This document shows positions 1-64,000 of a stretch of DNA of 64,000 nucleotides, one piece after another. The notes below the pieces were generated by a model. The model saw nothing but the letters and a program-made list of their open reading frames with translations. It did not search any database and had not been told where the DNA came from. A program made the translations under genes and the position numbers. The first letter of the stretch is position 1; each line of letters opens with the position of its first letter. Where the stretch lies: assembly GCF_024345375.1 (NCBI RefSeq), contig NZ_JAGQAZ010000001.1, forward strand, positions 806,001-870,000, written 5' to 3'. This DNA comes from Cyanobium sp. WAJ14-Wanaka (lineage in GTDB: Bacteria > Cyanobacteriota > Cyanobacteriia > PCC-6307 > Cyanobiaceae).

Positions 1-1
1 T

Positions 2-898
2 ACCTTCTATGAATTTGTAAAAGCCCTCAAGGAGTGTGGCTACCAGTGGCTGCTGGTGCAGGAGCACAGCGTCGAGAACCTAGATGGCTCATGCCTCAGC
101 CATGGCCAAAAATATCTGCCAAACCAACTGGTGGCCCGCAACTCAAGCGGCGAAACCATAACCATCCTGGCCCTCATTAAGACCCAGGGTTCCGATACCA
201 AACTGGTGGGTCAAATGCAGCCCTGCTATGAGGCAATCGGGCTGGGGCGCCAGGCGCTGGCGGGCGTAATGGTCCCGTCGCTTGTTTCCCAGATTGCCGA
301 TGGAGAGAATGGCGGCGTGATGATGAACGAATTTCCATCGGCCTACATCCAGGCAAACCAAACCATCGCCGCCCGGGCAAAAGATGGGGCCTCTGGCGGG
401 GCATCTAGCCAGTCAACCGTTGCAATCAATGGCAGTGAATATCTGGAGCTGTTGGAGCAAAGCGGTATCAAGCCAACTGACTACCCAATGATTCAGCCAG
501 TTCACCAACACAAGCTTTGGCAAAAGGTTGGCAACCAAGCCCCCCAGCCGGCACCGCAGCAGGCCACAGAAGCTGCTATTGCTGAATTACAGGCCACTGA
601 CCACACCTTTTCGATGGCTGGGGCCTCCTGGACCAACAACCTCAGCTGGGTTGAGGGCTACGCCAATGTGCTCGAACCGATGAACCAACTCAGTGCCGAA
701 TTCCACCAGGTATTTGATCCCCTCGTGGCGAAGGATCCAGCAATAACCAAAAGCCCCCAATACCAGGAGGCGCTATTGCACCTACTGCTGTTGGAAACCA
801 GCTGTTTCCGCTATTGGGGGCAGGGGGCCTGGACCGACTACGCCAGCGAAATCCACCGCAGGGGTTCTGCCCTAATCGGCCTAGCTAAACAAAACTAG
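2..898 (+). CDS. Glycoside hydrolase family 57-like protein, C-terminal part
   Basis: The reading frame is open from the window edge, so the true start lies upstream; only about 298 C-terminal residues are present. The stretch FVKALKECGYQWLLVQEHSV near the edge resembles the late part of the catalytic barrel of cyanobacterial GH57 (alpha-amylase/branching-enzyme-like) proteins. A Gln/Pro/Ala-rich segment and a helical C-terminal domain rich in Leu and Trp follow. No catalytic residue can be assigned from this fragment. The stop codon sits in a CTAG shared with the convergent next gene. The family call comes from recognising the sequence pattern, so it is moderate; substrate unknown. Confidence 0.6.
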   Translation, partial: TFYEFVKALKECGYQWLLVQEHSVENLDGSCLSHGQKYLPNQLVARNSSGETITILALIKTQGSDTKLVGQMQPCYEAIGLGRQALAGVMVPSLVSQIADGENGGVMMNEFPSAYIQANQTIAARAKDGASGGASSQSTVAINGSEYLELLEQSGIKPTDYPMIQPVHQHKLWQKVGNQAPQPAPQQATEAAIAELQATDHTFSMAGASWTNNLSWVEGYANVLEPMNQLSAEFHQVFDPLVAKDPAITKSPQYQEALLHLLLLETSCFRYWGQGAWTDYASEIHRRGSALIGLAKQN

Positions 899-1284
899 GG
901 CCAGTCAACAAAACTCACCGGCTCGTATTTAGCCACCGAAATACGCCAGGCCCTGGGGCTGAGGGCCCTGAGGCTGGCCAGGAAGGTTTCGGTATCGCCG
1001 CCTGATACCCATTGGGCCTTGATCACGGGAAGCTGCTCACTCATCAGCTCCATCGGCATTTCCACCAGCAGCAGGCTGGCATCACCGGCGGCCCGCCGTA
1101 GGGGGCCCTCGTCGCTACGTTGCCAGAGGCGCAACAGCAGCTCCAGGGCTAGGCCACGACCCTTCTCGCCAGGGTCGGTGGCGGTGGCTGCATCTGCGGA
1201 TTGGGTTTTGCCCGCCAGGGGTAGGGCCCGCTTACCGGAAAACTCGACCAGCGCCAAGGCAATGAGATAGGGAGCATCGGCCAT
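895..1284 (-). CDS. Conserved hypothetical protein
   Basis: A protein of about 129 residues starting at the ATG at 1284 (MADAPYLIAL); a GTG at 1311 would add nine residues. The N-terminal half has a hydrophobic strand followed by a Lys/Ala/Gly-rich stretch; the C-terminal half has strand-helix character (LLLVEMPMEL) and ends in VDWP. No signal peptide or membrane segment is seen. It converges on the GH57 gene, the two stops overlapping in one palindromic CTAG. I do not recognise a characterised family; it looks like a small soluble cyanobacterial protein. Confidence 0.6.
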   Translation of the reverse strand: MADAPYLIALALVEFSGKRALPLAGKTQSADAATATDPGEKGRGLALELLLRLWQRSDEGPLRRAAGDASLLLVEMPMELMSEQLPVIKAQWVSGGDTETFLASLRALSPRAWRISVAKYEPVSFVDWP

Positions 1285-1343
1285 TGTTTGGTTAGGTCGC
1301 AACGCTCCCACCTTGCAGCAGCAATGGCCCTAATCTGCTTTCC

Positions 1344-1631
1344 ATGAAGGCGCTTCCAGGCAAAACAAGGCCCAGGTGGCTGGTACTCGGCGGCCAGATT
1401 GCCGCGGGAGCAGTGCTGATTTCCCTGGTGGTCAGTGCACTGCCGGCGTTGCTGTTCATGTCGTTGGTGATGGCCCTATTGCTCATCCCCGTATTGCGCC
1501 AACTAAGGAAAGAGGCCAGGCGAGCAGGCATCGATTTGGATGCCCCAGCCCGGGAGCAGATGATTGATGTCACCCCGCTACACCGACGCATCGAAAGGGA
1601 TTTCTGGGCTTTTCGTAGGCGCTGGCGCTGA
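1344..1631 (+). CDS. Small membrane protein, two predicted helices
   Basis: A 95-residue protein with a basic N-terminus, a hydrophobic hairpin at about residues 13-50 (two membrane segments), then a basic amphipathic tail ending in ERDFWAFRRRWR. This layout is typical of small inner or thylakoid membrane proteins. It lies 5 bases before peptide deformylase in the same direction and is probably cotranscribed with it. No function can be inferred from sequence alone. Confidence 0.55.
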   Translation: MKALPGKTRPRWLVLGGQIAAGAVLISLVVSALPALLFMSLVMALLLIPVLRQLRKEARRAGIDLDAPAREQMIDVTPLHRRIERDFWAFRRRWR

Positions 1632-1636
1632 TCGCC

Positions 1637-2197
1637 ATGGCCATAAGAGAAGTATTGCGGATGGGAAATCCGCTGCTGCGCCAGATAGCCGAGCCCGTTG
1701 AAAATCCCCTTGCGGCTGATATCCAGCAGTTGATCACGGATCTTCGGGAGACGATGCAGGCCAGGAGTGGCGCAGGGCTCTGCGCACCACAAATTGGCAT
1801 CTCCAAACGGGTTCTGATCTATGGCAATGGAGCCCCCAATCCCCGCTATCCGGACGCGGGGATAATTCAGGAAACGGTACTAATTAACCCCATACTCACA
1901 GCGATATGCACCGGGCAGCAAACTGAATCTGAGATGCAAACCGGCTGGGAAGGCTGCCTGAGCGTGCCTGGGCTAAGGGGCGAAGTGCAACGTTGGCGGC
2001 GTTTACGCCTGCAGGCATGCAACGCGAACGGGCAGGAAATTGATCGAATTTTGGAGGGCTTCGAGGCGAGGGTTGTGCAGCACGAGTGCGACCACTTGGA
2101 TGGCATTCTCTTCCCTGATCGCTTGATTTCGCCAACCCGAATTGGCTACATTGAAGAACTAGTTTTGTCGGGACAAATCCCAGCCGTACCAGCCTGA
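1637..2197 (+). CDS. def: Peptide deformylase
   Basis: Removes the formyl group from the N-terminal Met of new proteins, using a bound metal. All three family motifs are present in order: motif I GAGLCAPQ at residues 45-52, motif II EGCLS at 105-109 (metal-binding Cys), and motif III HECDH at 149-153 (two metal-binding His and catalytic Glu). The fifth position of motif I is Cys where Ala is usual; this is unlikely to prevent activity. The length of 186 residues fits a type I enzyme. It starts at ATG 1637, directly after a small membrane protein, and is followed two bases later by the Kir-like gene. Confidence 0.95.
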   Translation: MAIREVLRMGNPLLRQIAEPVENPLAADIQQLITDLRETMQARSGAGLCAPQIGISKRVLIYGNGAPNPRYPDAGIIQETVLINPILTAICTGQQTESEMQTGWEGCLSVPGLRGEVQRWRRLRLQACNANGQEIDRILEGFEARVVQHECDHLDGILFPDRLISPTRIGYIEELVLSGQIPAVPA

Positions 2198-2199
2198 AT

Positions 2200-3075
2200 A
2201 TGTTCAATTTAAACCGCCGCAGGATTCAGCAAAACCACCAACACACCCCCTGGCACGAGCTTTGGCGCCAACCCCTTGCCGCCCTAATCAGGATGCCCTG
2301 GGCCGTATTTTTCGGCACCATGGTATTGATCTATATTTCCGAAATACTAATTTTTGCCCTGATTTTTAGCCTCGATGCTTCAAATATCAAGGGCGATCCA
2401 GTCATGGGTATTCCCCGGCCAATTTCATTTGCCGTAGGGGCATTTTTCGCCAATACCTTCGACGACCTATCCCCAAATTCACCCTTCGTCTACGGCGTGG
2501 CAGTGCTGGATCTGATCGCGGGTCTGGTCACACTCTCAACCCTTACAGCCGTTGTCTTCTCCAGGTTGAGCAGCAATGAAATGCCGTTAATTTTTAGTCG
2601 CCATCTCTGCATCAGCAACACCCAAAATGGTCACCTCTTTTGCAGGTTTGTGACAAGCGATAAAAGCCAATGGCTCAATGTTAACTATTCCCTCAGCCTT
2701 ATCTACGACGACGAGCCGGAGTCCGGCCTGTGGCAGAGGCGAATCGTGCCCCTTTCAATCCTCAATCAGGGAACGCCCCAACTAAGCCAAACCGCAACAC
2801 TCACCCATCAGCTTGATGAGCAAAGCCCGATCTTCCTGATGGGGATTGAGGAGCTCCAAAGGCGCAATGCCGTGATCATGCCGCTGGTGGAAGGCATCGA
2901 CGAAAGCACCGGCTCAGGCCTGCTGCAAACCCACCTATATTCAATCAAGGATGTGCTAACTGGCTACAGATATGGAGATCTTGTTAGCACGGACAAGCGG
3001 GGTCAAAGGCACTTAAATATTCAAAAGCTTAACAACATTGAGACCGTTGGCGGCGCCACACAGATCACTGGCTAA
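2200..3075 (+). CDS. Inward-rectifier (Kir/KirBac)-like membrane protein with degenerate pore
   Basis: The layout matches bacterial Kir channels: a short amphipathic N-terminus, a first membrane helix at about 33-57, a pore loop near 75-95, a second helix at about 98-121, and a C-terminal beta-rich cytoplasmic domain (130-291). Kir-like landmarks include PLIFSRH after the second helix, SPIFLMGIEEL, and the EGIDEST strand. The pore is odd: where a K+ channel has TVGYG followed by D-x-x-P, this protein has ANTFDDLSP at 84-92, so the selectivity filter is missing. It may conduct non-selectively, act only as a sensor, or be a non-conducting relative. It begins two bases after def. Confidence 0.7.
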   Translation: MFNLNRRRIQQNHQHTPWHELWRQPLAALIRMPWAVFFGTMVLIYISEILIFALIFSLDASNIKGDPVMGIPRPISFAVGAFFANTFDDLSPNSPFVYGVAVLDLIAGLVTLSTLTAVVFSRLSSNEMPLIFSRHLCISNTQNGHLFCRFVTSDKSQWLNVNYSLSLIYDDEPESGLWQRRIVPLSILNQGTPQLSQTATLTHQLDEQSPIFLMGIEELQRRNAVIMPLVEGIDESTGSGLLQTHLYSIKDVLTGYRYGDLVSTDKRGQRHLNIQKLNNIETVGGATQITG

Positions 3076-3122
3076 ATCACCCAGCAGCCATTAGCTTCCC
3101 AACAGTTGACTGGCTCGGGCCT

Positions 3123-4439
3123 GTGGTTTTGCTGCTTCTGAGGGGATTGGTTGCGGGCATGGCAGCAGGAACCATTGCCACCTTTGCGGCACTGACCCTT
3201 TTGCCGGCAGACCACAAGGCTGCTGAAAATGGCAAAGTCTCGCCAGATGTTCAGGCCCTCAGCGGGCTTAGGCAAACAGCTGACGGCGCTGCGGTTGGTG
3301 CACTGGCAGGGCTGCTTTTAGCCACCGCGGCCCAGGGGCGACGGCGGCGCGCCCCGTGGCAAGGCTGGCGACAGTTTGTGGTGGTGCGCAAGCAGCGCGA
3401 GAGCGCCGAGATCACATCATTTGAATTGCGCCCGGTTGGGGGAGGGCCACTGCCGAAGTTTCTGCCCGGCCAATTCCTCACTCTTCAGCTCCCAATCCCA
3501 GGGATGGCCAAGCCGGTGGTGCGCACCTATTCGCTTTCCGATTTTCCAAGCGAGGGGAAGGCCCCAGATCACTACCGGATTTCAGTCAAAAGGGAGCCCG
3601 CCCCCAAGGGGCTCGATGTGGCGCCGGGGCTGGGCTCCAATTTTCTGCACGACCATGGGCAGGAGGGCAGCAAGCTGAACATTCGGCCCCCCGCCGGCAG
3701 CTTTGTGCTCGACACCGAAAGCACTGAACCGGTAGTGCTGGTCAGCAATGGCGTAGGCATCACACCGATGCTGGCCATGGTGAAAGCAGCCCTTAGCTCC
3801 GGCAGCCAAAGGCCCATTTGGTTTCTGCACGGCTGCCGCAACAGTGAATATCACTCCTTCCAAACTGAAATCGCCGACCTGGCCCGCAGCCACAACAACC
3901 TGCAGGTGCACGTGGCCTACAGCCGCCCGTTGCCAAGCGATGGGGGCTGCTATCAGAGCCAGGGCTACATAGACGGAGCCCTGATAAGTGGCCTAATTAA
4001 GGGCCCGGCCTCCTATTACCTCTGCGGATCACCGGCCTTCATGGACAGCTTGGTGATGGCGCTCCAACAGGCTGGAGTTGGCCAGGGGGCGATTCGTTTT
4101 GAGAGCTTCAGCCAGGCCCCCCGCGTTTCCCCAAGCACTGGAGCTGGTGCAGAAGGCAGCACCGCGCCCGTGGCCTCCTCTGCTGTTCGCTTCTGTCGCA
4201 GCAACACCACCGCCACCTGGAGCAACAACAATCCTGAGCAAAGCCTGCTGGAACTGGCGGAGGCCTCCGGACTGCAGCCTGCCTTTGCCTGCAGGGCCGG
4301 GGTATGCGGAACCTGCATCACCCGGGTGAAAAGCGGCTCGATCAACTACCTGGCTGAGCCCACGGCCGAGGTTGCCCCTGGCTCGGCATTGATCTGCATC
4401 GCCAGGCCCGCCAGCGAAACCCTGGAACTCGAGCAATGA
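3123..4439 (+). CDS. Membrane-anchored ferredoxin-fused flavin oxidoreductase
   Basis: A three-part electron-transfer protein. Residues 1-70 carry two hydrophobic segments that should anchor it in a membrane. The middle is a ferredoxin-NADP reductase-type module with the flavin motif RTYS, the nucleotide-binding stretch VVLVSNGVGITPMLAM and the terminal YLCGSPAFM signature. The C-terminus is a plant-type 2Fe-2S ferredoxin with ligands at about C390, C395, C398 and C425. Electrons should pass from NAD(P)H through flavin to the cluster; the acceptor is unknown. The start is a GTG at 3123; an ATG at 3159 would shorten the first helix. It resembles dioxygenase reductases and Hcr-type proteins, but no partner oxygenase is nearby. 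Confidence 0.8.
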   Translation: MVLLLLRGLVAGMAAGTIATFAALTLLPADHKAAENGKVSPDVQALSGLRQTADGAAVGALAGLLLATAAQGRRRRAPWQGWRQFVVVRKQRESAEITSFELRPVGGGPLPKFLPGQFLTLQLPIPGMAKPVVRTYSLSDFPSEGKAPDHYRISVKREPAPKGLDVAPGLGSNFLHDHGQEGSKLNIRPPAGSFVLDTESTEPVVLVSNGVGITPMLAMVKAALSSGSQRPIWFLHGCRNSEYHSFQTEIADLARSHNNLQVHVAYSRPLPSDGGCYQSQGYIDGALISGLIKGPASYYLCGSPAFMDSLVMALQQAGVGQGAIRFESFSQAPRVSPSTGAGAEGSTAPVASSAVRFCRSNTTATWSNNNPEQSLLELAEASGLQPAFACRAGVCGTCITRVKSGSINYLAEPTAEVAPGSALICIARPASETLELEQ

Positions 4440-4531
4440 CATCGACAAAAGACGATCTGTTGACCACCTAGGCCAGATCGACAATCCTCAGCAAAGAACT
4501 TCCCCCTCAGCCAAACCCCACCGAATTCAGC

Positions 4532-5245
4532 ATGGAAAGCGCCGATTGGCTAACGATCCTGCACCCCGCCCTGGCGGTGGTGTTGATCTATCCCTTAATT
4601 GGCATGGTGGTGCGCCTAGGGGTGCAAACCAGGCAGCGACGAATGGGCGAAAGCAATATTGCAAGAACCAGTGGCAGTGAACACACCGACCTGGGCCGCT
4701 GGCTCTCGGCCGGGGTGGTGATTGTTGTTTTGATCGCCCTGGTGGCGGCGATCGTTACCAAAAATCCCCTCAGTGCCTTCAGCGGTGGCTGGGCGCGGGG
4801 TCTGCAGCTACTGATGGTGCTGCTGGGCACCAGCATCTCCCTGGTGGCGTTGTGGCAGGCCACCAGCAAATCGCTACGCCTGCTGTTTTCCCTGTTGACC
4901 TGGCTGGGGGTGATCGGCCTGGGGGCCCAACCCGAAGTGTGGAGAGTCAGCGATAATCCCTTCGATCCGATGTTCTGGACGTCCCATTACTGGGCAGGGG
5001 TTGGCGTGACGGGTCTGATGCTGTTTTCGCTGGGGGCAAGGCCTGAGATTTTGCGTCAGCTGCGTTGGCGCCGGATCCATGTGGCAGCCAATCTTCTGGC
5101 GGCAGTGCTGTTCAGCATTCAGGGGATCACCGGCACCAGGGATCTGCTGCAGATTCCCCCGGGCTGGCAGTTAGCAACTATCTATCAGTGCAATTTCGAC
5201 ACCCTGAAATGTCCGCCCCTGGCCAGCCAGCCCCCCGCCCCTTGA
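4532..5245 (+). CDS. DUF4079 family membrane protein
   Basis: A 237-residue protein with about six membrane segments. The N-terminal HPALAVVLIYPLIGMVVRLG and the following basic loop (QTRQRRMGE) are characteristic of the cyanobacterial and chloroplast DUF4079 family. It also has a second half with SHYWAGVGVTGLMLFSLG and a short polar C-terminus with two Cys. The family is mostly found in oxygenic phototrophs and has no established biochemical role. Its 3' end overlaps the next transporter gene by 37 bases, so the two are probably cotranscribed. Confidence 0.75.
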   Translation: MESADWLTILHPALAVVLIYPLIGMVVRLGVQTRQRRMGESNIARTSGSEHTDLGRWLSAGVVIVVLIALVAAIVTKNPLSAFSGGWARGLQLLMVLLGTSISLVALWQATSKSLRLLFSLLTWLGVIGLGAQPEVWRVSDNPFDPMFWTSHYWAGVGVTGLMLFSLGARPEILRQLRWRRIHVAANLLAAVLFSIQGITGTRDLLQIPPGWQLATIYQCNFDTLKCPPLASQPPAP

Positions 5246-6210
5246 AAGAAGGGCTGGGGCTCATGGCCCTGTTCATTCTTCTTAGAGGCAGTGACAGCAC
5301 CCTGTTGAAGTTTTTGCAGCAGACGGGCGAAGCAACCCACGCCGCCGGGGGCCCTGAAGCGATCAGTTTCTGCAACGTGTTCTTTTTCTCGAGCCTGGTT
5401 ACTGGATTAGTGCTGCTGCTGGCCAACCGTCAGAACGTTCAAAGCCAATTACCGCTGCTGAGCCACCAGAACAGGTGGCTATTGGTTTTGCAGAGCTTCA
5501 GCGGCTTCTTTTTGGGCCCAATGGCATTTTTCCTTGCCTTGGCCCGCCTCACGGTGGTGCAACAGACCCTGCTTTTTAGCCTGACGGTGCCAGCTACGGC
5601 GCTGTTAGCCCGACTACTGCTGAAGGAGCCCCTACCCCGCACCTTTGCCCCCAGCGTTGTGCTCCTTTCCACCGGCCTTCTGCTGGCCATGCACCCCGCC
5701 ATGGCTGGCGCCATGGCTGCGCCAGTAGATGCCCATCTCGACCCTCGCGGCCTGTTCTGGGCCCTACTGGGAGTTGGGGCTTTTGGGTTCAGCAGCGTGG
5801 TGAACCGACTCACCGGCCAGAGGGGTCTGGGGGTTGGTTTCACGGTAGGCATCTCCAGCCTGGCCGCCTCGGTGGCCTTTGCCGTGATTGCCCTGCTGTT
5901 ATTTGGCCCCAGCCACTTTATTTACCTGCGCAGTTGGTGGGTCCTTGGGGTGATCGGCGGCTACGCCCTAGTGATCAGCCTGGGAAGCCAATGGAGCCTG
6001 ATGCAGTGCTACAGGCGACTGAGCGTGGTGCAGGTATCTCTCTGGGCATCGCTCACGATCGTGGTCTCGCTGGCCGAGGCCCATCTGGTGCTGGATGAAC
6101 CCCTGCACTGGCCGGCGCTGGTTGGCGCGGCCCTAATTCTGGTGGCCATCGGTCTGCAGCCCTGGAATTCAAGGGTCCATGGCGATGACAGACCAGGCCA
6201 AGCTCCCTAG
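5209..6210 (+). CDS. EamA/DMT-family transporter
   Basis: A 333-residue polytopic protein with about ten hydrophobic segments in two tandem EamA-like halves, the layout of drug/metabolite transporters. Landmarks are FLALARLTVVQQTLLFSLTVPATA at the end of the first half and a matching SVVQVSLWASLTIVVSLAEA in the second. The frame extends upstream to 5065, but those residues are hydrophilic and overlap DUF4079, so I take ATG 5209 (MSAPGQPAPR). Substrate unknown; family members export amino acids, nucleosides or sugars. Confidence 0.75.
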   Translation: MSAPGQPAPRPLKEGLGLMALFILLRGSDSTLLKFLQQTGEATHAAGGPEAISFCNVFFFSSLVTGLVLLLANRQNVQSQLPLLSHQNRWLLVLQSFSGFFLGPMAFFLALARLTVVQQTLLFSLTVPATALLARLLLKEPLPRTFAPSVVLLSTGLLLAMHPAMAGAMAAPVDAHLDPRGLFWALLGVGAFGFSSVVNRLTGQRGLGVGFTVGISSLAASVAFAVIALLLFGPSHFIYLRSWWVLGVIGGYALVISLGSQWSLMQCYRRLSVVQVSLWASLTIVVSLAEAHLVLDEPLHWPALVGAALILVAIGLQPWNSRVHGDDRPGQAP

Positions 6211-6242
6211 GGTCGAATTGGTCAAAAATTTCCAACCAGTCA

Positions 6243-6698
6243 ATGTTCAAGGCATCCGCACTGCTCGTACTGAGCCTGGGAATTGCAACAGCAGTACCTA
6301 ACGCCCAAGCCGCCAGCCCCCTTACCGGTGAGCTGATCGCCTCTGCCCAGAGCAAGGCAATCTCCTTCCAAAAGGCCGAGGCGCCCGTAACCGGCAGCTT
6401 CAGCGTGGAGAAGAAAGGAGACAAGACAACTCTGGTCTTCAGCAAGGATTTCAGCACCAACCCCCAGGCCCCTGCCCTGCAGGTGATTCTGGTGAAATCA
6501 GCCACTCCCTTGAAGGCCCTTAAGGCCCCCCATTACCCCCTCACCCCTGGCTCCTACACCCAGGTGGCAGCCCTCAAGAGTGCCAAGGGCCCCCAGACCT
6601 ACACCCTGCCCGCAGGCGTGGATGTAAAGGCCTACGGCTCGGTTCTGATTTGGTGCAAGGTTGCCAACGCCACCATGGCCTGGGCACCCCTTAAGTAA
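6243..6698 (+). CDS. Secreted DM13-domain protein
   Basis: A 151-residue protein with a signal peptide (residues 1-23, ending AQA). The mature part fits a DM13 domain: a beta-sandwich-like run with VTGSFSVEK and LVFSKDFST, and the hallmark Cys in SVLIWCKVANATMAWAPLK at the C-terminus. DM13 domains are thought to take part in electron transfer or redox chemistry outside the cytoplasm. A strong hairpin follows the stop codon, so it is probably a single-gene unit. Confidence 0.75.
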   Translation: MFKASALLVLSLGIATAVPNAQAASPLTGELIASAQSKAISFQKAEAPVTGSFSVEKKGDKTTLVFSKDFSTNPQAPALQVILVKSATPLKALKAPHYPLTPGSYTQVAALKSAKGPQTYTLPAGVDVKAYGSVLIWCKVANATMAWAPLK

Positions 6699-6720
6699 AT
6701 AAGAACCCCCAATTAAATCT

Positions 6721-6750
6721 GCTGGGGGCCCTTGGGGTCCCCAGCTTTAT
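6721..6750 (+). terminator. Rho-independent terminator after the DM13 gene
   Basis: A GC-rich inverted repeat (GCTGGGG at 6721-6727 pairing with CCCCAGC at 6739-6745) is followed by TTTAT. It lies 23 bases after the DM13 stop and before the corA start. Confidence 0.65.
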
Positions 6751-6802
6751 CAACCAGCTGAATATCTGCAGCTAAGCAAGGAATGCAGAAACGACGGAAA
6801 CC

Positions 6803-7915
6803 ATGACCCAATTCCGTCCGACACCAGGAAGCCTGGCATCTCGAAGGCTGGAAGAACGACCAGGCACCCTGCCAAGCCACCTGGCAGTATCAGGGGGATT
6901 GGCGCCAACCAAAATATCAGTTCTAGTTCTGGATGTGCAGGGGGCAAAACAAAAGGCCCTCGACAATCTGGAGCAATTAGATCAACTCCTCCAGGCAGAT
7001 GCTCCGCTCTGGATCCGCGTTAATGGGCACGGCCAGCCAGAATTGATTGAAGAACTATTTAAGCGATGCAATATCCCCAAAGTATTTCTACCTCTGGCCC
7101 TTGAAACACCCCAATCTCCAAGGCTGGATTCCTTTGCGGACGTGGTAGCCCTAGTGGTGCATCGCCTAAATCTAACCGACAAGGCGCTAAACCTTGTCAG
7201 CGACCAGGTGAGCATCTTGCTTACCCATCGACTGCTGATATCCATAGAGGAGGTGGCCACTCAAGATGGCTTTAACTCGCTCACATCCTGGCTGTTACAC
7301 GAACACCCAAATGCGGCAGACGAAGAACTGGATGATCTGTTGCACTACATGGTCGACACGCTTCTAGATGGCATATTTCCGATGCTGGAGCAGTTGGCAA
7401 GCCGTCTTGACAGCCTGGAAGAGGCCGCACTGCGTGCACCCAGTCCGCAAATCCTCGGCCGTGCTTACCACTTAAGGGGCAACCTGCGCAGAATTCGCCA
7501 GCAGCTTTGGCCCCTGAGAAATCAGACCCTACTCTTTCTTAAGCAGAATCAACCATTGATGGGCCAGAAAAGCCTCAATGGCTTCCGGGAGATTGCGGAA
7601 AATGTGGCTCAAATATTTGAAAGCTGTGAACTACTCAGGCACCAATGCGACGCCGTTACCAATACCCATATGGCGAGCACTGGTAATCGCATGAATCAGA
7701 TCATGAAGACACTTACCATAATCTCGGCAATATTCGCCCCAATCACCTTTTTAGCCGGGGTCTATGGCATGAACTTCGACAATATTCCTGAACTGCATTG
7801 GCGATATGGCTACTTCCTATGCCTGGCCCTGATGGCCACCGTAGCCACCATTCAAACCACCCTGTTGTGGAAACGGGGATGGTTCGAAGACTGGTCAAAC
7901 ACCCGTCGCCAGTAA
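6803..7915 (+). CDS. CorA-family magnesium/divalent cation transporter
   Basis: A 370-residue protein with a long cytoplasmic, mostly helical N-terminal part and two C-terminal membrane helices. The signature GMN lies at 322-324 in the context LAGVYGMNFDN, with the second helix following and a basic tail (LLWKRGWFEDW). Members form funnel-shaped pentamers that move Mg2+, or Co2+/Ni2+/Zn2+ in some subfamilies; the ion cannot be decided here. The start ATG at 6803 is favoured, though the first 30 residues are poorly conserved-looking. The VOC gene follows after six bases. Confidence 0.88.
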   Translation: MTQFRPTPGSLASRRLEERPGTLPSHLAVSGGLAPTKISVLVLDVQGAKQKALDNLEQLDQLLQADAPLWIRVNGHGQPELIEELFKRCNIPKVFLPLALETPQSPRLDSFADVVALVVHRLNLTDKALNLVSDQVSILLTHRLLISIEEVATQDGFNSLTSWLLHEHPNAADEELDDLLHYMVDTLLDGIFPMLEQLASRLDSLEEAALRAPSPQILGRAYHLRGNLRRIRQQLWPLRNQTLLFLKQNQPLMGQKSLNGFREIAENVAQIFESCELLRHQCDAVTNTHMASTGNRMNQIMKTLTIISAIFAPITFLAGVYGMNFDNIPELHWRYGYFLCLALMATVATIQTTLLWKRGWFEDWSNTRRQ

Positions 7916-7921
7916 TCAAAT

Positions 7922-8431
7922 ATGACCCTAGATCACATAAGTTTTGGCACTCAAGACATCGCCGCGACCCAGGCCTTCTACGAGGGACAACTGGGATTAC
8001 CGGTAATGATTCACGAGCGCATGTTGATGCAGGAGGGCGGCACGGTGGAGCACGTGTTTTTCGATTGCGGCGGCGACTGTGCCCTGGCCTTCATGCAATG
8101 GCAGCAGGTACCTGGGGTGCCAAGTGACTACGACACCGGCATCAACCGCGGCCTGGGGGTGCCAAACGGCACATTCCACTTCGCCTTCCGCTGTGCCTCC
8201 CTCGTCGGGCTGGAGGAGAGGCGGCTGGCACTCATCGCAGCAGGGGTGGTGGTGGGTGCTGTGCTGGATCTGGATCCCTATAGGTCATTCTTCCTTGAAG
8301 ATCCCGTAAATCGCCTTCGCTTGGAATACACCACTCGAGTGAGACAACCATTGGCGTCGGATCGAGATCCGGAACAACGGCAGTTTCCAGCCAGTCTGGC
8401 TCTGTTTGAACAGGCCGCAAAGCCTGGTTAA
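7922..8431 (+). CDS. VOC (glyoxalase/dioxygenase-fold) protein
   Basis: A 169-residue vicinal-oxygen-chelate protein. It begins with the typical LDHISFGTQDIAATQAFYEG module (His metal ligand at residue 5) and has a second half with FHFAFRC and an acidic strand, RLRLEY, that supplies the final Glu ligand. This fits a single-domain metal enzyme of the glyoxalase I/ring-cleaving dioxygenase superfamily. Which reaction it carries out cannot be told from sequence. It is cotranscribed with corA (six-base gap). Confidence 0.8.
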   Translation: MTLDHISFGTQDIAATQAFYEGQLGLPVMIHERMLMQEGGTVEHVFFDCGGDCALAFMQWQQVPGVPSDYDTGINRGLGVPNGTFHFAFRCASLVGLEERRLALIAAGVVVGAVLDLDPYRSFFLEDPVNRLRLEYTTRVRQPLASDRDPEQRQFPASLALFEQAAKPG

Positions 8432-8539
8432 ATCCAGTTCACTCACACCTAAAGCATCGGGAATGGATGCACCAGGGGGGGTCGCCATGACCAGCACCTA
8501 TTAAGTAATAATGAACCCCACAGTTTCTACCCAATTCGC

Positions 8540-9586
8540 ATGTCTAACTCAATCTCCCGCAGATCGCTGATCCTTGGCGGCATTGGCGGTGCGGCCGGCA
8601 TTGTCCTTGGACCTGCATTAGCAACAAATGCCGGCCAAAGTAGGGAAAGAAGAGCACTGTTTGATCTGCTGCCAGTGTTTGGCGTGCCCATGCCCACAGC
8701 ATTCAGCTCCTCACTTGAGATCGATCTAGGAGCACAACGCCGCTTGCTGCGCTTCTACCAACAGGCTGGAGCTAATGCAGTGCTCGCAGTGGCATCCACC
8801 GGAGAGATGCTGTCGCTGTCTTGGCCTGAGGCACTACAACTCACAGGCATGGCCAGCAGCATCTTTGGGGCGGCGCGCACATGGGCAAGCATCAGTTGCG
8901 GCCGCAGCGTTGAGGCGTGTGTTCAAGGAGCCGCAGCCCTACGTAAGGCTGGTGCCAGTCTGCCTTTGGTGATTCCGGGACTGCTTGCTAATGCAAGCGT
9001 GCCTGAGGCCGAAGCTCTCAAACGCCTGGTGGCTGTGGGCAAACGCGCTTCGGGCCCCCTAGGGCTGTACGAAGCGAACAGCCCATTTCACCGCACGCTG
9101 ACACCTTCGTCGCTGAACACATTGGCGGCTCTGGGCACCTACCAAATGCTGAAAACCACCCAGGGACAGCCAGAACAGATCGCCGCACTGAGAGCGGCGG
9201 CAGGCGCAAGCTTCACACTTCTAGAGGCCAACACAGCCGAGCTGGCAGCAACGCTGGCAGCTGGTGCCAGCGGAGTGATGGATTTCTGTGCAGCCTGTTT
9301 CCCAGAGCTACTGACCTTTCTCTGCCGCCACTGGCGCGATGGGGGCCAAATCCAATCGATTCAGCGGCTATGTAAGTGGATTGGCCAGACCGATGCTGTA
9401 CTTCTGCAATCTCTTCCGTTTCCCCTGGGCGTCAAGGCTGCTCTGGCGGCACGGGGGTTTGAGATTCTGCCCCTAAGCCGACTAAATATTAACGACCCGA
9501 CAAACGAACAACAGGCTGTAATCCAGGATCTCGTGCGTCAATTCCAGGCCCTATGCCAAGAGCTAGGGATCAAGACACTGATCTGA
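8540..9586 (+). CDS. DapA/NanA-family lyase-like protein with Tat-type signal
   Basis: The N-terminus (ISRRSLILGGIGGAAG) is a twin-arginine signal with a hydrophobic core to about residue 30. The rest, from about residue 44, is a TIM-barrel of the dihydrodipicolinate synthase/N-acetylneuraminate lyase family: ASTGEM at 85-90 matches the TTGE loop, Y177 in LGLYEAN matches the catalytic Tyr, and K205 in YQMLKTTQG matches the Schiff-base Lys. The enzymes of this family are normally cytoplasmic, so an exported copy is unusual. An aldolase or lyase acting on keto-acids in the periplasm is the simplest reading; it is unlikely to be the lysine-pathway DapA. Confidence 0.75.
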   Translation: MSNSISRRSLILGGIGGAAGIVLGPALATNAGQSRERRALFDLLPVFGVPMPTAFSSSLEIDLGAQRRLLRFYQQAGANAVLAVASTGEMLSLSWPEALQLTGMASSIFGAARTWASISCGRSVEACVQGAAALRKAGASLPLVIPGLLANASVPEAEALKRLVAVGKRASGPLGLYEANSPFHRTLTPSSLNTLAALGTYQMLKTTQGQPEQIAALRAAAGASFTLLEANTAELAATLAAGASGVMDFCAACFPELLTFLCRHWRDGGQIQSIQRLCKWIGQTDAVLLQSLPFPLGVKAALAARGFEILPLSRLNINDPTNEQQAVIQDLVRQFQALCQELGIKTLI

Positions 9587-9714
9587 ATCGTGAGAGCAAG
9601 CAGACAGACGGCCAAGGTCGACCATCGGGTTGATTAACCGGCTGTCTAAGGCGGGGAGATAGACGCACACCACCATCCTCCTGAGGTTATCCATGGCTGA
9701 AAGCTCAAGGCTTT

Positions 9715-9851
9715 CCAGGCAACCCTGCGTTGCTGGGGGAGCTCGTAAAGGCTGATGCTTGCCTGCCACCAAAAGCACAACTGACCCCCGAAAGACCTAC
9801 AGCGCAGCAATTTCGCCGTGAAATTCACAAAATTTGTGGCAAATCAGAGAA
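9715..9851 (+). repeat. 5' flank of beta-barrel copy 1 (shared with copies 2-4)
   Basis: This stretch holds the 5' repeat of the array: a CTGCGTTGCTGGGGGAG block (also before copy 4), a CTCGTAAAGGCTGATGC-type block, a CCACCAAAAGCA block, and a CTGACCCCCGAAAG block. The same blocks precede copies 2, 3 and 4. Copy 1 has a diverged segment just before the start codon, where the others share a CGCTTCAAAAT element. Nothing coding is visible between the DapA-like gene and this flank. Confidence 0.7.
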
Positions 9852-10841
9852 GTGCTGGGATCTGTTCGTCTGTCGCTCGCCCTTGCTGGTAGCGCCGCCC
9901 TAACGCTTGCCTACACGCCTATTGCCATCAGCCCTGTTGGCGCAGAAGAAACTGAACCAGCCAAGGAAACTGGTGTGATGGATCTCAACCTCAGAGATGC
10001 CGTCAAACTCAATTACGGCTTTCAAGGGCAACTACAAGGTGCTGGCACTCCCAATGAAGCTGGACTAGGTGCATTCATACCACTCAATGTGGGTAAAAAC
10101 AGCGTTGCCTTTGTTGACTTCTTGGTAAATGCCAACTTCAGCGACTACGGCAACTACAGCAGCATCATCAATACAACCGTTGCTGGAACTACATTATCAA
10201 CCTCTACCCGCTTGGGCTATCGCTGGCTGAACTCAGATCGCTCCTGGATGTTTGGCGTTAATGCTGGCTACGACAGCCGACCAATGGCTACAGGTCCTGC
10301 AGATACTGGCGTAAGCGTTAGCAACTCTCAAACAGTCTTCTTTCAGCAAGTTGCAGCAGGCTTAGAAGCTGTAAGCAATGGCTGGAACTTCAATGCCTAT
10401 GCCCTTGTTCCAATCGGCACCACAAATTACATGCTCAATAGTCGTTATCGAGGCGGCGCACTAGATACCTACGGTTTAGACGTTGGCTACAGCATCACAC
10501 CTGATTTTCGTGCCTCTATTGGTTACTACTATCAAGATAGTGACCTCAATACCGCCGATGGTTCTGGTGTATTGGGAAGGCTTTCCTACAACCTCACCAA
10601 TGGGCTCACACTTGGAGCAAATCTTTCCTATGACTACGCTTTTAATACCGTTGTTTCTGGAGACTTAAAATATCGCTTTGGCAGCAATGGCAATGGCGCA
10701 CCAAGCAGCAAGAAACAATGGAAAACACCTGTTATTCAAGCACTAACTGAGACAGTTAAGCATAGGGATGTACGTGTTCACGATAGCACCTGGACCTGTA
10801 TGAGTAGCACCTGCTGGAGGTGGATTACTGACCCTGGGTGA
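9852..10841 (+). CDS. Inverse-autotransporter-type beta-barrel protein, copy 1
   Basis: About 329 residues from a GTG at 9852, the codon aligned with the ATG of the other three copies. A signal peptide (SVRLSLALAGSAALTLA) ends near AEE. The beta-barrel region carries the pattern of inverse autotransporter (intimin/invasin-type) barrels: NLRDAVKLNYGFQGQ, TSTRLGYRWLNSDRSWMFGV, NAGYDSRP and repeated aromatic-ended strands to YRFGSNG. A conserved linker ends in RDVRVHD, and then a copy-specific tail rich in Trp, Cys and Ser. No passenger domain follows, so it may act as a plain outer-membrane protein. Base usage is more AT-rich than the neighbours. Confidence 0.75.
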   Translation: MLGSVRLSLALAGSAALTLAYTPIAISPVGAEETEPAKETGVMDLNLRDAVKLNYGFQGQLQGAGTPNEAGLGAFIPLNVGKNSVAFVDFLVNANFSDYGNYSSIINTTVAGTTLSTSTRLGYRWLNSDRSWMFGVNAGYDSRPMATGPADTGVSVSNSQTVFFQQVAAGLEAVSNGWNFNAYALVPIGTTNYMLNSRYRGGALDTYGLDVGYSITPDFRASIGYYYQDSDLNTADGSGVLGRLSYNLTNGLTLGANLSYDYAFNTVVSGDLKYRFGSNGNGAPSSKKQWKTPVIQALTETVKHRDVRVHDSTWTCMSSTCWRWITDPG

Positions 10842-10880
10842 AGACCTTGACGATCACATTTTTCTTTCGGACAGCCTCCC
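10785..10880 (+). repeat. Copy-specific 3' cassette of barrel copy 1
   Basis: Identity with copy 3 stops immediately after the codon for the Asp of RDVRVHD and resumes at AGCAATCGTACCCCC. The 96 bases between are unrelated to those of copies 2, 3 and 4 and encode the last residues of the protein plus its stop. Confidence 0.7.
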
Positions 10881-10897
10881 AGCAATCGTACCCCCAC

Positions 10898-10926
10898 AAG
10901 CCCCTGCCACAACAGGGGCTTTTTAT
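10898..10926 (+). terminator. Terminator of beta-barrel copy 1
   Basis: AAGCCCCTG pairs with CAGGGGCTT across a short loop and is followed by TTTATTT. The same hairpin occurs after copies 3 and 4, and with one wobble after copy 2. Confidence 0.75.
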
Positions 10927-11106
10927 TTCTTTAATCATTCCCAAATCCTCCAAAAGACCTTCCTATACCTGGCACCATCTAACAACTTCCTGCCAACTTT
11001 GAACTGCTTTTGATGCCATAAAAATATTTCACCTTTTCTCAAGCGCAGCAAAGCTATGCTTCGGTAATACTTGCTTTTAAAAAATACATTTATTGCCCCA
11101 ACACAA

Positions 11107-11189
11107 CTACCAAATACTTCGCTCTCTATCGCCATCACGGATGCCATTGGCTCGTCTAAATCTAAACGCTATTGGGCACTCATCGGGGG
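11107..11189 (-). pseudogene. Remnant of Y1 (REP-type) transposase C-terminus
   Basis: Read on the minus strand, this encodes about 27 codons that end in ANGIRDGDRERSIW and a TAG, nearly the same as the last residues of the intact transposase at 15226-16011 (ANGIRDGDSERSIW). Upstream of this the frame is lost. It is therefore a truncated copy sitting convergent to beta-barrel copy 1. Confidence 0.7.
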
Positions 11190-11224
11190 TAACCAGCTCA
11201 GCAGGGCGGCAAAAGCAGCAGTGG

Positions 11225-11384
11225 GGAGATTAGGGAAGGCACTTGGAGGCGTAATGGCTATTGGAGTACCTTGCTGTGCTCGCAAAGCCTGATGACTGCC
11301 ACCAAAAGCAGAACCGACCCCAAATGCCTTACGCCGCAACGATTCCGCTTCAAAATAACTTAGATATTGAGATAATTCTGAGAA
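11225..11384 (+). repeat. 5' flank of beta-barrel copy 2
   Basis: The blocks AAGGCACTTGGAGGCGTAAT, CGCAAAGCCTGATG, CCACCAAAAGCAGAAC, CCTTACGCCGCAACGATTC and CAAAATAACTTAGATATTG recur before copies 3 and 4. The block extends up to the start codon and so probably carries the promoter and leader of each copy. No convincing -35/-10 pair could be singled out. Confidence 0.7.
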
Positions 11385-12377
11385 ATGCTGGGATCTGTTC
11401 GTCTGTCGCTTGCAATTACTGGTAGCGCCGCCCTAGCGCTTGCCTACACGCCTATTGCCATCAGCCCTGTTGACGCAGAAGAAACTGAACCAGCCAAGGA
11501 AACAGGTGTGCTGGATCTCAACCTCAGAGATGCCGTTAAGCTCAACTACGGCTTTCAAGGGCAATTACAAGGAGCTGGCACTCCAAATGAAGCTGGGCTG
11601 GGTGCTTTCATTCCACTCAATGTAGGGAAAAATAGCGTTGTCTTTGTAGACTTTTTGGTAAATGCCAACTTCAGCGACTACGGCAACTACAGCAGCCTGC
11701 TGAACACTGAGGTTTCAGGCACCACCTTCTCCACCTCTACCCGCTTGGGCTACCGCTGGCTGAACTCAGATCGCTCCTGGATGTTTGGCGTTAATGCTGG
11801 CTACGACAGCCGACCAATGGCTACAGGTCCTGCAGATACAGGCGTAAGCGTTAGCAACTCTCAAACAGTCTTCTTTCAGCAAGTCGCAGCAGGTTTGGAA
11901 GCTGTTAGCAATGGCTGGAACTTCAATGCTTATGCCCTTGTTCCAATCGGCACCACAAATGCCAAGCTCAATAGCGTTTATCAAGGCGGCGCACTAGATA
12001 CCTATGGTTTAGATGTTGGCTACAGCATCACCCCTGATTTTCGTGCCTCTATTGGTTACTACTATCAAAATGGTGACCTCAATACCGCCGATGGCTCTGG
12101 TGTATTGGGCAGGCTTGCCTACAACATCACCAATGGGCTAACTCTTGGCGTCAACCTTTCCTATGATGACGCCTTTGATACCCGTGTTTCAGGAGACTTA
12201 AAATATCGCTTTGGCAGCAATGGCTATGGCGCACCAAGTAGCAAAAAACAATGGAAAACACCTGTTATTCAAGCCTTAACTGAGACTGTTAAACATAGGG
12301 ATGTCAGGGTGCACGATAAAGCCACATATAATCAACCACACCCTGAAACCACACCAGTGGCGCGCAGATCTAACTGA
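11385..12377 (+). CDS. Inverse-autotransporter-type beta-barrel protein, copy 2
   Basis: 330 residues from ATG 11385. Signal peptide, barrel strands and linker are almost identical to the other copies, with scattered substitutions (for instance AISPVDAEE at the signal cleavage region and SLLNTEVSGTTFS in an exposed segment). After RDVRVHD the copy-specific tail reads KATYNQPHPETTPVARRSN. Its own terminator follows at 12391. Exposed-loop differences between copies cluster at the ANFSDYGNYSS loop and the GTTN loop, consistent with surface diversification. Role unknown; an outer-membrane location is inferred from the barrel pattern. Confidence 0.75.
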   Translation: MLGSVRLSLAITGSAALALAYTPIAISPVDAEETEPAKETGVLDLNLRDAVKLNYGFQGQLQGAGTPNEAGLGAFIPLNVGKNSVVFVDFLVNANFSDYGNYSSLLNTEVSGTTFSTSTRLGYRWLNSDRSWMFGVNAGYDSRPMATGPADTGVSVSNSQTVFFQQVAAGLEAVSNGWNFNAYALVPIGTTNAKLNSVYQGGALDTYGLDVGYSITPDFRASIGYYYQNGDLNTADGSGVLGRLAYNITNGLTLGVNLSYDDAFDTRVSGDLKYRFGSNGYGAPSSKKQWKTPVIQALTETVKHRDVRVHDKATYNQPHPETTPVARRSN

Positions 12378-12390
12378 AGCGTAATCCCAC

Positions 12391-12420
12391 AAGCCTCTAC
12401 CACTACAGGGGCTTTTTATT
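12391..12420 (+). terminator. Terminator of beta-barrel copy 2
   Basis: AAGCCTCT pairs with AGGGGCTT (one G-U pair) and is followed by TTTATTT. Confidence 0.65.
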
Positions 12421-12563
12421 TCTTTAATCACTCCCAAATCCTCCAAAAGACCTTCCGACACCTGGCACCATCTAACAACTTCCCGCCAACTTTGAGCTGC
12501 TTTTGATGCCATAAAACTATTTGAACTATTTCCAAGCGCAGCAAGGCTCTGCTTCACTAATAC

Positions 12564-12848
12564 TTGCTTCAGCGTCGTTACAGCGAGGCTGTCAAGGCTG
12601 AAGTCAGGAGGCGGATGAGTCCGCCAATGCGGCAGAGCGTTTCTCAGATCTCAGCAGAGAATGGCATTCACATAGTCATCCTCTACAACTGGAGGAAGGC
12701 CTGGCGGTTGCAGGAAGAGGTGGTGCCGACATCCGAGAAGGAACCAGAAAGCTGGAGTGCTGCTGACACGTTTACGAGGGTTCTCGAGACCGCAGGCCTC
12801 AATGTCACGGAGCTCAACGCCTCCTGCCGGGAGCGAGGACTGGGCTAA
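12564..12848 (+). pseudogene. Truncated IS3-type transposase OrfA
   Basis: Ninety-four codons resembling the N-terminus of an insertion-sequence helix-turn-helix transposase subunit: RMSPPMRQSVSQISAENGI followed by LYNWRKAWRLQ, then the SAADTF and LETAGLN segments. It ends early after CRERGLG, where full-length relatives continue for roughly another 80 residues. It replaces the Y1-transposase tail seen after the other copies: homology to the array's 3' repeat stops at about 12570, exactly where this gene begins. No OrfB is present. Confidence 0.7.
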
Positions 12849-12902
12849 CCCCATCTACTGCGACTGAAGCAGGTGAGCTGCAGCCCAGTCCCAGCGATTC
12901 CG

Positions 12903-13155
12903 ACCCTCCGGGCCTTCCGCTCCCAGTTCCACGTGCCCAGCATCGCCAACTTCATCAACCGCACAAGCCTGCAAGCTGCTGAGTGTCAGCCGTGAATCGG
13001 TGCGCCGTCTGCGGCTCCGGGGGATCCTCAAGCCGGGGCGTAACTTCCGCCGCTGGGGCTGCACCGACTGCAAGAGTCCGCTTCAGTGGCATGCCGGCAA
13101 CATCGAAACCGTGCTCACCAGCTGGATGCAACGAGCCCTCAGCCCTCGGCAATGA
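12903..13155 (+). pseudogene. Broken DNA-binding-like ORF
   Basis: Two overlapping frames read as one interrupted protein: the first ends in SIANFINRTSLQAAECQP, the second continues KLLSVSRESVRRLRLRGILK then GRNFRRWGCTDCKSPLQWHA and stops at 13155. The KLLSVSRESVRRLRLRGIL stretch looks like a helix-turn-helix, and the WGCTDC pair of Cys suggests a metal knuckle. A single-base shift near 12970 would join the two frames. It is probably a decayed mobile-element regulator; the family is not identified. Confidence 0.35.
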
Positions 13156-13209
13156 CGGCGTGGTCTTGGCCCTCCACGGCAACTAGCATGCCCTCAGGAG
13201 GCTAAGAGC

Positions 13210-13431
13210 ATGGAGCGAATCGTCGTTGAGCCAAACATCTGCAATGGTCAGCCGACCATCAAGGGCACCCGTGTAACGGCCCGAACGGTGCTGGAGTTTC
13301 TTGCTGCTGGCGATGCCATCGAGGATGTCCTAGAGGAGTATCCGACCCTGACCCGGGATGACATCCTGGCCTGCATCCGCTTCTCCTCCGATCTGATGAG
13401 CCATCAGTTCTCGCTGCAAAGCGTCGCTTGA
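13210..13431 (+). CDS. DUF433-domain antitoxin
   Basis: A 73-residue protein with the typical DUF433 sequence: ICNGQPTIKGTRVTARTVLE, then LAAGDAIEDVLEEYP and LTRDDILACIRFS. This is a winged-helix-like domain found next to PIN-like toxins. A TTG start of the toxin overlaps the stop codon by four bases, so the two are translationally coupled. The pair sits in the decayed segment between beta-barrel copies 2 and 3. A purine-rich ribosome site (CAGGAGG) lies 12 bases before the ATG. Confidence 0.85.
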   Translation: MERIVVEPNICNGQPTIKGTRVTARTVLEFLAAGDAIEDVLEEYPTLTRDDILACIRFSSDLMSHQFSLQSVA

Positions 13432-13718
13432 AGGGCTTCGTCTTTGATGAGAATGTGCCCCGGCAGCTGCGCTTCCAGCCGTCGCTCCCCTTCACCCATG
13501 TGGCTGAACTCGGTCGAGGCATGAGTGATAGAGAGATCTGGGAGGTCGCCAGGTTGGAGGAGCTGGTGATCGTGACGAAAGACACTGACTTCTCGAATCG
13601 AATCATTCTCAACTCGCCACCGCCGTGGGTGGTGCATCTTCGCTTCGGGAACATGCGCCGCGGCGAGTTTCACGCTTTTCTTGCCAGGATATGGACACGA
13701 ATCGAGGCGATCAAGTAG
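13428..13718 (+). CDS. DUF5615 PIN-like toxin
   Basis: A 96-residue protein of the DUF5615 (PIN/Mut7-C-like) family. The acidic motif FVFDENVP at the N-terminus, the HVAELGRGMSDREIWEVA helix and the VTKDTDF segment supply the Asp/Glu cluster expected of a metal-dependent RNase. A conserved-looking C-terminal VVHLRFGN follows. The start codon TTG at 13428 overlaps the antitoxin stop (TTGA). By family it should be an RNase toxin held in check by the DUF433 partner. Confidence 0.82.
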   Translation: MKGFVFDENVPRQLRFQPSLPFTHVAELGRGMSDREIWEVARLEELVIVTKDTDFSNRIILNSPPPWVVHLRFGNMRRGEFHAFLARIWTRIEAIK

Positions 13719-13854
13719 CAGGCCCTGAGGCCTTGGCTTGACATTCACCCAAAAGGCGCGCCGCATTGTCGAGCGGGTCATCTTTGCTGGCAGTTACCGG
13801 GAGTCACCTCACCAGGGCGCCAGACGCAGTAGTGGTGCAAGGGCTGGGTGGGTG

Positions 13855-13988
13855 CGCTGGCTATGGGAGTGGCTTTATGAACTCGTAAAGCCTGATGCCT
13901 GCCACCAAAAGCAGAACTGACACATGAAAGCCTTACGCCGCAACGATTCCGCTTCAAAATAACTTAGATATTGCGATGAGCCTGAGGA
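13855..13988 (+). repeat. 5' flank of beta-barrel copy 3
   Basis: The GGCTATGGGAGTGGCTTTATG block (shared with copy 4), then CTCGTAAAGCCTGATGCC, the CCACCAAAAGCAGAAC block, and the CAAAATAACTTAGATATTG block precede the ATG. The stretch 13719-13854 is unique and shows no gene. Confidence 0.7.
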
Positions 13989-14951
13989 ATGCTGCGATCT
14001 GTTCGTCTGTCGTTTGCCATTGCTGGTAGTGCTGCCCTAGCGCTTGCCTATACGCCTATTGCCATCAGCCCAGTTGGCGCAGAGGAAACAGAACCAGCCA
14101 AGGAAACTGGCATGCTGGATCTCAACCTCAGAGATGCAGTTAAGCTCAACTACGGCTTTCAAGGGCAATTACAAGGTGCTGGCACTCCAAATGAAGCTGG
14201 GCTAGGTGCTTTCATTCCACTCAATGTAGGGAAAAATAGCGTTGCCTTTGTAGACTTTTTGGTAAATGCCAACTTCAGCGACTACGGCAACTACAGCAGC
14301 CTCATCAATACTGAAGTTTCAGGCACCACTTTATCAACCTCTACCCGCTTGGGCTACCGCTGGCTGAACTCAGATCGCTCCTGGATGTTTGGCGTCAATG
14401 CTGGCTACGACAGCCGACCAATGGCTACAGGTCCTGCGGATACTGGTGTAAGCGTTAGCAACTCTCAAACAGTCTTCTTTCAGCAAGTTGCAGCAGGCTT
14501 AGAAGCCGTGAGCAATAGCTGGAACTTCAATGCCTATGCCCTTGTTCCAATCGGCACCACAAATGCCAGGCTCAATAGCGTTTATCAAGGCGGCTCACTA
14601 GATACCTACGGTTTAGATGTTGGCTACAGCATCACCCCTGATTTTCGTGCCTCTATTGGTTACTACTATCAAAATGGTGACCTCAATACCGCCGATGGCT
14701 CTGGTGTATTGGGCAGGCTTGCCTACAACATCACCAATGGGCTAACTCTTGGCGTCAATCTTTCCTATGATGACGCCTTTGATACCCGTGTTTCTGGAGA
14801 CTTAAAATACCGCTTTGGCAGCAATGGCTATGGCGCACCAAGTAGCAAAAAACAATGGAAAACACCTGTTATTCAAGCACTAACTGAGACAGTTAAACAT
14901 AGGGATGTACGGGTTCACGATTATGGAATGGAATCAGCAACGGGTTTCTGA
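13989..14951 (+). CDS. Inverse-autotransporter-type beta-barrel protein, copy 3
   Basis: 320 residues from ATG 13989 with the same signal peptide (MLRSVRLSFAIAGSAALALA), barrel and linker as its paralogues. Differences include AVSNSWNFN (Ser for Gly, shared with copy 4) and a Ser in QGGSLDT. After RDVRVHD the tail is the shortest of the four, YGMESATGF. Its downstream sequence is almost identical to that of copy 1. It is convergent with the only complete Y1 transposase gene in the region. Confidence 0.75.
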   Translation: MLRSVRLSFAIAGSAALALAYTPIAISPVGAEETEPAKETGMLDLNLRDAVKLNYGFQGQLQGAGTPNEAGLGAFIPLNVGKNSVAFVDFLVNANFSDYGNYSSLINTEVSGTTLSTSTRLGYRWLNSDRSWMFGVNAGYDSRPMATGPADTGVSVSNSQTVFFQQVAAGLEAVSNSWNFNAYALVPIGTTNARLNSVYQGGSLDTYGLDVGYSITPDFRASIGYYYQNGDLNTADGSGVLGRLAYNITNGLTLGVNLSYDDAFDTRVSGDLKYRFGSNGYGAPSSKKQWKTPVIQALTETVKHRDVRVHDYGMESATGF

Positions 14952-14999
14952 TTCTGGCTGGACCTGAGCTGTGTACCTGATGTCGATGGGCCTTTGAAG
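14922..14999 (+). repeat. Copy-specific 3' cassette of barrel copy 3
   Basis: 78 bases between the conserved CACGAT (end of the RDVRVHD codons) and the conserved AGCAATCGTAC; unrelated to the equivalent stretch of copy 1, although both flanks match copy 1 closely. Confidence 0.7.
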
Positions 15000-15016
15000 A
15001 GCAATCGTACCCCCAC

Positions 15017-15047
15017 AAGCCCCTGCCACAACAGGGGCTTTTTATTT
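15017..15047 (+). terminator. Terminator of beta-barrel copy 3
   Basis: AAGCCCCTG/CAGGGGCTT hairpin followed by TTTATTT, as after copy 1. On the opposite strand it lies beyond the transposase stop. Confidence 0.75.
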
Positions 15048-15225
15048 CTTTAATCATTCCCAAATCCTCCAAAAGACCTTCCTATACCTGGCACCATCTC
15101 CCAACTTCCTGCCAACTTTGAGCCGCTTTTACTGCCATAAAAATATTTCACCTTTTCTCAAGCGCAGCAAAGCTATGCTTCGGTAATACTTGCTTTTAAA
15201 AAATACATTTATTGCCCCAACACAA

Positions 15226-16011
15226 CTACCAAATACTTCGCTCACTGTCGCCGTCACGGATGCCATTGGCTCGCTTAAATCTAAACGCTATCTGGTGCCA
15301 CTCATCGGGGATTTGATTTAGACGACAATCAAAGAGAAAAGGGAGTTGCTGTTGCCCTGGTGATACTCGCTTCCTATTACTCTGCAGACCCCTACCCTTT
15401 GCAATCAGTCGCTTCAGCATCCTTGAGCCCCAGTGGCACTTGGCTGCTCCTTTGCTGTGATGGCGATACTTCTGGCAGAAACGCTCATAACGCTTGGAGC
15501 ATTCCTTCAGGCTTGGTGCAAGTTGCAGGAAACTTGGATGCCATTCACTGATGCCATCGCATTCCAATCTGCCGTAGTGCCCGTAGTTGGAATAGGGGTC
15601 ATAAAAGCCCTTACGCACTCCTGCTGCTTTGGGGTTGGCGTGAATATACCTGAGTGTATTAAGCACCCTTCTGTGGTCTTTGGGAGCAATCGCAGTGGCG
15701 TAATACCGTGCCTCCCAGAAGTGCCCGCAACGCCCAGAAAGTCGGTTGAGTGCCATTGCTGAATACCAGCCAACCCAGTGCATCAAACGGGGTAACTGGG
15801 AGGCATTATCAGGCTTGATGAGGAGATGCAGGTGATTTGCCATTAGACACACCGCATACAACCTATGCGGCACCTTTGCTTGTGCCTTGGCGAGCACTGC
15901 CAGCAGCACATCCCGTCTCAAGCCTTTGGCAATCAAAAACTGGCGGCTATTACACCTGAGCGTGATATGAAACGAATACCCCTGAGGCAAACGGCGTGGT
16001 GGGCGGGGCAT
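15226..16011 (-). CDS. Y1 (IS200-like/REP-associated) transposase
   Basis: A 261-residue single-strand transposase. It has the HUH metal motif HLH at residues 60-62 (CLMANHLHLLIKP) and the catalytic Tyr at 122 in LRYIHANPKAAG. The first strand GYSFHITLRCNSRQFL is typical of the REP-associated (RAYT) subgroup, and the extended C-terminal domain, rich in basic residues, also fits that group. It lies 23 bases after a ribbon-helix-helix gene in the same direction. Its last 27 codons lie in DNA that is repeated after beta-barrel copy 1 and, shorter, after copy 4. Confidence 0.85.
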   Translation of the reverse strand: MPRPPRRLPQGYSFHITLRCNSRQFLIAKGLRRDVLLAVLAKAQAKVPHRLYAVCLMANHLHLLIKPDNASQLPRLMHWVGWYSAMALNRLSGRCGHFWEARYYATAIAPKDHRRVLNTLRYIHANPKAAGVRKGFYDPYSNYGHYGRLECDGISEWHPSFLQLAPSLKECSKRYERFCQKYRHHSKGAAKCHWGSRMLKRLIAKGRGLQSNRKRVSPGQQQLPFLFDCRLNQIPDEWHQIAFRFKRANGIRDGDSERSIW

Positions 16012-16034
16012 TGCTGCTGCTCTGGCTGTCTATT

Positions 16035-16190
16035 TCACTTTGATGCTCTACCTTTTGGCGTCTTCCTGTATTCATTTTGGATTTGGCTGATTAGCAAACC
16101 CTGGAGGTCTCTATACCCCCTATTCACCTTCTCAACCTCAAGGAGCATTGCTGCCTCCACATCAGGCAACCGTATGGTGATGGTCTTCAC
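16035..16190 (-). CDS. Small ribbon-helix-helix protein 2
   Basis: Fifty-one codons from a GTG at 16190 that overlaps the stop of the preceding gene. The sequence starts KTITIRLPDVEAAMLLEVEK, a beta strand with alternating residues followed by two helices, as in CopG/Arc/MetJ DNA-binding proteins, and ends with a basic tail. It probably acts as a repressor or copy-control protein of the element it belongs to. Coupling by overlap to its neighbours on both the 5' side and near the Y1 gene supports it as a real gene. Confidence 0.55.
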   Translation of the reverse strand: MKTITIRLPDVEAAMLLEVEKVNRGYRDLQGLLISQIQNEYRKTPKGRASK

Positions 16191-16354
16191 TGGAGTGCCT
16201 CCAGTGGCATTAATCGCTCCAACTTCTCAGCAATCGCTGCTCTACAAAATGCTGAGACATTCAAGCAACGGCTTTTCTTCAATGCCAGTAGCGTTTGGTG
16301 GAGCTGATTGGCGTCGCCTTCTGGGTAGGTGATGGTGAGTTGGTTTCTTCTCAT
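16187..16354 (-). CDS. Small ribbon-helix-helix protein 1
   Basis: Fifty-five codons from an ATG at 16354 that overlaps the stop of the Rep-like gene (ATGA) and whose own stop overlaps the next start (GTGA). It begins RRNQLTITYPEGDANQLHQT and continues with LNVSAFCRAAIAEKLERL, a strand-helix-helix pattern like ribbon-helix-helix regulators. Two such proteins in a row downstream of a Rep-like gene suggest plasmid-type control functions. Confidence 0.5.
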   Translation of the reverse strand: MRRNQLTITYPEGDANQLHQTLLALKKSRCLNVSAFCRAAIAEKLERLMPLEALQ

Positions 16355-16902
16355 TTTCTTCTTGTTGATAGGTCGCTATTGAATGGGTCAAGGGCAATCA
16401 GCTCTAAGCTGCTCTGCTTTCCCAAATAACTGCTGATGCGTCTATAATCATCATCCTGTGGGTTAATGCGTTGAATATCAATAGATTTCCATTTAGACAA
16501 CGCTTTGACCTTATGGGGTAATCGTTTAGAAAACAGGGTTTCCGTCTCATATTGGCTATTTAGGCTTGCTGGTAGCTTTTCTGTGATTAGATGCGTGTGA
16601 TATTGCCCTGTGCCCTGGTGGCTGGTTTCGTGGAAAAACAGCATCTTTGGGTAAGGGAAGCTACCAGCACCTTTGATGCTCTTATCACGGGATTTAAAGA
16701 TGATGCGCTGTAGTTTCCGCTTGAGGTCAGCAACATCATTTAGCAACTCATCTTCTTTATTGTGGTGGTCTCGGTAGTGAAAGCTAATCAGCCACCAGGG
16801 GTTGATGCTGTGGAGCTGATCGTGAATGAGGCGTTTGATATTGCGTTTCAACCTTTGGGCTTGATGGCGCTCTTGTTGATATTGGCTTTGTATTGAGCTC
16901 AT
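16351..16902 (-). CDS. Putative HUH replication/relaxase-like protein
   Basis: A 183-residue basic protein. It has a helical N-terminus, a central LFFHETSHQGTGQYHTHLIT in which QYHTHLI resembles the His-x-His metal site of rolling-circle Rep and relaxase proteins, and a later YRRISSYLGKQSS segment with a Tyr suitable as nucleophile. This fits a small HUH endonuclease. It overlaps the downstream RHH gene by four bases. The assignment is by motif only; it could also be a mobilisation protein. No close named family is recognised. Confidence 0.45.
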   Translation of the reverse strand: MSSIQSQYQQERHQAQRLKRNIKRLIHDQLHSINPWWLISFHYRDHHNKEDELLNDVADLKRKLQRIIFKSRDKSIKGAGSFPYPKMLFFHETSHQGTGQYHTHLITEKLPASLNSQYETETLFSKRLPHKVKALSKWKSIDIQRINPQDDDYRRISSYLGKQSSLELIALDPFNSDLSTRRK

Positions 16903-17240
16903 TTGTGTTTAGGGGTATCTTTGGTTTCTTTTCACGCAAAAGCACTGGCACACCCTTCGGCATCCAGCACATCTCTTCTGTTGATTTGCTCGCAGCTAAA
17001 GCTTCTCAATCCACTGAGTAAGCACTGCGGGCAGTGATTATTTATGCGACTTATAAGTTTTACAGGGTCTGCCTATGGGGATTTGGTGACGCACCAACAT
17101 CTGCGGGTAAAGACCACAAGAGAGCTGCTTCGCTAAGGCTTGTTTTTATTGCTATTTCTCGTTGCTCGTGCCTATTTAATTGATTGGTGGCGCATGCACT
17201 TTTATAGCTCAGAAATAAGCATCCTTTTTGGGTTTTCGTT
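16903..17240 (-). other. AT-rich intergenic stretch upstream of the Rep-like gene
   Basis: No gene of convincing quality is seen in this 338-base stretch. It contains a 10-base palindrome ACTTATAAGT near 17050 and is clearly richer in A and T than the flanks. Being upstream of a Rep-like operon it could hold an origin or operator, but no iterons were found. Confidence 0.35.
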
Positions 17241-18312
17241 TCAGGCTGTCTGCCAACTCGGCATCGTCAATCTGCCTGTTGGTTTGGCGTAGGTATCCAG
17301 CAGCATCTTGGTGGAATGACCTGCCGCCGCTGCCAAATCAGCGGGTGAGTTTCCCATCGCTAATGCGTGAGACAAGAAGCTATGGCGTTGGGCGTAGAGG
17401 CGGCGGGGCTTCAAGCCACAACGCTGGAGGCTGCGGTGCCACACACGAGCCAGCAGATGGTCGTAGACATTGCCGTGACTGGTGGGGGTGACAAACACCA
17501 ATCCATAGGGGTCATAAAGACCCAACTGCTCCATCTCAGCCCTGTGCTGCTTCAAGGTCTTCAGCACCTGGGGCGTCAAGGGCACCACACGCTCTCTCCC
17601 TGTCTTGGTTGGAGCCCACTCCACCTTGCAGCTTGAATACCCATCACGCCTGAGGCTCTTACAAACCAGCACCTCACCTTCCTCCCACTTCAGGCAATCC
17701 CAGGTCAAACCCCTGATTTCAGCATTCCTTAGCCCAGTGCTGAGCCAGAGCAAAAACAACGGGTAATACCAGCTCTCCTTGCTCTCCAAATCGCTCAGCA
17801 CTGCCTGGATTTCTTCTGCGCTCAGCACATCACTCAACACTGAGCGCCGTTGCCATTTCAGCTGGTGGGAAAACAGGTGGCGGTTGCCTACAGAGCACTG
17901 GCGGTAATGGGTCATCAGCCCAGCAATGGTGCTATCGCCCAATCCCTCTGCCCTCAACCACCCCAGAAATACTTCTGCGTCACTGCCGGTTACGAATGGG
18001 CTTGTCATAGCGCTGTAGCAGCCTGTAGGCGTGGATGGCAGCAGCCTGTCGCTTGCTCTCTGCCCTTACCCTCAACGCCTCCAGTAACCCCACTTCCTTG
18101 CCGTTGATAAGGGGTTGATAAGCCATCAGGCTCCGATCAAATACTCCCTGCTGGTAATCGCTCCATATCTGGGCGGCAATGGCGTGGGCTTTGGCAACTG
18201 CCACTGGGTCACTCCAGCGACCTAAGCGGTTGATAAAGGCATCACGCCCATCAATCCTTACCCGCACCTGGAGGCTGCCATTGTTATTGCGCAAGGAAGG
18301 TGGTTTCAGCAA
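17241..18312 (-). pseudogene. Tyrosine integrase, interrupted by a frameshift
   Basis: Two overlapping minus-strand frames form one integrase. The first (18312 to 17980) holds an arm-type N-terminus (NNNGSLQVRVRIDGRDAFIN) and the start of the core-binding domain, ending RLLQRYDKPIRNRQ. The second (18008 to 17241) continues with DAEVFLGWLRAEGL and the catalytic domain: Arg in TGLRNAEIRGLTW, an RHSF box, AGHSTK and the nucleophile region LDTYAKP. The two overlap at 17980-18008, so a one-base change or sequencing error there would restore about 350 residues. The first box-II His is Tyr (YAQRHSF), seen in other cyanobacterial integrases. It is the likely mobiliser of this element. Confidence 0.75.
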
Positions 18313-18756
18313 GATTATGGGGGTATTGCTGCCACCAGGGCTAAGGCTCCACCACTGATTTATCCAACAGAGCCACTAAAAGTCGTAGCACTTTGTAGCG
18401 GTTGGCGCCCTACTGGAAGGAAATATCAGGTAAATCGGTTGCGGTGGCTTGATTATTGGCTGGCTGCCCTAATGACAATCCTCAAAAATCAAGCCCAGCT
18501 TGAGCTTTTAAATGCCAAGGCTCGCTTCTCGCAGTGGTGTATCCCACTACTGCCAACCTTAAAAACCACCCAAGCTTTCCATTCAGACCTGCGTTGCTGG
18601 GGGAGGCACTTGGAGGCGTAATGGCTATGGGAGTGGCTTTATGAACTCGCAAAGCCTGATGCCTGCCTGCTACCAAAAGGAGAACTGACCCCCGAAAGCC
18701 TTACGCCGCAACGACTCCGCTTCAAAATCAGCTTAATATTGCGATGAGCCTGAGGA
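18313..18756 (+). other. Non-coding stretch with 5' flank of beta-barrel copy 4
   Basis: From 18313 to about 18590 no gene is seen. From 18590 to the start codon the array's 5' repeat appears: CTGCGTTGCTGGGGGAGG, GCACTTGGAGGCGTAATGG, GGAGTGGCTTTATGAACTCG, then the CCTTACGCCGCAACGA and CTTCAAAATCAGCTT blocks. The junction near 18590 is a plausible end of the integrase element, but no direct repeat flanking it was identified. Confidence 0.5.
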
Positions 18757-19758
18757 ATGCTGCGATCTGTTCGTCTGTCGCTTGCAATTACTGGTAGCGC
18801 CGCCCTAGCGCTTGCCTACACGCCTATTGCCATCAGCCCTGTTGCCGCAGAAGAAACTGAACCAGCCAAGGAAACAGGTGTGCTGGATCTCAACCTCAGA
18901 GATGCCGTTAAGCTCAACTACGGCTTTCAAGGGCAATTACAAGGCGCTGGCACTCCAAATGAAGCTGGGCTGGGTGCTTTCATTCCACTCAATGTAGGGA
19001 AAAATAGCGTTGCCTTTGTAGACTTTTTGGTAAATGCCAACTTCAGTGACTACGGCAACTACAGCAGCCTGATTAATACTGAGGTTTCAGGCACCACTTT
19101 ATCAACCTCTACACGCTTGGGCTACCGCTGGCTGAACTCAGATCGCTCCTGGATGTTTGGCGTTAATGCTGGCTACGACAGCCGCCCAGTGGCTGCAGGT
19201 CCTGCAGATACTGGTGTAAGTGTTAGCAACTCTCAAACAGTCTTCTTTCAGCAAGTTGCAGCAGGCTTAGAAGCTGTTAGCAATAGCTGGAACTTCAATG
19301 CCTATGCCCTTGTTCCAATCGGCACCACAAATGCCAAGCTCAATAGCGTTTATCAAGGCGGCGCACTAGATACCTATGGTTTAGATGTTGGCTACAGCAT
19401 CACCCCTGATTTTCGTGCCTCTATTGGTTACTACTATCAAAATGGTGACCTCAATACCGCCGATGGCTCTGGTGTCTTAGGCAGGCTTGCCTACAACATC
19501 ACCAATGGGCTTACTCTTGGCGTCAATCTTTCCTATGATGATGCCTTTGATACCCGTGTTTCAGGAGACTTAAAATATCGCTTTGGCAGCAATGGCTATG
19601 GCGCACCAAGTAGCAAAAAACAATGGAAAACACCTGTTATTCAAGCCTTAACTGAGACTGTTAAACATAGGGATGTCAGGGTGCACGATAAATCCACACG
19701 ATGCTCCACGAACGTATCGGGTTCCTACGGTTGCCATCCAACCCTCCCCGCAAAGTGA
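18757..19758 (+). CDS. Inverse-autotransporter-type beta-barrel protein, copy 4
   Basis: 333 residues from ATG 18757. Signal peptide (MLRSVRLSLAITGSAALALA), barrel and linker match the other copies; distinguishing changes include AISPVAAEE and GYDSRPVAAGPAD. After RDVRVHD the tail is KSTRCSTNVSGSYGCHPTLP plus two residues, containing two Cys. Downstream it shares the AACTGAAAGCGTAA junction with copy 2 rather than the junction of copies 1 and 3. The long intermediate part of the 3' repeat is missing here, and the Y1 tail remnant follows only 25 bases after the terminator. Confidence 0.75.
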   Translation: MLRSVRLSLAITGSAALALAYTPIAISPVAAEETEPAKETGVLDLNLRDAVKLNYGFQGQLQGAGTPNEAGLGAFIPLNVGKNSVAFVDFLVNANFSDYGNYSSLINTEVSGTTLSTSTRLGYRWLNSDRSWMFGVNAGYDSRPVAAGPADTGVSVSNSQTVFFQQVAAGLEAVSNSWNFNAYALVPIGTTNAKLNSVYQGGALDTYGLDVGYSITPDFRASIGYYYQNGDLNTADGSGVLGRLAYNITNGLTLGVNLSYDDAFDTRVSGDLKYRFGSNGYGAPSSKKQWKTPVIQALTETVKHRDVRVHDKSTRCSTNVSGSYGCHPTLPAK

Positions 19759-19779
19759 CTGCCTGCCACCAACACCCTC
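19690..19779 (+). repeat. Copy-specific 3' cassette of barrel copy 4
   Basis: About 90 bases between the conserved GTGCACGAT and the conserved AACTGAAAGCGTAA shared with copy 2. Apart from a short AAA-CCACA similarity at its left edge, it is unrelated to the 54-base equivalent of copy 2 (12318-12371). Confidence 0.65.
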
Positions 19780-19798
19780 AACTGAAAGCGTAACCCCA

Positions 19799-19828
19799 CA
19801 AGCCCCTACCACCACAGGGGCTTTTTAT
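19799..19828 (+). terminator. Terminator of beta-barrel copy 4
   Basis: AAGCCCCT pairs with AGGGGCTT and is followed by TTTATTT, as after the other copies. Confidence 0.75.
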
Positions 19829-19850
19829 TTCTTTAATCACTCACATATCT

Positions 19851-19905
19851 CCACATACTTAGCTCTCTATTGCCATTACGAATGCCATTGGCTCTTCTAG
19901 GCCTT
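19851..19905 (-). pseudogene. Second remnant of Y1 transposase C-terminus
   Basis: On the minus strand the codons read RRANGIRNGNRELSMW, an obvious diverged version of the last residues of the Y1 transposase (RANGIRDGDSERSIW). The frame does not continue upstream. Confidence 0.6.
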
Positions 19906-19925
19906 GCGGCTCTATTATTTGTTCC

Positions 19926-20213
19926 ATGACCTTCTCCAACACAGATCGCTTCAAGCGACACCCCCAGGCAGTTTGCAGCGAACTTGACGGTGAAATTGCC
20001 CTGTTTCAAAGCAACACCTCCGAATATCTTGTGCTAAATGAATCTGGCACTGCAATCTGGAATAGCCTTGGCAATGCTCCAACGATTAACCAAATCTGCG
20101 AGGAACTAGCAAAAGAATATGAAATCGATCGACCATCCTGCATCAAAGACGTAACGGCCTGGCTAGAAGAAGCCCTACGCAAAAAGGTTGTCAGCCAGAT
20201 CAAAAGCGATTAG
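19926..20213 (+). CDS. PqqD-like peptide-binding protein
   Basis: A 95-residue PqqD/RRE-type protein. The winged-helix pattern is clear: RFKRHPQAVCSELDGEIALF, then YLVLNESGTAIWNSLG and INQICEELAKEYEI. In RiPP pathways such domains bind the leader peptide of a precursor and deliver it to the modifying enzyme. It converges on the GNAT-like gene one base apart, and lies just after the beta-barrel array. No precursor peptide or radical SAM partner was found nearby, so the substrate is unknown. Confidence 0.8.
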   Translation: MTFSNTDRFKRHPQAVCSELDGEIALFQSNTSEYLVLNESGTAIWNSLGNAPTINQICEELAKEYEIDRPSCIKDVTAWLEEALRKKVVSQIKSD

Positions 20214-20214
20214 C

Positions 20215-20757
20215 TCAAAAAACAAACAGTGTTTCAAGTTTTCGGATCCAAACCTCACTCCCAAATTGATTAGAGCCCAAAATCCGAAAGCCATGGCGGG
20301 CAAAATAACGCCGCATAGATGCAGACTGCAGCCCTACATTTATATTTTCAGACAAAAGGTATCTTGCTCGATGGTCCCGCAATTCAAGGGCGTTATCAAA
20401 GCCGGCTAGGAAAGCTAGATACAGCTGATTGGCAAGCCGAGCATTCCTTTCCCTGGGCAATATATACATTCGCTGAAAATATGCATGCGTGCCTAGATCA
20501 AGGCCAGCATTAAGCTCTCTCAAGGCCAAAAAGACAATTCCAATAATTTCGCCGCCCTGATCACGGGCAATTGCCGCAGGCTGCCGTTTCATCAAACCTT
20601 TTGGTTCCAGCAAACGATTTTGGGCTAGCCCAGATCGAAAGCCTTGCAACTCGGCCTGAAAAGCCGTTTGATTGAGGGCCCAAAACGAGCGCAATTCAGA
20701 TCGCAAACCATCATTAAGGTTGCCAAATATAAATTCAATCGAGAAACTAGAGGCCAT
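20215..20757 (-). CDS. GNAT-like acyltransferase (tentative)
   Basis: About 180 residues from the ATG at 20757 (a further ATG at 20775 is possible). A central AAIARDQGGEIIGIVFLALREL segment and the later FQRMYILPRERNARLANQLY and MRRYFARHGFRILG stretches fit the strand and acyl-CoA-binding loop layout of GNAT acetyltransferases, though the usual Q/RxxGxG/A loop is not canonical (RERNARLAN). The start overlaps the end of the sulfotransferase gene, so it belongs to the same operon. Substrate not predictable. Confidence 0.45.
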   Translation of the reverse strand: MASSFSIEFIFGNLNDGLRSELRSFWALNQTAFQAELQGFRSGLAQNRLLEPKGLMKRQPAAIARDQGGEIIGIVFLALRELNAGLDLGTHAYFQRMYILPRERNARLANQLYLAFLAGFDNALELRDHRARYLLSENINVGLQSASMRRYFARHGFRILGSNQFGSEVWIRKLETLFVF

Positions 20758-21634
20758 CTGCTTCTCCATAATCAAAGCGCTGCATCACTTCCCTGAGCTC
20801 AGAATTCAGCAAGCTGCGCTGGGCAATACTCAACAACTCAGCCCCCTCACCGGTTCGGCCAGAGCGAAAAAATCGCTTACAACCCTTTGGCTTCTCCATA
20901 AATCCACCAAGTTGTTCCTCCAACTTCTGCAGACGATCTATGGAAGTGTTGGCCAGAGCCTGATTTACTAAATTTTGATCTGCAGGCAACTGCAAAAACT
21001 GTGCTAATCCTTCAAAGCTTGCTGGTCCATTGGCGAGCATATCTTCATAGCGGAGAACTAGCACTGGTAATTGTTGCTGATCAGCCCAGGAAAGCACATG
21101 ATTATCCCAGCGGCCCATATGCTGACGCACCTGATTGCCACCGATTCGATCAGATGGAACAAGTGCTGCAGATGGGTCCAACAGAAAAGAAACGCAGCGC
21201 TCCAATGGCCAAGAAAAGAAATGACTCAGTGATACAGCCACATCCTCTGGATGACGCATGATATACACAACACCCCTGCAACCTTGGGTGCTAACTACAG
21301 GTCGCCCACGCGAATCTGGAGATTTAAAGGCGTCATGAACCTTGTGAAACCGCTCGCCCTCTGCAAATAACCAGGAACTGGCACCAGCTTGGCCACGCAC
21401 GGCATCCAGTTCGGCAAAACTCAGATCACAGCTATTAATACCCAACTGATCATCAAGCCACAGGCGGGACGATGCTATGGCTCCTGTTTCAATATCTTTA
21501 TTGAGATCAAGCTCGGCGGGGGCCACTTCCCCTGCAAGCCGCAACAGTTCAGTAATAAAAACCCTGCACCAGGTATTGCCTGATTTGGGATAGGACGCAA
21601 GATACCAATAGCCCTGATCCTGCTCAGCCATCAT
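20747..21634 (-). CDS. PAPS-dependent sulfotransferase
   Basis: A 295-residue cytoplasmic sulfotransferase. The 5'-phosphosulfate loop YPKSGNTW is at residues 15-22, the VVYIMRHPEDVAVS region supplies the 3'-phosphate contacts, and a C-terminal FRSGRTGEG loop completes the PAPS site. The family is the sulfotransferase-1 type that sulfates hydroxyl or amine groups of small molecules, peptides or glycans. It overlaps the HPr-kinase-like gene by 11 bases upstream and the GNAT-like gene downstream, making a three-gene operon. Confidence 0.88.
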   Translation of the reverse strand: MMAEQDQGYWYLASYPKSGNTWCRVFITELLRLAGEVAPAELDLNKDIETGAIASSRLWLDDQLGINSCDLSFAELDAVRGQAGASSWLFAEGERFHKVHDAFKSPDSRGRPVVSTQGCRGVVYIMRHPEDVAVSLSHFFSWPLERCVSFLLDPSAALVPSDRIGGNQVRQHMGRWDNHVLSWADQQQLPVLVLRYEDMLANGPASFEGLAQFLQLPADQNLVNQALANTSIDRLQKLEEQLGGFMEKPKGCKRFFRSGRTGEGAELLSIAQRSLLNSELREVMQRFDYGEADGL

Positions 21635-22595
21635 TCGCCTCCATTAAAGAAGCAGGATCAAGTAGATCTGCAGCAGTAACAGCAGCGGCCATCGCCTTGA
21701 TTCCATCGGCAACCCGCAAACGATGCACAGGTACCGTTCGAGCCAACTGCGCCGCCTGCAAAAACAATTCCTGCTCCATGCCCATACCACGAACCATCCT
21801 GGCGTGAAACATCTGATTACGTAGCGCCAGCAACGCACCCTGTTGAGAAAATGATTTGGAAGCAGTTAGGGCTGGATTAGGAGTCTCCTCCCTTTCCCTT
21901 GCCAGCTGATAGATACAGCGCAGCGTCACCGGCTTTTGTGCGCAGACCACTCCCTGGGGTAACTCCCGGGGCAGGAGTGCATAGCGCTTGAGACCACGGC
22001 GCACCGCCGGCAGCTCCTGCCAATCGATGCCCAGGGCCACGGCTGCATCGTGCCAAAGCTTGATTTGTTGCATGCCAGGCCAAATCTGACCCAGGCGATC
22101 CACCACCACCAGCTCACTACTCAGCAACTGCCAGCCCTGTTGCAATAAACACCAGGCCAATGTGGATTTACCCGCCGCTGGGCGTCCTAAAAGCAACACT
22201 GCCTGGCCGTCGCGCTGCAGAGCGGTGCCATGCAGAGCCAGGCGGCCGCGCTGAATCGCCACGGCTCCCAAACCACTGGTTACAAGGAATGTGCGCAGGT
22301 CGCGATCGCTGACGCTGTCGTCCCAGCGAGCCCACTCCACCCCCGTACCCGCCAGCGCCCGAAACCAACCAATTCCCTCAAGCTCAAGGCGCCACTCAGC
22401 TGGCCCAAGCTGCAAAGCTGGAGTGCTATGGGAACTCACCTCCATCCCCGGCCATCGCTTTGGATCAGAAGCTCCTATCGACACCAGCTCCTGATCGGAA
22501 GCCTGCTCAACCTCACGCAACTCCGGCAAAACCAAATCACTGCTCAACAGCAGGCCATGGGCGCTGAAGTACGGCAAACAGAGCTCCCTACCCAT
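21624..22595 (-). CDS. HPr-kinase-like protein
   Basis: A protein of about 323 residues; I take the ATG at 22595 because GGGAG lies five bases upstream, though ATGs at 22607 and 22703 are in frame. The C-terminal domain is HPr-kinase-like: LALHGTALQRDGQAVLLLGR leads into a P-loop RPAAGKST, followed by LLSSELVVVD, which resembles the acidic metal-binding strand. The N-terminus (LPYFSAHGLLLSSDL) is of the type found in HprK-like proteins linked to PqqD and sulfotransferase genes. Such kinases are known to phosphorylate peptides in some lasso-peptide clusters. No HPr or PTS gene is nearby. Confidence 0.75.
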   Translation of the reverse strand: MGRELCLPYFSAHGLLLSSDLVLPELREVEQASDQELVSIGASDPKRWPGMEVSSHSTPALQLGPAEWRLELEGIGWFRALAGTGVEWARWDDSVSDRDLRTFLVTSGLGAVAIQRGRLALHGTALQRDGQAVLLLGRPAAGKSTLAWCLLQQGWQLLSSELVVVDRLGQIWPGMQQIKLWHDAAVALGIDWQELPAVRRGLKRYALLPRELPQGVVCAQKPVTLRCIYQLAREREETPNPALTASKSFSQQGALLALRNQMFHARMVRGMGMEQELFLQAAQLARTVPVHRLRVADGIKAMAAAVTAADLLDPASLMEANDG

Positions 22596-22768
22596 TGGCA
22601 CTCCCATCCTCTTGCAGGGAAGGGGAGCTTGTTTGTTATGGGTAGCAAGGCGTGGATTGACGTGGGCCCCAAAAACTGAACCAGTTCCTAGGTCAGCATC
22701 CAAATAACTGGCACCGGTCGCGCAATCATTGTTCAGCTCTGCAATCCTGGAGCAAACCTTCTCCTGCC

Positions 22769-23566
22769 TTGACGAACTGGATCCTGCTGCTGGTTGCCGG
22801 TGTGCTGTGCGGCTTCCTCAATGCGGTCGCCTCCAGCGGGGCAGCCATCACCCTGCCATTGCTATTGGCCCTGGGGCTGCCGCCGGCGGTGGCAAATGGC
22901 ACCAACCGACTGCCGGTGCTCGTGGGCTTTGGATCTGCAATCTGGCGTTTTCACAAAAGCAAGGCGATTCCCTGGCGGCTATGCATGCGGCTGTTGCCGT
23001 GCTTTGCGCTAAGTGCGCTGGTAGGGGCCAGGCTGGCCACGATCCTGCCGATGGGCGAAATCAGGGTGCTGGTGCACGTCGCCATCGCCCTGGCACTGGT
23101 GCTATTGCTGCTTAGGCCCCATAGCTGGATGCGGGATGGGGATCCCGGCAACACCAGCAAAAACCCAAGCCCTTGGCTTCTGTTGCTGTCTGCCGGGGTG
23201 GGCCTTTGGACCGGCCTGATCGTGCTCGATGCGGCGACCTATCTATTGATGAGCCTTGTGCTGGTGGGAGGCCTGACCCTGAAGCAGGCCAACCCTGTCA
23301 AAGCGGTGCTGATCTTTGCCGCCACTGTGGTTTCGTTGGCAGTGTTCATCAGCAGCGGCGCGGTGAACTGGGCGGCAGGGCTGCCACTGATGGTTGGCAG
23401 TTCACTGGGAGGGTGGCTTGGCGCCTCCCTGGCCCTGAGCGCCAATGCCCGGGTGTGGATCTACCGGCTATTGCTTGGCACCCTGGTGCTGGAGCTCGTC
23501 GCCATGCTGTTGGGATGGCCGCCTGCGGCCATGCGCATGCCGATGCCGATGGCAAGCATCAGTTGA
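22769..23566 (+). CDS. TauE/SafE-family sulfite/anion exporter
   Basis: A 265-residue protein with about eight membrane segments and the internal duplication of the TauE/SafE family. Typical stretches are GVLCGFLNAVASSGAAITLPLLLA at the N-terminus and TGLIVLDAATYLLM with GGLTLKQANPVKA in the second half. It probably exports sulfite or a small organic anion. The start is a TTG at 22769. It is divergent from the kinase/sulfotransferase operon, so a link to sulfur metabolism is possible but not shown. Confidence 0.8.
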   Translation: MTNWILLLVAGVLCGFLNAVASSGAAITLPLLLALGLPPAVANGTNRLPVLVGFGSAIWRFHKSKAIPWRLCMRLLPCFALSALVGARLATILPMGEIRVLVHVAIALALVLLLLRPHSWMRDGDPGNTSKNPSPWLLLLSAGVGLWTGLIVLDAATYLLMSLVLVGGLTLKQANPVKAVLIFAATVVSLAVFISSGAVNWAAGLPLMVGSSLGGWLGASLALSANARVWIYRLLLGTLVLELVAMLLGWPPAAMRMPMPMASIS

Positions 23567-23617
23567 CTAGTTCGGCTCCATCTTTGCTGGCAGTTACAGC
23601 ACCGGGGAGGGGGTAGA

Positions 23618-24301
23618 TCAGGTCGCCAGCCAGGTCGCCAGGGGCATGGCCAGCAGGGCTACCGCCAGGGCGGCCAGGGCCATCGCAACGGTGGCAGTAG
23701 CACCCGTAAGGTCGCCTTCTCGGAATGCAGCAGCAACTCCTTGGCCGCTGGAAATTGTGCCCAAGGCCATCCCACGGCCGAGGGGGTTGGTTACGCCTAG
23801 GCGTGTCAGTAGGGCGGGGCCAATGATCGTTCCCGTCAGGGCTGAGGCCACCACCATGCCAGCCACTATTGGAGCATCGGCGCCGACCCGACTGGCCAGG
23901 GCAATGCCGATCGGGGCAGTGGCAGTTTTTAGAACCAGCGCTCCCTGGAGAGCCATATCCAGGCCCAACAGACGGGAGAGCACCAAGGCCGTGACCATCG
24001 CCACTGCAGTACCACCCCCAACTGCGGCCAAAACGCGGGGGCCATGGTCGATCAGCACCTGGCGATGGCAATACAAGGGCACAGCCAAGGAAACAATGGC
24101 CGGCCCCAGCCACCAGGTAATGGCATCGCTAGCACCTCGGTAGCCAGCCAGGCCGCCGCCGGTGAGGGTGATCGCCCCCATCACCAGCAGGGTGCTCAAC
24201 AGCACCGGAACCGTGAAGGGAAATGGAAAGCGACGGTTGATTAGGCGGCTGATGGCATAGGCAGCCACCGTGATTGCCATATCTAAAAGGGTGACTGTCA
24301 T
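23618..24301 (-). CDS. lrgB: LrgB-family membrane protein
   Basis: A 227-residue protein from the ATG at 24301 with about seven membrane segments and the LrgB/CidB signature LKTATAPIGIALASRVGADAP and LGTISSGQGVAAAFREGD. A longer reading frame exists upstream but runs through lrgA, and this ATG overlaps the lrgA stop (ATGA). LrgA/LrgB pairs control murein hydrolase activity in Gram-positives and move glycolate in chloroplasts (PLGG1). A glycolate/glycerate role would fit a photorespiring cyanobacterium, but is inferred. Confidence 0.8.
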   Translation of the reverse strand: MTVTLLDMAITVAAYAISRLINRRFPFPFTVPVLLSTLLVMGAITLTGGGLAGYRGASDAITWWLGPAIVSLAVPLYCHRQVLIDHGPRVLAAVGGGTAVAMVTALVLSRLLGLDMALQGALVLKTATAPIGIALASRVGADAPIVAGMVVASALTGTIIGPALLTRLGVTNPLGRGMALGTISSGQGVAAAFREGDLTGATATVAMALAALAVALLAMPLATWLAT

Positions 24302-24753
24302 GGCGCCACCGTCGGTTGGGCCGGCCCACGGGGGCTGGAAGCGATCCAACCAGACGTGGCAATCCCCGCAGCCGTACTCACCAGAATCACTAACAACAGG
24401 ACAACACCGTGCTGACGGAGAAGGCTGCCGTAGGCCATCAGCCCGACCGCGATAGGTACGAAAAAGAATGCGAGATGGCGCTGTAATAGGCCTGCCGCCC
24501 GCGCCAGCCACGACTCCCTAACCAGACCCGTTAGTAGAAATAGGGCCAGCAGCAGCATCCCAACTAAATTGGAAGGAAGGGGCAGGGCCAGATACTGGGT
24601 AAGGACAATTGCTATTTGATTGATGGCAACAAGCCCAGCCAGTTGCAGCAAAACCACAAGAACATTCCTGAGCCAACGCGGGATGCTGCCGCGGTCTTTT
24701 AAAACGCTCAGAGCACCAGCACCGGCGGCTTTCCTAAACCCTGTTCTTCGCAT
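24298..24753 (-). CDS. lrgA: CidA/LrgA-family holin-like protein
   Basis: A 151-residue protein with four membrane helices and the CidA/LrgA pattern: LPLPSNLVGMLLLALFLLTG, then LQRHLAFFFVPIAVGLMAYG. The first 25 residues are basic and overlap the cupin gene by 46 bases, so the true start may lie a little downstream. It is coupled to lrgB by a four-base overlap. Together they form the small membrane pair described for lrgB. Confidence 0.8.
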   Translation of the reverse strand: MRRTGFRKAAGAGALSVLKDRGSIPRWLRNVLVVLLQLAGLVAINQIAIVLTQYLALPLPSNLVGMLLLALFLLTGLVRESWLARAAGLLQRHLAFFFVPIAVGLMAYGSLLRQHGVVLLLVILVSTAAGIATSGWIASSPRGPAQPTVAP

Positions 24754-25202
24754 AGCTTTAAGTAGGTATCGAGGCGAGATTTACCAAAGACGATACTGGC
24801 AATAGAGCCCTCAGCATCTACGTTTAGGTTCGCTCCATGAATGTGCCAGCGAACGTGGGTGTTGTCCTCCAGGATGTGGAGGGTATGCACAGAGGAGGCA
24901 GGCTCAAAGAGGAATGAACCGGCACGGTTTACGAAATCAGACTCGAGATACTTCCAGGAGCCAGAAAAGGTGTGCCCCCATACGCTGCCGGTGTGCATAT
25001 GCATCGGGCTTTCAAAGCCTTTCTGAAAAATATTCTCCGTGATCCAAACATTCTCAGAGGGAAATACCTGCAACACCCGCAATAAATTGCCAGCACCGAT
25101 ATCAACAAAAGGAGTTTCATTAGCTCCAACATGCACGGCAGTAGGCGCCTGCTGCATCCATTCCCGATGGATGGGGTGATCACCTTCAGTGCCGGTCAGC
25201 AT
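24708..25202 (-). CDS. Cupin-domain protein (dihydroxyacetophenone dioxygenase-like)
   Basis: A 164-residue single cupin. The metal-binding run GFESPMHMHTGSVWGHTFSG supplies the first His pair and the AGSFLFEPASSVHTLHI segment supplies the later His. The context resembles 2,4'-dihydroxyacetophenone dioxygenase-like and ChrR-type cupins that hold Fe or Zn. It may be an enzyme or a binding protein; the substrate is unknown. It precedes lrgA and overlaps its start. Confidence 0.7.
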   Translation of the reverse strand: MLTGTEGDHPIHREWMQQAPTAVHVGANETPFVDIGAGNLLRVLQVFPSENVWITENIFQKGFESPMHMHTGSVWGHTFSGSWKYLESDFVNRAGSFLFEPASSVHTLHILEDNTHVRWHIHGANLNVDAEGSIASIVFGKSRLDTYLKLCEEQGLGKPPVLVL

Positions 25203-25267
25203 GGTGAAGATCTCAATAGTAATTTCGAAATATCATAGTCAACTAACCTTCTCTCCAGCCAGCCAAC

Positions 25268-26407
25268 ATGGCCGCAGGGATACCTAAGAATGGCTGCATT
25301 CAAGAGATGGCTGGGTTGAACCTTGAGTCAATGACAAAACCCGCCTGGCTCAGCCAGGTGTTGGGGCAAACGGTGCTTGGGGTGCGATCAGAGCCCCTGG
25401 GTGAGGGCCTTGGGCTCGTTTCACGCACCCTACGGCTGGAATTGGACGTCCAGCCGGGCGCCAACCTGCCGGCATCATTGATCCTAAAAACTGAAAGCGA
25501 CGATCCGGCAATGCGCCAGCTGGCGAAGGATCTGGGCGCCTTTGAAAAGGAAACGAGTTTCTACGGAAATCTGGCCGCCGGGCTGGAGGCCACGGTGCCC
25601 CGCCTGCAGGCATCTAGCCACGGGGGCCATGAAGGCATGAGCTGGCTCCTGCTGGAAGACCTCTCCGCCCTGAGGGCTGGCAACCAGGTGCGCGGCATGC
25701 GGACCGATGAAACCGCCGCCGCCCTTGCGGCGATGGCCGCCCTGCATGGCCGCTTCTGGCAAAACGACTGCCTGCTGGAAAACACCTGGCTACCGGCCCA
25801 CCAATTCTGGTACCAGGGATCCACCGGGGAGCTGACGGAATTAGTTGGGCCGTTCCTACACGACTACGAGCTGAGGGTTGAGCCGGAGGCCATCGAGCTG
25901 ATTCGGGCGGTCGCCGAAAGCAGCGAGGCAATTGATCAAGCCCTGGCTAAACGGCCCTGGACCCTGGTGCACGGCGACCTGCGGGCCGACAACCTGCTAT
26001 TCGACGACAACCCCCAGGCCAAGCCTGAAACACTTATCGGAACAGGGCCACGGGTAAAAATCGTGGACTGGGGTTCACCCTGTCGCAGCCTGGCGGCAAT
26101 AGACGTGGCCTGCCTGATCGGCGGCAGCACACCAATGCCCCAACGCAGGGGGCGACTGAAGGAGCTGTTGGCAGGCTGGCACCAAACCCTGTTGGAGCAG
26201 GGGGTGGGCGACTACAGCTTCGAGGAGGCCTGGCGGGACCTCCAGCTGGGCTGCCTGCGCTGTCTGAGCGGGGTCCTGCGACTCCACCATTGGCAGCTCG
26301 ACTCCAGCATCAGCCCGCGCCGCATCCTGCTAAACGACGAAGCAATCGAGCGTTTCTGCGCGCTGGCCCTAGAGGTGCACGCCAGCGAAGCTCTCACCAA
26401 GCTGTGA
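25268..26407 (+). CDS. Aminoglycoside-phosphotransferase/ecdysteroid-kinase-like protein
   Basis: A 379-residue protein kinase-fold small-molecule kinase. The catalytic loop is LVHGDLRADNLLFDD and the metal-binding loop is KIVDWGSPC followed by AAIDVACLIGGST, matching the APH/ecdysteroid kinase (DUF1679) superfamily. An upstream ELDV/SLILKTESDD segment provides the ATP-binding Lys. Such bacterial proteins phosphorylate hydroxyl groups on small molecules; no substrate can be named. It is divergent from the cupin-lrgAB operon. Confidence 0.75.
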   Translation: MAAGIPKNGCIQEMAGLNLESMTKPAWLSQVLGQTVLGVRSEPLGEGLGLVSRTLRLELDVQPGANLPASLILKTESDDPAMRQLAKDLGAFEKETSFYGNLAAGLEATVPRLQASSHGGHEGMSWLLLEDLSALRAGNQVRGMRTDETAAALAAMAALHGRFWQNDCLLENTWLPAHQFWYQGSTGELTELVGPFLHDYELRVEPEAIELIRAVAESSEAIDQALAKRPWTLVHGDLRADNLLFDDNPQAKPETLIGTGPRVKIVDWGSPCRSLAAIDVACLIGGSTPMPQRRGRLKELLAGWHQTLLEQGVGDYSFEEAWRDLQLGCLRCLSGVLRLHHWQLDSSISPRRILLNDEAIERFCALALEVHASEALTKL

Positions 26408-26477
26408 GAACAACCCCCAAGGGATCACCACAATAAATTCATCAATTATTGAAAAAGGCTGATTTACTTCCACCGCC

Positions 26478-26516
26478 CAGGAAGTAGTTATTTGTTTGGC
26501 CAGCAAGTAGTTATTT
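26478..26516 (+). repeat. Direct repeat upstream of the J-domain gene
   Basis: The 16-base sequence CAGGAAGTAGTTATTT at 26478-26493 recurs as CAGCAAGTAGTTATTT at 26501-26516, 23 bases apart. It sits in an AT-rich stretch with no gene between the kinase and the J-domain protein and may be a regulator site. Confidence 0.45.
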
Positions 26517-26608
26517 ATGTAATCCGTATCTTTCTCGCCTGCGAAGATCGGATGGGCAACGGGCCATGATGGGTGAACTAGTTGATTCCCAAGTTGCGCC
26601 GTCGGCCT

Positions 26609-26995
26609 ATGTCGTTAGTAGCCATAAATAGGGATGGGAACCAATCACGCCAACCAACCTCCGATCCCAGCACCGAACCTCCCATGGAGCGCAAGGGATT
26701 TGGGGGAGGAAGCTCCGGCAGCGGTACCAGGCGAAAAGGGGGGAAGAAGCGCTCTCCAACCCTGAGCAAGGCCGACTGGGGTCCGATGGGAAAGCATCCT
26801 GACCTCGACGGGATCATGGCAAGGAAGCGCTTGCATTTGCCCCTTTCTGGACGGCTCAGCGAATCCGATGTCAGCCGTGCCTGGAAGCTAGCGGCGGCAG
26901 TGCATCACCCTGATCGGGGCGGTGAGCACAACACCATGCAGCTGGTAAATGGAGCACGCGATCTTCTAATGGGCCGGGGTGAAAAGGGTGCATAG
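26609..26995 (+). CDS. J-domain protein, small
   Basis: A protein of about 128 residues from ATG 26609. The N-terminal part is Gly/Ser/Arg-rich and likely disordered (GFGGGSSGSGTRRKGGKKRS). The C-terminus is a J domain: the invariant HPD is in AVHHPDRGGEHN, with helix III NTMQLVNGARDLLM. J domains stimulate Hsp70 (DnaK) ATPase. The protein lacks the zinc-finger and substrate-binding parts of DnaJ, so it is probably a specialised co-chaperone. Its stop lies two bases before the end of the convergent oxidoreductase. Confidence 0.7.
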   Translation: MSLVAINRDGNQSRQPTSDPSTEPPMERKGFGGGSSGSGTRRKGGKKRSPTLSKADWGPMGKHPDLDGIMARKRLHLPLSGRLSESDVSRAWKLAAAVHHPDRGGEHNTMQLVNGARDLLMGRGEKGA

Positions 26996-26997
26996 GC

Positions 26998-27960
26998 TCA
27001 GCCTCCCTGCGGGCCAAGAACCACCACGCCGCCGCTGCGGCCAGCCTCGATAACAGCCTCGGCGATGCGCAGAGCCTCCACCGCCGTGTCCAGGTCGGCA
27101 ACGGGGGAAGGTCGACCATTGCGCACGCAGGCACAAAAATCGGCCAATTGGTCGCGCAGAGCCCCCCCAACCCGGCCCCCAATGACGGGCCAAAGGGCCA
27201 GCTCGGCATCGATACCACCATGGGAAGTGTTGCCATGGGGTGTGTTGCGATGAGAGGTGGTGCCATCAACCGGGTCCGGTAGATACCAGCTGCTCTCCAA
27301 CTGGGCCACGCTGCCATCGGCAAGTCGCAGCAGCACAAAACAACCCTGGGGCGCCAGATGATTCCCATCTCGGTAGTCGAGGGCCATAACCGAAGTGATC
27401 CGGCTCTGGCTCAACCAGAGCACCAAATCGATGTCGTGGATCAGGGTGCGGTGCGCCGTGTGAATGCGATCGGCAATGGCTGCAAAGGAGCTGCGGCTGC
27501 AATTGCGTTTGGCACGGATCGACACCAAATCGCCAAACTCACCGGCGCTCACCCGCCGCTGCAGCAGCCGATGGGAGGGCTCATAACGCAGCAAAAGCCC
27601 GGTCTGCAGAACAAGGCCCGATCGAACCGCCAACTCCTGTAATTCCTTTGCCTCCAGCCAGCTGGGTGCAAGCGGTTTTTCGACAAATAGATGGCGACGC
27701 CGAACCAATGCGAATCGGGCCTGTTCACCGTGCTGTCCATCCGGCGTTGCCAAGATCACGGCATCCAGAGTGTCGTCTTCGATCAACGCCATGGCATCGG
27801 TATGGCAAGCCGGCACCTGGTAACGATCCGCCACCAAAGCCAGGCAGACAGGATCTGGGTCCGCCACAGCCGCTAACTGCACATCAGCCAAGGAGGCAAG
27901 AACATTGGCGTGCAGCTGGCCGAAACGACCCAAACCAGCAAGGCCTACGCGAAGGGGCAT
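26998..27960 (-). CDS. Gfo/Idh/MocA-family oxidoreductase
   Basis: A 320-residue NAD(P)-dependent sugar or inositol oxidoreductase. The N-terminal Rossmann fold begins LRVGLAGLGRFGQLHANVLA, the catalytic EKP motif is in HLFVEKPLAPSW, and the HDIDLVLWL helix of the C-terminal alpha/beta domain is present. Residues around TSHRNTPHGNTSHGG form a five-residue repeat (15-base tandem repeats in DNA). Substrate not predictable. It is separated by about 30 bases from the next minus-strand gene and may be in the same unit. Confidence 0.88.
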   Translation of the reverse strand: MPLRVGLAGLGRFGQLHANVLASLADVQLAAVADPDPVCLALVADRYQVPACHTDAMALIEDDTLDAVILATPDGQHGEQARFALVRRRHLFVEKPLAPSWLEAKELQELAVRSGLVLQTGLLLRYEPSHRLLQRRVSAGEFGDLVSIRAKRNCSRSSFAAIADRIHTAHRTLIHDIDLVLWLSQSRITSVMALDYRDGNHLAPQGCFVLLRLADGSVAQLESSWYLPDPVDGTTSHRNTPHGNTSHGGIDAELALWPVIGGRVGGALRDQLADFCACVRNGRPSPVADLDTAVEALRIAEAVIEAGRSGGVVVLGPQGG

Positions 27961-27990
27961 CTGTGTCTCAGAAATGAGGCCCTTCCCAGG

Positions 27991-28371
27991 TTATTCAGGG
28001 CACGCCAGCTGGGCCTGACCTTCGGCGTTGAGTCGCTCAATCGCAGTGGAGATGGCAGTCTCGAGCATCTGCCCCCGCAACATCGCAACCGCAAGAGATG
28101 TGGCTATCTGGCCAGCCATTCCCCTTACCGCAGCCATGTCGAAGTCGGCGTTAGCACCATGGACCTGCAAAAGGGCGCGCGCTGTTAATTCACCAATGTC
28201 GTCGAGGAAATCTTGATGGGCCAACAGAGAATCAGCGACCACATTATCAATTTCAATGTGATCCTTAAGGCTTTCTGGCAAAACAGGTAGCTTGTGAACC
28301 ACTCGATAGGGTCCAGGGCAGTCATCAGGCCTGTGATACAGCAGTTCCATGCTGGCTTCGTGAAGACCCAT
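27991..28371 (-). CDS. Hypothetical helical protein
   Basis: About 126 residues from ATG 28371 (ATG 28350 is an alternative). The second half is strongly helical (AVRGMAGQIATSLAVAML, AISTAIERLNAEGQAQL), the first half has the polar stretch YHRPDDCPGPYRVVHKL. No family recognised. The start lies nine bases from the start of the type III polyketide synthase on the opposite strand, so the two share a promoter region, which hints at a functional tie. Confidence 0.5.
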   Translation of the reverse strand: MGLHEASMELLYHRPDDCPGPYRVVHKLPVLPESLKDHIEIDNVVADSLLAHQDFLDDIGELTARALLQVHGANADFDMAAVRGMAGQIATSLAVAMLRGQMLETAISTAIERLNAEGQAQLACPE

Positions 28372-28379
28372 TGAAAATC

Positions 28380-29576
28380 ATGGTGACTGGTGCCACTCTA
28401 AAGCAGCTAGAAGTTGAATGCATCTTGTCTGCACCACAGGTCTACATACAGGGGATTGCCAGTGGGGCCCCTGCAGCGCGCCTTAGCCAAAAAGATGCGG
28501 CTGCCTTCATGGGCCATCTCGACGGAATGGAGGCCACCCACAACCGGATCGAAACCATATTTGAACATACCCGCATCAACGAACGGCATTTGGCCTACTC
28601 CCTACTCGAACCGGGGGCAGCAAGTTTCCTCAGGGAACATGGAACGCTGGAAACACGGATGGCAATGTATGAAAGCCATGCCCTGCCCCTAGCCGAACGG
28701 GTCGCAAGGGCGGCGCTTGAAGATGCGACCTGCTCAGCCAGTGACATTCAGCTGGTCGTGTTTGTATCGAGTACAGGCTTTGTGGCGCCCGGGGTAGATG
28801 CCTTCCTAATTAGGAAACTAGGACTAAATCTAGACACGGCTCGCCACCCAGTGCTGTTCATGGGGTGTGCCGCCGCCCTGGTGGGACTGCGCATTGCCAG
28901 TGATCACGTGAGAGCCCATCCAGGCAATGGGGCTCTAGTGGTATGCCTAGAACTGAGCTCACTGAATGCCTCCCTGGAGGATGATCTAAATGATGTGATT
29001 ATCCACAGCATCTTTGGAGATGGCTGTGCAGCAGTAGTACTACGTTCAACAAAGGATCAGGAAAACATTCCCAAGGGACGGGCGATTCTGCATCAGCAGC
29101 GAAGCGTGCTAGCTCCTGATACGGAAGAAGGGATAGTGCTCGGGATACGCGATAACGGGATTACTTGTACACTCTCACGCCATCTGCCGGAGATGATCGG
29201 CAATTCACTTCCAAGCGTCACGGATGGGCACCTAGCAGCAGCAGGTCTAACAAGGGAAGACATTGACATCTGGGCAGTGCATCCAGGCGGCACAAAAATC
29301 CTAGAGGCAGTTCAAAACAGCCTATCCCTAAAAGACAATCAATTGAGCCACTCCTGGGACGTGCTAAAAGAGTACGGCAACATGCTGAGCTGCGCAGTCC
29401 TGTTTGTACTTGAGCGCCATATCTACGCCTGTCGGCACGGAGGCAATCCAAAGGAAGCAGTGGAGATGACGGAGCACACTGCTAAAATACAAAATAGCAA
29501 TGGCAAGCAAGGATTGGCATTTTCATTTTCACCGGGAATTGGCACGGAAATGCTTCATTTTGAAATAGGCGCCTAA
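28380..29576 (+). CDS. Type III polyketide synthase (chalcone synthase-like)
   Basis: A thiolase-fold condensing enzyme of 398 residues from ATG 28380 (a TTG at 28371 is possible). The catalytic triad is visible: Cys163 in VLFMGCAAALVGLR, His301 in IWAVHPGGTKILEA and Asn334 in KEYGNMLS. Such enzymes extend an acyl-CoA starter with malonyl-CoA and cyclise the chain to pyrones, resorcinols or phloroglucinols. The product is unknown. A cupin gene follows after 18 bases and could tailor or cyclise the product. Codon usage is more AT-rich than the core genes around it. Confidence 0.88.
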   Translation: MVTGATLKQLEVECILSAPQVYIQGIASGAPAARLSQKDAAAFMGHLDGMEATHNRIETIFEHTRINERHLAYSLLEPGAASFLREHGTLETRMAMYESHALPLAERVARAALEDATCSASDIQLVVFVSSTGFVAPGVDAFLIRKLGLNLDTARHPVLFMGCAAALVGLRIASDHVRAHPGNGALVVCLELSSLNASLEDDLNDVIIHSIFGDGCAAVVLRSTKDQENIPKGRAILHQQRSVLAPDTEEGIVLGIRDNGITCTLSRHLPEMIGNSLPSVTDGHLAAAGLTREDIDIWAVHPGGTKILEAVQNSLSLKDNQLSHSWDVLKEYGNMLSCAVLFVLERHIYACRHGGNPKEAVEMTEHTAKIQNSNGKQGLAFSFSPGIGTEMLHFEIGA

Positions 29577-29594
29577 CCCTACAAAAAAGAAACC

Positions 29595-30023
29595 ATGACA
29601 CGCATAATCAAACTTTTTAATCAAGTCCAGGGCTGCCAGGACTGGGAACCAGATCCAAGCCAATCATTCCCAATGGAAATAGTAGCCTTCCTAAACAAAA
29701 ACACAGAAAACCAATGCACCATGGCCAGGCTGAATCCAGGGAAGGCATTGCCTCTTCACTATCACAGGCAAGGTGGGGATATCTTTCTTGTCCTGCAGGG
29801 TCAAGGTAGGCTAACGACAGGGCGCATAGGCAATGAATCAGAAGGGGAGCAGGACAAAGCAGAAAGCCTGGAAGAGCAGGATCTCGAAACCGGAGATCTT
29901 TATTCGATCGAACCATATGAAATCCATGGCATTGAAAACACTGGCCCAACAGATCTGGTATGGCTAAATATTGCACCAGCAAGCCATGGAGGGGATGATT
30001 GCATTGAACTAGGCTCAAACTAG
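29595..30023 (+). CDS. Cupin-domain protein downstream of the polyketide synthase
   Basis: A 142-residue single-cupin protein. The metal ligands are supplied by LPLHYHRQGGDIFLVLQGQG (two His and acidic Asp) and PYEIHGIENTG (later His). A 25-residue acidic insertion (SEGEQDKAESLEEQDLETGD) sits between the two motifs. It lies 18 bases after the synthase in the same direction. It may be a cyclase, isomerase or oxygenase acting on the polyketide; this is inference from position. Confidence 0.7.
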   Translation: MTRIIKLFNQVQGCQDWEPDPSQSFPMEIVAFLNKNTENQCTMARLNPGKALPLHYHRQGGDIFLVLQGQGRLTTGRIGNESEGEQDKAESLEEQDLETGDLYSIEPYEIHGIENTGPTDLVWLNIAPASHGGDDCIELGSN

Positions 30024-30053
30024 TACGACTAAGACCAACTGGAGGCGAGGGGA

Positions 30054-30134
30054 ATGCGATTGCCAATTATCTATCTAGAAGCCGCTCACCTCAGCATCCA
30101 GCTATATGACAAGGGTAAACTAATTAGCGATTAG
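30054..30134 (+). CDS. Possible 26-residue peptide
   Basis: An ATG at 30054 preceded by a strong purine tract (GGAGGCGAGGGGA ends one base before it) opens a 26-codon frame encoding MRLPIIYLEAAHLSIQLYDK plus six residues. It follows the polyketide synthase and cupin genes. The main support is the purine tract, although it sits closer to the ATG than the usual ribosome-site spacing; the peptide may simply be chance. Confidence 0.25.
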   Translation: MRLPIIYLEAAHLSIQLYDKGKLISD

Positions 30135-30166
30135 GCCTGTCACATGTATGAATCAAAGAAGTAGCC

Positions 30167-30829
30167 CTAAAGACGAAAACGGAAACCAGCGTCAAGCCCT
30201 TGTTGAATTCGTGATTTGGTAGTGGGGCTATCATCATAAAAACTAAGATCCGTACCCCCACCAATTCCTATTATGCGATAGCCTAGGTAAATACTGGTAT
30301 TTTTTGACAAGACATAGGAAACACCAACCTTCCCTTGACCAGCAAAAGTAGTGCCAGTTGTGGAACCATCAGCCACACCATAATGGGTGGAGGCAAAGCC
30401 AATGCCGCCACCGATGTAGGGAACAAATTTAGAGCCGGTGGGAATATCCTTGATTACATTAAACTGCACAGCATTGGTTGATATTCGATTTCCACTTATG
30501 CTCCCCGGCTGTCCGTTATACGTAAATGAATCTGTGGCACTTGCAAATAGACCTAAATATTCAGCCTCAACTCGCCAAGCGCCGGGGAATACGTAGCCAA
30601 TGGCCACGTTTGGGCCAACGGTCGTGCTGGTTTTAAACGACTCGTTGGAAAATGCAGATGTGGAAGGGTCATTGATACCGATCGAACTGCCAAAGCCAAC
30701 ACCAATTCCCAAGGATCCATAAACACCTGGCTTTAATGCGGGATCAACTGCCTCCGCATGGACCGGGCCCAACAGGAAGGGGGCAGCTAGAACACTAGCT
30801 GCAAGCAAAAAAGAATAGTTGCGAATCAT
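30167..30829 (-). CDS. Outer-membrane beta-barrel protein (opacity/OmpA-like)
   Basis: A 220-residue protein with a signal peptide cleaved near VHAEA. The mature part is an eight-strand small barrel of the OmpW/opacity type: GVYGSLGIGVGFGSS, WRVEAEYLGLFAS, FVPYIGGGIGFAST, and the final strand LDAGFRFRL, which ends in a Leu rather than an aromatic. No plug or passenger is present. It lies on the opposite strand to the polyketide cluster and its start faces the FMN-reductase gene. Confidence 0.78.
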   Translation of the reverse strand: MIRNYSFLLAASVLAAPFLLGPVHAEAVDPALKPGVYGSLGIGVGFGSSIGINDPSTSAFSNESFKTSTTVGPNVAIGYVFPGAWRVEAEYLGLFASATDSFTYNGQPGSISGNRISTNAVQFNVIKDIPTGSKFVPYIGGGIGFASTHYGVADGSTTGTTFAGQGKVGVSYVLSKNTSIYLGYRIIGIGGGTDLSFYDDSPTTKSRIQQGLDAGFRFRL

Positions 30830-31162
30830 GAGACACTAAATTTTGACAGTTACCAGCACTTAATCCTATGACGGGAACCTACTGGCGTGCAGCCGGTGCC
30901 TATATGGCAGGGGTGGCGCCAGTTCACCGGTTAATACGGCCGTTTTTCTGCACCTTGCCCAGCTCTGGAGCTGGCAGCTATTTGCCCTCGGAGCAGGCAG
31001 CAAAATCCTTGCCGGCGCCCTAATCAGCATTGCCTTAAGGGCAAAAGCCCAAAATGGGAGTGGGGCAACTGACGGAAACACCTAAAAGATTTCCAGGATC
31101 AATTTAACCCTGGCAATACCTGCTAACCTATTAGGGGCCTGATCAACATCAAAATCATAGTG
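30830..31162 (+). other. Intergenic stretch, possibly with a decayed ORF
   Basis: 333 bases between two divergent genes. A plus-strand frame encodes HLAQLWSWQLFALGAGSKIL and a few more hydrophobic residues to about 31085, but lacks a start codon in frame; an ATG at 30869 lies in another frame. This may be a frameshifted small membrane protein. No repeats or RNA genes were recognised. Confidence 0.3.
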
Positions 31163-31675
31163 ATGGAAGATCCTTTTGATCTACTTGTATTAGCAGCAAG
31201 CTGCGGAGAAAATTTAAAATTAGCCAATCGCTTCTCCGAGGCTGCTGCCGCCTTGGGAAAGCGCACAATGGTGATCGATTTAACACTCAGTTCGCTCCCC
31301 CTATTCACGCCCCGCAACCAGCAACAGTTGGTACTGCCTGATGTGATCGAATTGCAGCGACAACTGGAATCGGCATCCCACTGGATAATTTGTGCTCCGG
31401 AATACAACGGCTCCATACCACCTTCCCTAACCAGTGCCATCGCCTGGCTATCTACCCAGGGCAACGATTTCCGGGCCCTTTTCAATAGACATCCAGTGGC
31501 TATCGCCAGCCATTCTGGCGGTGGCGGCTATGAATGCCTCTCGGCACTGCGCATTCAATTAGCCCATCTAGGTGCCAATGTGTTGGGCAGGCAACTGGTC
31601 TGCACCAACGACAGACCAGCCAAACAACAAAGCATCGATGACGTAATAGGTGCCCTATTTCAACTAAGGGCCTAG
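31163..31675 (+). CDS. NAD(P)H-dependent FMN reductase
   Basis: A 170-residue flavodoxin-fold protein. The N-terminal strand LLVLAASCGENLKLANRFSE binds FMN phosphate, and the later PEYNGSIPPSLTSAIAWL segment has the typical EYN(G/S)xPxxLKNA-like FMN loop of the NADPH-dependent FMN reductase family. It probably reduces FMN, quinones or azo compounds. The start ATG 31163 follows a GTG in frame, and either could serve. Confidence 0.78.
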   Translation: MEDPFDLLVLAASCGENLKLANRFSEAAAALGKRTMVIDLTLSSLPLFTPRNQQQLVLPDVIELQRQLESASHWIICAPEYNGSIPPSLTSAIAWLSTQGNDFRALFNRHPVAIASHSGGGGYECLSALRIQLAHLGANVLGRQLVCTNDRPAKQQSIDDVIGALFQLRA

Positions 31676-31713
31676 GCACCCGTAAAAATGGGTAGGCGCA
31701 CCGATCCCGATAG

Positions 31714-32145
31714 ATGGCTTCCTTCCTGCAGCAAGGTTTTTTGCTGATCACCCTGGCCCTGTTCAATTTGGTGGGGCCAGTGCCCCCTGAATTAGGGCTT
31801 CACAACGGCTCCCTTTCGCCTTGCCCAACCCCAGCCCACTGCGCCCAGGCCAGCTGGGCAGTGGCAGATCCAGGCGCAGCGCTCTCTAGCCTTGTGCCCA
31901 CAATCGAGGCCATGCCGCGCAGCTTGGTGGTCAACCAGGGAGATGGCTACCTCCATGCCACGGCCACCAGTGCCTTGTTTGGTTTCGTCGATGACCTCGA
32001 ACTCTTTGCCGACACAGACAACGGCCAGTTGCAGGCCCGCTCCGTATCAAGGCTTGGCGATTCAGATCTCGGCGTCAACAGCAAGCGCCTGGAAAAAATT
32101 GAATCAGCGCTAAAGGATTGGCAAGCAAGCCAAAGCCCTAGCTGA
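31714..32145 (+). CDS. DUF1499-domain protein with signal peptide
   Basis: A 143-residue protein with an N-terminal hydrophobic stretch (FLQQGFLLITLALFNLVG) and a DUF1499 domain: CPTPAHCAQ at the N-terminus, FGFVDDLELFAD in the middle, and the closing RSVSRLGDSDLGVNSKRLEK. DUF1499 proteins are common in cyanobacteria and chloroplasts; biochemical role not established. Its end overlaps the convergent high-light-inducible gene by eight bases. Confidence 0.8.
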   Translation: MASFLQQGFLLITLALFNLVGPVPPELGLHNGSLSPCPTPAHCAQASWAVADPGAALSSLVPTIEAMPRSLVVNQGDGYLHATATSALFGFVDDLELFADTDNGQLQARSVSRLGDSDLGVNSKRLEKIESALKDWQASQSPS

Positions 32146-32353
32146 GATACCAGCGCAGCAGGCCCATTACTTGGCCAACGGGCCCCTCACCGGTAATTAA
32201 TTCACCAATAAGGGCAGCCACAAAGCCCAACATCGCCACCCGGCCGTTGAGTAGCTCCACATCAGCCAGGGCCGATTTATTCCAGGGCCTGGGGGTGGTT
32301 AGCCCTTCGCCGAATCTCTCAACTGGCTCGTACTGAAACTGCTGGTCCGCCAT
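32138..32353 (-). CDS. hli: High-light-inducible protein (Hlip)
   Basis: A 71-residue one-helix chlorophyll-binding protein. The signature helix ELLNGRVAMLGFVAALIGEL has the ExxNxRxAMxGF motif with the two ligands (Glu and Asn) for chlorophyll. It is the last gene of the ocp-crtW-frp-hli operon, 9 bases after frp. Hlips protect assembling photosystem II and scavenge free chlorophyll under high light. Confidence 0.9.
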   Translation of the reverse strand: MADQQFQYEPVERFGEGLTTPRPWNKSALADVELLNGRVAMLGFVAALIGELITGEGPVGQVMGLLRWYLS

Positions 32354-32362
32354 GGTTACTAA

Positions 32363-32692
32363 CTAAAACTTGGACATGGCCACAATCTTGGCCAGTTTCT
32401 CGTCGTCTAGCCCCGTCAATTCATCGGTCTGCAGCAGGCTGTCCTTCACCAAGCTGGCAAAGACAAACAGGATCCCATCAAGACGAAAATCGAAACGCCC
32501 TTCAATCGTGTGCCTTTCGATGCTCAGAAAGTCGTGGAGCTGCCATACGGCCTCCGCTGAATCGAGGTTGCCTGCCTTATCTCGCACCGTGGCCACCAAC
32601 TTTTCAACGGCGCGGCAATAGGCAAGATCAAATGCCTTGCGGGCGACCGTTTGTTCGACCTCATTCCAACCCTGCAGCATGGTTTCAATCAT
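32363..32692 (-). CDS. frp: Fluorescence recovery protein
   Basis: A 109-residue dimeric helical protein that detaches activated OCP from the phycobilisome and speeds its return to the inactive orange form. Family residues fall at the positions known from the Synechocystis protein: W50, H53, D54 and R60 in VWQLHDFLSIER. A C-terminal helical part with FVFASLVKDSL and LAKIVAMSKF follows. It lies between crtW (38 bases upstream) and hli, as expected for an OCP1-type system. Confidence 0.88.
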   Translation of the reverse strand: MIETMLQGWNEVEQTVARKAFDLAYCRAVEKLVATVRDKAGNLDSAEAVWQLHDFLSIERHTIEGRFDFRLDGILFVFASLVKDSLLQTDELTGLDDEKLAKIVAMSKF

Positions 32693-32730
32693 CCTTAAAA
32701 ATCTCCTTGCGAGTGAGGCTAGTTGGGGTA

Positions 32731-33501
32731 TTAGGCCGTTGCGAGTTCACGGAGAACACCCTGCTGGCGCAGGAGCCCCTCCTGGCGGCAACGGGCACGG
32801 TGGGCGGGCAACTCAAACCAGGCCAGGCCTGGGAAGTCGTGATGCTCGCGGTGGTAACCGAAATGAAAGCAAGCTATTAGCGAAAGCCAAGCGGGTAGGT
32901 CAAGGCTGTCTGCTGTCGCACGGTTAATAGGTGCCCTCTGGCCCCGGTGGGGCAGGTAGGTACCGATTACAAACAATTGAACAGAGCTCAGCAATAAAGG
33001 CAGGGTGCAGAAGAGGAGCACATTGATCCAGCCCATTGGGCTGAAGCAGGAGGCATAGAGGGCGAGCAATCCCCAGCCCGTGAGCAACCTGGCCATCTGG
33101 GCGATGTTCAGGTAGCGGGCCATGAATGCCAAGTACCAGGCAAAGACGCCATCCTTGACATCGCCATGGAAATCAGGATCAACCTCGGTGGCCTGAAAAT
33201 CGTGGTGATGGCGGTGGTTGAGGAGGCAATCAGCAAAGGGCAGGGCCGCATAGAGCCCCAGGGCAAGGGCCCCAAGCCGGTCGTTTAAGCCGACCTGCTC
33301 TGCCACAAGCACCCTGTGCATGGCGTCGTGGCCGACGATGAAAAGGCCTGTTTGGAGCAGGGTGCGCCCCAATAGCGCCACCAGGATTAGCTGCCATGGC
33401 AACGATCCCAAAGGCAGGCTGAGCAGGCCAAACAGCGAACCCAGCCATAACAACAGGATCGTCGCGCTGAGCAAAAGCCCCGTGCGGGATGGGGCGCTCA
33501 A
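32731..33501 (-). CDS. crtW: Beta-carotene ketolase (CrtW type)
   Basis: A 256-residue membrane di-iron ketolase that makes echinenone or canthaxanthin, the 4-keto carotenoids carried by OCP. The three His clusters are HDAMH, HRHHHD, and HREHHDFPGLAW, set between about four membrane helices. The start codon overlaps the ocp stop by four bases, so the enzyme is made together with the carotenoid protein that needs its product. Confidence 0.92.
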   Translation of the reverse strand: MSAPSRTGLLLSATILLLWLGSLFGLLSLPLGSLPWQLILVALLGRTLLQTGLFIVGHDAMHRVLVAEQVGLNDRLGALALGLYAALPFADCLLNHRHHHDFQATEVDPDFHGDVKDGVFAWYLAFMARYLNIAQMARLLTGWGLLALYASCFSPMGWINVLLFCTLPLLLSSVQLFVIGTYLPHRGQRAPINRATADSLDLPAWLSLIACFHFGYHREHHDFPGLAWFELPAHRARCRQEGLLRQQGVLRELATA

Positions 33502-34451
33502 CGGGCGAACTTGAGTAGCTCGGCTGGGGAAGCCAGTAGGTCGATAGCAACGAAGTAAATCTTGCCCTCGGGGTTCAGCAGAAAACGCCAGGCCACATTC
33601 ATGCCGATGCCGGCTCCAAACCAGGGGGTTTGCACCTTGCCGGTCACCTTGATCTGGGTGAAATCACCCTCGGTCGGCTCGGAATAGCCCCGCTCGGGCA
33701 ACAGGCTCAGGTTCTGGCAATCCTCACGGAAGAAGCGCAAAACAGCATCCTTACCAACAATCGGCTTTTGGAAGGGGGCTTGGAGGGCTCCGTCGGGCAG
33801 GAAGAGCTCGATCAGATTCTCGAAGTCGTTGGCGTTCAACAGATCCATGTAGCTGTTCACCGTGGGGTTGATAACGCCTTCGATGAACACCTTCTTGCGC
33901 AGTTCCTCAGGGGTGGGGGCAGCAATGGGCTCAGCCACCCGTTGCCCCTCGCCCTTGGCGGGGTCGTAACCCATGTCCACAACAAAATTGCGCAGCAGGG
34001 TGATCTGTTGGCCCTGCTCCACGGCCTTGACAGAATTGAGCACTGCGGAAGCGTTTGCTGAGAGGTTGTAACCCTCGGGAATCGGAGCCACCAGGCCAGC
34101 GGCCATCCATTCACCCAGCTGATACCAGAAGCCCAGCTTGATATTTACTGACCAGCAGGAGTATGTGCGGCAAATTTCGCTGTCGCTGCGGTTGGCCAGG
34201 TCACACATCACCTGGCTCTGTTCGGCAAACGACATTGCCTTCATCTGGTTGAGCACGGGCTCCGCAAACTGCATGCGGGCAGCGCCTGGGGCGGCCACGG
34301 TGATGGTGGTTCCCATCTCTAGGTAGGCATACCAGATCAGGGCGAGCTGGTCCTCTGCATTTAGCAGCAGAAAGCGAGCTGTAATCGCCGGAACCACGTC
34401 GGCGGAAAGGGTCTCGGGGAAAATCTTGGAAGCCCTGTCAAGCGTAAACAT
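33498..34451 (-). CDS. ocp: Orange carotenoid protein
   Basis: A 317-residue photoprotective protein with an N-terminal helical carotenoid domain (1-165) and a C-terminal NTF2-like domain (about 190-317). The keto-carotenoid ligands Tyr201 and Trp288 of the Synechocystis protein fall at exactly the same numbers here. In strong light it turns red, binds the phycobilisome and drains energy as heat. It heads the operon ocp-crtW-frp-hli. About 230 bases upstream of its ATG separate it from the divergent cyAbrB gene; a promoter should lie there but I could not point to one. Confidence 0.95.
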   Translation of the reverse strand: MFTLDRASKIFPETLSADVVPAITARFLLLNAEDQLALIWYAYLEMGTTITVAAPGAARMQFAEPVLNQMKAMSFAEQSQVMCDLANRSDSEICRTYSCWSVNIKLGFWYQLGEWMAAGLVAPIPEGYNLSANASAVLNSVKAVEQGQQITLLRNFVVDMGYDPAKGEGQRVAEPIAAPTPEELRKKVFIEGVINPTVNSYMDLLNANDFENLIELFLPDGALQAPFQKPIVGKDAVLRFFREDCQNLSLLPERGYSEPTEGDFTQIKVTGKVQTPWFGAGIGMNVAWRFLLNPEGKIYFVAIDLLASPAELLKFAR

Positions 34452-34680
34452 GCGTCTTTTCCCGAATTGTTAAAAAACCTTTCGAATCTTAGCATGACGC
34501 ATCCTCGTCTGTTAGTCGGGCGCGAGGAGCCCGTCGGGCCGGCCTTGGCGGCCTTCTTGGCATGACCTATTGAATAGCTATTGGTAGTTTATAAACCCAG
34601 CATTCACTGTCCAATTCATACTCAAGGGCTTGCCAGTGGTTCACCCAGCCCCTATCTTTTAATCAGTCAACAAACACCAA

Positions 34681-35046
34681 ATGGCTCTCACTGGTTCCGA
34701 TCTCCTCAGCAAGGTAAAAGAACTGGGCGACATCTCAAAGTCGGACCTAGTTCGCAGCTGTGGCTACGTAAGCTCCAAAAAAGATGGCAGCGAACGACTC
34801 AACTTCACCTCCTTCTATGAAGCCCTCCTGGAGGCCAAAGGGGTAAGCCTGGGTGATGGCGGTGGCAAAGGCAAAGGCAAGGGTGGCCGGAGCCTTAGTT
34901 ACGTGGCGACCGTCCAGGGCAACGGCAACCTGCTGGTCGGCAAGGCCTACACCGCCATGCTGGATCTCAAGCCCGGCGACGAGTTTGAAATCAAGCTCGG
35001 ACGCAAGCAGATCAAACTGATCCCCTCCGGCGGCGAAGAGGAGTGA
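34681..35046 (+). CDS. cyAbrB-type transcription regulator
   Basis: A 121-residue AbrB-like protein of the cyanobacterial cyAbrB group. It begins LTGSDLLSKVKELGDISKSD, has a Gly/Lys-rich linker near residue 60 (DGGGKGKGKGG), then the swapped-hairpin DNA-binding part GKAYTAMLDLKPGDEFEIKLG and a short acidic end. Such regulators balance nitrogen and carbon metabolism. It faces away from ocp, sharing its upstream region. Confidence 0.85.
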   Translation: MALTGSDLLSKVKELGDISKSDLVRSCGYVSSKKDGSERLNFTSFYEALLEAKGVSLGDGGGKGKGKGGRSLSYVATVQGNGNLLVGKAYTAMLDLKPGDEFEIKLGRKQIKLIPSGGEEE

Positions 35047-35122
35047 GGCCTGGGTCGCGCAGGCATTGGCAACATTCCTTCACGACCTGTTACACTTCGC
35101 TCAACGTTTCGTCACACCTCCC

Positions 35123-35266
35123 ATGGCTGACAACACTTCCCGCTTTGGCTTCGTCGGTTTCGCTGAGACCTGGAATGGCCGCCTGGCCATGATGGGTTTC
35201 GTGATTGGCCTCGCCACCGAACTGCTCACCGGCCAAGGCATCCTGGGCCAAATCGGCCTCGGCTGA
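35123..35266 (+). CDS. hli: High-light-inducible protein (short Hlip)
   Basis: A 47-residue one-helix Hlip from ATG 35123: FVGFAETWNGRLAMMGFVIG is the chlorophyll-binding helix with the E-x-x-N-G-R-x-A-M motif. Upstream in-frame codons to 35066 are not needed. It lies 76 bases after cyAbrB and is followed by a strong terminator. Confidence 0.9.
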   Translation: MADNTSRFGFVGFAETWNGRLAMMGFVIGLATELLTGQGILGQIGLG

Positions 35267-35311
35267 TTCCCTGCCAAGGTTTGGCTTTGGCCAATCCACT
35301 AAGCAGCTCGC

Positions 35312-35343
35312 AAGCCCTTTGGCCATCGCCAAGGGGCTTTCTT
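35312..35343 (+). terminator. Terminator after the short hli gene
   Basis: AAGCCCTTTGG (35312-35322) pairs with CCAAGGGGCTT (35329-35339) with one G-U pair, followed by TCTT. Confidence 0.75.
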
Positions 35344-35387
35344 GTGCCCTTTAAATCTCCCAGCGTTAACCGCCAAGAGCCCCTGCC

Positions 35388-35513
35388 ATGCCCCTCAAGA
35401 AGCCCGCCGCAGCCATGCCATCGCCCCTGGTGATGAAATTGCAAATTGCCGGTGTCGTGTTTGTGCCGATGCTGCTGCTGGGGCTTTGGCTCAACAGCAA
35501 GGGTTTTTGGTAA
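35388..35513 (+). CDS. Small single-helix membrane protein, 41 residues
   Basis: An ATG at 35388 opens 41 codons: a basic start (MPLKKPAAAMPSPLVMK) then one hydrophobic helix (VVFVPMLLLGLWL) and a polar end (NSKGFW). The arrangement resembles small thylakoid or inner-membrane subunits. It sits between the short hli and the UmuD-like gene, convergent with the latter. No family name can be given. Confidence 0.5.
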   Translation: MPLKKPAAAMPSPLVMKLQIAGVVFVPMLLLGLWLNSKGFW

Positions 35514-35540
35514 AAAAATTTCCCTAGCGGTGGGGCAGCC

Positions 35541-35993
35541 CTAGCGGTGGGGCAGCAGGTGATGCACCGCGTGGATCACCACGCCCCAGATCAGGAGGTC
35601 GGGGTCTTCTCCCTGCAGGGCAATCGGCGCGGTGTGGCCATCGGCGGCCTCCAGCCGCCAGCGGGAGGTGCCACCCTCCAGCCGACGCAACAAAAATTCC
35701 CCCTGGTGCACCGCCACCACGGTGGATCCAGCCACGGGCACCACGCTGCGGTCAATCACCAGCAGGTCGCCATGGTGAATCCCCTCCGCCCGCATCGCCT
35801 CCCCATCCACCCGCATGAAAAAGGTGGAGCTGGGGTGCGGCATCAGCGCCACATTCAGATCGATCGAGCCGTCCACATAGTCGGCCGCCGGGCTGGGAAA
35901 TCCCGCCGACACCGTCTCCGTGGCCAGGGGCAAGAGCAGCTCCTCCAGCTCCTCCAGCGGCGGCCCCAGGAGCACCAGGTCAGCAGAGATCAC
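35541..35993 (-). CDS. UmuD-like protein with both catalytic residues replaced
   Basis: A 150-residue S24/LexA-UmuD-fold protein from a GTG at 35993. The alignment to UmuD is clear: AGFPSPAADYVDGSIDLN at the cleavage region, RVDGEAMRAEGIHHGDLLVI in the core and FLLRRLEGG for the Lys strand, then LIWGVVIHAVHHLL at the end. The catalytic Ser of the GDSM/GESM motif is Ala (A66, in GEAM) and the catalytic Lys, 37 residues later, is Arg (R103). It cannot self-cleave by the usual mechanism. No umuC is adjacent. Confidence 0.78.
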   Translation of the reverse strand: MISADLVLLGPPLEELEELLLPLATETVSAGFPSPAADYVDGSIDLNVALMPHPSSTFFMRVDGEAMRAEGIHHGDLLVIDRSVVPVAGSTVVAVHQGEFLLRRLEGGTSRWRLEAADGHTAPIALQGEDPDLLIWGVVIHAVHHLLPHR

Positions 35994-36034
35994 GCCATGC
36001 ACGCCCACACATCGGCCAGCATAGTTCGGGCGTA

Positions 36035-36610
36035 CTAGTCGCCGCAGCCCTGCCGAAGCACCTGGTCGCGCAGGTCCTGCAGGCCCGGGGATTGGGGCGC
36101 TGCCGGGGCGAAGAGCAGGGTCCAGGCCAGGGGCACATCGCCCCGGTCGAGGGCCGTATCCACCGCCTTCAGCCACGCTGCAGGCCGCTGGGCCAGGGAG
36201 CGCATCAAGGCATGGGTGCTGGCCATCCGCTGGGCGGAAGCGCCAATTAATTGCACATGGGCGAAGCTGTCTGCCGCCGCCCGCAGGGGGCGCAGCCGCA
36301 CCAACACCACCTCCCCGGGGGCAAGGGGGGCGATCGGCCAGGCAATCGGACCAGTAATCGGCTGGCTTGACGTGCCGAATTTCTGCCAGGCCAGCCGGCC
36401 ATTGCGCTCCAGCCGCAACTCCAGCAATGGTTCGGTCACCAGCAGCTGGGGCCGGGGCGTGGGCACAACGCCAAGGGCGTCCCCCTGCTGCACCGGCTCG
36501 ACCCGCGGCGCCACCACACATACGGCCACCGGCTCAGCTTCACGACCGGTGGCTTGCCAGGGCTGGGGATAGGGCGACAGTGCCGCCAGCCATAGGGCAA
36601 TTAGCAACAT
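36035..36610 (-). CDS. Secreted or membrane-anchored hypothetical protein
   Basis: A 191-residue protein with a probable signal peptide (MLLIALWLAALSPYPQPWQA). The mature part has Ig-like strand character (GEVVLVRLRPLRAAADSFAHV) and a helical end with QDLRDQVLRQGCGD. It overlaps the end of arsM by 10 bases and precedes the UmuD-like gene, in one minus-strand run with arsS-arsM. No family recognised; a connection to arsenic is only positional. Confidence 0.55.
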   Translation of the reverse strand: MLLIALWLAALSPYPQPWQATGREAEPVAVCVVAPRVEPVQQGDALGVVPTPRPQLLVTEPLLELRLERNGRLAWQKFGTSSQPITGPIAWPIAPLAPGEVVLVRLRPLRAAADSFAHVQLIGASAQRMASTHALMRSLAQRPAAWLKAVDTALDRGDVPLAWTLLFAPAAPQSPGLQDLRDQVLRQGCGD

Positions 36611-37653
36611 GCGCCGGCGTCAGCAGCAGCCCCAGCCCCAGCAGCTGTCGAATCAAAGGGCATGCTGCCGCCGCAACCGGGAAACAGGCCGAAATGGCGC
36701 GAGGCATCGCCAATGAAACTGAAGTGGGGTGCCAAACGGCTCTCCTGGAGCATGCGGAAGGTGTTGCCGCAGACCGGGAACACCCGGTCTGCATCGATCA
36801 GATGGTGCTTGTCGAAGGCCAGCTGGTGGGGCTGGTCGGGCAGGCTGCCCCGGTAGATCACCGCCTGGCCGTGGTCTTCACAGGCATCCTCCAGCCCTTC
36901 AATTCGAAACAGCCTGTAGGTGGCTGAAAAAAAGTTCAACAGGCCGGTCTTGGCCTGCAGCTCGGGATCGTTGATCGCCAGGGGACGATCGGCAACTAGC
37001 CGCGGATCAGGGAAGCCGGCCTGGCGGGCCAAGCGCAGGAAATCGTTCCAGTAGAGGGCGCCACTGAGGCACTCGCCGTAGAGCACAGGATCCTGCTGAA
37101 GGGGCCCAGGTACGCGGCGGTCGGCATAGACGTCGGCGAAATAAAACTCCCCGCCGGGCTTGAGCAGCCGGCGCACCCCGGCCAACACCGCCAATTTGTC
37201 GGTGGAGAGATTCACCACGCAGTTGGAGATCACCACATCGAAGCTTTCGGGCTCCAGATCCAGCTGCTCAAGCTGCTCAATCCGACCTTCCAGAAAGCGC
37301 ATGTTGGCGAAGCCAAACTGGCCGGCGTGGAAATCCTGGTGGGTCCGGGCGATCGCCAACTGCTCCGGGGTCATGTCGACCCCCACCACCTCGCCGCTGG
37401 GGCCCACCAACTGGGCCAGCAGGTAGACATCACGGCCACTGCCGCAGCCCAGATCCAGCACCCGACAGCCCTCCAACAGGGGCGGGGCCACCAGGCCGCA
37501 GCCGTAGTAGCGGGAGAGCACCTCCGGATGGATCTGGGCCAGCAGGGGCTTGAGGGCAGCGGGCACGCTGGTGGCATCGCAGCAGGCGCTGGTGCGCAAG
37601 TCAGCGGTGCCCTTCAAGGTGGAGCCGTAGTACTCCTGAACAGCGCTCTGCAT
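36601..37653 (-). CDS. arsM: Arsenite S-adenosylmethionine methyltransferase
   Basis: A 350-residue class I methyltransferase from ATG 37653 (the frame runs on upstream but those residues are not protein-like). SAM motif VLDLGCGSGRDVYLLAQLVG and the following GVDMTPEQLAIA fit ArsM. Candidate arsenite-binding Cys are in SACCDATS, in VISNCVVNLST, and in the YGECLSGALYW stretch. Its C-terminal domain continues to a Cys-rich end. It methylates As(III) to mono- to trimethyl forms. It is transcribed after arsS, which uses the dimethyl product. Confidence 0.85.
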   Translation of the reverse strand: MQSAVQEYYGSTLKGTADLRTSACCDATSVPAALKPLLAQIHPEVLSRYYGCGLVAPPLLEGCRVLDLGCGSGRDVYLLAQLVGPSGEVVGVDMTPEQLAIARTHQDFHAGQFGFANMRFLEGRIEQLEQLDLEPESFDVVISNCVVNLSTDKLAVLAGVRRLLKPGGEFYFADVYADRRVPGPLQQDPVLYGECLSGALYWNDFLRLARQAGFPDPRLVADRPLAINDPELQAKTGLLNFFSATYRLFRIEGLEDACEDHGQAVIYRGSLPDQPHQLAFDKHHLIDADRVFPVCGNTFRMLQESRLAPHFSFIGDASRHFGLFPGCGGSMPFDSTAAGAGAAADAGACC

Positions 37654-37717
37654 CCGCGACACGGCAACGAGAAAGACCCAACCCAGTCTGAAGCTTCTAG
37701 GCGCCAATACAACGCGG

Positions 37718-38650
37718 CTAAACCGTGAGTGCTCCACCACAACTGGAACCACTGCCGGCGGTGCAGCCAAAGCAATGGTCAGCCACCGCAATCGCATCCC
37801 CGCTGGGGTCCCGGGCCAGGAGGTCGCGCAGGTGTTGCACCTGGCCGAGCATGCCAAGGGCCAGCTGCTGGTTGAAATCACAGTCAAAAAGCCGGCCCTG
37901 CCAATCGACGCTGATCAGCTGACGACACATCACGGAGCCAAGGTTTTCAGGCCGATGGCTCCGGTGCAGCAATTGGCGGTAGGCCTCCAGCTGGCCGGCC
38001 TGATCTAAAACCGCAGCAAAGCGCTGGATTGGCATGTTTGCCAGGGCGAAGAGCTGGTTGAAGACCAGGCCGTAGCGCTCGGCCAGCACCCGCCGGTAGT
38101 CGGCCTCCAGGGTCGCCTGGTCCGGGGGAAGGGTTGGCCCCTGGGGATTGAAGACCAGGTGGAGCTCCAGCCCCGAGCCATCGCGGCCAAAGCCGAGGGC
38201 ATTGAGCTCCTGCAAGCCGGTAATGCTGCGCCCAAACACGCCCTGGCCCCGTTGGCGATCGACGTTGTCCTCCAGGTAGCAGGGAAGGGAGGCCACCACG
38301 GTGACGCCCTGCTCAGCCAGAAATACCGCCAAATCCTCCTGGCCTGGCTCGCTGAGGATCGTCAGGTTGCAGCGATCGATCACGGCCACCCCCATCGAAC
38401 GCACCCCGGCCACCAACTCCCGGAACTGGGGATGGAGCTCCGGGGCCCCACCGGTGAGATCAAGGCTGGTGATGCCTCGCGCCGCCAGCACCTGGGGGAT
38501 CAGGGCCAGGGTGGCCGGATCCATCATTTCGGTGCGGGTGGGGCCCGCATTCACATGGCAGTGGCTGCAGGCCTGGTTGCAGCGATAGCCCAGGTTCACC
38601 TGCAGGGTGGTTAGGGAATCACGGCCCAGGGCCGGGAAGGGCGCAGTCAA
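37718..38650 (-). CDS. arsS: Arsenosugar biosynthesis radical SAM protein
   Basis: A radical SAM enzyme of about 310 residues. The cluster motif CNQACSHC follows LQVNLGYR, the SAM-binding region is LDLTGGAPELHPQFRELV, and the C-terminus has a Cys-rich SPASM-like end (CRQLI, CDFN, CFGCTAGSGSSCGG). ArsS attaches the adenosyl group to dimethylarsenite to form arsenosugar precursors. The frame continues upstream to 38926, but I take TTG 38650 (MTAPFPALGR) because the earlier residues are not plausible protein. arsM follows after 64 bases. Confidence 0.85.
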   Translation of the reverse strand: MTAPFPALGRDSLTTLQVNLGYRCNQACSHCHVNAGPTRTEMMDPATLALIPQVLAARGITSLDLTGGAPELHPQFRELVAGVRSMGVAVIDRCNLTILSEPGQEDLAVFLAEQGVTVVASLPCYLEDNVDRQRGQGVFGRSITGLQELNALGFGRDGSGLELHLVFNPQGPTLPPDQATLEADYRRVLAERYGLVFNQLFALANMPIQRFAAVLDQAGQLEAYRQLLHRSHRPENLGSVMCRQLISVDWQGRLFDCDFNQQLALGMLGQVQHLRDLLARDPSGDAIAVADHCFGCTAGSGSSCGGALTV

Positions 38651-38706
38651 GATTTCGGGAGAGGGGGCGGTGGGGGAAAGTGGGTGAAGTACTGCAGCGG
38701 CCCGCG

Positions 38707-39099
38707 ATGCCCCCGCATCCCAGCGGTTATCTAACCCTGGCCTGGCTTGGCCTGATCGGCAACGGTCTGACCATTCCCCTGGCGGTTGCCTTGATTCTGC
38801 TTGATCCCACCTGGCGGACCGCCAATATCGCCGTGGGAGCAGGGGCCGTGCTGCCGATCGCCGCCCTAGGCCTGGTGGCCAGCATTGCCCTATTGAAGTG
38901 GCGCCCCTGGGGCCAAATCCTGGCAATTGTGGCCCTATCCCTCGATTTAGCTGTGGGCGTGCCCTACGGAATTGTGCGCATGGTCCTGCTGCATCAAGAC
39001 CGGGGCCCCACGGCCGTGCTCTCGGCCCTGCTCTGGGGCGCCAGCGCCGCGGCCCTGATCTATTGGTGCCGGCCCAGCATCAGGCGCTACCTCAGCTGA
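38707..39099 (+). CDS. Small four-helix membrane protein
   Basis: A 130-residue protein from ATG 38707 with four hydrophobic segments (LTLAWLGLIGNGLTIPLAVAL, VGAGAVLPIAALGLVASIALL, ILAIVALSLDLAVGVPYGIV, and a last one near AVLSALLWGASAAALIY). Short loops and a basic tail (RPSIRRYLS). It is divergent from arsS with only a short gap, so a shared control region is possible. No family recognised. Confidence 0.6.
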   Translation: MPPHPSGYLTLAWLGLIGNGLTIPLAVALILLDPTWRTANIAVGAGAVLPIAALGLVASIALLKWRPWGQILAIVALSLDLAVGVPYGIVRMVLLHQDRGPTAVLSALLWGASAAALIYWCRPSIRRYLS

Positions 39100-39185
39100 G
39101 TCCCACCTTGAAAGTTGTCGTGGAGAGCACAGCCAAGCCGATTAGGCCACGGCCATCATTGGGTTTCGGTGTAGCCATATGAGCC

Positions 39186-39446
39186 ATGCCCCAAGCCGCG
39201 AATCTCCCCGGCCTAAGCCGCCAAACGGCAACCAGGTTTTACCGCCTGGTCGACGCCAGTGGCTCCCCCCATCCGGTGCTCGACGACCTCTACGAATCCC
39301 TGGATGCGGCCTGGGCAGAGGCCCTGCTGTGGTGGCAACAGGAATTTGGCCTGCAGAAAGGCTGCATCGATATTGGGGTGGAAGTGAGCACGGCCAGCGG
39401 CAGCTGGCGCACCCTGCGCCATCCCGGCGGCTCGCCAGCTGGTTAG
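39186..39446 (+). CDS. Small conserved hypothetical protein
   Basis: An 86-residue protein: PQAANLPGLSRQTATRFYRL, then an acidic helix LYESLDAAWAEALLWWQQEF and a strand-rich end (IDIGVEVSTASGSWRTLRH). It looks soluble and compact, similar in type to small picocyanobacterial proteins of unknown role. It overlaps the following NTF2-like gene in another frame; I rate its reading frame as the better coding one up to 39446. Confidence 0.5.
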   Translation: MPQAANLPGLSRQTATRFYRLVDASGSPHPVLDDLYESLDAAWAEALLWWQQEFGLQKGCIDIGVEVSTASGSWRTLRHPGGSPAG

Positions 39447-39916
39447 CGGCCCTACTTCTGACCGGCTTCTTCGTCTGCCTGTTCAGCCCCCCTGCCCTAG
39501 CCCTTGAGATCCAGGCCCTGCCCCAGGCAGCCGTCAGTTGCGCCCCAATCTCAGCCGGCCAGCTAGATGCCTGGTTTGAAAATTGGAACCAGGCCCTGCA
39601 CAGCGGCGATGGGGCGGCCGTGGCCCAGCTCTACGGCCAAGATGCCCTATTGCTGCCGACCCTATCGGCCCAAAACCGGGCCAATCCGGAGGGAATCGGC
39701 GCCTATTTCGACCAGTTCCTCAAACGCCATCCGGATGCCACGGTTACCAGCCACAGCGTTTTGCTCGGCTGCAACCAGGCCGTGGATGCGGGCAGCTATC
39801 GCTTCGAGCTGCACAACCCCGAGGAAACGGTGGAGGCCCGCTTCACCTTTGTCTACGGATTTGATGGGCAGAATTGGCGCATAGAGCACCACCACTCCTC
39901 ATTACTGCCGAGCTGA
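39332..39916 (+). CDS. Secreted NTF2/SnoaL-like protein
   Basis: The clear part begins near 39430 with a signal-like stretch (LASWLAALLLTGFFVCLFSP) and continues with an NTF2-like fold: WFENWNQALHSGDGAAVAQL, GIGAYFDQFLKRHPDATV, and a last strand NWRIEHHHSSLLP. The start is uncertain: no ATG lies near the signal peptide in frame, and a GTG at 39332 would overlap the preceding gene. The family (SgcJ/EcaC or DUF4440-like) covers both enzymes and binding proteins; role unknown. Confidence 0.65.
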   Translation: MATGIWPAERLHRYWGGSEHGQRQLAHPAPSRRLASWLAALLLTGFFVCLFSPPALALEIQALPQAAVSCAPISAGQLDAWFENWNQALHSGDGAAVAQLYGQDALLLPTLSAQNRANPEGIGAYFDQFLKRHPDATVTSHSVLLGCNQAVDAGSYRFELHNPEETVEARFTFVYGFDGQNWRIEHHHSSLLPS

Positions 39917-39928
39917 CTAATTACCCAG

Positions 39929-40207
39929 CTAGCTGACCTTGACGCCCTTCCAGAAGGCCACTCGGCCCTTGATCTCCTTTGCCGCCTCCTTGGGATCGGC
40001 GTAGTACCAGGCCGCATTGGCATTCACCTCGCCACCTGCCACCACGTCGTAGTAGTTGGCAGTGCCCTTCCAGCCACAGACCGAGGTGTGATCCGAGGGG
40101 CGCAGGCAGGCAGGTTCAATTGAATCCAAGGGGAAATAGGCGTTGCCGTCGACGCTGACGATGTCGTCGCTGGTGGCAATCACCTGGCCATTCCACTGGG
40201 CTTGCAT
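39929..40207 (-). CDS. DUF427-domain protein
   Basis: A 92-residue protein with the DUF427 signature: YFPLDSIEPACLRPSDHTSV, CGWKGTANYYDV and AAWYYADPKEAAKEIKGRVA. It is a small beta-rich soluble protein common in bacteria, function unknown. It is convergent with the NTF2-like gene and lies close to the end of the M23 peptidase gene. Confidence 0.85.
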   Translation of the reverse strand: MQAQWNGQVIATSDDIVSVDGNAYFPLDSIEPACLRPSDHTSVCGWKGTANYYDVVAGGEVNANAAWYYADPKEAAKEIKGRVAFWKGVKVS

Positions 40208-40240
40208 GCTGGGAAAAGGTTCTAGGGCTCTAAAACCAGG

Positions 40241-40930
40241 CTATCGAGCCGCCAACACCGGTGGGGCCATCAGGGGCGGCAGATGGGGGGTGGGATCTAG
40301 GGCCCTCAGCACCGGGCCCCGATGACGCAATTCAAAGTGCAAATGGGGCCCACTGGCGGAGCCAGTCATGCCGACGGCACCCAACCCTTCGCCCTGCTCC
40401 AGCCAATCGCCGGGCCGCACCGATGCCTGCTGGAGGTGTGCATAGAGGGTTTGCACCCCCTGGCCATGGTCGAGCAGCACGGTGTTGCCGTAACCCGAAA
40501 CCACATCCACCGCCAGCACCCGGCCAGCAAGGGCCGCCAAGACCGGGGTGCCTGATGGGGCCGCCAGATCAACGCCGGTGTGCATCCGCCAGGCAGCCCT
40601 TGCGGTGGAATAGCGCCAACCCCAGGGGTCCATCGATTCGGCCATTTGGCCGAGGGGATAGGCAAGGTTCAGGTTTGGCTCCACGGCGCTGCCCAGGGAT
40701 GGCTCCGGCAGGGATCCCAGGGCAATCACATCAGCTACGGAAACACTGCTGGGCACCAGTGCTGGACCAATGGCGGCCTGGCTGGGGGCGGTTTGGGAGG
40801 GGGCGGTTTCGGCCTGCACCTGGGCCCGGACCTGGTCCGGCAGCAGCGCCCCTATCGCCACAAGCGGCATCGCCACAAGCGGCATCGCCAGAAGTGGCAT
40901 GCCCAGATGTTTGATTGGGCGAGTGGGCAT
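40241..40930 (-). CDS. M23-family metallopeptidase, secreted
   Basis: A 229-residue protein with a signal peptide built on a five-residue repeat (AMPLV, from a 15-base tandem DNA repeat) and a LytM/M23 catalytic domain. Zinc ligands are in MHTGVDLAAP (His and Asp) and HLHFEL (two His), with GYGNTVLLDHG and LYAHL between. It should cleave peptidoglycan cross-bridges or serve in cell separation. It is upstream of DUF427 and downstream of the DUF2808 gene on the same strand. Confidence 0.85.
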   Translation of the reverse strand: MPTRPIKHLGMPLLAMPLVAMPLVAIGALLPDQVRAQVQAETAPSQTAPSQAAIGPALVPSSVSVADVIALGSLPEPSLGSAVEPNLNLAYPLGQMAESMDPWGWRYSTARAAWRMHTGVDLAAPSGTPVLAALAGRVLAVDVVSGYGNTVLLDHGQGVQTLYAHLQQASVRPGDWLEQGEGLGAVGMTGSASGPHLHFELRHRGPVLRALDPTPHLPPLMAPPVLAAR

Positions 40931-40947
40931 GCCGGCAGCAAGGCGAT

Positions 40948-41562
40948 TCAGTTGAAGTCGCCGAAGTTGTATATCCGCAAGGTGCCATATCCAAGCGAGG
41001 CTGGCGAGGGGTTCGGACCGGCCGGCAAGGCCATCACCTCAAACATGTAGGTGTCGGAAGCCGAGGGGTTGGTCCAGGGCCGCAACACCACCGTGACCGT
41101 GTTGCCGGGTTGAACCGGTTCGGGGAATGTGATCGTGAACAGCCTGGCTGCCTCCTCGAAGCTGGCCCCCACGGGGATCTTCTCGCCCCCCCGGCGGGGC
41201 GTGCCGCCAAGGAAGGCAGTGGTGCGATCTACGGAGAAGGGAAACTGCCGATCAACACCCCTGGTTTGGCGAATCGTCAGCCCCCCCAGGGGCGCCCCTG
41301 CCGCCGCATCCAAACTGACCCGGAAGTAATACTCAGGCCGGGTTTCATAGGTGTAGGTTTGGTAGCTGATCAAATCCACCGACCAGGGCGGCTTGGTGAA
41401 GTAGGTGGCACCCCTTAGCTCAAGGGCCAAGCCGGGCAAAACCGCCAAGGCCGCCCCTAGGGCACCCGAGATCAAGCCGCCGGCCAACCGACCCGACAGA
41501 CGCTTCACCTCTATTCGCTTCACCTCTATTCGCTTCACGGACTTCCGCTGCAAAGTGATCAA
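40948..41562 (-). CDS. DUF2808-domain secreted protein
   Basis: A 204-residue protein with an N-terminal basic repeat (KRIEVKRIEVKR, encoded by a 15-base tandem repeat at 41501-41530) before a signal-like segment (LISGALGAALAVLPGLALEL). The rest carries the DUF2808 pattern: YFTKPPWSVDLISY, TYTYETRPEYYFRVSLD, GASFEEAARLFTITFPEPV and the closing FGDFN. The family is nearly restricted to cyanobacteria; role unknown. The repeated basic N-terminus may be recent. Confidence 0.72.
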   Translation of the reverse strand: MITLQRKSVKRIEVKRIEVKRLSGRLAGGLISGALGAALAVLPGLALELRGATYFTKPPWSVDLISYQTYTYETRPEYYFRVSLDAAAGAPLGGLTIRQTRGVDRQFPFSVDRTTAFLGGTPRRGGEKIPVGASFEEAARLFTITFPEPVQPGNTVTVVLRPWTNPSASDTYMFEVMALPAGPNPSPASLGYGTLRIYNFGDFN

Positions 41563-41580
41563 ACCCTAGGGATGGTGGGC

Positions 41581-42870
41581 TTACTTGGCCGCCAGGAAGG
41601 GCAGGGGGTTTTGGTCGCGGCGATGCTGGAACGGGATCGGCGGCCCCTCCAGGGCGGGGTCGGCAGATCCCTGACAAGCCCCATCCAGATCGGCGCTGGC
41701 CCCCAGCACCTGGCGCAGCCGCCGGGCCGCATGCAGGGGCATGTCGCGGGGCACGTTGATGCGATTGCGCAGGTAACGCAGGCCTGGCGCCGTACCTGGC
41801 GGCGGGGCCAGGGGTTCGCAGCCCGGCAGCAAACCGCTAAGGGCAGCACGCAGGGCCGGATCAAACAGCTCCGCACCCAAGGGATTGCGCTCCAAAATTG
41901 GGCCTCGATGGGCCAGCACCCGGGCTAGAGCCAGCAGGGCCGAATTGGCTGGCGGTGCCTGGGAGGTTTCCAGATCGGGCGCGCCCGGATCACTGCCGAT
42001 GGGCCAGGGGCCACTGCCAATGGGCCAGGGCCCCCTATCAATGCGGCTGGCCAAGGCCAGCTGGGCCCGACTGCCATTGGCATGGCAGCCCCCCATCTGG
42101 GGCGGCAAATCGTGGGCGTGGGTGTGGAAATCGCTCTGGGTACCCAGGTAGGTGGGGCGCAGCTCTAGGCCCGCAAACCAGCGGTCGATCGCCGGATGCT
42201 CCTGGCGCAGCAGGTAGCCCTTGTAGTAGGCCAGGCTCGCCGCCATCCGCTCGAGGTAGGGCACAAAGATCAGGTCGGCCGTTTCCGGCTCTGGCCCCAG
42301 CAAAAAGGGTCCGGCCGTTACGGCAAGGGCCTCTTCCATGGCCACGGCGCTGCGCTGGAAGCGCAAACGGCCGCTTTCCTCCTCCTGCGAATTGGGATTG
42401 GGCCGGCAAAGCCATTGGCACCAGGCGCGAAAGACTCGCCGCTCCAACATCCGCAGGGGCAACACCTCCGGATCGTTTAGCCCCGCCCCCAGGGGTCCAA
42501 AGGCAGCCTCGAGCGACTCCAGGATCACGTCGCTTTCGGTGATCAGGCGGCCATCCAGCTGGAGGGCGGGCAGCATGCCCGAGGGCACCAGCTGCTTAAA
42601 CCAGCTTTCCTTTTCGCCGTAGCAAAACATCGTCACCTTGCGGATCCGATAGGGGATCCGCTTTTCCTCGAGCCACAGCCAGACCTTCTGGCAATAGGGG
42701 CACCAGGCGTGGTGGTCGCGGTAGAGGGTCACCCGCACGGAGGCCTCCGGCAGGCCAAATAAACGCAACTGGGCCTGGGCGTTGGTGGGCCCCTCGATGC
42801 GATCCAGGGGCTGGAGGGCGCCTACCGCCTGCTCGAGCTCCTGCCAGCTGGGAGCAGTTGAAGCGGCCAT
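41581..42870 (-). CDS. Glutathione S-transferase-like protein, long C-terminus
   Basis: A 429-residue protein from ATG 42870. It has an N-terminal thioredoxin-like domain with WCPYCQKVWLWLEEKRIPY and VPSGMLPALQLDGRLI plus the following helices (EEALAVTAGPFLLGPE), a typical GST arrangement. The C-terminal extension of some 150 residues is unusual and Pro/Gly-rich in part, with a repeat GPWPIGS (twice). It could reduce or conjugate glutathione; the extension may be a separate domain. It is divergent from amt. Confidence 0.75.
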   Translation of the reverse strand: MAASTAPSWQELEQAVGALQPLDRIEGPTNAQAQLRLFGLPEASVRVTLYRDHHAWCPYCQKVWLWLEEKRIPYRIRKVTMFCYGEKESWFKQLVPSGMLPALQLDGRLITESDVILESLEAAFGPLGAGLNDPEVLPLRMLERRVFRAWCQWLCRPNPNSQEEESGRLRFQRSAVAMEEALAVTAGPFLLGPEPETADLIFVPYLERMAASLAYYKGYLLRQEHPAIDRWFAGLELRPTYLGTQSDFHTHAHDLPPQMGGCHANGSRAQLALASRIDRGPWPIGSGPWPIGSDPGAPDLETSQAPPANSALLALARVLAHRGPILERNPLGAELFDPALRAALSGLLPGCEPLAPPPGTAPGLRYLRNRINVPRDMPLHAARRLRQVLGASADLDGACQGSADPALEGPPIPFQHRRDQNPLPFLAAK

Positions 42871-42925
42871 GGGGGAAGAAGAACTGGGTTCCGTTTTAGG
42901 CAGCCCGGCACCAATTTGGAGTTTG

Positions 42926-42939
42926 GTTGCAGTTGCTAC
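42926..42939 (+). promoter_or_regulatory. Candidate NtcA site upstream of amt
   Basis: GTT(N8)TAC at 42926-42939 differs by one base from the NtcA consensus GTA(N8)TAC. It lies 63 bases before the amt ATG. The -10 element is not obvious, so this is a weak candidate. Confidence 0.3.
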
Positions 42940-43002
42940 ACACCCTCCCCCCCGCCGTGGGGGACTGTGCCTAAGCGAACGTTGGCGAGGCATCTCCCCT
43001 TC

Positions 43003-44454
43003 ATGACCCATGTCCCCATGGCCGGCGGTGGAAAGACACCACTTGCCACCTTTGATCTTTTTCGTCAGCGAGTTCTAGCTGGCGTTCAACAGCCCCAGAT
43101 GCAGCGCTACGCGTTAATTCTGATGGCCGCAGGCGCAGGCCTCCTGCCCCTGATGGCTGGCAAGGCCCAGGCAGCCCTCGCTCCAGGGGTCACCGATGGT
43201 GCCGACACCCTGTTGATGTTGATGGGCTCAGCCCTGGTGTTATTGATGACCCCGGGCCTGGCGTTCTTCTACGGCGGCTTTACGCGCGCCAAGAACGTGC
43301 TCAACACAATGATGATGAGCTTCTTCCTGATGGGTCTCATCGGGGTGCTCTGGGTAGTAATTGGCTACAGCCTTTCCTTCGACCTTGGTTTCAACAGCCC
43401 CTTCATTGGTGGCCTGGGGGCAATGTTCCTCAATGGCGTCGGTGGTCCGCTGGGGGATGCTCCCCTGGCCGATGGTTTCAACATCAGCGCCACATCATTT
43501 GCCCTTTTCCAGGGCATGTTCGCAATCATTACTCCAGCCCTGATCTCAGGCGCGGTGGTTGAGCGGATCAACTTCAAGGCCTGGTTCTGGTTCAGCCTGC
43601 TCTGGAGCCTCTTTATCTATTGCCCCCTCTGCCACATGGTTTGGGGTGGTGGTTACATCGGTCCCTTCGGTGCAATCGGCGCCATCGACTTTGCCGGTGG
43701 CACCGTGGTGCACATCGCTGCCGGTGTTGCCGCCCTTGTGTCTGCGGCCATCGTGGGCCCCCGCAGCACCTACCCGGACGGTCAACGCCCTCCCCACAAC
43801 GTGCCCTACATCCTCCTGGGTGCAGGCCTGCTTTGGTTCGGCTGGTTTGGCTTTAACGGCGCCAGCTATTTCGCAGCCAAGGGGGCCGGCCTTTCCTTCC
43901 TAACCACCACCGCAGCAGCCTCGGCTGCCCTGCTCACCTGGTGCATGATCGAGTGGTTCGTGGATGGCAAGCCCACCGCAGTTGGTGGCGCCACCGGTGC
44001 CGTGGCAGGGCTTGTGGGCATTACCCCCGCAGCTGGTTTCGTTTACATGGGTCCAGCCCTGGTAATTGGAGCCCTGAGCGCCACCGCCTGCTTGATTGCG
44101 GTGCGGGTTAAGGCCTCGATCAAATTCGATGATTCCTTGGATGCCTTCATGGTGCACGGCATCGGCGGCACGGTTGGCGCCTTGCTAACCGGCCTGCTGG
44201 CCGCTCCAGCCCTGGTCCCTGCGGACTATTTCCCCAAATCCGCCGAGATCCTGGCCAAGGGCGGCAACCTGGCCATGCTGGGCGCCCAATTCCAGGCAGT
44301 GCTGGTCACCTGGGGATTCGTAGGTATTGGCACCTTGATCATCCTTTTGATCATCAAGTCCACAATTGGCCTACGGGTTAGCCAATCCGAAGAGGAGCGC
44401 GGTCTCGACTTCGTTGCCCATGGTGAAGAGGCCTACGATCCCATGAACGGTTAA
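43003..44454 (+). CDS. amt: Ammonium transporter
   Basis: An Amt/Rh family channel of about 483 residues from ATG 43003 (ATG 43018 is possible). It has an N-terminal hydrophobic leader (YALILMAAGAGLLPLMAGKA) and eleven core helices. Landmarks are FFYGGFTRAKNVLN, the DFAGGTVVHIAAGVAALVSA pore His region and FMVHGIGGTVGALLTG, which holds the second pore His. It conducts ammonium. It is followed after six bases by a PII gene, the common amtB-glnK arrangement that lets PII plug the channel. Confidence 0.95.
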   Translation: MTHVPMAGGGKTPLATFDLFRQRVLAGVQQPQMQRYALILMAAGAGLLPLMAGKAQAALAPGVTDGADTLLMLMGSALVLLMTPGLAFFYGGFTRAKNVLNTMMMSFFLMGLIGVLWVVIGYSLSFDLGFNSPFIGGLGAMFLNGVGGPLGDAPLADGFNISATSFALFQGMFAIITPALISGAVVERINFKAWFWFSLLWSLFIYCPLCHMVWGGGYIGPFGAIGAIDFAGGTVVHIAAGVAALVSAAIVGPRSTYPDGQRPPHNVPYILLGAGLLWFGWFGFNGASYFAAKGAGLSFLTTTAAASAALLTWCMIEWFVDGKPTAVGGATGAVAGLVGITPAAGFVYMGPALVIGALSATACLIAVRVKASIKFDDSLDAFMVHGIGGTVGALLTGLLAAPALVPADYFPKSAEILAKGGNLAMLGAQFQAVLVTWGFVGIGTLIILLIIKSTIGLRVSQSEEERGLDFVAHGEEAYDPMNG

Positions 44455-44799
<345 letters not shown>

Positions 44800-44811
44800 T
44801 TACCAAATCCT

Positions 44812-44838
44812 GCCCCCAGTAACCCTGGGGGCTTTTTA
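44812..44838 (+). terminator. Terminator after amt-glnK
   Basis: GCCCCCAG (44812-44819) pairs with CTGGGGGC (44825-44832), followed by TTTTT. Confidence 0.8.
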
Positions 44839-44863
44839 ATTGGTCGAAGCGCCCGACCAACCC

Positions 44864-46225
44864 ATGCAAGAGCATTTTGATCTGATCGTGCTTGGTGCCG
44901 GCTCCGGCGGCCTGGCAGCGGCCAAGCGGGCCGCCAGCCATGGCGCCAAGGTGGCCATTGTGGAGGGCGATCGGGTGGGCGGCACCTGCGTAATCCGAGG
45001 CTGCGTACCCAAGAAACTGCTGGTCTACGGCTCGGCCTACCGGCACCTGCTGGGCGACGCGGCTAGCTACGGCTGGGAAGTGGAGGCCTACCGAGCCAAC
45101 CCCATCACCCTGCTCACCAACGTGCGTGCCGAGGTCGACCGCCTCAACCAACTGCACCTCGGTTTTCTAGAAAAAGCTGGCGTCAGCCTGATGCGCGGCT
45201 GGGGATTCTTTGTAGACGGCCATACCGTGGCCGTTAGAAGTGCCAGTGAAGAGGTATTTCACTACGGCGCCGAGCGCATCCTGATCGCCGTCGGCGGTCG
45301 CCCCCAGCGTCCGGCCATTGCAGGAGCCGAACTGGGCTGGGTGAGCGATGAGATGTTTCTGCTGGAGGCCCTGCCAAAGCAGATGGTGGTGGTGGGAGCT
45401 GGTTTCATCGCCTGCGAATTTGCCTGCATCCTCCATGGCCTGGGCGTACAGGTGACCCTGTTAGTGCGGGGCGAGCAAATCCTGCGGGGCTTCGACAGGG
45501 AGGCAGCCCTGGCAGTGCAGGAGGCGATGGTCGCAGAGGGCATCGACATCCGCACCGGCACCAGCCCCACCGCCCTGGAGGGCAAGCCCGGCGCCATCAC
45601 GGTTGTTACCAGCCCCGGGGAAGAATCCCTGGCCTGCGGCGGAGTGCTTTTGGCCACGGGCCGCCGGCCCTTCCTGGCGGGCCTAAATCTGGAAGCGGCC
45701 GGCGTCGAAACCGAGGGGTCGCGAATTCCGGTGGATGCCGATCAATCCACAAATGTGCCCCACATCTACGCCGTGGGAGACGTGACCGACCGCATCAACC
45801 TCACTCCCGTGGCGATTGATGAGGGGCGGGCCTTCGCCGATACGGTTTACTGCCACAGGCCCCGGCAGGTGAACCACGATCTAGTGGCCATGGCGGTGTT
45901 CAGCCAGCCGGAACTGGCCACCGTGGGCCTGAGCGAAGAAGCGGCCATAGAGCGCCATGGCAGCGAAGGCATCAGGGTGCATCGGGCCAAATTCCGGCCC
46001 ATGGCCCAGGCCCTACCCAAGCGGGGCCCGGCGGTGTTGTTGAAGCTGGTGGTGGAAGCCAGCAGCGGCAAGGTGCTGGGCTGCCACATGGTGGGTGAAC
46101 ACAGCGCCGAAATCATTCAAATGGCAGCCATTGCCATTGGCATGGGCGCCACCAAGGACGACTTCGATCGCACCATGGCCCTCCACCCCAGCGTCTCCGA
46201 AGAATTCGTGACGATGGCTAATTGA
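44864..46225 (+). CDS. gor: Glutathione-disulfide reductase
   Basis: A 453-residue FAD disulfide oxidoreductase from ATG 44864. It has the FAD motif VLGAGSGGLAAAKRA, the redox disulfide GGTCVIRGCVPKK, the NAD(P)-binding motif VVVGAGFIACEFACILHGLG and the C-terminal catalytic HPSVSEE. The NADP-binding loop has VRGEQILRGFDRE, seen in cyanobacterial enzymes. It keeps glutathione reduced with NADPH. It is separated from the PII gene by a terminator. Confidence 0.92.
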   Translation: MQEHFDLIVLGAGSGGLAAAKRAASHGAKVAIVEGDRVGGTCVIRGCVPKKLLVYGSAYRHLLGDAASYGWEVEAYRANPITLLTNVRAEVDRLNQLHLGFLEKAGVSLMRGWGFFVDGHTVAVRSASEEVFHYGAERILIAVGGRPQRPAIAGAELGWVSDEMFLLEALPKQMVVVGAGFIACEFACILHGLGVQVTLLVRGEQILRGFDREAALAVQEAMVAEGIDIRTGTSPTALEGKPGAITVVTSPGEESLACGGVLLATGRRPFLAGLNLEAAGVETEGSRIPVDADQSTNVPHIYAVGDVTDRINLTPVAIDEGRAFADTVYCHRPRQVNHDLVAMAVFSQPELATVGLSEEAAIERHGSEGIRVHRAKFRPMAQALPKRGPAVLLKLVVEASSGKVLGCHMVGEHSAEIIQMAAIAIGMGATKDDFDRTMALHPSVSEEFVTMAN

Positions 46226-46242
46226 TCCTGCACCTAAGGGCG

Positions 46243-46728
46243 TTATCCCAGAAAATCCTTCCTAAGTTTGACAATGCGGCTCAGCAATTCCGCCCGTTTT
46301 TGCTGCTTAAGGGCATTGCGGGCTAGAAAATTCAGCAAGCCAACCAAACCCAGCAGCTCCAGCAGCCCACCCACCAAGGGGATTTCATTGATCGCCCCCA
46401 GGGTGGAGCCGGTGATTTTCAAAGCGATGCCCGCCACCAGGGCAATGGCCAGTAGCCGCAGGGCTGGCAGAAACTCAGCCAGGCTGTCGAGCCTGGTGGC
46501 GCCAAGCTTTTGCAGCAGCAGATTCAGAAACTGCAGGGGCAAGCCCAACAGTTCTTTGGCCTCTGCGCCCGCCCCGTGGGCTTCCACCGGCACGATCGGT
46601 GCCGCTTCTGCGACAGGGATCTCCACCGCAGTTGCTGGCTCAGGGCTCAACTCCATAGTGAGCTCGGGAGCCTGCTCTGGGGCCGGCTCTGGAGACTGGT
46701 CCTGTTCGTAGGGGTTGGGTTCGTTCAC
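46243..46728 (-). CDS. CAAD-domain (CURT1-like) membrane protein
   Basis: A 161-residue protein with a long acidic, Pro-rich N-terminal tail (residues 1-60) and a C-terminal CAAD-like domain: two hydrophobic segments (LLAIALVAGIALKITGSTL and IPLVGGLLELLGLVGLL) then FLARNALKQQKRAELLSRIV. CAAD domains anchor proteins in thylakoids and resemble the CURT1 proteins that bend thylakoid edges. It is convergent with gor. A curvature or anchoring role is inferred. Confidence 0.75.
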   Translation of the reverse strand: MNEPNPYEQDQSPEPAPEQAPELTMELSPEPATAVEIPVAEAAPIVPVEAHGAGAEAKELLGLPLQFLNLLLQKLGATRLDSLAEFLPALRLLAIALVAGIALKITGSTLGAINEIPLVGGLLELLGLVGLLNFLARNALKQQKRAELLSRIVKLRKDFLG

Positions 46729-46772
46729 CAGGGCATCACGCGCTGAAGACCGCGGCAGTTATAGGGCAGGCT

Positions 46773-47753
46773 TTAGGCCAGGGCTAGCCCCCTGTCGTTA
46801 AACATGCCTTCAAACAGCACCGAGCTGAGGTAGCGCTCACCGGAATCGGGCAGCACCACCACGATGGTTTGGCCGGCAAAGCGCTCCTGCTGGGCTAGGC
46901 GCAGGGCCGCCACGGTGGCTGCCCCGCAGGAGATTCCAGCCAAGATGCCCTCCTCACGCATCAGGCGCCGGGCCATGGCCACGGCCTCCTCATCGCCCAC
47001 GGTTTCCACCTCATCCACCATGGCCAGATCCAAATTGGCGGGCACGAAACCGGCCCCGATCCCCTGAATCTTGTGACCGCCGGGCCTGATCTCTTCGCCC
47101 GCCAGGGTTTGGCTGATTACCGGGCTGCTGATCGGCTCCACCGCCACCGACACCAGCGGCTTACCGAGGGTGGTTTTGATGTAGCGACTGACCCCCGTAA
47201 TTGTGCCGCCGGTGCCGACCCCAGCCACCAACACATCCACCAAGCCATCGGTGTCATTCCAGATCTCGGGGCCCGTGGTGTCGTGGTGGATCTGGGGATT
47301 TGCCGGGTTGGCAAACTGCTGCAGAAGCACATAGCGATCAGGATCGGAGCTGGCCAATTCCTGGGCCGCCTGGATCGCACCCGACATACCGAATTTGCCC
47401 TCGGTGAGCACCAGGTGGGCGCCATAGGCGGTGAGCAACTTGCGGCGCTCCAGGCTCATCGTTTCCGGCATGGTGAGCGTGAGCTTGATGCCGCGGGAAG
47501 CCGCCACAAAGGCCAATGCAATGCCGGTGTTGCCGCTGGTGGGCTCCACCAATTCCTTACCAGGACCCAGCAGGCCATCTTTTTCCGCCTGCCAAATCAT
47601 GGCCGAACCAATGCGGCACTTCACCGAAAAGGCAGGATTTCGCCCCTCAATCTTGGCCAGCACCCTGGCCTTACAACCGGCGCTAACCCGGTTCAGCTGC
47701 ACCAGGGGAGTTTTACCAATGGTGAAGCTGTTATCGGCGTAAATGCTGGTCAT
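46773..47753 (-). CDS. cysK: Cysteine synthase A (O-acetylserine sulfhydrylase)
   Basis: A 326-residue PLP enzyme of the last step of cysteine synthesis. The Lys Schiff base is K45 in [16 protein letters not shown], the substrate loop is [12 protein letters not shown], and the phosphate-binding loop is [15 protein letters not shown]. The start overlaps the coq4 stop by four bases, so the two are coupled. Confidence 0.93.
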
Positions 47754-48472
47754 CCTTGGGGGAGGGGAGCACTCTGAATTGGATCCAGCCTAGGAATAGA
47801 CAAGCCATAGGGCTCATCATTGGCGGGCTCGGTGATGCCCAGCTCCCGCCGCCAATCGGCCAGGGGCCGATCCCAGCCCTCCTCCCAGCGCACGGCCGCC
47901 AGACAGCTGGCGCTCCGGGCCATGGCCGTGCCATGGGCCTGGGCCGCACTTAGCTGGCTAAAGCGCTCGGTTTGGAAGCGGAAAGTGGCCAGTTGGCCGG
48001 CACTGGTCAGCAGCACATAGGCAGGGAAACCGATCTGGGCGGCGGTAATAGACAGCACACCTATTTCGCCCTCCTGGGAGGTGCCAAACCCACTCACCAC
48101 ATGGTGAATGTCGTGGGTGGTGGCCACCCTCTGGGTGAGCCAGCGGCCCTCGGTGTCGACCGGGCGAGGCCGGAAAAATTCTGGGTTGTAATTGAGGCTG
48201 CGAATCAGGGCCGCATAGCTATGGCCCAGGCTGCCCTCGGGCAACTGGATCAGGCTTTCAATGTTTGGCTGGAGGGGGGGATAGCGCCCATCCAGGAGCT
48301 CCGCGCCACCTGGCACCTGGCGAAAGCGGCGTAGGCAATCGACCATCTGGGGGGTGTCTATCCAATGGTCGACGAGGTCGGCAATGCAGGACAAATCTCC
48401 CTGGCTGCGGCCAACGGCGGCCAGCAGCTTGAGGTTGTTGGCTGCCCGCAGCAACTCAGCAAAACGAGCCAC
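47750..48472 (-). CDS. Coq4-family protein
   Basis: A 240-residue protein with the Coq4 motif [16 protein letters not shown] (metal-binding HDxxH). Flanking parts fit the family: helical N-terminus, [20 protein letters not shown] and the [13 protein letters not shown] segment. In ubiquinone makers Coq4 is a decarboxylase/scaffold protein. Cyanobacteria make plastoquinone, so the function here is not the standard one. It is coupled to cysK by a four-base overlap. Confidence 0.82.
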
Positions 48473-48495
48473 GCCTAGCCCTACAAAACGATTGG

Positions 48496-49623
48496 CTAAG
48501 TCTGGCCTAGGGGCAGGGTCAACTCGAGCACCGCTCCACCTTTGGGGTGGTTGAAGGCCTGGATGCGGCCGCCATGGGTGGCGGCAATTTGCTGCACGAT
48601 CGGCAACCCCAGGCCACTGCCTGTCCGGGGGCTGCGCACCCTGGAGGGATCACCCCGATAAAAGCGCTCAAACATGTGATCGAGATCTTCCTCGCTCAAA
48701 CCTGGTCCCTGGTCGCTCACCCGCAGCTGGAGCCAGCCACTGCGCTCCTCGATCGCCACAGTGATGGCGCCGCCATCGGGGCTGTAGCGCAGGGCGTTAT
48801 CAAGCAAATTCAACACCGCCCGGTGCAGCCTGGAGCGATCGGCCTGCAGGGCAAGGGAAGGGGCAGGTTCGAGCTCCAGGGCCACCCCACGCTGATCGGC
48901 CAGGGGCCTTAAGCCCTGCCAGACCTGCTCCACCAGCTCGGGCAAAACCACCTCACCGCTGCGGGCCGTGGCCCCAGGCGTGATGTTCTCCAACCGGGAG
49001 AGCTCGAGCAGATCGCCCACCAATTCCTGCAGCCGCAGCAATTCCCGCTGCAGACGCTCCACCATGCGGGCGTTTTGGCTATTTACCTGGCCCGCCAGGC
49101 TGTCGCCCACCAACAGCAAAGCGGTAAGTGGGGTTTTCAGCTCATGGGCCACGTCACTAACCCAGCGCTCCTGCTGCTCAAGCTGGGCCTCGAGGGATCG
49201 GCGGGTTTGTAATTGCACCCCCAGCCAGCCCTTGCTGCCAGGCACCACCAACACCTCCACCTCCTCCTCGCCGAGGCGCAAGTCGAGGCGCTGGGTCCGG
49301 TCCTGGCAGCTGGCCACCGCAATGGCGCTATTGAGGGCCTGGTCGACGTACACCTCCCGAAAAGAGCGGCCATTTAGGCTACGGCCCGCATTCACCTGCA
49401 GCAGGCGCTCGGCCCTTGGGGAAATGTGGCGAATCAGGCCGCCCCGATCAAGGAGGATCCAGCCGCTAGGCGAGGCATTAATCCACTGGAGCAACTGCCG
49501 CACACTGGGCAATAGACGGCTGGAGCCCTGCGGCCTGGCAAGGCGCCGCTGACCTAGCCAGGAAATTCCCAGGCCAGTGCAAAGGCCGATCAATAGGCCA
49601 AGGGCCAGCCAGGCACTAGCCAA
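48496..49623 (-). CDS. phoR: Phosphate sensor histidine kinase
   Basis: A 375-residue kinase with one N-terminal membrane segment (WLALGLLIGLCTGLGISWLG), a PAS-like sensing region (WILLDRGGLIRHISPRAERL), and the HisKA/HATPase core. The phosphoacceptor is His160 in DVAHELKTPLTALLL; the N box is LNLLDNALRYSPDG and the G boxes are SDQGPGLSEED and GSGLGLPIVQQIA. It overlaps phoB by eight bases. Role in phosphate sensing is inferred from neighbours phoB and pstS. Confidence 0.85.
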   Translation of the reverse strand: MASAWLALGLLIGLCTGLGISWLGQRRLARPQGSSRLLPSVRQLLQWINASPSGWILLDRGGLIRHISPRAERLLQVNAGRSLNGRSFREVYVDQALNSAIAVASCQDRTQRLDLRLGEEEVEVLVVPGSKGWLGVQLQTRRSLEAQLEQQERWVSDVAHELKTPLTALLLVGDSLAGQVNSQNARMVERLQRELLRLQELVGDLLELSRLENITPGATARSGEVVLPELVEQVWQGLRPLADQRGVALELEPAPSLALQADRSRLHRAVLNLLDNALRYSPDGGAITVAIEERSGWLQLRVSDQGPGLSEEDLDHMFERFYRGDPSRVRSPRTGSGLGLPIVQQIAATHGGRIQAFNHPKGGAVLELTLPLGQT

Positions 49624-50308
49624 AGCGATAGCCGAATCCGCGAACGGTTATGAGATGGACCGGGCTGGAGGGATTCTCTTCCAACTTTTCACGCATCCAG
49701 CGGATATGCACGTCCACCGTTTTGCTGTCGCCGATGTAATCGATGCCCCAGATGTGCTCGAGCAATTTGTCGCGGCTCCAAACCCGGCGTGGGTACTGCA
49801 TAAACAGCTCCAGCAGGCGGTATTCCTTCGGGGAGAGGTTCACATCCAAGCCATCGCGGGTAACCCGGCACTCCTCTGTGTAGATGCGCAGGTTGGAGTG
49901 CTCCAGGACCTTCGCCGGCTCCTGCTGGTTGGTGGAGCGGCGCAACAGGGCCCGGCAGCGGGCCACCAACTCACGCATGCCAAAGGGCTTGACCAGGTAG
50001 TCGTCGGCGCCCACCTCCAGACCCAGGACCCGGTCGGTTTCGGTGTCGCGGGCACTAACGACCAGAATTGGGGTGTGGTTGCCCCCTTGGCGCAACTGCC
50101 TGCATACCTCCAAACCACCCAAGCCGGGCAGCATTAGGTCGAGAACGACCAGGGCGAATCCGTCTTCTTCTGGCGTGCGCTGCAAAATCTGCAGGGCATC
50201 GCGGCCGTTGCCACAGGCCGTCACGGCAAAACCCTCTAGCTCGAGGGCATCGCGCAGGGTTTCCCGGATTGTTTCGTCATCCTCGACGACCAGCAAAGAA
50301 GGCTGCAT
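49616..50308 (-). CDS. phoB: Phosphate response regulator
   Basis: A 230-residue OmpR-family regulator from ATG 50308. The receiver has the acidic pair EDD at 9-11, phosphoacceptor Asp57 in VVLDLMLPG and the conserved Lys in DDYLVKPFGM. The C-terminal winged helix ends with VDVHIRWMREKLEE then ITVRGFGYRFG. It should bind Pho boxes such as the candidate upstream of pstS. Confidence 0.88.
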   Translation of the reverse strand: MQPSLLVVEDDETIRETLRDALELEGFAVTACGNGRDALQILQRTPEEDGFALVVLDLMLPGLGGLEVCRQLRQGGNHTPILVVSARDTETDRVLGLEVGADDYLVKPFGMRELVARCRALLRRSTNQQEPAKVLEHSNLRIYTEECRVTRDGLDVNLSPKEYRLLELFMQYPRRVWSRDKLLEHIWGIDYIGDSKTVDVHIRWMREKLEENPSSPVHLITVRGFGYRFG

Positions 50309-50383
50309 TTCCCCATTCTGGACGGGGGCCTGGAGAATTGCAGCCCAGAACGCTGACTTAACCAACGGACTTAGTCAACGGAC

Positions 50384-51025
50384 TTAACCAGCAGCACGCC
50401 GGGGCAGGTGGGCCACCACCAAGCGGCGATCTTCGTCTTGGAGGAGCCAGCCCTCCTGCTTGAGCAGGCCCAAAACCCGGGTCACGGTGACGCGGGTGGT
50501 GCTGATCGCGCTGGCCAATTCCTGGTGGGTGAGCTTGATGTTGAGGCGGAGGCCTTGCTTACAGGGCTGGCCGTAATCGTGGGCTAGCAGCTCCAAAAAG
50601 CCCCGCAGCCGATCTTCGATCCGGCGCAGGCCCAGCAGGGCCAACATCGCCTCGCTTTGGCGGTAGCGGGCCGCCATGCCCTGCAGCAGGGCCATGGCCA
50701 GGTGGGGGGAGCCGGCAATCTCCTCGCAGCTCAGGCAGAGCAGGTCTGTGTCCACCAGGGCGGTGGCGCCGTAGACATCCACGTTGGAGAGGGGATCACC
50801 GAAGGGCTCATTGGGCCCGGCAATACCAAGCACCAGCTCATCGCCCTGGATCGAGATGGCACCGAGCTTCACCATGCCCCGCACCACCAGCCAAACACTC
50901 TTTTTGAGCATGGGCACGGAGCTGCCGGAGGGCAGGTGGACCAAATTGCGTTTCTCGTAGCTGGTTTCCAGCAGCTCAAGAAAATTCGGATTGGAGCTCG
51001 TGTCGCGGGAGGGCGTGAAGACCAT
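50384..51025 (-). CDS. ptrA: Crp/Fnr-family regulator, probably PtrA
   Basis: A 213-residue Crp-family protein. It has a degenerate cyclic-nucleotide-fold N-terminus (GMVKLGAISIQGDELVLGIAG) without the usual cAMP-contact residues, and a C-terminal helix-turn-helix LTHQELASAISTTRVTVTRV. In marine Synechococcus a Crp-type regulator, PtrA, works under PhoB in the phosphate response, and this protein lies beside phoB. The alternative is another Crp-like regulator such as an NtcA paralogue. Confidence 0.65.
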   Translation of the reverse strand: MVFTPSRDTSSNPNFLELLETSYEKRNLVHLPSGSSVPMLKKSVWLVVRGMVKLGAISIQGDELVLGIAGPNEPFGDPLSNVDVYGATALVDTDLLCLSCEEIAGSPHLAMALLQGMAARYRQSEAMLALLGLRRIEDRLRGFLELLAHDYGQPCKQGLRLNIKLTHQELASAISTTRVTVTRVLGLLKQEGWLLQDEDRRLVVAHLPRRAAG

Positions 51026-51185
51026 CGCGGCGCCAAATCAAGTTACGAGGCAAACCCTATGGAGGCCCATCAGCACCAGGGCAAAGGGCAGGTAGTTAGC
51101 CGTTTAAGGGTTGGTTACGGAGCCAAGACCCCGCTGCTGAAAGCCAGGTTTGCCCCTAGAAACAGTGGACCTCCTAAAAGGGTGC

Positions 51186-52133
51186 ATGGGCGACCACCAC
51201 CAGCACGGCCACCAGCAGGGGCACCAGCACGGGCAGCCGGTCCATCCGGCCGTGGCTATCCAGCGCCAACCCCATTGGCGCCAGCACGAGCACCGCCCTG
51301 GCTCGGCAACGGCCTTTCGCTGGAGCGTGATCCTCAACAGCTTCCTCTCGGCCTTCCAACTTGTTATTGGGCTCGGTTTTGGCTCCCTGGCGCTGGTGGG
51401 TGATGCGATCCACAACCTGGGCGACGTGGCTGGGCTGCTGTTTGGTTGGGGTGCCGAGAAATTGAGCACCAGGCCAGCCCAGGGGCGCTTCACCTACGGC
51501 TTTGGCCGCAGCACCCAGCTGGCTTCCTTGATCAATGCAATTTTGATCCTGATCGCCGCCCTGGTGGTGGTGGTGGAGGGCATCCAGCGCCTCTGGCAGC
51601 CGGTGCCGATCAGCGGAGGACCGGTGGCGATAGCTGCTGCTGCTGGCATCGCGGTCAACCTGTTTTCAGCCCGGCTATTTGGCCGCGACCACAGCCACGA
51701 CCTCAACCGCCGGGCCGCCGTGGTGCACCTTTTAACTGATGCGGCCGTGTCGGCAGCCGTGCTGTTGAGCGCCCTGGTGGTGCAGTTCACCCAATGGCAT
51801 CGGGTGGATGCCTTCACCGCGATCGGCGTGGGCCTGGCCGTGGGCTACAGCGGCTGGGAGCTACTGCAGGAGGCCCTGATGATTGCCCTCGATGCGGTGC
51901 CCCGCAGCATTGATCTGGCGGAAGTAGAGGCAACCCTGCGGGCCATTCCCGGGGTAGATGACGTGCACCACTTGCATGTCTGGGGAATCAGCACCTCCCA
52001 AAACGCCCTCACCACCCACATCAGCCGGCCCCTCGGCGCCGTCGACGACATGGCCCTGCTGCATCAGGCCAAACAAAAGCTCGCCGAATTGGGAATCGCC
52101 CACAGCACCATCCAGTTGGAGCCCAGCAAGTAG
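51186..52133 (+). CDS. Cation diffusion facilitator transporter
   Basis: A CDF-family metal exporter of 315 residues from ATG 51186. The N-terminus is His-rich (HQHGHQQGHQHGQ) and should bind zinc or similar metals. Six membrane helices carry the metal site residues HNLGD and HLLTDAAVSA; the C-terminal cytoplasmic domain has VDDVHHLHVWGI. It exports Zn2+, Co2+ or related ions. It is convergent with arsR. Confidence 0.88.
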   Translation: MGDHHQHGHQQGHQHGQPVHPAVAIQRQPHWRQHEHRPGSATAFRWSVILNSFLSAFQLVIGLGFGSLALVGDAIHNLGDVAGLLFGWGAEKLSTRPAQGRFTYGFGRSTQLASLINAILILIAALVVVVEGIQRLWQPVPISGGPVAIAAAAGIAVNLFSARLFGRDHSHDLNRRAAVVHLLTDAAVSAAVLLSALVVQFTQWHRVDAFTAIGVGLAVGYSGWELLQEALMIALDAVPRSIDLAEVEATLRAIPGVDDVHHLHVWGISTSQNALTTHISRPLGAVDDMALLHQAKQKLAELGIAHSTIQLEPSK

Positions 52134-52142
52134 GGGAAGGCC

Positions 52143-52472
52143 TCAGCAGCAGCTGGAGCTGGGGCGCTCCTTTGCCTGGGCCAGTTGGTCCAGCCAGCCC
52201 TGGAGGGCCCCAATTGCCTGGGGCTGGAGCTGATAGAAGACCCAGCGGCCCTCCTGGCGATCGAGCAACAGGCCGGCGTCCTTGAGCACCTTGAGGTGGA
52301 AGGAAAGCTTGGACTGGGCCAGGCCCAGATCGGCAGTGAGATCACAGACACAGCGCTCACCAGGGCCCAAGGCATCAAGGATTTGCAGGCGCAGGGGATC
52401 GGCCAGGGCCTTGAGCAGCGCTCGGGCCTGCTCAGCCGAAAGGGGGGCAATAGCGATCAAGGCCATAGCCAA
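52143..52472 (-). CDS. arsR: ArsR-family repressor
   Basis: A 109-residue ArsR/SmtB repressor. The winged helix-turn-helix core is LKALADPLRLQILDALGPG to SKLSFHLKVLKDAGLL; the metalloid-binding Cys are in ERCVCDL and at the C-terminal SSSCC. The CVCDL site is the ArsR type. It is divergent from gap-arsJ and should repress it until As(III) binds. Confidence 0.88.
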   Translation of the reverse strand: MAMALIAIAPLSAEQARALLKALADPLRLQILDALGPGERCVCDLTADLGLAQSKLSFHLKVLKDAGLLLDRQEGRWVFYQLQPQAIGALQGWLDQLAQAKERPSSSCC

Positions 52473-52560
52473 TTAAGCCACTCCAAGCCAAACACAGCCC
52501 AACCCTGGCAGCCACAGCAGCCCTGAGCAGCCACAGACACGCCAAATCCAACAAAAAAGA

Positions 52561-52587
52561 TTGATGCATCAAGTAAGATTGATGAGT
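52561..52587 (+). promoter_or_regulatory. Candidate ArsR operator in the arsR-gap intergenic region
   Basis: A perfect 12-base palindrome TTGATGCATCAA at 52561-52572 is followed by a half-site copy ATTGATGA at 52579-52586. It sits between the divergent arsR and gap genes, where an ArsR operator is expected. It lies about 40 bases before the gap ATG. Confidence 0.5.
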
Positions 52588-52613
52588 AATTGTCTTCTGC
52601 TGCGGAACTGGCC

Positions 52614-53663
52614 ATGCGCATCGGCATCAACGGTTTTGGCCGCATCGGGCGGCTGGTGTTTCGGGCCCTCTGGGGCCGTCCCGGCATTGAGCTGGTCCAT
52701 GTCAACGATCCAGGCGGTGATGCCCGGGCAGCTGCCCACCTGCTCGAGTTCGACTCCGTCCACGGCCGCTGGAACCAACCGGTCAGCTGCAGCAGCAACA
52801 ACAGCGGGGGCAGCCAGAGCTTCCGGGTGGCTGCCCAGGAGATCGGCTATTCCCAACAGCTGCAACCGGCCGCCGTGGCCTGGCAAGCCGCCGGCGTGGA
52901 AATGGTGCTCGAGTGCAGCGGCAAGTTCAAAACACCGGAAACCCTGGCCCCCTACTTCGAGCAGCTGGGGATCAAGCGGGTGATCGTGGCCTGCCCGGTG
53001 AAGGGAGAAATCGCCGGGGCAGAGGCCCTGAACATCGTTTACGGAATCAACCACCAGCTCTACGAACCAGGCCAACACCGGCTGCTCACCGCCGCCTCCT
53101 GCACCACCAACTGCCTGGCCCCGGTGGTGAAGGTGCTGCAGGAGGGCTTTGGCATCCGCCACGGCTCGATCACCACCCTGCACAACATCACCAACACCCA
53201 GGTGGTGGTTGATGGCTTCAAGAGCGACCTGCGGCGGGCCCGTTCGTCTAGCCAGAGCCTGATTCCCACCACCACTGGCTCGGCCCGGGCCATCGGCATG
53301 ATTTTTCCCGAGCTGCAGGGCAAGCTCAACGGCCACGCCGTGCGGGTGCCCCTGCTCAATGGCTCCCTCACCGATGCGGTGTTTGAGCTGGAGCGGGCCA
53401 CCGATGCGGAGGAGGTGAACCGGGCCTTTGAGGCGGCCGCCAAGGCAGAGCTGCAGGGGATTTTGGGCTTTGAGAGCCGGCCGCTGGTATCGATCGACTA
53501 CGTCAACGATTGCCGCAGCGCCATCGTCGATGGGCCCTCAACCATGGTGGTTAATGGCACCCAGCTGAAGGTCTACGCCTGGTACGACAACGAATGGGGC
53601 TATAGCTGCCGGATGGCCGATCTGGCCTGCCACGTGGCGGCTCTTGAAGGTGTCGGCGCATGA
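52614..53663 (+). CDS. gap: ArsJ-associated glyceraldehyde-3-phosphate dehydrogenase
   Basis: A 349-residue GAPDH from ATG 52614. It begins [18 protein letters not shown] (NAD-binding loop), has the catalytic Cys163 in [10 protein letters not shown], and a His region [11 protein letters not shown] differing from the usual sugar-pathway form. Such GAPDH enzymes next to arsJ make 1-arseno-3-phosphoglycerate from arsenate, which ArsJ exports. The stop overlaps the arsJ start by four bases. Confidence 0.88.
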
Positions 53664-54925
53664 AACACCTCACGGGCCTGCAGCAGTACGCCATCGTCAC
53701 GGCCAACTACTGGGCCTTCACCCTCACCGATGGGGCCCTGCGGATGCTGGTGGTGTTCCATTTCCACCAGCTCGGCTACTCCACCCTGGAGATCGCCTTT
53801 CTGTTTCTCTTCTACGAGTTTTTTGGCATTCTCACCAACCTCTACGGCGGCTGGCTGGGGGCCCGCTTTGGGCTGCGGCTCACACTCTGGGCCGGAACAC
53901 TGATGCAGGTGGCTGCCCTGCTGATGCTGATTCCGGTGGCGGATACCTGGCCCAAGTGGTGGAGCGTGGCCTACGTGATGGTGGCCCAGGCGATCAGTGG
54001 CATCGCCAAGGACCTCAACAAGATGAGCGCCAAGAGCGCCATCAAGACGGTGGTGCCAGAAACCCCGGAGGATCACAGCAGGGGCGAGAACCAGCTGTTC
54101 CAATGGGTGGCGATCCTCACCGGCTCCAAAAACGCCCTCAAGGGGGTGGGCTTTTTTCTTGGTGGCCTGCTGCTCACCACGGTCGGCTTCAATGCCGCCG
54201 TGGGCGCCATGGCGGCCGGACTATTTCTCTCGTTCCTGATGACCCTGGTGCTGCCGGGTGAGATCGGGCGCATGAAGGAGAAGCCCGCCATTACGGCCCT
54301 GTTCTCGAAATCGAAGGGCATCAATGTGCTCTCTACAGCTCGCTTCTTCCTGTTCGGCGCCCGTGATGTCTGGTTCGTGGTGGCGCTGCCGGTGTTTCTG
54401 CAGGCGGCCCTGGGCTGGAAGTACTGGGAGGTGGGAGGCTTCATGGGCCTGTGGGTGATCGGCTACGGGATCATTCAGGCTTCAGCCCCTGCCCTGCGGC
54501 GCAGCTGGGGGAAAAGTGCGCCTCCGGGGGTGTCGGCGGTGCAGTTCTGGAGCGCCGTACTGACGGCCATCCCCGCCCTGATCGCCATCAGCCTGTGGCG
54601 CGACGTGGGCAATCCCGGCATCGCCGTGGTGGTGGGGCTGGCGGCCTTCGGGGCCGTGTTTGCGATGAATTCCTCGATCCACAGCTACATGGTGCTGGCC
54701 TACACCGATGCCGAATCGGTGAGCCTCAACGTGGGCTTCTATTACATGGCCAATGCCGCTGGCCGGCTTGTGGGCACGTTGCTCTCCGGCGCCCTGTTCC
54801 TGGTCGGTGGAATGCAGGCCTGCCTGTGGTGCTCGTGCCTGCTGGTGGCCCTTGCCTATGGGGTGAGCACCAAGCTGCCAACGCCACCCCGCCAGCTAAA
54901 TGGAAAAGGAGCTATCAGCGCATAA
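53660..54925 (+). CDS. arsJ: Organoarsenical efflux MFS transporter ArsJ
   Basis: A 421-residue major-facilitator protein with about twelve helices. It starts [20 protein letters not shown] and has conserved ArsJ stretches [37 protein letters not shown] and [20 protein letters not shown]. ArsJ exports 1-arseno-3-phosphoglycerate, which then breaks down to arsenate outside. It is coupled to gap and convergent with pstS. Confidence 0.92.
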
Positions 54926-54953
54926 AAAAAGGGGCCCAAATTGGAGCCCCCCT
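54924..54953 (-). terminator. Terminator of pstS (minus strand), shared with arsJ end
   Basis: A GGGGC-rich imperfect hairpin (54932-54951) is followed on the minus strand by a run of T residues (AAAAAAA on the plus strand at 54925-54931), which ends pstS transcription. Confidence 0.65.
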
Positions 54954-55000
54954 GGGAAATCAACAGAAGCCAGTTGCGGCTAGCAACTGACAAACAGCAA

Positions 55001-55975
55001 TTACTGGCTGATCTTGTCTACAGCCGCCTTAGCCTGGGCTTGGATGCCCTCGCTAAGGGGCACAAAGCCGAGGTCGTCGGCCTGGGCCTGGACCTTATCG
55101 CTCAAGATGTAGTTGAGCATCTGCTTGAGGGCATCGGTCTTGGCACCGTTTCCTGTCTTGTAAAGGAGGAGGTAGGTGAGGGTGGTAATCGGATAGGCGC
55201 CGCTGGCGGAGGGGTTGGGGTTGCCGCCGGCTAGATCACGGTCAAGGGTGATGCCGCTAAGGGCAGCCTTACCGCTCTTGAAGCCAGGCAACACAAACTG
55301 ACCGGCCTTGTTTTGAACGGCAGCCGCCTTGATTGCGCCCTTCACAAAAGACTGGCTCATGTAGCCGATCGTGCCGGGGGTGGTGGAAACTACGCCAGAA
55401 ACACCCTCATTGCCCTTACCGCCCACACCCACCTTCCAATTCACGGACTTGGCACTGCCCAGGGTCCATTCCTTGGAGAAGGTAGAAAGTGAATCGGTGA
55501 AGGCCGCGGTGGTGCCTGAACCATCGGAGCGGTGCACCACGGTGATCTTGCCGGGCTTGCAACCCAGCTCCTTCCAGTCGTCAATAGAGCCCATGAACAC
55601 GGATACCACCTGCTTTTGGGTGATCTTCAGGTTGCAGCCGGGGTAGTTGTAACCCAGGGCGATCGTGCCACCCACGGTGGGGATCTGCACCACACCACGG
55701 GAAACCTTGGCCTTGTCCTTTGCTGAGATCGGGTCGTCGGAAGCGGCGAAGCTCACGGTCTCATCGATGAACGCCTTGCGTCCGGCACCGGAGCCCACGC
55801 TCTGGTAGTTCACCTTGGGGCCACCGCTCTTAGCGAGGCCTGCAAACCATTTGGTGTAGATATCGGCGGGGAAGGTAGCGCCAGAACCGTTGAGACGATC
55901 GGCGGCAAAAGCTGCACTGTTTGCACCCAGTAGGGCCAGTGAGCCAAAAATCAGGGCCTTCTTTGCGAAGGTCAT
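55001..55975 (-). CDS. pstS: Phosphate ABC transporter substrate-binding protein
   Basis: A 324-residue periplasmic protein with a signal peptide ending in AAFAAD. Phosphate-contact motifs are GSGATFPADIYTKWF near the N-terminus, VNYQSVGSGAGRKAF and VVHRSDGSGTTAAFTDSLS. The FVPLSEGIQ end is typical. It captures phosphate (and arsenate) for the PstABC importer, whose other genes are not in this window. A candidate Pho box lies upstream. Confidence 0.92.
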   Translation of the reverse strand: MTFAKKALIFGSLALLGANSAAFAADRLNGSGATFPADIYTKWFAGLAKSGGPKVNYQSVGSGAGRKAFIDETVSFAASDDPISAKDKAKVSRGVVQIPTVGGTIALGYNYPGCNLKITQKQVVSVFMGSIDDWKELGCKPGKITVVHRSDGSGTTAAFTDSLSTFSKEWTLGSAKSVNWKVGVGGKGNEGVSGVVSTTPGTIGYMSQSFVKGAIKAAAVQNKAGQFVLPGFKSGKAALSGITLDRDLAGGNPNPSASGAYPITTLTYLLLYKTGNGAKTDALKQMLNYILSDKVQAQADDLGFVPLSEGIQAQAKAAVDKISQ

Positions 55976-56028
55976 GGGTCAGACGTTTGGGGTCGAGCTA
56001 TTAGTAGCAAAAAGCACGGCCCCGGGTC

Positions 56029-56047
56029 GTTAATGGACCATTAAGAG
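56029..56047 (-). promoter_or_regulatory. Candidate Pho box upstream of pstS
   Basis: On the minus strand CTTAATGG and ATTAACGA are separated by three bases, so two TTAA elements recur with an 11-base period, the spacing known for cyanobacterial PhoB (SphR) boxes. It lies 54 bases before the pstS start. The core TTAATGG/CCATTAA is also a near-palindrome, so a dimeric regulator is an alternative. Confidence 0.45.
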
Positions 56048-56119
56048 CCGATCAAGACTGGGATTTAATTCGCCGGCCAGGGCCAGGATTCGCCGGCCAG
56101 GGCCAAAGGAGCACGACCA

Positions 56120-56147
56120 TAAAAAAGCCCCCCATTTCTGGGGGGCT
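56120..56147 (-). terminator. Terminator of the SLH porin gene
   Basis: On the minus strand AGCCCCCC pairs with GGGGGGCT across a six-base loop, followed by TTTTTT. Confidence 0.8.
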
Positions 56148-56181
56148 GGAGGGTTTTCGTGTGAGAAGCAGTTCGAGGACT

Positions 56182-56192
56182 GCGTGAGGAGT
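56182..56192 (-). promoter_or_regulatory. Yfr1-like motif in the porin 3' untranslated region
   Basis: On the minus strand ACTCCTCACGC differs by one base from the core of the cyanobacterial sRNA Yfr1 (ACTCCTCACAC). A GCAGT/ACTGC stem follows, then a second TCTCACAC tract and the terminator hairpin. It can pair with GTGTGAGGA in the leader of the same gene. Confidence 0.4.
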
Positions 56193-56219
56193 GTTAGCTG
56201 ATAAACAAGCCCTGAATTA

Positions 56220-57827
56220 TCAGAACTTGAAGGTGGTCTGAATCACGCCGCCGAGGCCCTGGAAGGAAGTGTTGATGTTTGCAGCACTGTTGGCGATGCC
56301 AGAGCCGTAGAACAGGGTGGGGGTGATGGAGATGTTGTCGGTGGCTTGAATCTTGTAGAAGAATTCAAACAGCCAGGGGTTGTCCTGGTTACCACCTACA
56401 GCATTCATAGGCTGACCCAAGGCAATACCGGCGGCATTGCTCTTGACGAAGGCATCATCCCACTGGAAACCAACGAACCACTGGGAAGAAGAAGCTGTGC
56501 CAGTAGCAGATTGTGAGCCTACGCCGTTGTCTACAAAATTGTAGGCATAGCCAAAGCTCACAGAGGGGATAACCCCGGTCTTGACAGGCTGCCAGTAGGT
56601 GTTGAAGGCAACTGCGTTGCTGTACTGGTTAGAGAGAAGTGTCGCTCCGGCAGCACCGTTGCCATCACGGTTAGTTGAATCGGTAGTGCCATAGCGGTAG
56701 CCGATGGCAGCACCCCACTGGGGAGCCTTGTAGCCCAGCTGGGCCAACATGTTTAGACCGGAATTTGAATTAAAAACACCCTGGTTAGAACTAGCACCAT
56801 CATCAACTCCAGAAGCAGTCCCGTTAACCACATAGTTTGCATTGGCCACCCAGAATGGCTTGCCCTTCTCCACATTCTGCTTCCACTGGAGGCCCACGCC
56901 TTGGCCAGTGGCCTTGTTGTAGACGGCGCTGGTGCCGCCCAGGGCATAGATGTCGAGAATGTCAGACTTATAGGCACTGGCTATCCAGGCAATTTCGGTG
57001 TTACGAACAATGGCGCCAAGGGTTAGCTTGACGCTCTTATCGGAAGTAACGGGGAAGGTGTAGTAAAGGCGATCAACCCAGATGTTGCTGGAGCCAGCAG
57101 TTGATTGCTCTGCCTTGTCCAGCTTGAATGGAGTAGCAGAACTACCGAAGGGCCTGGAGCTGAAGTTGCCTGAGCGCAGGCGGGTTCTCAATAGATCCTG
57201 GCCTGTGTAGCTGGTGTCGAAGCTCAGGCGCAGGTCGTAGTTAAACGTGGTGCTGCCTTGCTTCGCGCTTGTTGTGCCACCTGTACCTGATTTAGTTGAA
57301 TAACCAGGGATCCCACCCAGGATCATGCTCACTTCACCCTTCAGCTTGGTGGTGGTGGAGAACTGCTGGGCTTGGAGTTTGCCCACCTTGCTCTCGAGGC
57401 CATCAACCCGGGCGGTCAGCACGGTGAGTTCCTTGTCGAACTCATCCATCAGCTTCTGCAGCTCGTCGGTCTTCTCGGAGACGCGATCGAGGCAGGCATT
57501 CAGGATGGCGGCCGCTTCAAAGCGGGTCATCGCCTGGGCACCCTTGAACTTGCCATCGGGATAGCCGGCCACACAGCCGTACTTCTCCACCAGGTTGGAA
57601 AGGGCCTGATAGGCCCAATCGGTGGGCTTCACATCGGAAAACTGGTTGACACTTGTCACCTGGTTCTTAGAAGCCCAGGCGCGGAAGGTGTCGTTGTCTT
57701 GCTGTTGGGAGTACTCGTTGATGGCAGCACGGCTGCCCATCGAAGCGACCTCTTGAGCCTGAGCGGCCATGGGGGCCAGCAGGCCGGTACCGGCCATGGC
57801 CAGCACTAGCTTTTTAGAAAGTTTCAT
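56220..57827 (-). CDS. som: SLH-domain iron-uptake/outer-membrane porin (Som)
   Basis: The major cyanobacterial porin, 535 residues from ATG 57827 (MKLSKK). It has a signal peptide ending in AQAQE, an SLH domain at about 45-115 (NQFSDVKPTDWAYQALSNLV, YGCVAGYPDGKFKGAQAMTR), a coiled-coil hinge (DELQKLMDEFDKELTVLTAR) and an OprB-type beta-barrel ending VIQTTFKF. SLH domains bind peptidoglycan-linked polysaccharide. It admits inorganic ions. The leader carries a Yfr1-type target site. Confidence 0.92.
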   Translation of the reverse strand: MKLSKKLVLAMAGTGLLAPMAAQAQEVASMGSRAAINEYSQQQDNDTFRAWASKNQVTSVNQFSDVKPTDWAYQALSNLVEKYGCVAGYPDGKFKGAQAMTRFEAAAILNACLDRVSEKTDELQKLMDEFDKELTVLTARVDGLESKVGKLQAQQFSTTTKLKGEVSMILGGIPGYSTKSGTGGTTSAKQGSTTFNYDLRLSFDTSYTGQDLLRTRLRSGNFSSRPFGSSATPFKLDKAEQSTAGSSNIWVDRLYYTFPVTSDKSVKLTLGAIVRNTEIAWIASAYKSDILDIYALGGTSAVYNKATGQGVGLQWKQNVEKGKPFWVANANYVVNGTASGVDDGASSNQGVFNSNSGLNMLAQLGYKAPQWGAAIGYRYGTTDSTNRDGNGAAGATLLSNQYSNAVAFNTYWQPVKTGVIPSVSFGYAYNFVDNGVGSQSATGTASSSQWFVGFQWDDAFVKSNAAGIALGQPMNAVGGNQDNPWLFEFFYKIQATDNISITPTLFYGSGIANSAANINTSFQGLGGVIQTTFKF

Positions 57828-57832
57828 CGGGG

Positions 57833-57842
57833 TCCTCACACC
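57833..57842 (-). promoter_or_regulatory. Candidate Yfr1 target site in the porin leader
   Basis: On the minus strand GGTGTGAGGA, just upstream of the ATG, is the complement of the Yfr1 core and also covers the ribosome site. Known Yfr1 targets in Prochlorococcus include porin mRNAs. Confidence 0.5.
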
Positions 57843-57974
57843 GATAGGTTTTTGACTTCAGACAGAAGTCAGCCATACTTTACCTATTCAGATCGGCTGC
57901 GCGCCACCAAATAGATCACCCGGCGATGTATCCCAGATCACAATTCAGCAAAATAGCCTGTAGGGCCGGCCTTT

Positions 57975-58115
57975 TCAGAGTGCTAATTGGGCGCTGGGGC
58001 CCAGGGGCTGCGAAGGGCCAATCCGATCAAGCACCCTGGCGCCACCAATAATGAAAGCCTGCATCAGCAGGCAGAGCACCACCTGGGGGAACCAATCATC
58101 GAGAAATTTGACCAT
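57975..58115 (-). CDS. Small membrane protein, 46 residues
   Basis: An ATG at 58115 opens 46 codons: MVKFLDDWFPQVVLCLLMQ, then FIIGGARVLDRIGPSQPLGP and a short end. The segment from about 11 to 27 is a plausible membrane helix. It lies upstream of the porin gene on the same strand, separated by about 150 bases. No family recognised. Confidence 0.45.
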   Translation of the reverse strand: MVKFLDDWFPQVVLCLLMQAFIIGGARVLDRIGPSQPLGPSAQLAL

Positions 58116-58268
58116 GTCCGTAATCTCCCAACCGGGCTACAGCATGTTGAGGGCGGTGGTCCGCAGATAGTTGTGCTGCAGACAACAAGCCCATGTGCGG
58201 CAAGGTGCGGCGTCTTTAAGAATGCTTAACCTGGACTGCCTATTGTTTAAGATTGGAAAATTTTCGTA

Positions 58269-58523
58269 ATGGGCAGCGCCCCCCTTGACGGCGATGGCCC
58301 AGGGCCTGAAGTTCAATCTCCCCTGGAAGTCCATTCCAGCTACCGGGGCTCGGACTGGACACCTGAGCGCCTGGTCTTTCACCAAAATCTAGAAACCTTT
58401 GCAGAACGCATCGGTCTGATCGTTGGCCTACAAAGCAACGGCAAATTGAGCCAGGAGCAGGCCTATGACCAGATTCGCAAAATCTGGAAGGAGCTCAAGG
58501 ACAGTAAAAACAACCTGACCTAG
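58269..58523 (+). CDS. Small conserved cyanobacterial protein (DUF7219-like)
   Basis: An 84-residue soluble protein: an N-terminal flexible part (GPGPEVQSPLEV) then a helical domain LVFHQNLETFAERIGLIVGL, GKLSQEQAYDQIRKIWKELK. It resembles a widespread small cyanobacterial family in which the last two helices carry the signature; my recognition is tentative. Role unknown. Confidence 0.5.
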   Translation: MGSAPLDGDGPGPEVQSPLEVHSSYRGSDWTPERLVFHQNLETFAERIGLIVGLQSNGKLSQEQAYDQIRKIWKELKDSKNNLT

Positions 58524-58571
58524 TGATCCAGATCACCTACATCCCCAGATGCTGAGATCTACAAAGCCCCC

Positions 58572-58895
58572 ATGGCCTTTCATCAATGGCACCACAGCTG
58601 TTCAATTTCGTTTGAGAGCGAATCCCTAACCCTCTACCTAGAGCAATTAGGCATGAGCCTTTGCCTTGCGGATTGGCAAAGCGGGGTGATTTTTGCCGAG
58701 GCAAACCCCACCAAAAAAACCGCCGGAGAAGATCTACGGCTGCTGATTTCCTGGAGCCCCCAACGCAGCGATGGTTACCTGGTTGAGGTGCGCAGCAGCG
58801 AACCCCAACGCAGTAGAAACCGCAACCGCGCCGCCCTACTTAGCGATGCCCTAAAAGCAGGGCTGCCCAAGGTGTTCTGCCAGGCGCTCAGCTGA
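58572..58895 (+). CDS. Hypothetical picocyanobacterial protein
   Basis: A 107-residue protein: [20 protein letters not shown] at the start, a strand [20 protein letters not shown], and a basic stretch [18 protein letters not shown]. It may bind nucleic acid, but no family is recognised. Its end overlaps the convergent speD gene by about 45 bases. Confidence 0.5.
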
Positions 58896-59393
58896 AATGC
58901 CCGCACCAACGGATGCCAACCAATGGGGTTCGAGCTCAGGTTCGCGGGGGGTGTCGGCGATGGCGTTGGGGGTTTCACGGCGGAAGCTGGTGAGCTTGTG
59001 ATTACCCGCATCCAGCCTTTCTGCCAGCACCTGGCAGGCCCTTTCCGGCATAGTGTGGTCACCGCAAGTGAACACGTCCACGGCCGCATAGCCCGATTCC
59101 GGCCAGGTGTGGATCGAAATGTGGGATTCAGCCAACAGGGCCAAACCCGTTACGCCCTGGGGCTCAAAACGGTGGGTAATCAGGTTGAGCAGGGTGGCGC
59201 CAGCCAGTTGCGCTGCTGTGGTGATGGCGTCCCTAAGGAAAACTTCGTCGTCGAGCTTGGCGCTACTACAGCCGTAGAGCTCGAGAATGCAATGTTTACC
59301 CACCGTGTCGGAGATCGGTTGGTTCGCAACGGGTGCGAGAGCGGCTCCGGTCCATCCTGGATTCGGGTGAAGCGAAGAAAGCAGCTGGTTCAT
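58851..59393 (-). CDS. speD: S-adenosylmethionine decarboxylase
   Basis: A 180-residue proenzyme from ATG 59393 (ATG 59411 also possible). It self-cleaves at Glu89-Ser90 in [14 protein letters not shown]; Ser90 becomes the pyruvoyl group, and His95 and Cys110 (VDVFTCGDH) occupy the same relative positions as His68 and Cys83 of the Thermotoga enzyme. It gives decarboxylated SAM for spermidine synthesis. The C-terminal extension past about 150 residues is longer than in the shortest bacterial enzymes. Confidence 0.92.
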
Positions 59394-59567
59394 CAAGATC
59401 GCGGCAAACAATCTCTAACCATACCCCTTGGAAAATCATTTTTGACGCGGCTGCCCCCCATTGCCGTCAGCCAGCACCTCTGGCGGGGCCCACGGGCCAG
59501 GCTGGGTGGCCTTAAACCTTGGGCGCGGGCATGAATTTGCGCTTAACCCACCACAGCGGGAGCAGGC

Positions 59568-59816
59568 TCAGGCAGCCGCAGAAACGGGCTGTTCAATCTC
59601 GCGCTTAAGCATGAAATAGAGGTAATCGGGGGCCTTGTAGCGGCTAGGCAAGCTCTTGTTCAGCAGGGTCAGCCTTTCCCAGGCAACGGTGCGCTGGATC
59701 GCCTCAATGCTTTTCTTGTCCTTGATCAGGATCCGTAGGGCCTTGCAGCAGCTGGGATAGCCGGCTTCAAGTTCACCGATCGTGGGCTTTGAGACAACGG
59801 GCGTTCCAGCGGACAT
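59568..59816 (-). CDS. DUF3136-like small protein
   Basis: An 82-residue protein from ATG 59816. The helical repeat-like core TIGELEAGYPSCCKALRILI is followed by KSIEAIQRTVAWERLTLLN and LPSRYKAPDYLYFMLKREIE. The pattern matches small picocyanobacterial proteins of the DUF3136 type; role unknown. A second, partial copy begins at 63911, on the other side of the pyrimidine genes. It is divergent from pyrC. Confidence 0.65.
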   Translation of the reverse strand: MSAGTPVVSKPTIGELEAGYPSCCKALRILIKDKKSIEAIQRTVAWERLTLLNKSLPSRYKAPDYLYFMLKREIEQPVSAAA

Positions 59817-59882
59817 CCAAGGATCTGCAATAAACCTAAAGATTCTGACATTATCCAAACAAATCTCCCCAGGCCCGCAGCC

Positions 59883-60917
59883 ATGGCCGACCAGTCGCTC
59901 ACGATTCGACAACCCGACGACTGGCACGTTCACCTGCGCGATGGCGCCATGCTCGAGGCGGTGGCGAAGAGCACGGCCAGGCAGTTTGCCAGGGCGATCG
60001 TGATGCCAAACCTCAATCCGCCGATCACCACGGTGCAGGCGGCCCAGGCCTACCGGGAGCGGATCCGCCAGGCCGCTGGCGGCGGCTTCACCCCCCTACT
60101 CACCGCCTACCTAACCGATTCCATCGATCCGGCCGAACTGGAACGGGGATTTAGGGAGGGGGTCTTCAGCGCCTGCAAGCTCTACCCCGCCAACGCCACC
60201 ACCAATTCCGCCGCCGGCGTTACCAGCCTGGAGGCCATCACTGCAGTGATCGAAACCCTGGAGCGGATCGGCATTCCCCTGTTGATCCACGGGGAGGTGA
60301 CCGATGCCGAGATCGATATTTTTGATCGGGAGGCGGTTTTCATCGAACGCCAGCTCGCCCCCCTTCTGGAGCGGCATCCAGGCCTGAAGGTGGTGTTGGA
60401 GCACATCACCACAGCCGATTCAGTGGATTTCGTGGCCGCCGGCCCGGCCAACCTGGCCGCCACCATCACACCCCACCACCTGCACATCAACCGCAACGCC
60501 ATGTTTAGGGGTGGCCTGCGCCCCGACTTCTACTGCCTGCCCGTGGCCAAGCGCGAACTGCACCGCATCGCCCTGCGCAGCGCAGCCACCTCGGGCAACC
60601 CGAAATTTTTCCTGGGCACCGATTCAGCCCCCCACCCCCGCAACGCCAAGGAATCGGCCTGCGGTTGCGCCGGGATTTTCTGTGCACCCTTTGCCATCGA
60701 GAGCTACGCCACGGTGTTTGAACAGGAGGGTGCCCTAGACAAACTGGAGGGATTCGCCTCCGAATTTGGACCCCGCTTCTATGGCCTTCCCCAAAACCAG
60801 GGCACAATCAGGCTCAGTCGCGAGCCCCAGCTGATTCCTGAACGCCTCCATCTCTCGGGCGTCGAGCTGGTGCCCTTCCACGCCGGTGAAAACCTGCCCT
60901 GGCGGCTGCAGCCATGA
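59883..60917 (+). CDS. pyrC: Dihydroorotase, class II
   Basis: A 344-residue amidohydrolase of de novo pyrimidine synthesis. Metal ligands are in WHVHLRDG, the carboxylated Lys region is CKLYPANATTNS, then LIHGEVTD, VLEHITTADSV and the late Asp in LGTDSAPHPRNAKE. The stop overlaps the pyrF-pyrE start by four bases. Confidence 0.93.
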   Translation: MADQSLTIRQPDDWHVHLRDGAMLEAVAKSTARQFARAIVMPNLNPPITTVQAAQAYRERIRQAAGGGFTPLLTAYLTDSIDPAELERGFREGVFSACKLYPANATTNSAAGVTSLEAITAVIETLERIGIPLLIHGEVTDAEIDIFDREAVFIERQLAPLLERHPGLKVVLEHITTADSVDFVAAGPANLAATITPHHLHINRNAMFRGGLRPDFYCLPVAKRELHRIALRSAATSGNPKFFLGTDSAPHPRNAKESACGCAGIFCAPFAIESYATVFEQEGALDKLEGFASEFGPRFYGLPQNQGTIRLSREPQLIPERLHLSGVELVPFHAGENLPWRLQP

Positions 60918-62536
60918 GCTTCTTCGTCCAACTAACCGATGCGATTAGCGAGCGGCAGTCGCTGCTGGTAACGGGCCTTGATCCCAACCCGGAGATGCTG
61001 CAGAGCTGGGCGCAGCAGCGGGGGATGGGTGGCCGCTCCTTCCTCAGCCAGGCCCGCCAGTGGATCAAGGCGGTAATTGAGGAGACCGCCCCCCATGTCT
61101 GCGCCTACAAGCCCAGCCTGGGTTTTTATCAGGCCCTGGGGCCCGTGGGCCTGGAGCTGTTGCTGGAGGTGCGGGATCTGGTGCCGCGGGATCTGCCCCT
61201 GATCGTCGACACCAAACACGGGGATCTCAACTCCTCATCGGCCCTCGCCCATTACCTGTTCAAGGAATTTGGCGCCGATGCCGTAACCCTTTCGCCCCTG
61301 GCGGGCCAGGACATCGCCGCCCCCTTCCTGCTCTATCCCGGCAAGGCCGTGGTGATGACCTGCCACAGCTCCAACGAAGCGGCCCGCCTGATCCAGCACT
61401 ACCCAAATGAGGCCGAGCCCCTCTATCTGCAGATCGTGCGCGAAACCCAGCTCTGGGGCACCCCCGAGCAGGTGCTGCTGGAGGTGGGCACCAGCGACCC
61501 GGCGGTGCTAGCCAGGGTGCGAAAAGCGGCCCCGCAGCGGTTTGTGATCCTGCGCAGTCTTTGGTCAGGGGAGGACAGCCTCGAAGCGATGCTCGAAGCG
61601 GGCCTGAGCGATGCCGCCGACGGGCTGCTGCTGCCCCTTCCCCAAAACCTCTTGATCGAAGACTCGATTGGGGCCAGGGCCGAGGCCCTGAAAAAACAAA
61701 TCCGTGCCAAGCGCGAACATTGGCTAGAGCGCAGGGAAAAGCAGCGCCAGAGCAACCAAAACCAAACCAGCCCCAGCCAAGCCCCCAGCCCGGAGGCCGA
61801 GAGCTGTGCCCTGTGGATTCCACCGGAAGCGGCCAAGCCCGCCCTGGCCACTGGCCAAATGGCGACGGATCCCTTTGCGAAAGATCCCTTTGCGAAAGAT
61901 CCCCTTGCGGCAGATCCCTTTGCGGCGGAACTTGGCGAATTAATTGTGGAATTGTTTGATATTGGCTGCCTGTTATTTGGCGACTATGTGCAGGCATCGG
62001 GCGCACTTTTCAACTACTACATCGACCTGCGCCAGATAATTTCCGACCCCAACCTCTTCCATCGGGTACTTCATGCCTACACCGGCAAATTGGAGGGGCT
62101 GCAATTTGATCGCATTGCCGGCATTCCCTACGGCTCCCTGCCCACTGCCACCGGCCTGTCGTTGCAACTACACAAACCATTGATCTACCCCCGCAAGGAG
62201 GTAAAGGCCCATGGGGCCCGCCGCCTAATCGAAGGCGATTTCTACGAGGGCGAGCAGGTGGTGGTCGTAGACGACATCCTGATTACGGGCGGTTCGGTAA
62301 TGGGTGGCATCGCCAAACTGGAGAGCTCGGGCCTGATCGTCCGCGATGTGGTGGTGTTCATAGACCACGGCGGCGACCATGACCGCCAGGCCAAGGAACT
62401 GCTAGCCGAAGCTGGCTACCGCTGCCACGCCGTGCTCACCATCGAGCAAATTACTGAGGTGCTGCTGGCGGCCGGTAGGCTCAGCCCAGGGCAGGCTGCC
62501 AGCCTTGGCAAAGCAGACCAGCTTCCTAAAAGCTAA
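60914..62536 (+). CDS. pyrFE: Bifunctional OMP decarboxylase/orotate phosphoribosyltransferase
   Basis: A 540-residue fusion carrying the last two steps to UMP. The N-terminal PyrF (1-270) has the catalytic DTKHGDLNSSS and the closing FVILRSLWSG. A linker rich in Gln/Ser/Pro holds a 15-base, four-fold DNA repeat (DPFAKDPFAKDPLAADPFA). The C-terminal PyrE (about 335-540) has the PRPP loop VVVVDDILITGGS and HGGDHDRQAKEL. Fused order F-E is typical of some cyanobacteria. Confidence 0.92.
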   Translation: MSFFVQLTDAISERQSLLVTGLDPNPEMLQSWAQQRGMGGRSFLSQARQWIKAVIEETAPHVCAYKPSLGFYQALGPVGLELLLEVRDLVPRDLPLIVDTKHGDLNSSSALAHYLFKEFGADAVTLSPLAGQDIAAPFLLYPGKAVVMTCHSSNEAARLIQHYPNEAEPLYLQIVRETQLWGTPEQVLLEVGTSDPAVLARVRKAAPQRFVILRSLWSGEDSLEAMLEAGLSDAADGLLLPLPQNLLIEDSIGARAEALKKQIRAKREHWLERREKQRQSNQNQTSPSQAPSPEAESCALWIPPEAAKPALATGQMATDPFAKDPFAKDPLAADPFAAELGELIVELFDIGCLLFGDYVQASGALFNYYIDLRQIISDPNLFHRVLHAYTGKLEGLQFDRIAGIPYGSLPTATGLSLQLHKPLIYPRKEVKAHGARRLIEGDFYEGEQVVVVDDILITGGSVMGGIAKLESSGLIVRDVVVFIDHGGDHDRQAKELLAEAGYRCHAVLTIEQITEVLLAAGRLSPGQAASLGKADQLPKS

Positions 62537-62542
62537 TAGCCA

Positions 62543-63868
62543 ATGCCCTACTTCCCATTCGCCGCCACCACTGGCCTGGAAAAGATTCCCCTGGAAACCC
62601 AGGTGCTATTCATTGGCCTACTTTTTCTGGGCGGCCTTATAATCAGCCGCTTTTCGATCAAGATTGGTGTGCCCGCAATCCTGGGGGTACTCCTACTTGG
62701 TCTGTCGCTAAATTTTGAATTTCTAAATATCAGCTTTGAAAAAGCTGAAAAGATATTTGTTTTTGGCCTGGCCTTGTTGCTGTTCTACGCAGGCCTAAAA
62801 ACCGATATCAAAACCATCCGGGGCTTCCTGGAATACGGGTTAGTGCTGGCCATCGGCGGCGTTGCGATTTCCTCATTGATGCTGGGGGGCCTGATTTGGT
62901 TCCTCTCCTCCCCGGCTGGAGATTTCATAGCCCCCGGCTTCCTAAACAACATGCCCATCGGCGCTGCCCTGCTGATCGCCGCCTGCCTGGGCTCCACCGA
63001 TGCGGGGGCCACGATCAGCGTGCTCGCCAAGGTTCAAAACCTCCTTCCCGATCGCCTCAGGCACCTGCTCGAATTTGAGTCTTCCGTCAACGATCCGGCG
63101 GCAATTTTGGTATTCGGAGTGATCGGGGGCATCTTTTTGTCTTCGGGTGCGGCCAACCTCAATACGGAGGCCTCCCTAGTGCGCATAGGCCTGACCGGCC
63201 TGCGGGACTTCCTCCAGCAGGTGGGCGGTGGCCTGATCATTGGTGCCCTATTTGGCTATGTGGCCAAATTCGTGATCGACCACCTGGCCCATGAGCGATC
63301 CCAGCTCCTAATTGTGGCCATTGCAATCGCCTTTGCCGACTATGGCTGCACCCAGGTACTGGGGGGCTCCGGCTTTATTGCGGTCTACCTAACGGGGCTA
63401 CTGATGACAAATATGACCTACAAAAATAACGATATAAATCACAATTCCCTACAGGAAGTATTGTTGCCATTCAACACGATGGTTGAGTTCACCATATTTA
63501 TTCTTTTTGGCCTCCTGGTCAACCCCCTCAGCCTCATGCCAGCGCTCCCGGTTGGCATCCTTACGGCTGCGGCATTAATGCTGGTTGCCAGGCCCTTGAG
63601 TGTGCTGATCTTCCAACCCCTATCACCTTTCACCACCAAGGAAAACCTGCTGGTTTCCTGGTGCGGCCTGCGCGGTGCCGTGCCCCTAGCCCTCTCCTAC
63701 AAATTGATGGCTGAGATTCCAAAAATACGGGGCATAGATCCCTCCATGGTGTACTCCCTAACCCAGAATGCCCAGAGCATTGTTTTCATAGTGGTGGTGC
63801 TGAATTTGCTGGTCCAGGGGCTCAGCCTGCCCCGGCTCTGTTCACGGCTGAATCTGTCGGCCACTTAG
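62543..63868 (+). CDS. Cation/proton antiporter (CPA1, NhaP-like)
   Basis: A 441-residue protein with about twelve helices. The acidic ND pair is in EFESSVNDPAAILVFG, with LLLFYAGLKTDIK upstream and WCGLRGAVPLALSYKLM near the end, matching K+/H+ or Na+/H+ antiporters of the CPA1 group (NhaP2/CvrA-like). It probably handles K+ or Na+ across the plasma membrane. It follows pyrFE by six bases. Confidence 0.85.
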   Translation: MPYFPFAATTGLEKIPLETQVLFIGLLFLGGLIISRFSIKIGVPAILGVLLLGLSLNFEFLNISFEKAEKIFVFGLALLLFYAGLKTDIKTIRGFLEYGLVLAIGGVAISSLMLGGLIWFLSSPAGDFIAPGFLNNMPIGAALLIAACLGSTDAGATISVLAKVQNLLPDRLRHLLEFESSVNDPAAILVFGVIGGIFLSSGAANLNTEASLVRIGLTGLRDFLQQVGGGLIIGALFGYVAKFVIDHLAHERSQLLIVAIAIAFADYGCTQVLGGSGFIAVYLTGLLMTNMTYKNNDINHNSLQEVLLPFNTMVEFTIFILFGLLVNPLSLMPALPVGILTAAALMLVARPLSVLIFQPLSPFTTKENLLVSWCGLRGAVPLALSYKLMAEIPKIRGIDPSMVYSLTQNAQSIVFIVVVLNLLVQGLSLPRLCSRLNLSAT

Positions 63869-63910
63869 GTTGAAACAGCACCCCCGCAACTCCCGGGTGC
63901 ACAAAGGGTG

Positions 63911-64000
63911 ATGAGCCATAGTCAAGGTCTAACGATTGGGGAGCTGGAAGCCAACTATTCGCTTTACTGCAAGGCCCTAAGGATTCTGTTGAAGGAAGGA
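63911..64000 (+). CDS. DUF3136-like small protein, partial
   Basis: A frame from ATG 63911 runs past the window edge: SHSQGLTIGELEANYSLYCK then ALRILLKEG. It is a clear paralogue of the protein at 59568-59816 (TIGELEAGYPSCCKALRILI). Only the first 30 codons are present. Confidence 0.6.
   Translation, partial: MSHSQGLTIGELEANYSLYCKALRILLKEG

Follow-up and report, generated by a model that had tools for sequence, protein, structure and literature searches.

UmuD is a DNA-damage protein that normally cuts itself. In a group of picocyanobacteria, it is reasonably likely that UmuD is naturally split between two genes: an orphan UmuD homologue would be the substrate, and the protein encoded beside umuC would be the protease. 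With UmuD split into a protein that has the cutting site and a protein that has the blade, mutagenic DNA repair in this group probably requires that one of the two proteins cuts the other. The orphan was found in a 64,000-nucleotide stretch of the genome of Cyanobium sp. WAJ14-Wanaka (the window), with these features:

35541..35993, minus strand: orphan UmuD, a UmuD homologue and proposed substrate only (Ala for Ser and Arg for Lys, with the cleavage region preserved), from the open reading frame and homology
35877..35906, minus strand: cleavage region AGFPSPAADY of the orphan UmuD, with the scissile Ala-Gly placed by homology with E. coli UmuD
35796..35798, minus strand: Ala codon at the position of the catalytic Ser60, from the alignment to E. 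coli UmuD
35685..35687, minus strand: Arg codon at the position of the catalytic Lys97, from the same alignment
36022..36037, no strand assigned: LexA-type SOS box TAGTACGCCCGAACTA (minus-strand reading), just upstream of the orphan, from a motif match
36035..36610, minus strand: upstream neighbour of the orphan, an open reading frame of 191 amino acids, possibly secreted, and a candidate only as a member of the system

An orphan UmuD that lacks the catalytic pair

The minus-strand open frame at 35541-35999 encodes 152 amino acids before the stop codon. Because there are several in-frame GTG codons upstream, the start of the orphan is putative: the candidates are all GTG, at 35993 (as chosen in an earlier, sequence-only reading of this DNA), 36002, and 36008. 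The protein matches Peptidase_S24 from Pfam (70.7 bits), NF007621 from NCBIfam (the autoproteolytic subunit of Pol V; 118.9 bits, with a cut-off of 110), and E. coli UmuD (8gmt_B; E = 4.3e-25 from phmmer).

The catalytic residues of E. coli UmuD are S60 and K97, as described in PMC5342242. When the orphan is aligned to 8gmt_B, the Ala of its GEAM motif lies opposite Ser60, AGFPSPAADY lies opposite CGFPSPAADY, and the first Arg of FLLRRL, 37 residues after the Ala, lies opposite position 97 (which is Ala in this mutant chain). The sequence-only reading had described a UmuD-like protein with an intact site and with both catalytic residues replaced, at this same spacing, and the alignment confirms that description. 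The orphan has the sequence and fold of UmuD and an arm with an Ala/Cys-Gly cleavage site. Since it lacks the Ser/Lys dyad for self-cleavage, we classified it as a UmuD homologue and not as an autoprotease. The predicted structure was mediocre and contributed little: UmuD' structures were the top PDB matches from Foldseek, the mean pLDDT was 68, and residues 1-54 were mostly below 50.

The protein encoded beside umuC has the reciprocal motifs

The orphan does not form an operon with umuC: the two genes share a contig but are separated by about 228 kb. The sequence-only reading had also placed the orphan away from umuC. The host genome (2.14 Mb, 99.93% complete) contains just three matches to S24: LexA, the orphan, and a protein that is encoded directly before the genome's sole match to UmuC. 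This third protein contains GDSM and FTLKRL, so the catalytic pair is present, and it lacks AGFPSP. There is little space for an arm, because an SOS-type box (TAGTTCAAATGAACTA) starts 149 nucleotides upstream of the Ser motif. Given these reciprocal motifs, the orphan is a site without a blade, and its paralogue is a blade without a site. The sequence-only reading had suggested looking for a second, active UmuD with UmuC in this genome, and the UmuC-linked protein appears to be one, judging from its catalytic-pair residues.

Orphans and short UmuDs in related genomes

All 16 of the genomes that we searched from the genus, and 264 of the 300 from the family, had a match to the window protein. 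Profile searches were run in 51, 78, 75, and 80 of those genomes, and sequences were then fetched. Overall, 163 of the 300 family genomes were covered at the level of residues, 36 had no match, and 101 were covered by where the match starts in the profile.

We obtained 133 distinct UmuD-type proteins: 50 orphans, 48 short UmuDs (including two fragments), 25 classical UmuDs, and 10 members of a further dead paralogue. The site region, the Ala, and the Arg are present in all 50 orphans, which come from 49 genomes, so this combination did not arise by chance; the sequence-only reading had proposed checking the Ala and Arg in related strains. Setting aside the two fragments (L097 and L124), the site is absent and Ser and Lys are kept in 46 of 46 short UmuDs. 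All 25 classical UmuDs have the site, Ser, and Lys. "Short" and "classical" were assigned by the presence of the site, so what is tested is the catalytic residues and the genome content.

Among the 74 genomes that could be classified by sequence (again without the two fragments), 46 have the orphan and the short UmuD, 25 have a classical UmuD alone, and 3 have the orphan alone. None of the 74 has an orphan together with a classical UmuD, nor is there any other mix. As for the fragments, L097 is cut by the end of its contig, shows no visible site, and keeps Ser and Lys; L124 is 80 amino acids long, shows no visible site, is missing the Ser region, and keeps Lys. Their genomes (G217 and G083) contain a classical UmuD and lack the orphan. 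In the profile searches of 78, 75, and 80 genomes, the UmuD-level matches start at or before the site, with the exception of the further paralogue in one genome (G222). Of 100 additional sequences (with some genomes represented twice), 96 have the site, Ser, and Lys, three are of the Synechococcus lacustris type (described below), and one is the orphan of genome G037 again.

All 46 short UmuDs are encoded directly before umuC, versus 0 of the 50 orphans. In genus g47, the orphan is about 2 kb or less from the short umuD-umuC pair, on the same strand, in all six genomes, and it is likewise close in a record named as Cyanobium (L151). The window protein is 50-70% identical to the other 22 rows of one alignment (A2); in another (A1), which contains ten short UmuDs, identity to the first sequence is just 44-50%. 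One genome of the window's genus (G007) contains two different copies of the orphan (L010 and L021).

The further paralogue is UmuD-like and dead at both catalytic positions (GNGM, GNGL, GNRL, or GHGL, with Arg for Lys). It has no cleavage site, and it has an SOS-type box. Nine of the 74 classified genomes carry it, including one classical genome, and genome G006 has two copies. Among the examples are:

L022:1453-1866
L023:1420-1848
L027:236-661
L127:1452-1880

To see how far the orphan extends, we also used broader collections. At least five orphans with Ala and Arg were among the best 80 contig loci listed, in records titled Cyanobium, Synechococcus, or Synechococcaceae. In 291 genomes from across the phylum (for which a completeness of at least 90% was sought), the best match to the orphan profile from outside the family scored 152 bits, as compared to 231-269 bits for four orphans. 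Within the family, the scores overlap: one classical UmuD scored 208 bits and the orphan of G037 scored 202 bits. We also considered a mobile-element origin for the orphan and rejected it: among the matches listed from 50,697 phage records and 72,556 plasmid records, all were below 60% identity.

SOS-type boxes

The box just upstream of the orphan (TAGTACGCCCGAACTA) runs into the stop codon of the preceding gene. From two boxes of the window genome, we wrote the consensus TAGTWC-N4-GWACTA, which resembles the cyanobacterial LexA box RGTACNNNDGTWCB as given in PMC3091678. Boxes that match at 10 or more of the 12 positions were found upstream of 40 of 50 orphans, 46 of 46 short UmuDs, 23 of 25 classical UmuDs, and 10 of 10 members of the further paralogue; for the other 10 of the 50 orphans, no such box lies in the upstream stretch that was scanned. 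Dinucleotide shuffles reached this threshold in 0.07-0.4% of cases overall (0.13% for orphans and 0.07% for short UmuDs).

The exact 14-nucleotide core (AGTWCN4GWACT) occurs at seven places in the window genome, including recA, umuD-umuC, and the orphan, and it was not found before lexA. A reversed control pattern occurs at two places. With a putative LexA site upstream, the orphan would belong to the LexA/SOS regulon. The other places with the core (L143, L145, L147, and L148, with the box at 1501 in each) are at photolyase/cryptochrome-like, DprA-like, and NmrA-like genes, as named by eye, and at one unassigned spot.

Selection on the orphan and conservation of its cleavage site

The orphans are under purifying selection, judging from a median dN/dS of 0.22 across 365 within-genus pairs. 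The medians were 0.38 for the short UmuDs (357 pairs) and 0.13 for the classical UmuDs (15 pairs). The sequence-only reading had argued that the double loss was kept by selection, which agrees with this ratio and with the uniformity of the 50 orphans. It had also noted that relatives with Ser and Lys would make the orphan a single decayed copy; the relatives that have Ser and Lys turned out to be the UmuC-linked gene, not the orphan. More generally, we considered whether the orphan is a dying copy that was left by a duplication and has no role, as the loss of both catalytic residues might suggest. This is very improbable: the same replacements and the site region are found in 50 of 50 orphans, the dN/dS ratio contradicts decay, the gene has an SOS-type box, and it was not found beside a classical UmuD in the 74 classified genomes.

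At the cleavage site itself, P1 is Ala in 48 of the 50 orphans and P1' is Gly in all 50. Along the arm, entropy is low at P1, P3, P5, P7, and P8, whereas it is high at P2, P4, and P6; upstream of P8, it rises. Such alternating conservation is what a strand that lies in a protease groove would be expected to produce. Among the 25 classical UmuDs, conservation extends to P2 and P9 but is missing at P5. Since the orphans vary at P2 and conserve P5, and the classical UmuDs do the opposite, the sites of the two kinds of protein are not constrained in exactly the same way. Also, since GFPSP..DY is present in mature UmuD' as well, conservation of the site could serve binding instead of cutting.

The orphan might be an inhibitor that is never cut: the short protein would be made in an active, UmuD'-like form, the arm of the orphan would dock in its active site as a pseudosubstrate, the heterodimer would be inactive, and mutagenesis would be delayed. 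An orphan that lacks the self-cutting residues, keeps its arm, and is under selection would fit this explanation. However, an inhibitor of this kind should leave the short UmuD's Ser and Lys free to change, and both residues persist in 46 of 46 short UmuDs, although the ten in alignment A1 share just 44-50% identity with its first sequence. Also, the scissile Ala is kept in all 47 of the orphans that have a partner. We therefore consider an uncut inhibitor to be unlikely. The sequence-only reading had proposed a non-cleaving form, such as a dominant binding partner of UmuC or a regulator. It was right that the orphan lacks the residues for self-cleavage, and a binding partner or inhibitor is possible; but the substrate-like site, together with a partner that kept the pair and lost the site in 46 of 46 genomes, points to a form that is cut by another protein.

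Another role that we considered is that of a turnover adaptor. In E. coli, full-length UmuD hands UmuD' to ClpXP or Lon, and the protease signals are in the N-terminal part of the arm. The orphan might similarly pair with the short UmuD and deliver it to ClpXP or Lon, which would end the mutagenic phase. It is plausible that the orphan forms a heterodimer with a UmuD'-like partner, and both genes have SOS-type boxes. But the N-terminal arm of the orphan is variable, with strong conservation only from about P8, and the adaptor would leave the kept Ser and Lys of the short UmuD unexplained, which makes this role quite doubtful.

Genomes that lack one of the two proposed halves

In all 47 of the orphans that share a genome with a short UmuD, P1 is Ala and P3 is Val or Ile. 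The orphan-only genomes are G073 (89% complete), G123 (77%), and G037 (62%). The orphans from G073 and G123 are the only two of the 50 with Thr at P1 (from Ala) and Pro at P3 (from Val). In both genomes, umuC (L316 and L317) lies behind an SOS-type box (10/12 by eye) with no umuD in between. These two orphans are near-identical sisters, so the change in the site was probably a single event. In the third genome, G037, the orphan has a normal site, and neither UmuC nor a short UmuD was found in this 62% complete assembly. In genome G041 (L314), too, an SOS-type box (by eye) is followed by umuC without an intervening umuD, and the only match found there was at the level of LexA.

Conversely, the three genomes of the Synechococcus lacustris type have a UmuC-linked UmuD that begins almost at the site (MVVGGFPSP or MVVAGFPSP, with an arm of four residues). 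In these proteins, the catalytic Ser is replaced by Ala and the Lys is kept. No orphan was found in these three genomes. This gene looks as if it encodes UmuD' made without cleavage. Its locations are (L311 appears to be the same contig as L213):

L311:1543-1923
L312:1495-1875
L313:1556-1936
L213:5973-6354

Similarly, a metagenome-assembled genome of a distant cyanobacterium ("Cyanobacteria bacterium SZAS LIN-3"; L181:5973-6348) encodes a UmuC-linked UmuD whose arm is shortened and whose catalytic Ser and Lys are replaced by Gly and Arg. These cases suggest that if the arm is lost in the absence of a partner, then catalysis can go, whereas with the orphan present, catalysis is kept. The contrast is imperfect: Ser and Lys are both present in five related loci from g25, where the arm has six residues, and in genome G059 of g45, where it is longer.

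Evolutionary history of the split

A tree of rpoB and rpoC1 from 40 genomes implies four changes of the split state, with classical genomes nested within genera that are otherwise split. The orphan and the short UmuD change jointly in all three of the well-supported independent pairs (sign test, P = 0.25). The link between the two genes rests on few independent events, and three pairs are too few for significance.

The tree of UmuC from 69 genomes also requires four changes. A single clade of short UmuDs is disfavored (p-AU = 0.023), and the corresponding value for the window's genus alone is 0.047. On this tree, UmuC from the window genome is sister to the UmuCs of three genomes from its genus that have a classical UmuD (support of 98/91). 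In the tree of the UmuD core (100 columns), a strong branch (99) sets the orphans and the further paralogue apart from the rest. This tree allows a single origin of the short UmuDs (support of 88), which conflicts with the UmuC tree. There may have been repeated truncation after one old duplication, or the classical gene may have been regained.

How a split UmuD might work

We propose that UmuD is divided between two SOS-type genes. The orphan would be the substrate half, with the N-terminal arm and the Ala-Gly site and no catalytic pair. The UmuD beside umuC would be the protease half, with Ser and Lys and no arm or site, and so it would be made shorter than UmuD'. Upon DNA damage, LexA would release both genes, and their products would form a heterodimer. 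Once on the RecA filament, the short UmuD would use its active site to cut the arm of the orphan. The cut orphan would then be UmuD'-like and could assemble with the short UmuD and UmuC into Pol V.

Beyond the assignment of substrate and protease, we lean cautiously towards a broader scenario: UmuD would be a natural two-gene system that has exchanged self-cleavage for obligate cleavage in trans, Pol V would be activated by one heterodimer and a single cut, the halves would be inherited together throughout a picocyanobacterial clade, and the site would decay wherever the protease half has been lost. If this is correct, then cleavage in trans can carry the function of UmuD in cells. One cutter and one target would also give a clean system for studying UmuD heterodimers, the partner of UmuC, and the timing of mutagenic repair. 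Furthermore, proteins from these genomes that match models for an "autoproteolytic subunit" need not cut themselves.

Comparison with known systems

To our knowledge, the self-cleaving switches (UmuD, LexA, and phage repressors) are single proteins. Among the literature matches listed, with subscription journals mostly outside the scope of the search, we found no description of a natural split UmuD, which appears to be new.

The presence of two umuD copies in a relative is already in print: a gene survey counted two in Cyanobium gracile PCC 6307 (PMC5101192). The portion of that survey that gives the count does not mention the residues, the arms, or a division of labor.

The short UmuDs also resemble HumD from phage P1, a UmuD-like protein that is made already shortened, according to PMC7092418. 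Unlike HumD, the short UmuDs adjoin umuC and co-occur with a dead paralogue that has an arm. Neither protein from the window genome reached the cut-off of 120 bits for the HumD family (NF051876): the orphan scored 79.9 bits and the short UmuD scored 35.2 bits.

The system described here resembles E. coli UmuD/UmuD' (the S24 accessory subunit of Pol V) in its fold, cleavage region, and SOS-type control. In E. coli UmuD, the site and the catalytic pair are in one protein; here, they are in two genes. The closest precedent is from E. coli proteins in vitro. As reported in PMC5342242, UmuD S60A, which is dead and has its arm, was cut in trans by UmuD 18, which has a truncated arm and is catalytically intact, as heterodimers in an assay with RecA and single-stranded DNA. 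These engineered proteins divide the labor in the same way as the orphan and the short UmuD, and we propose cleavage in trans because of this precedent and this shared division. The pair of S60A and UmuD 18 is a laboratory construct, whereas here the arrangement is natural and is found in 46 genomes, the Lys of the substrate is also replaced, and the truncation of the protease is deeper.
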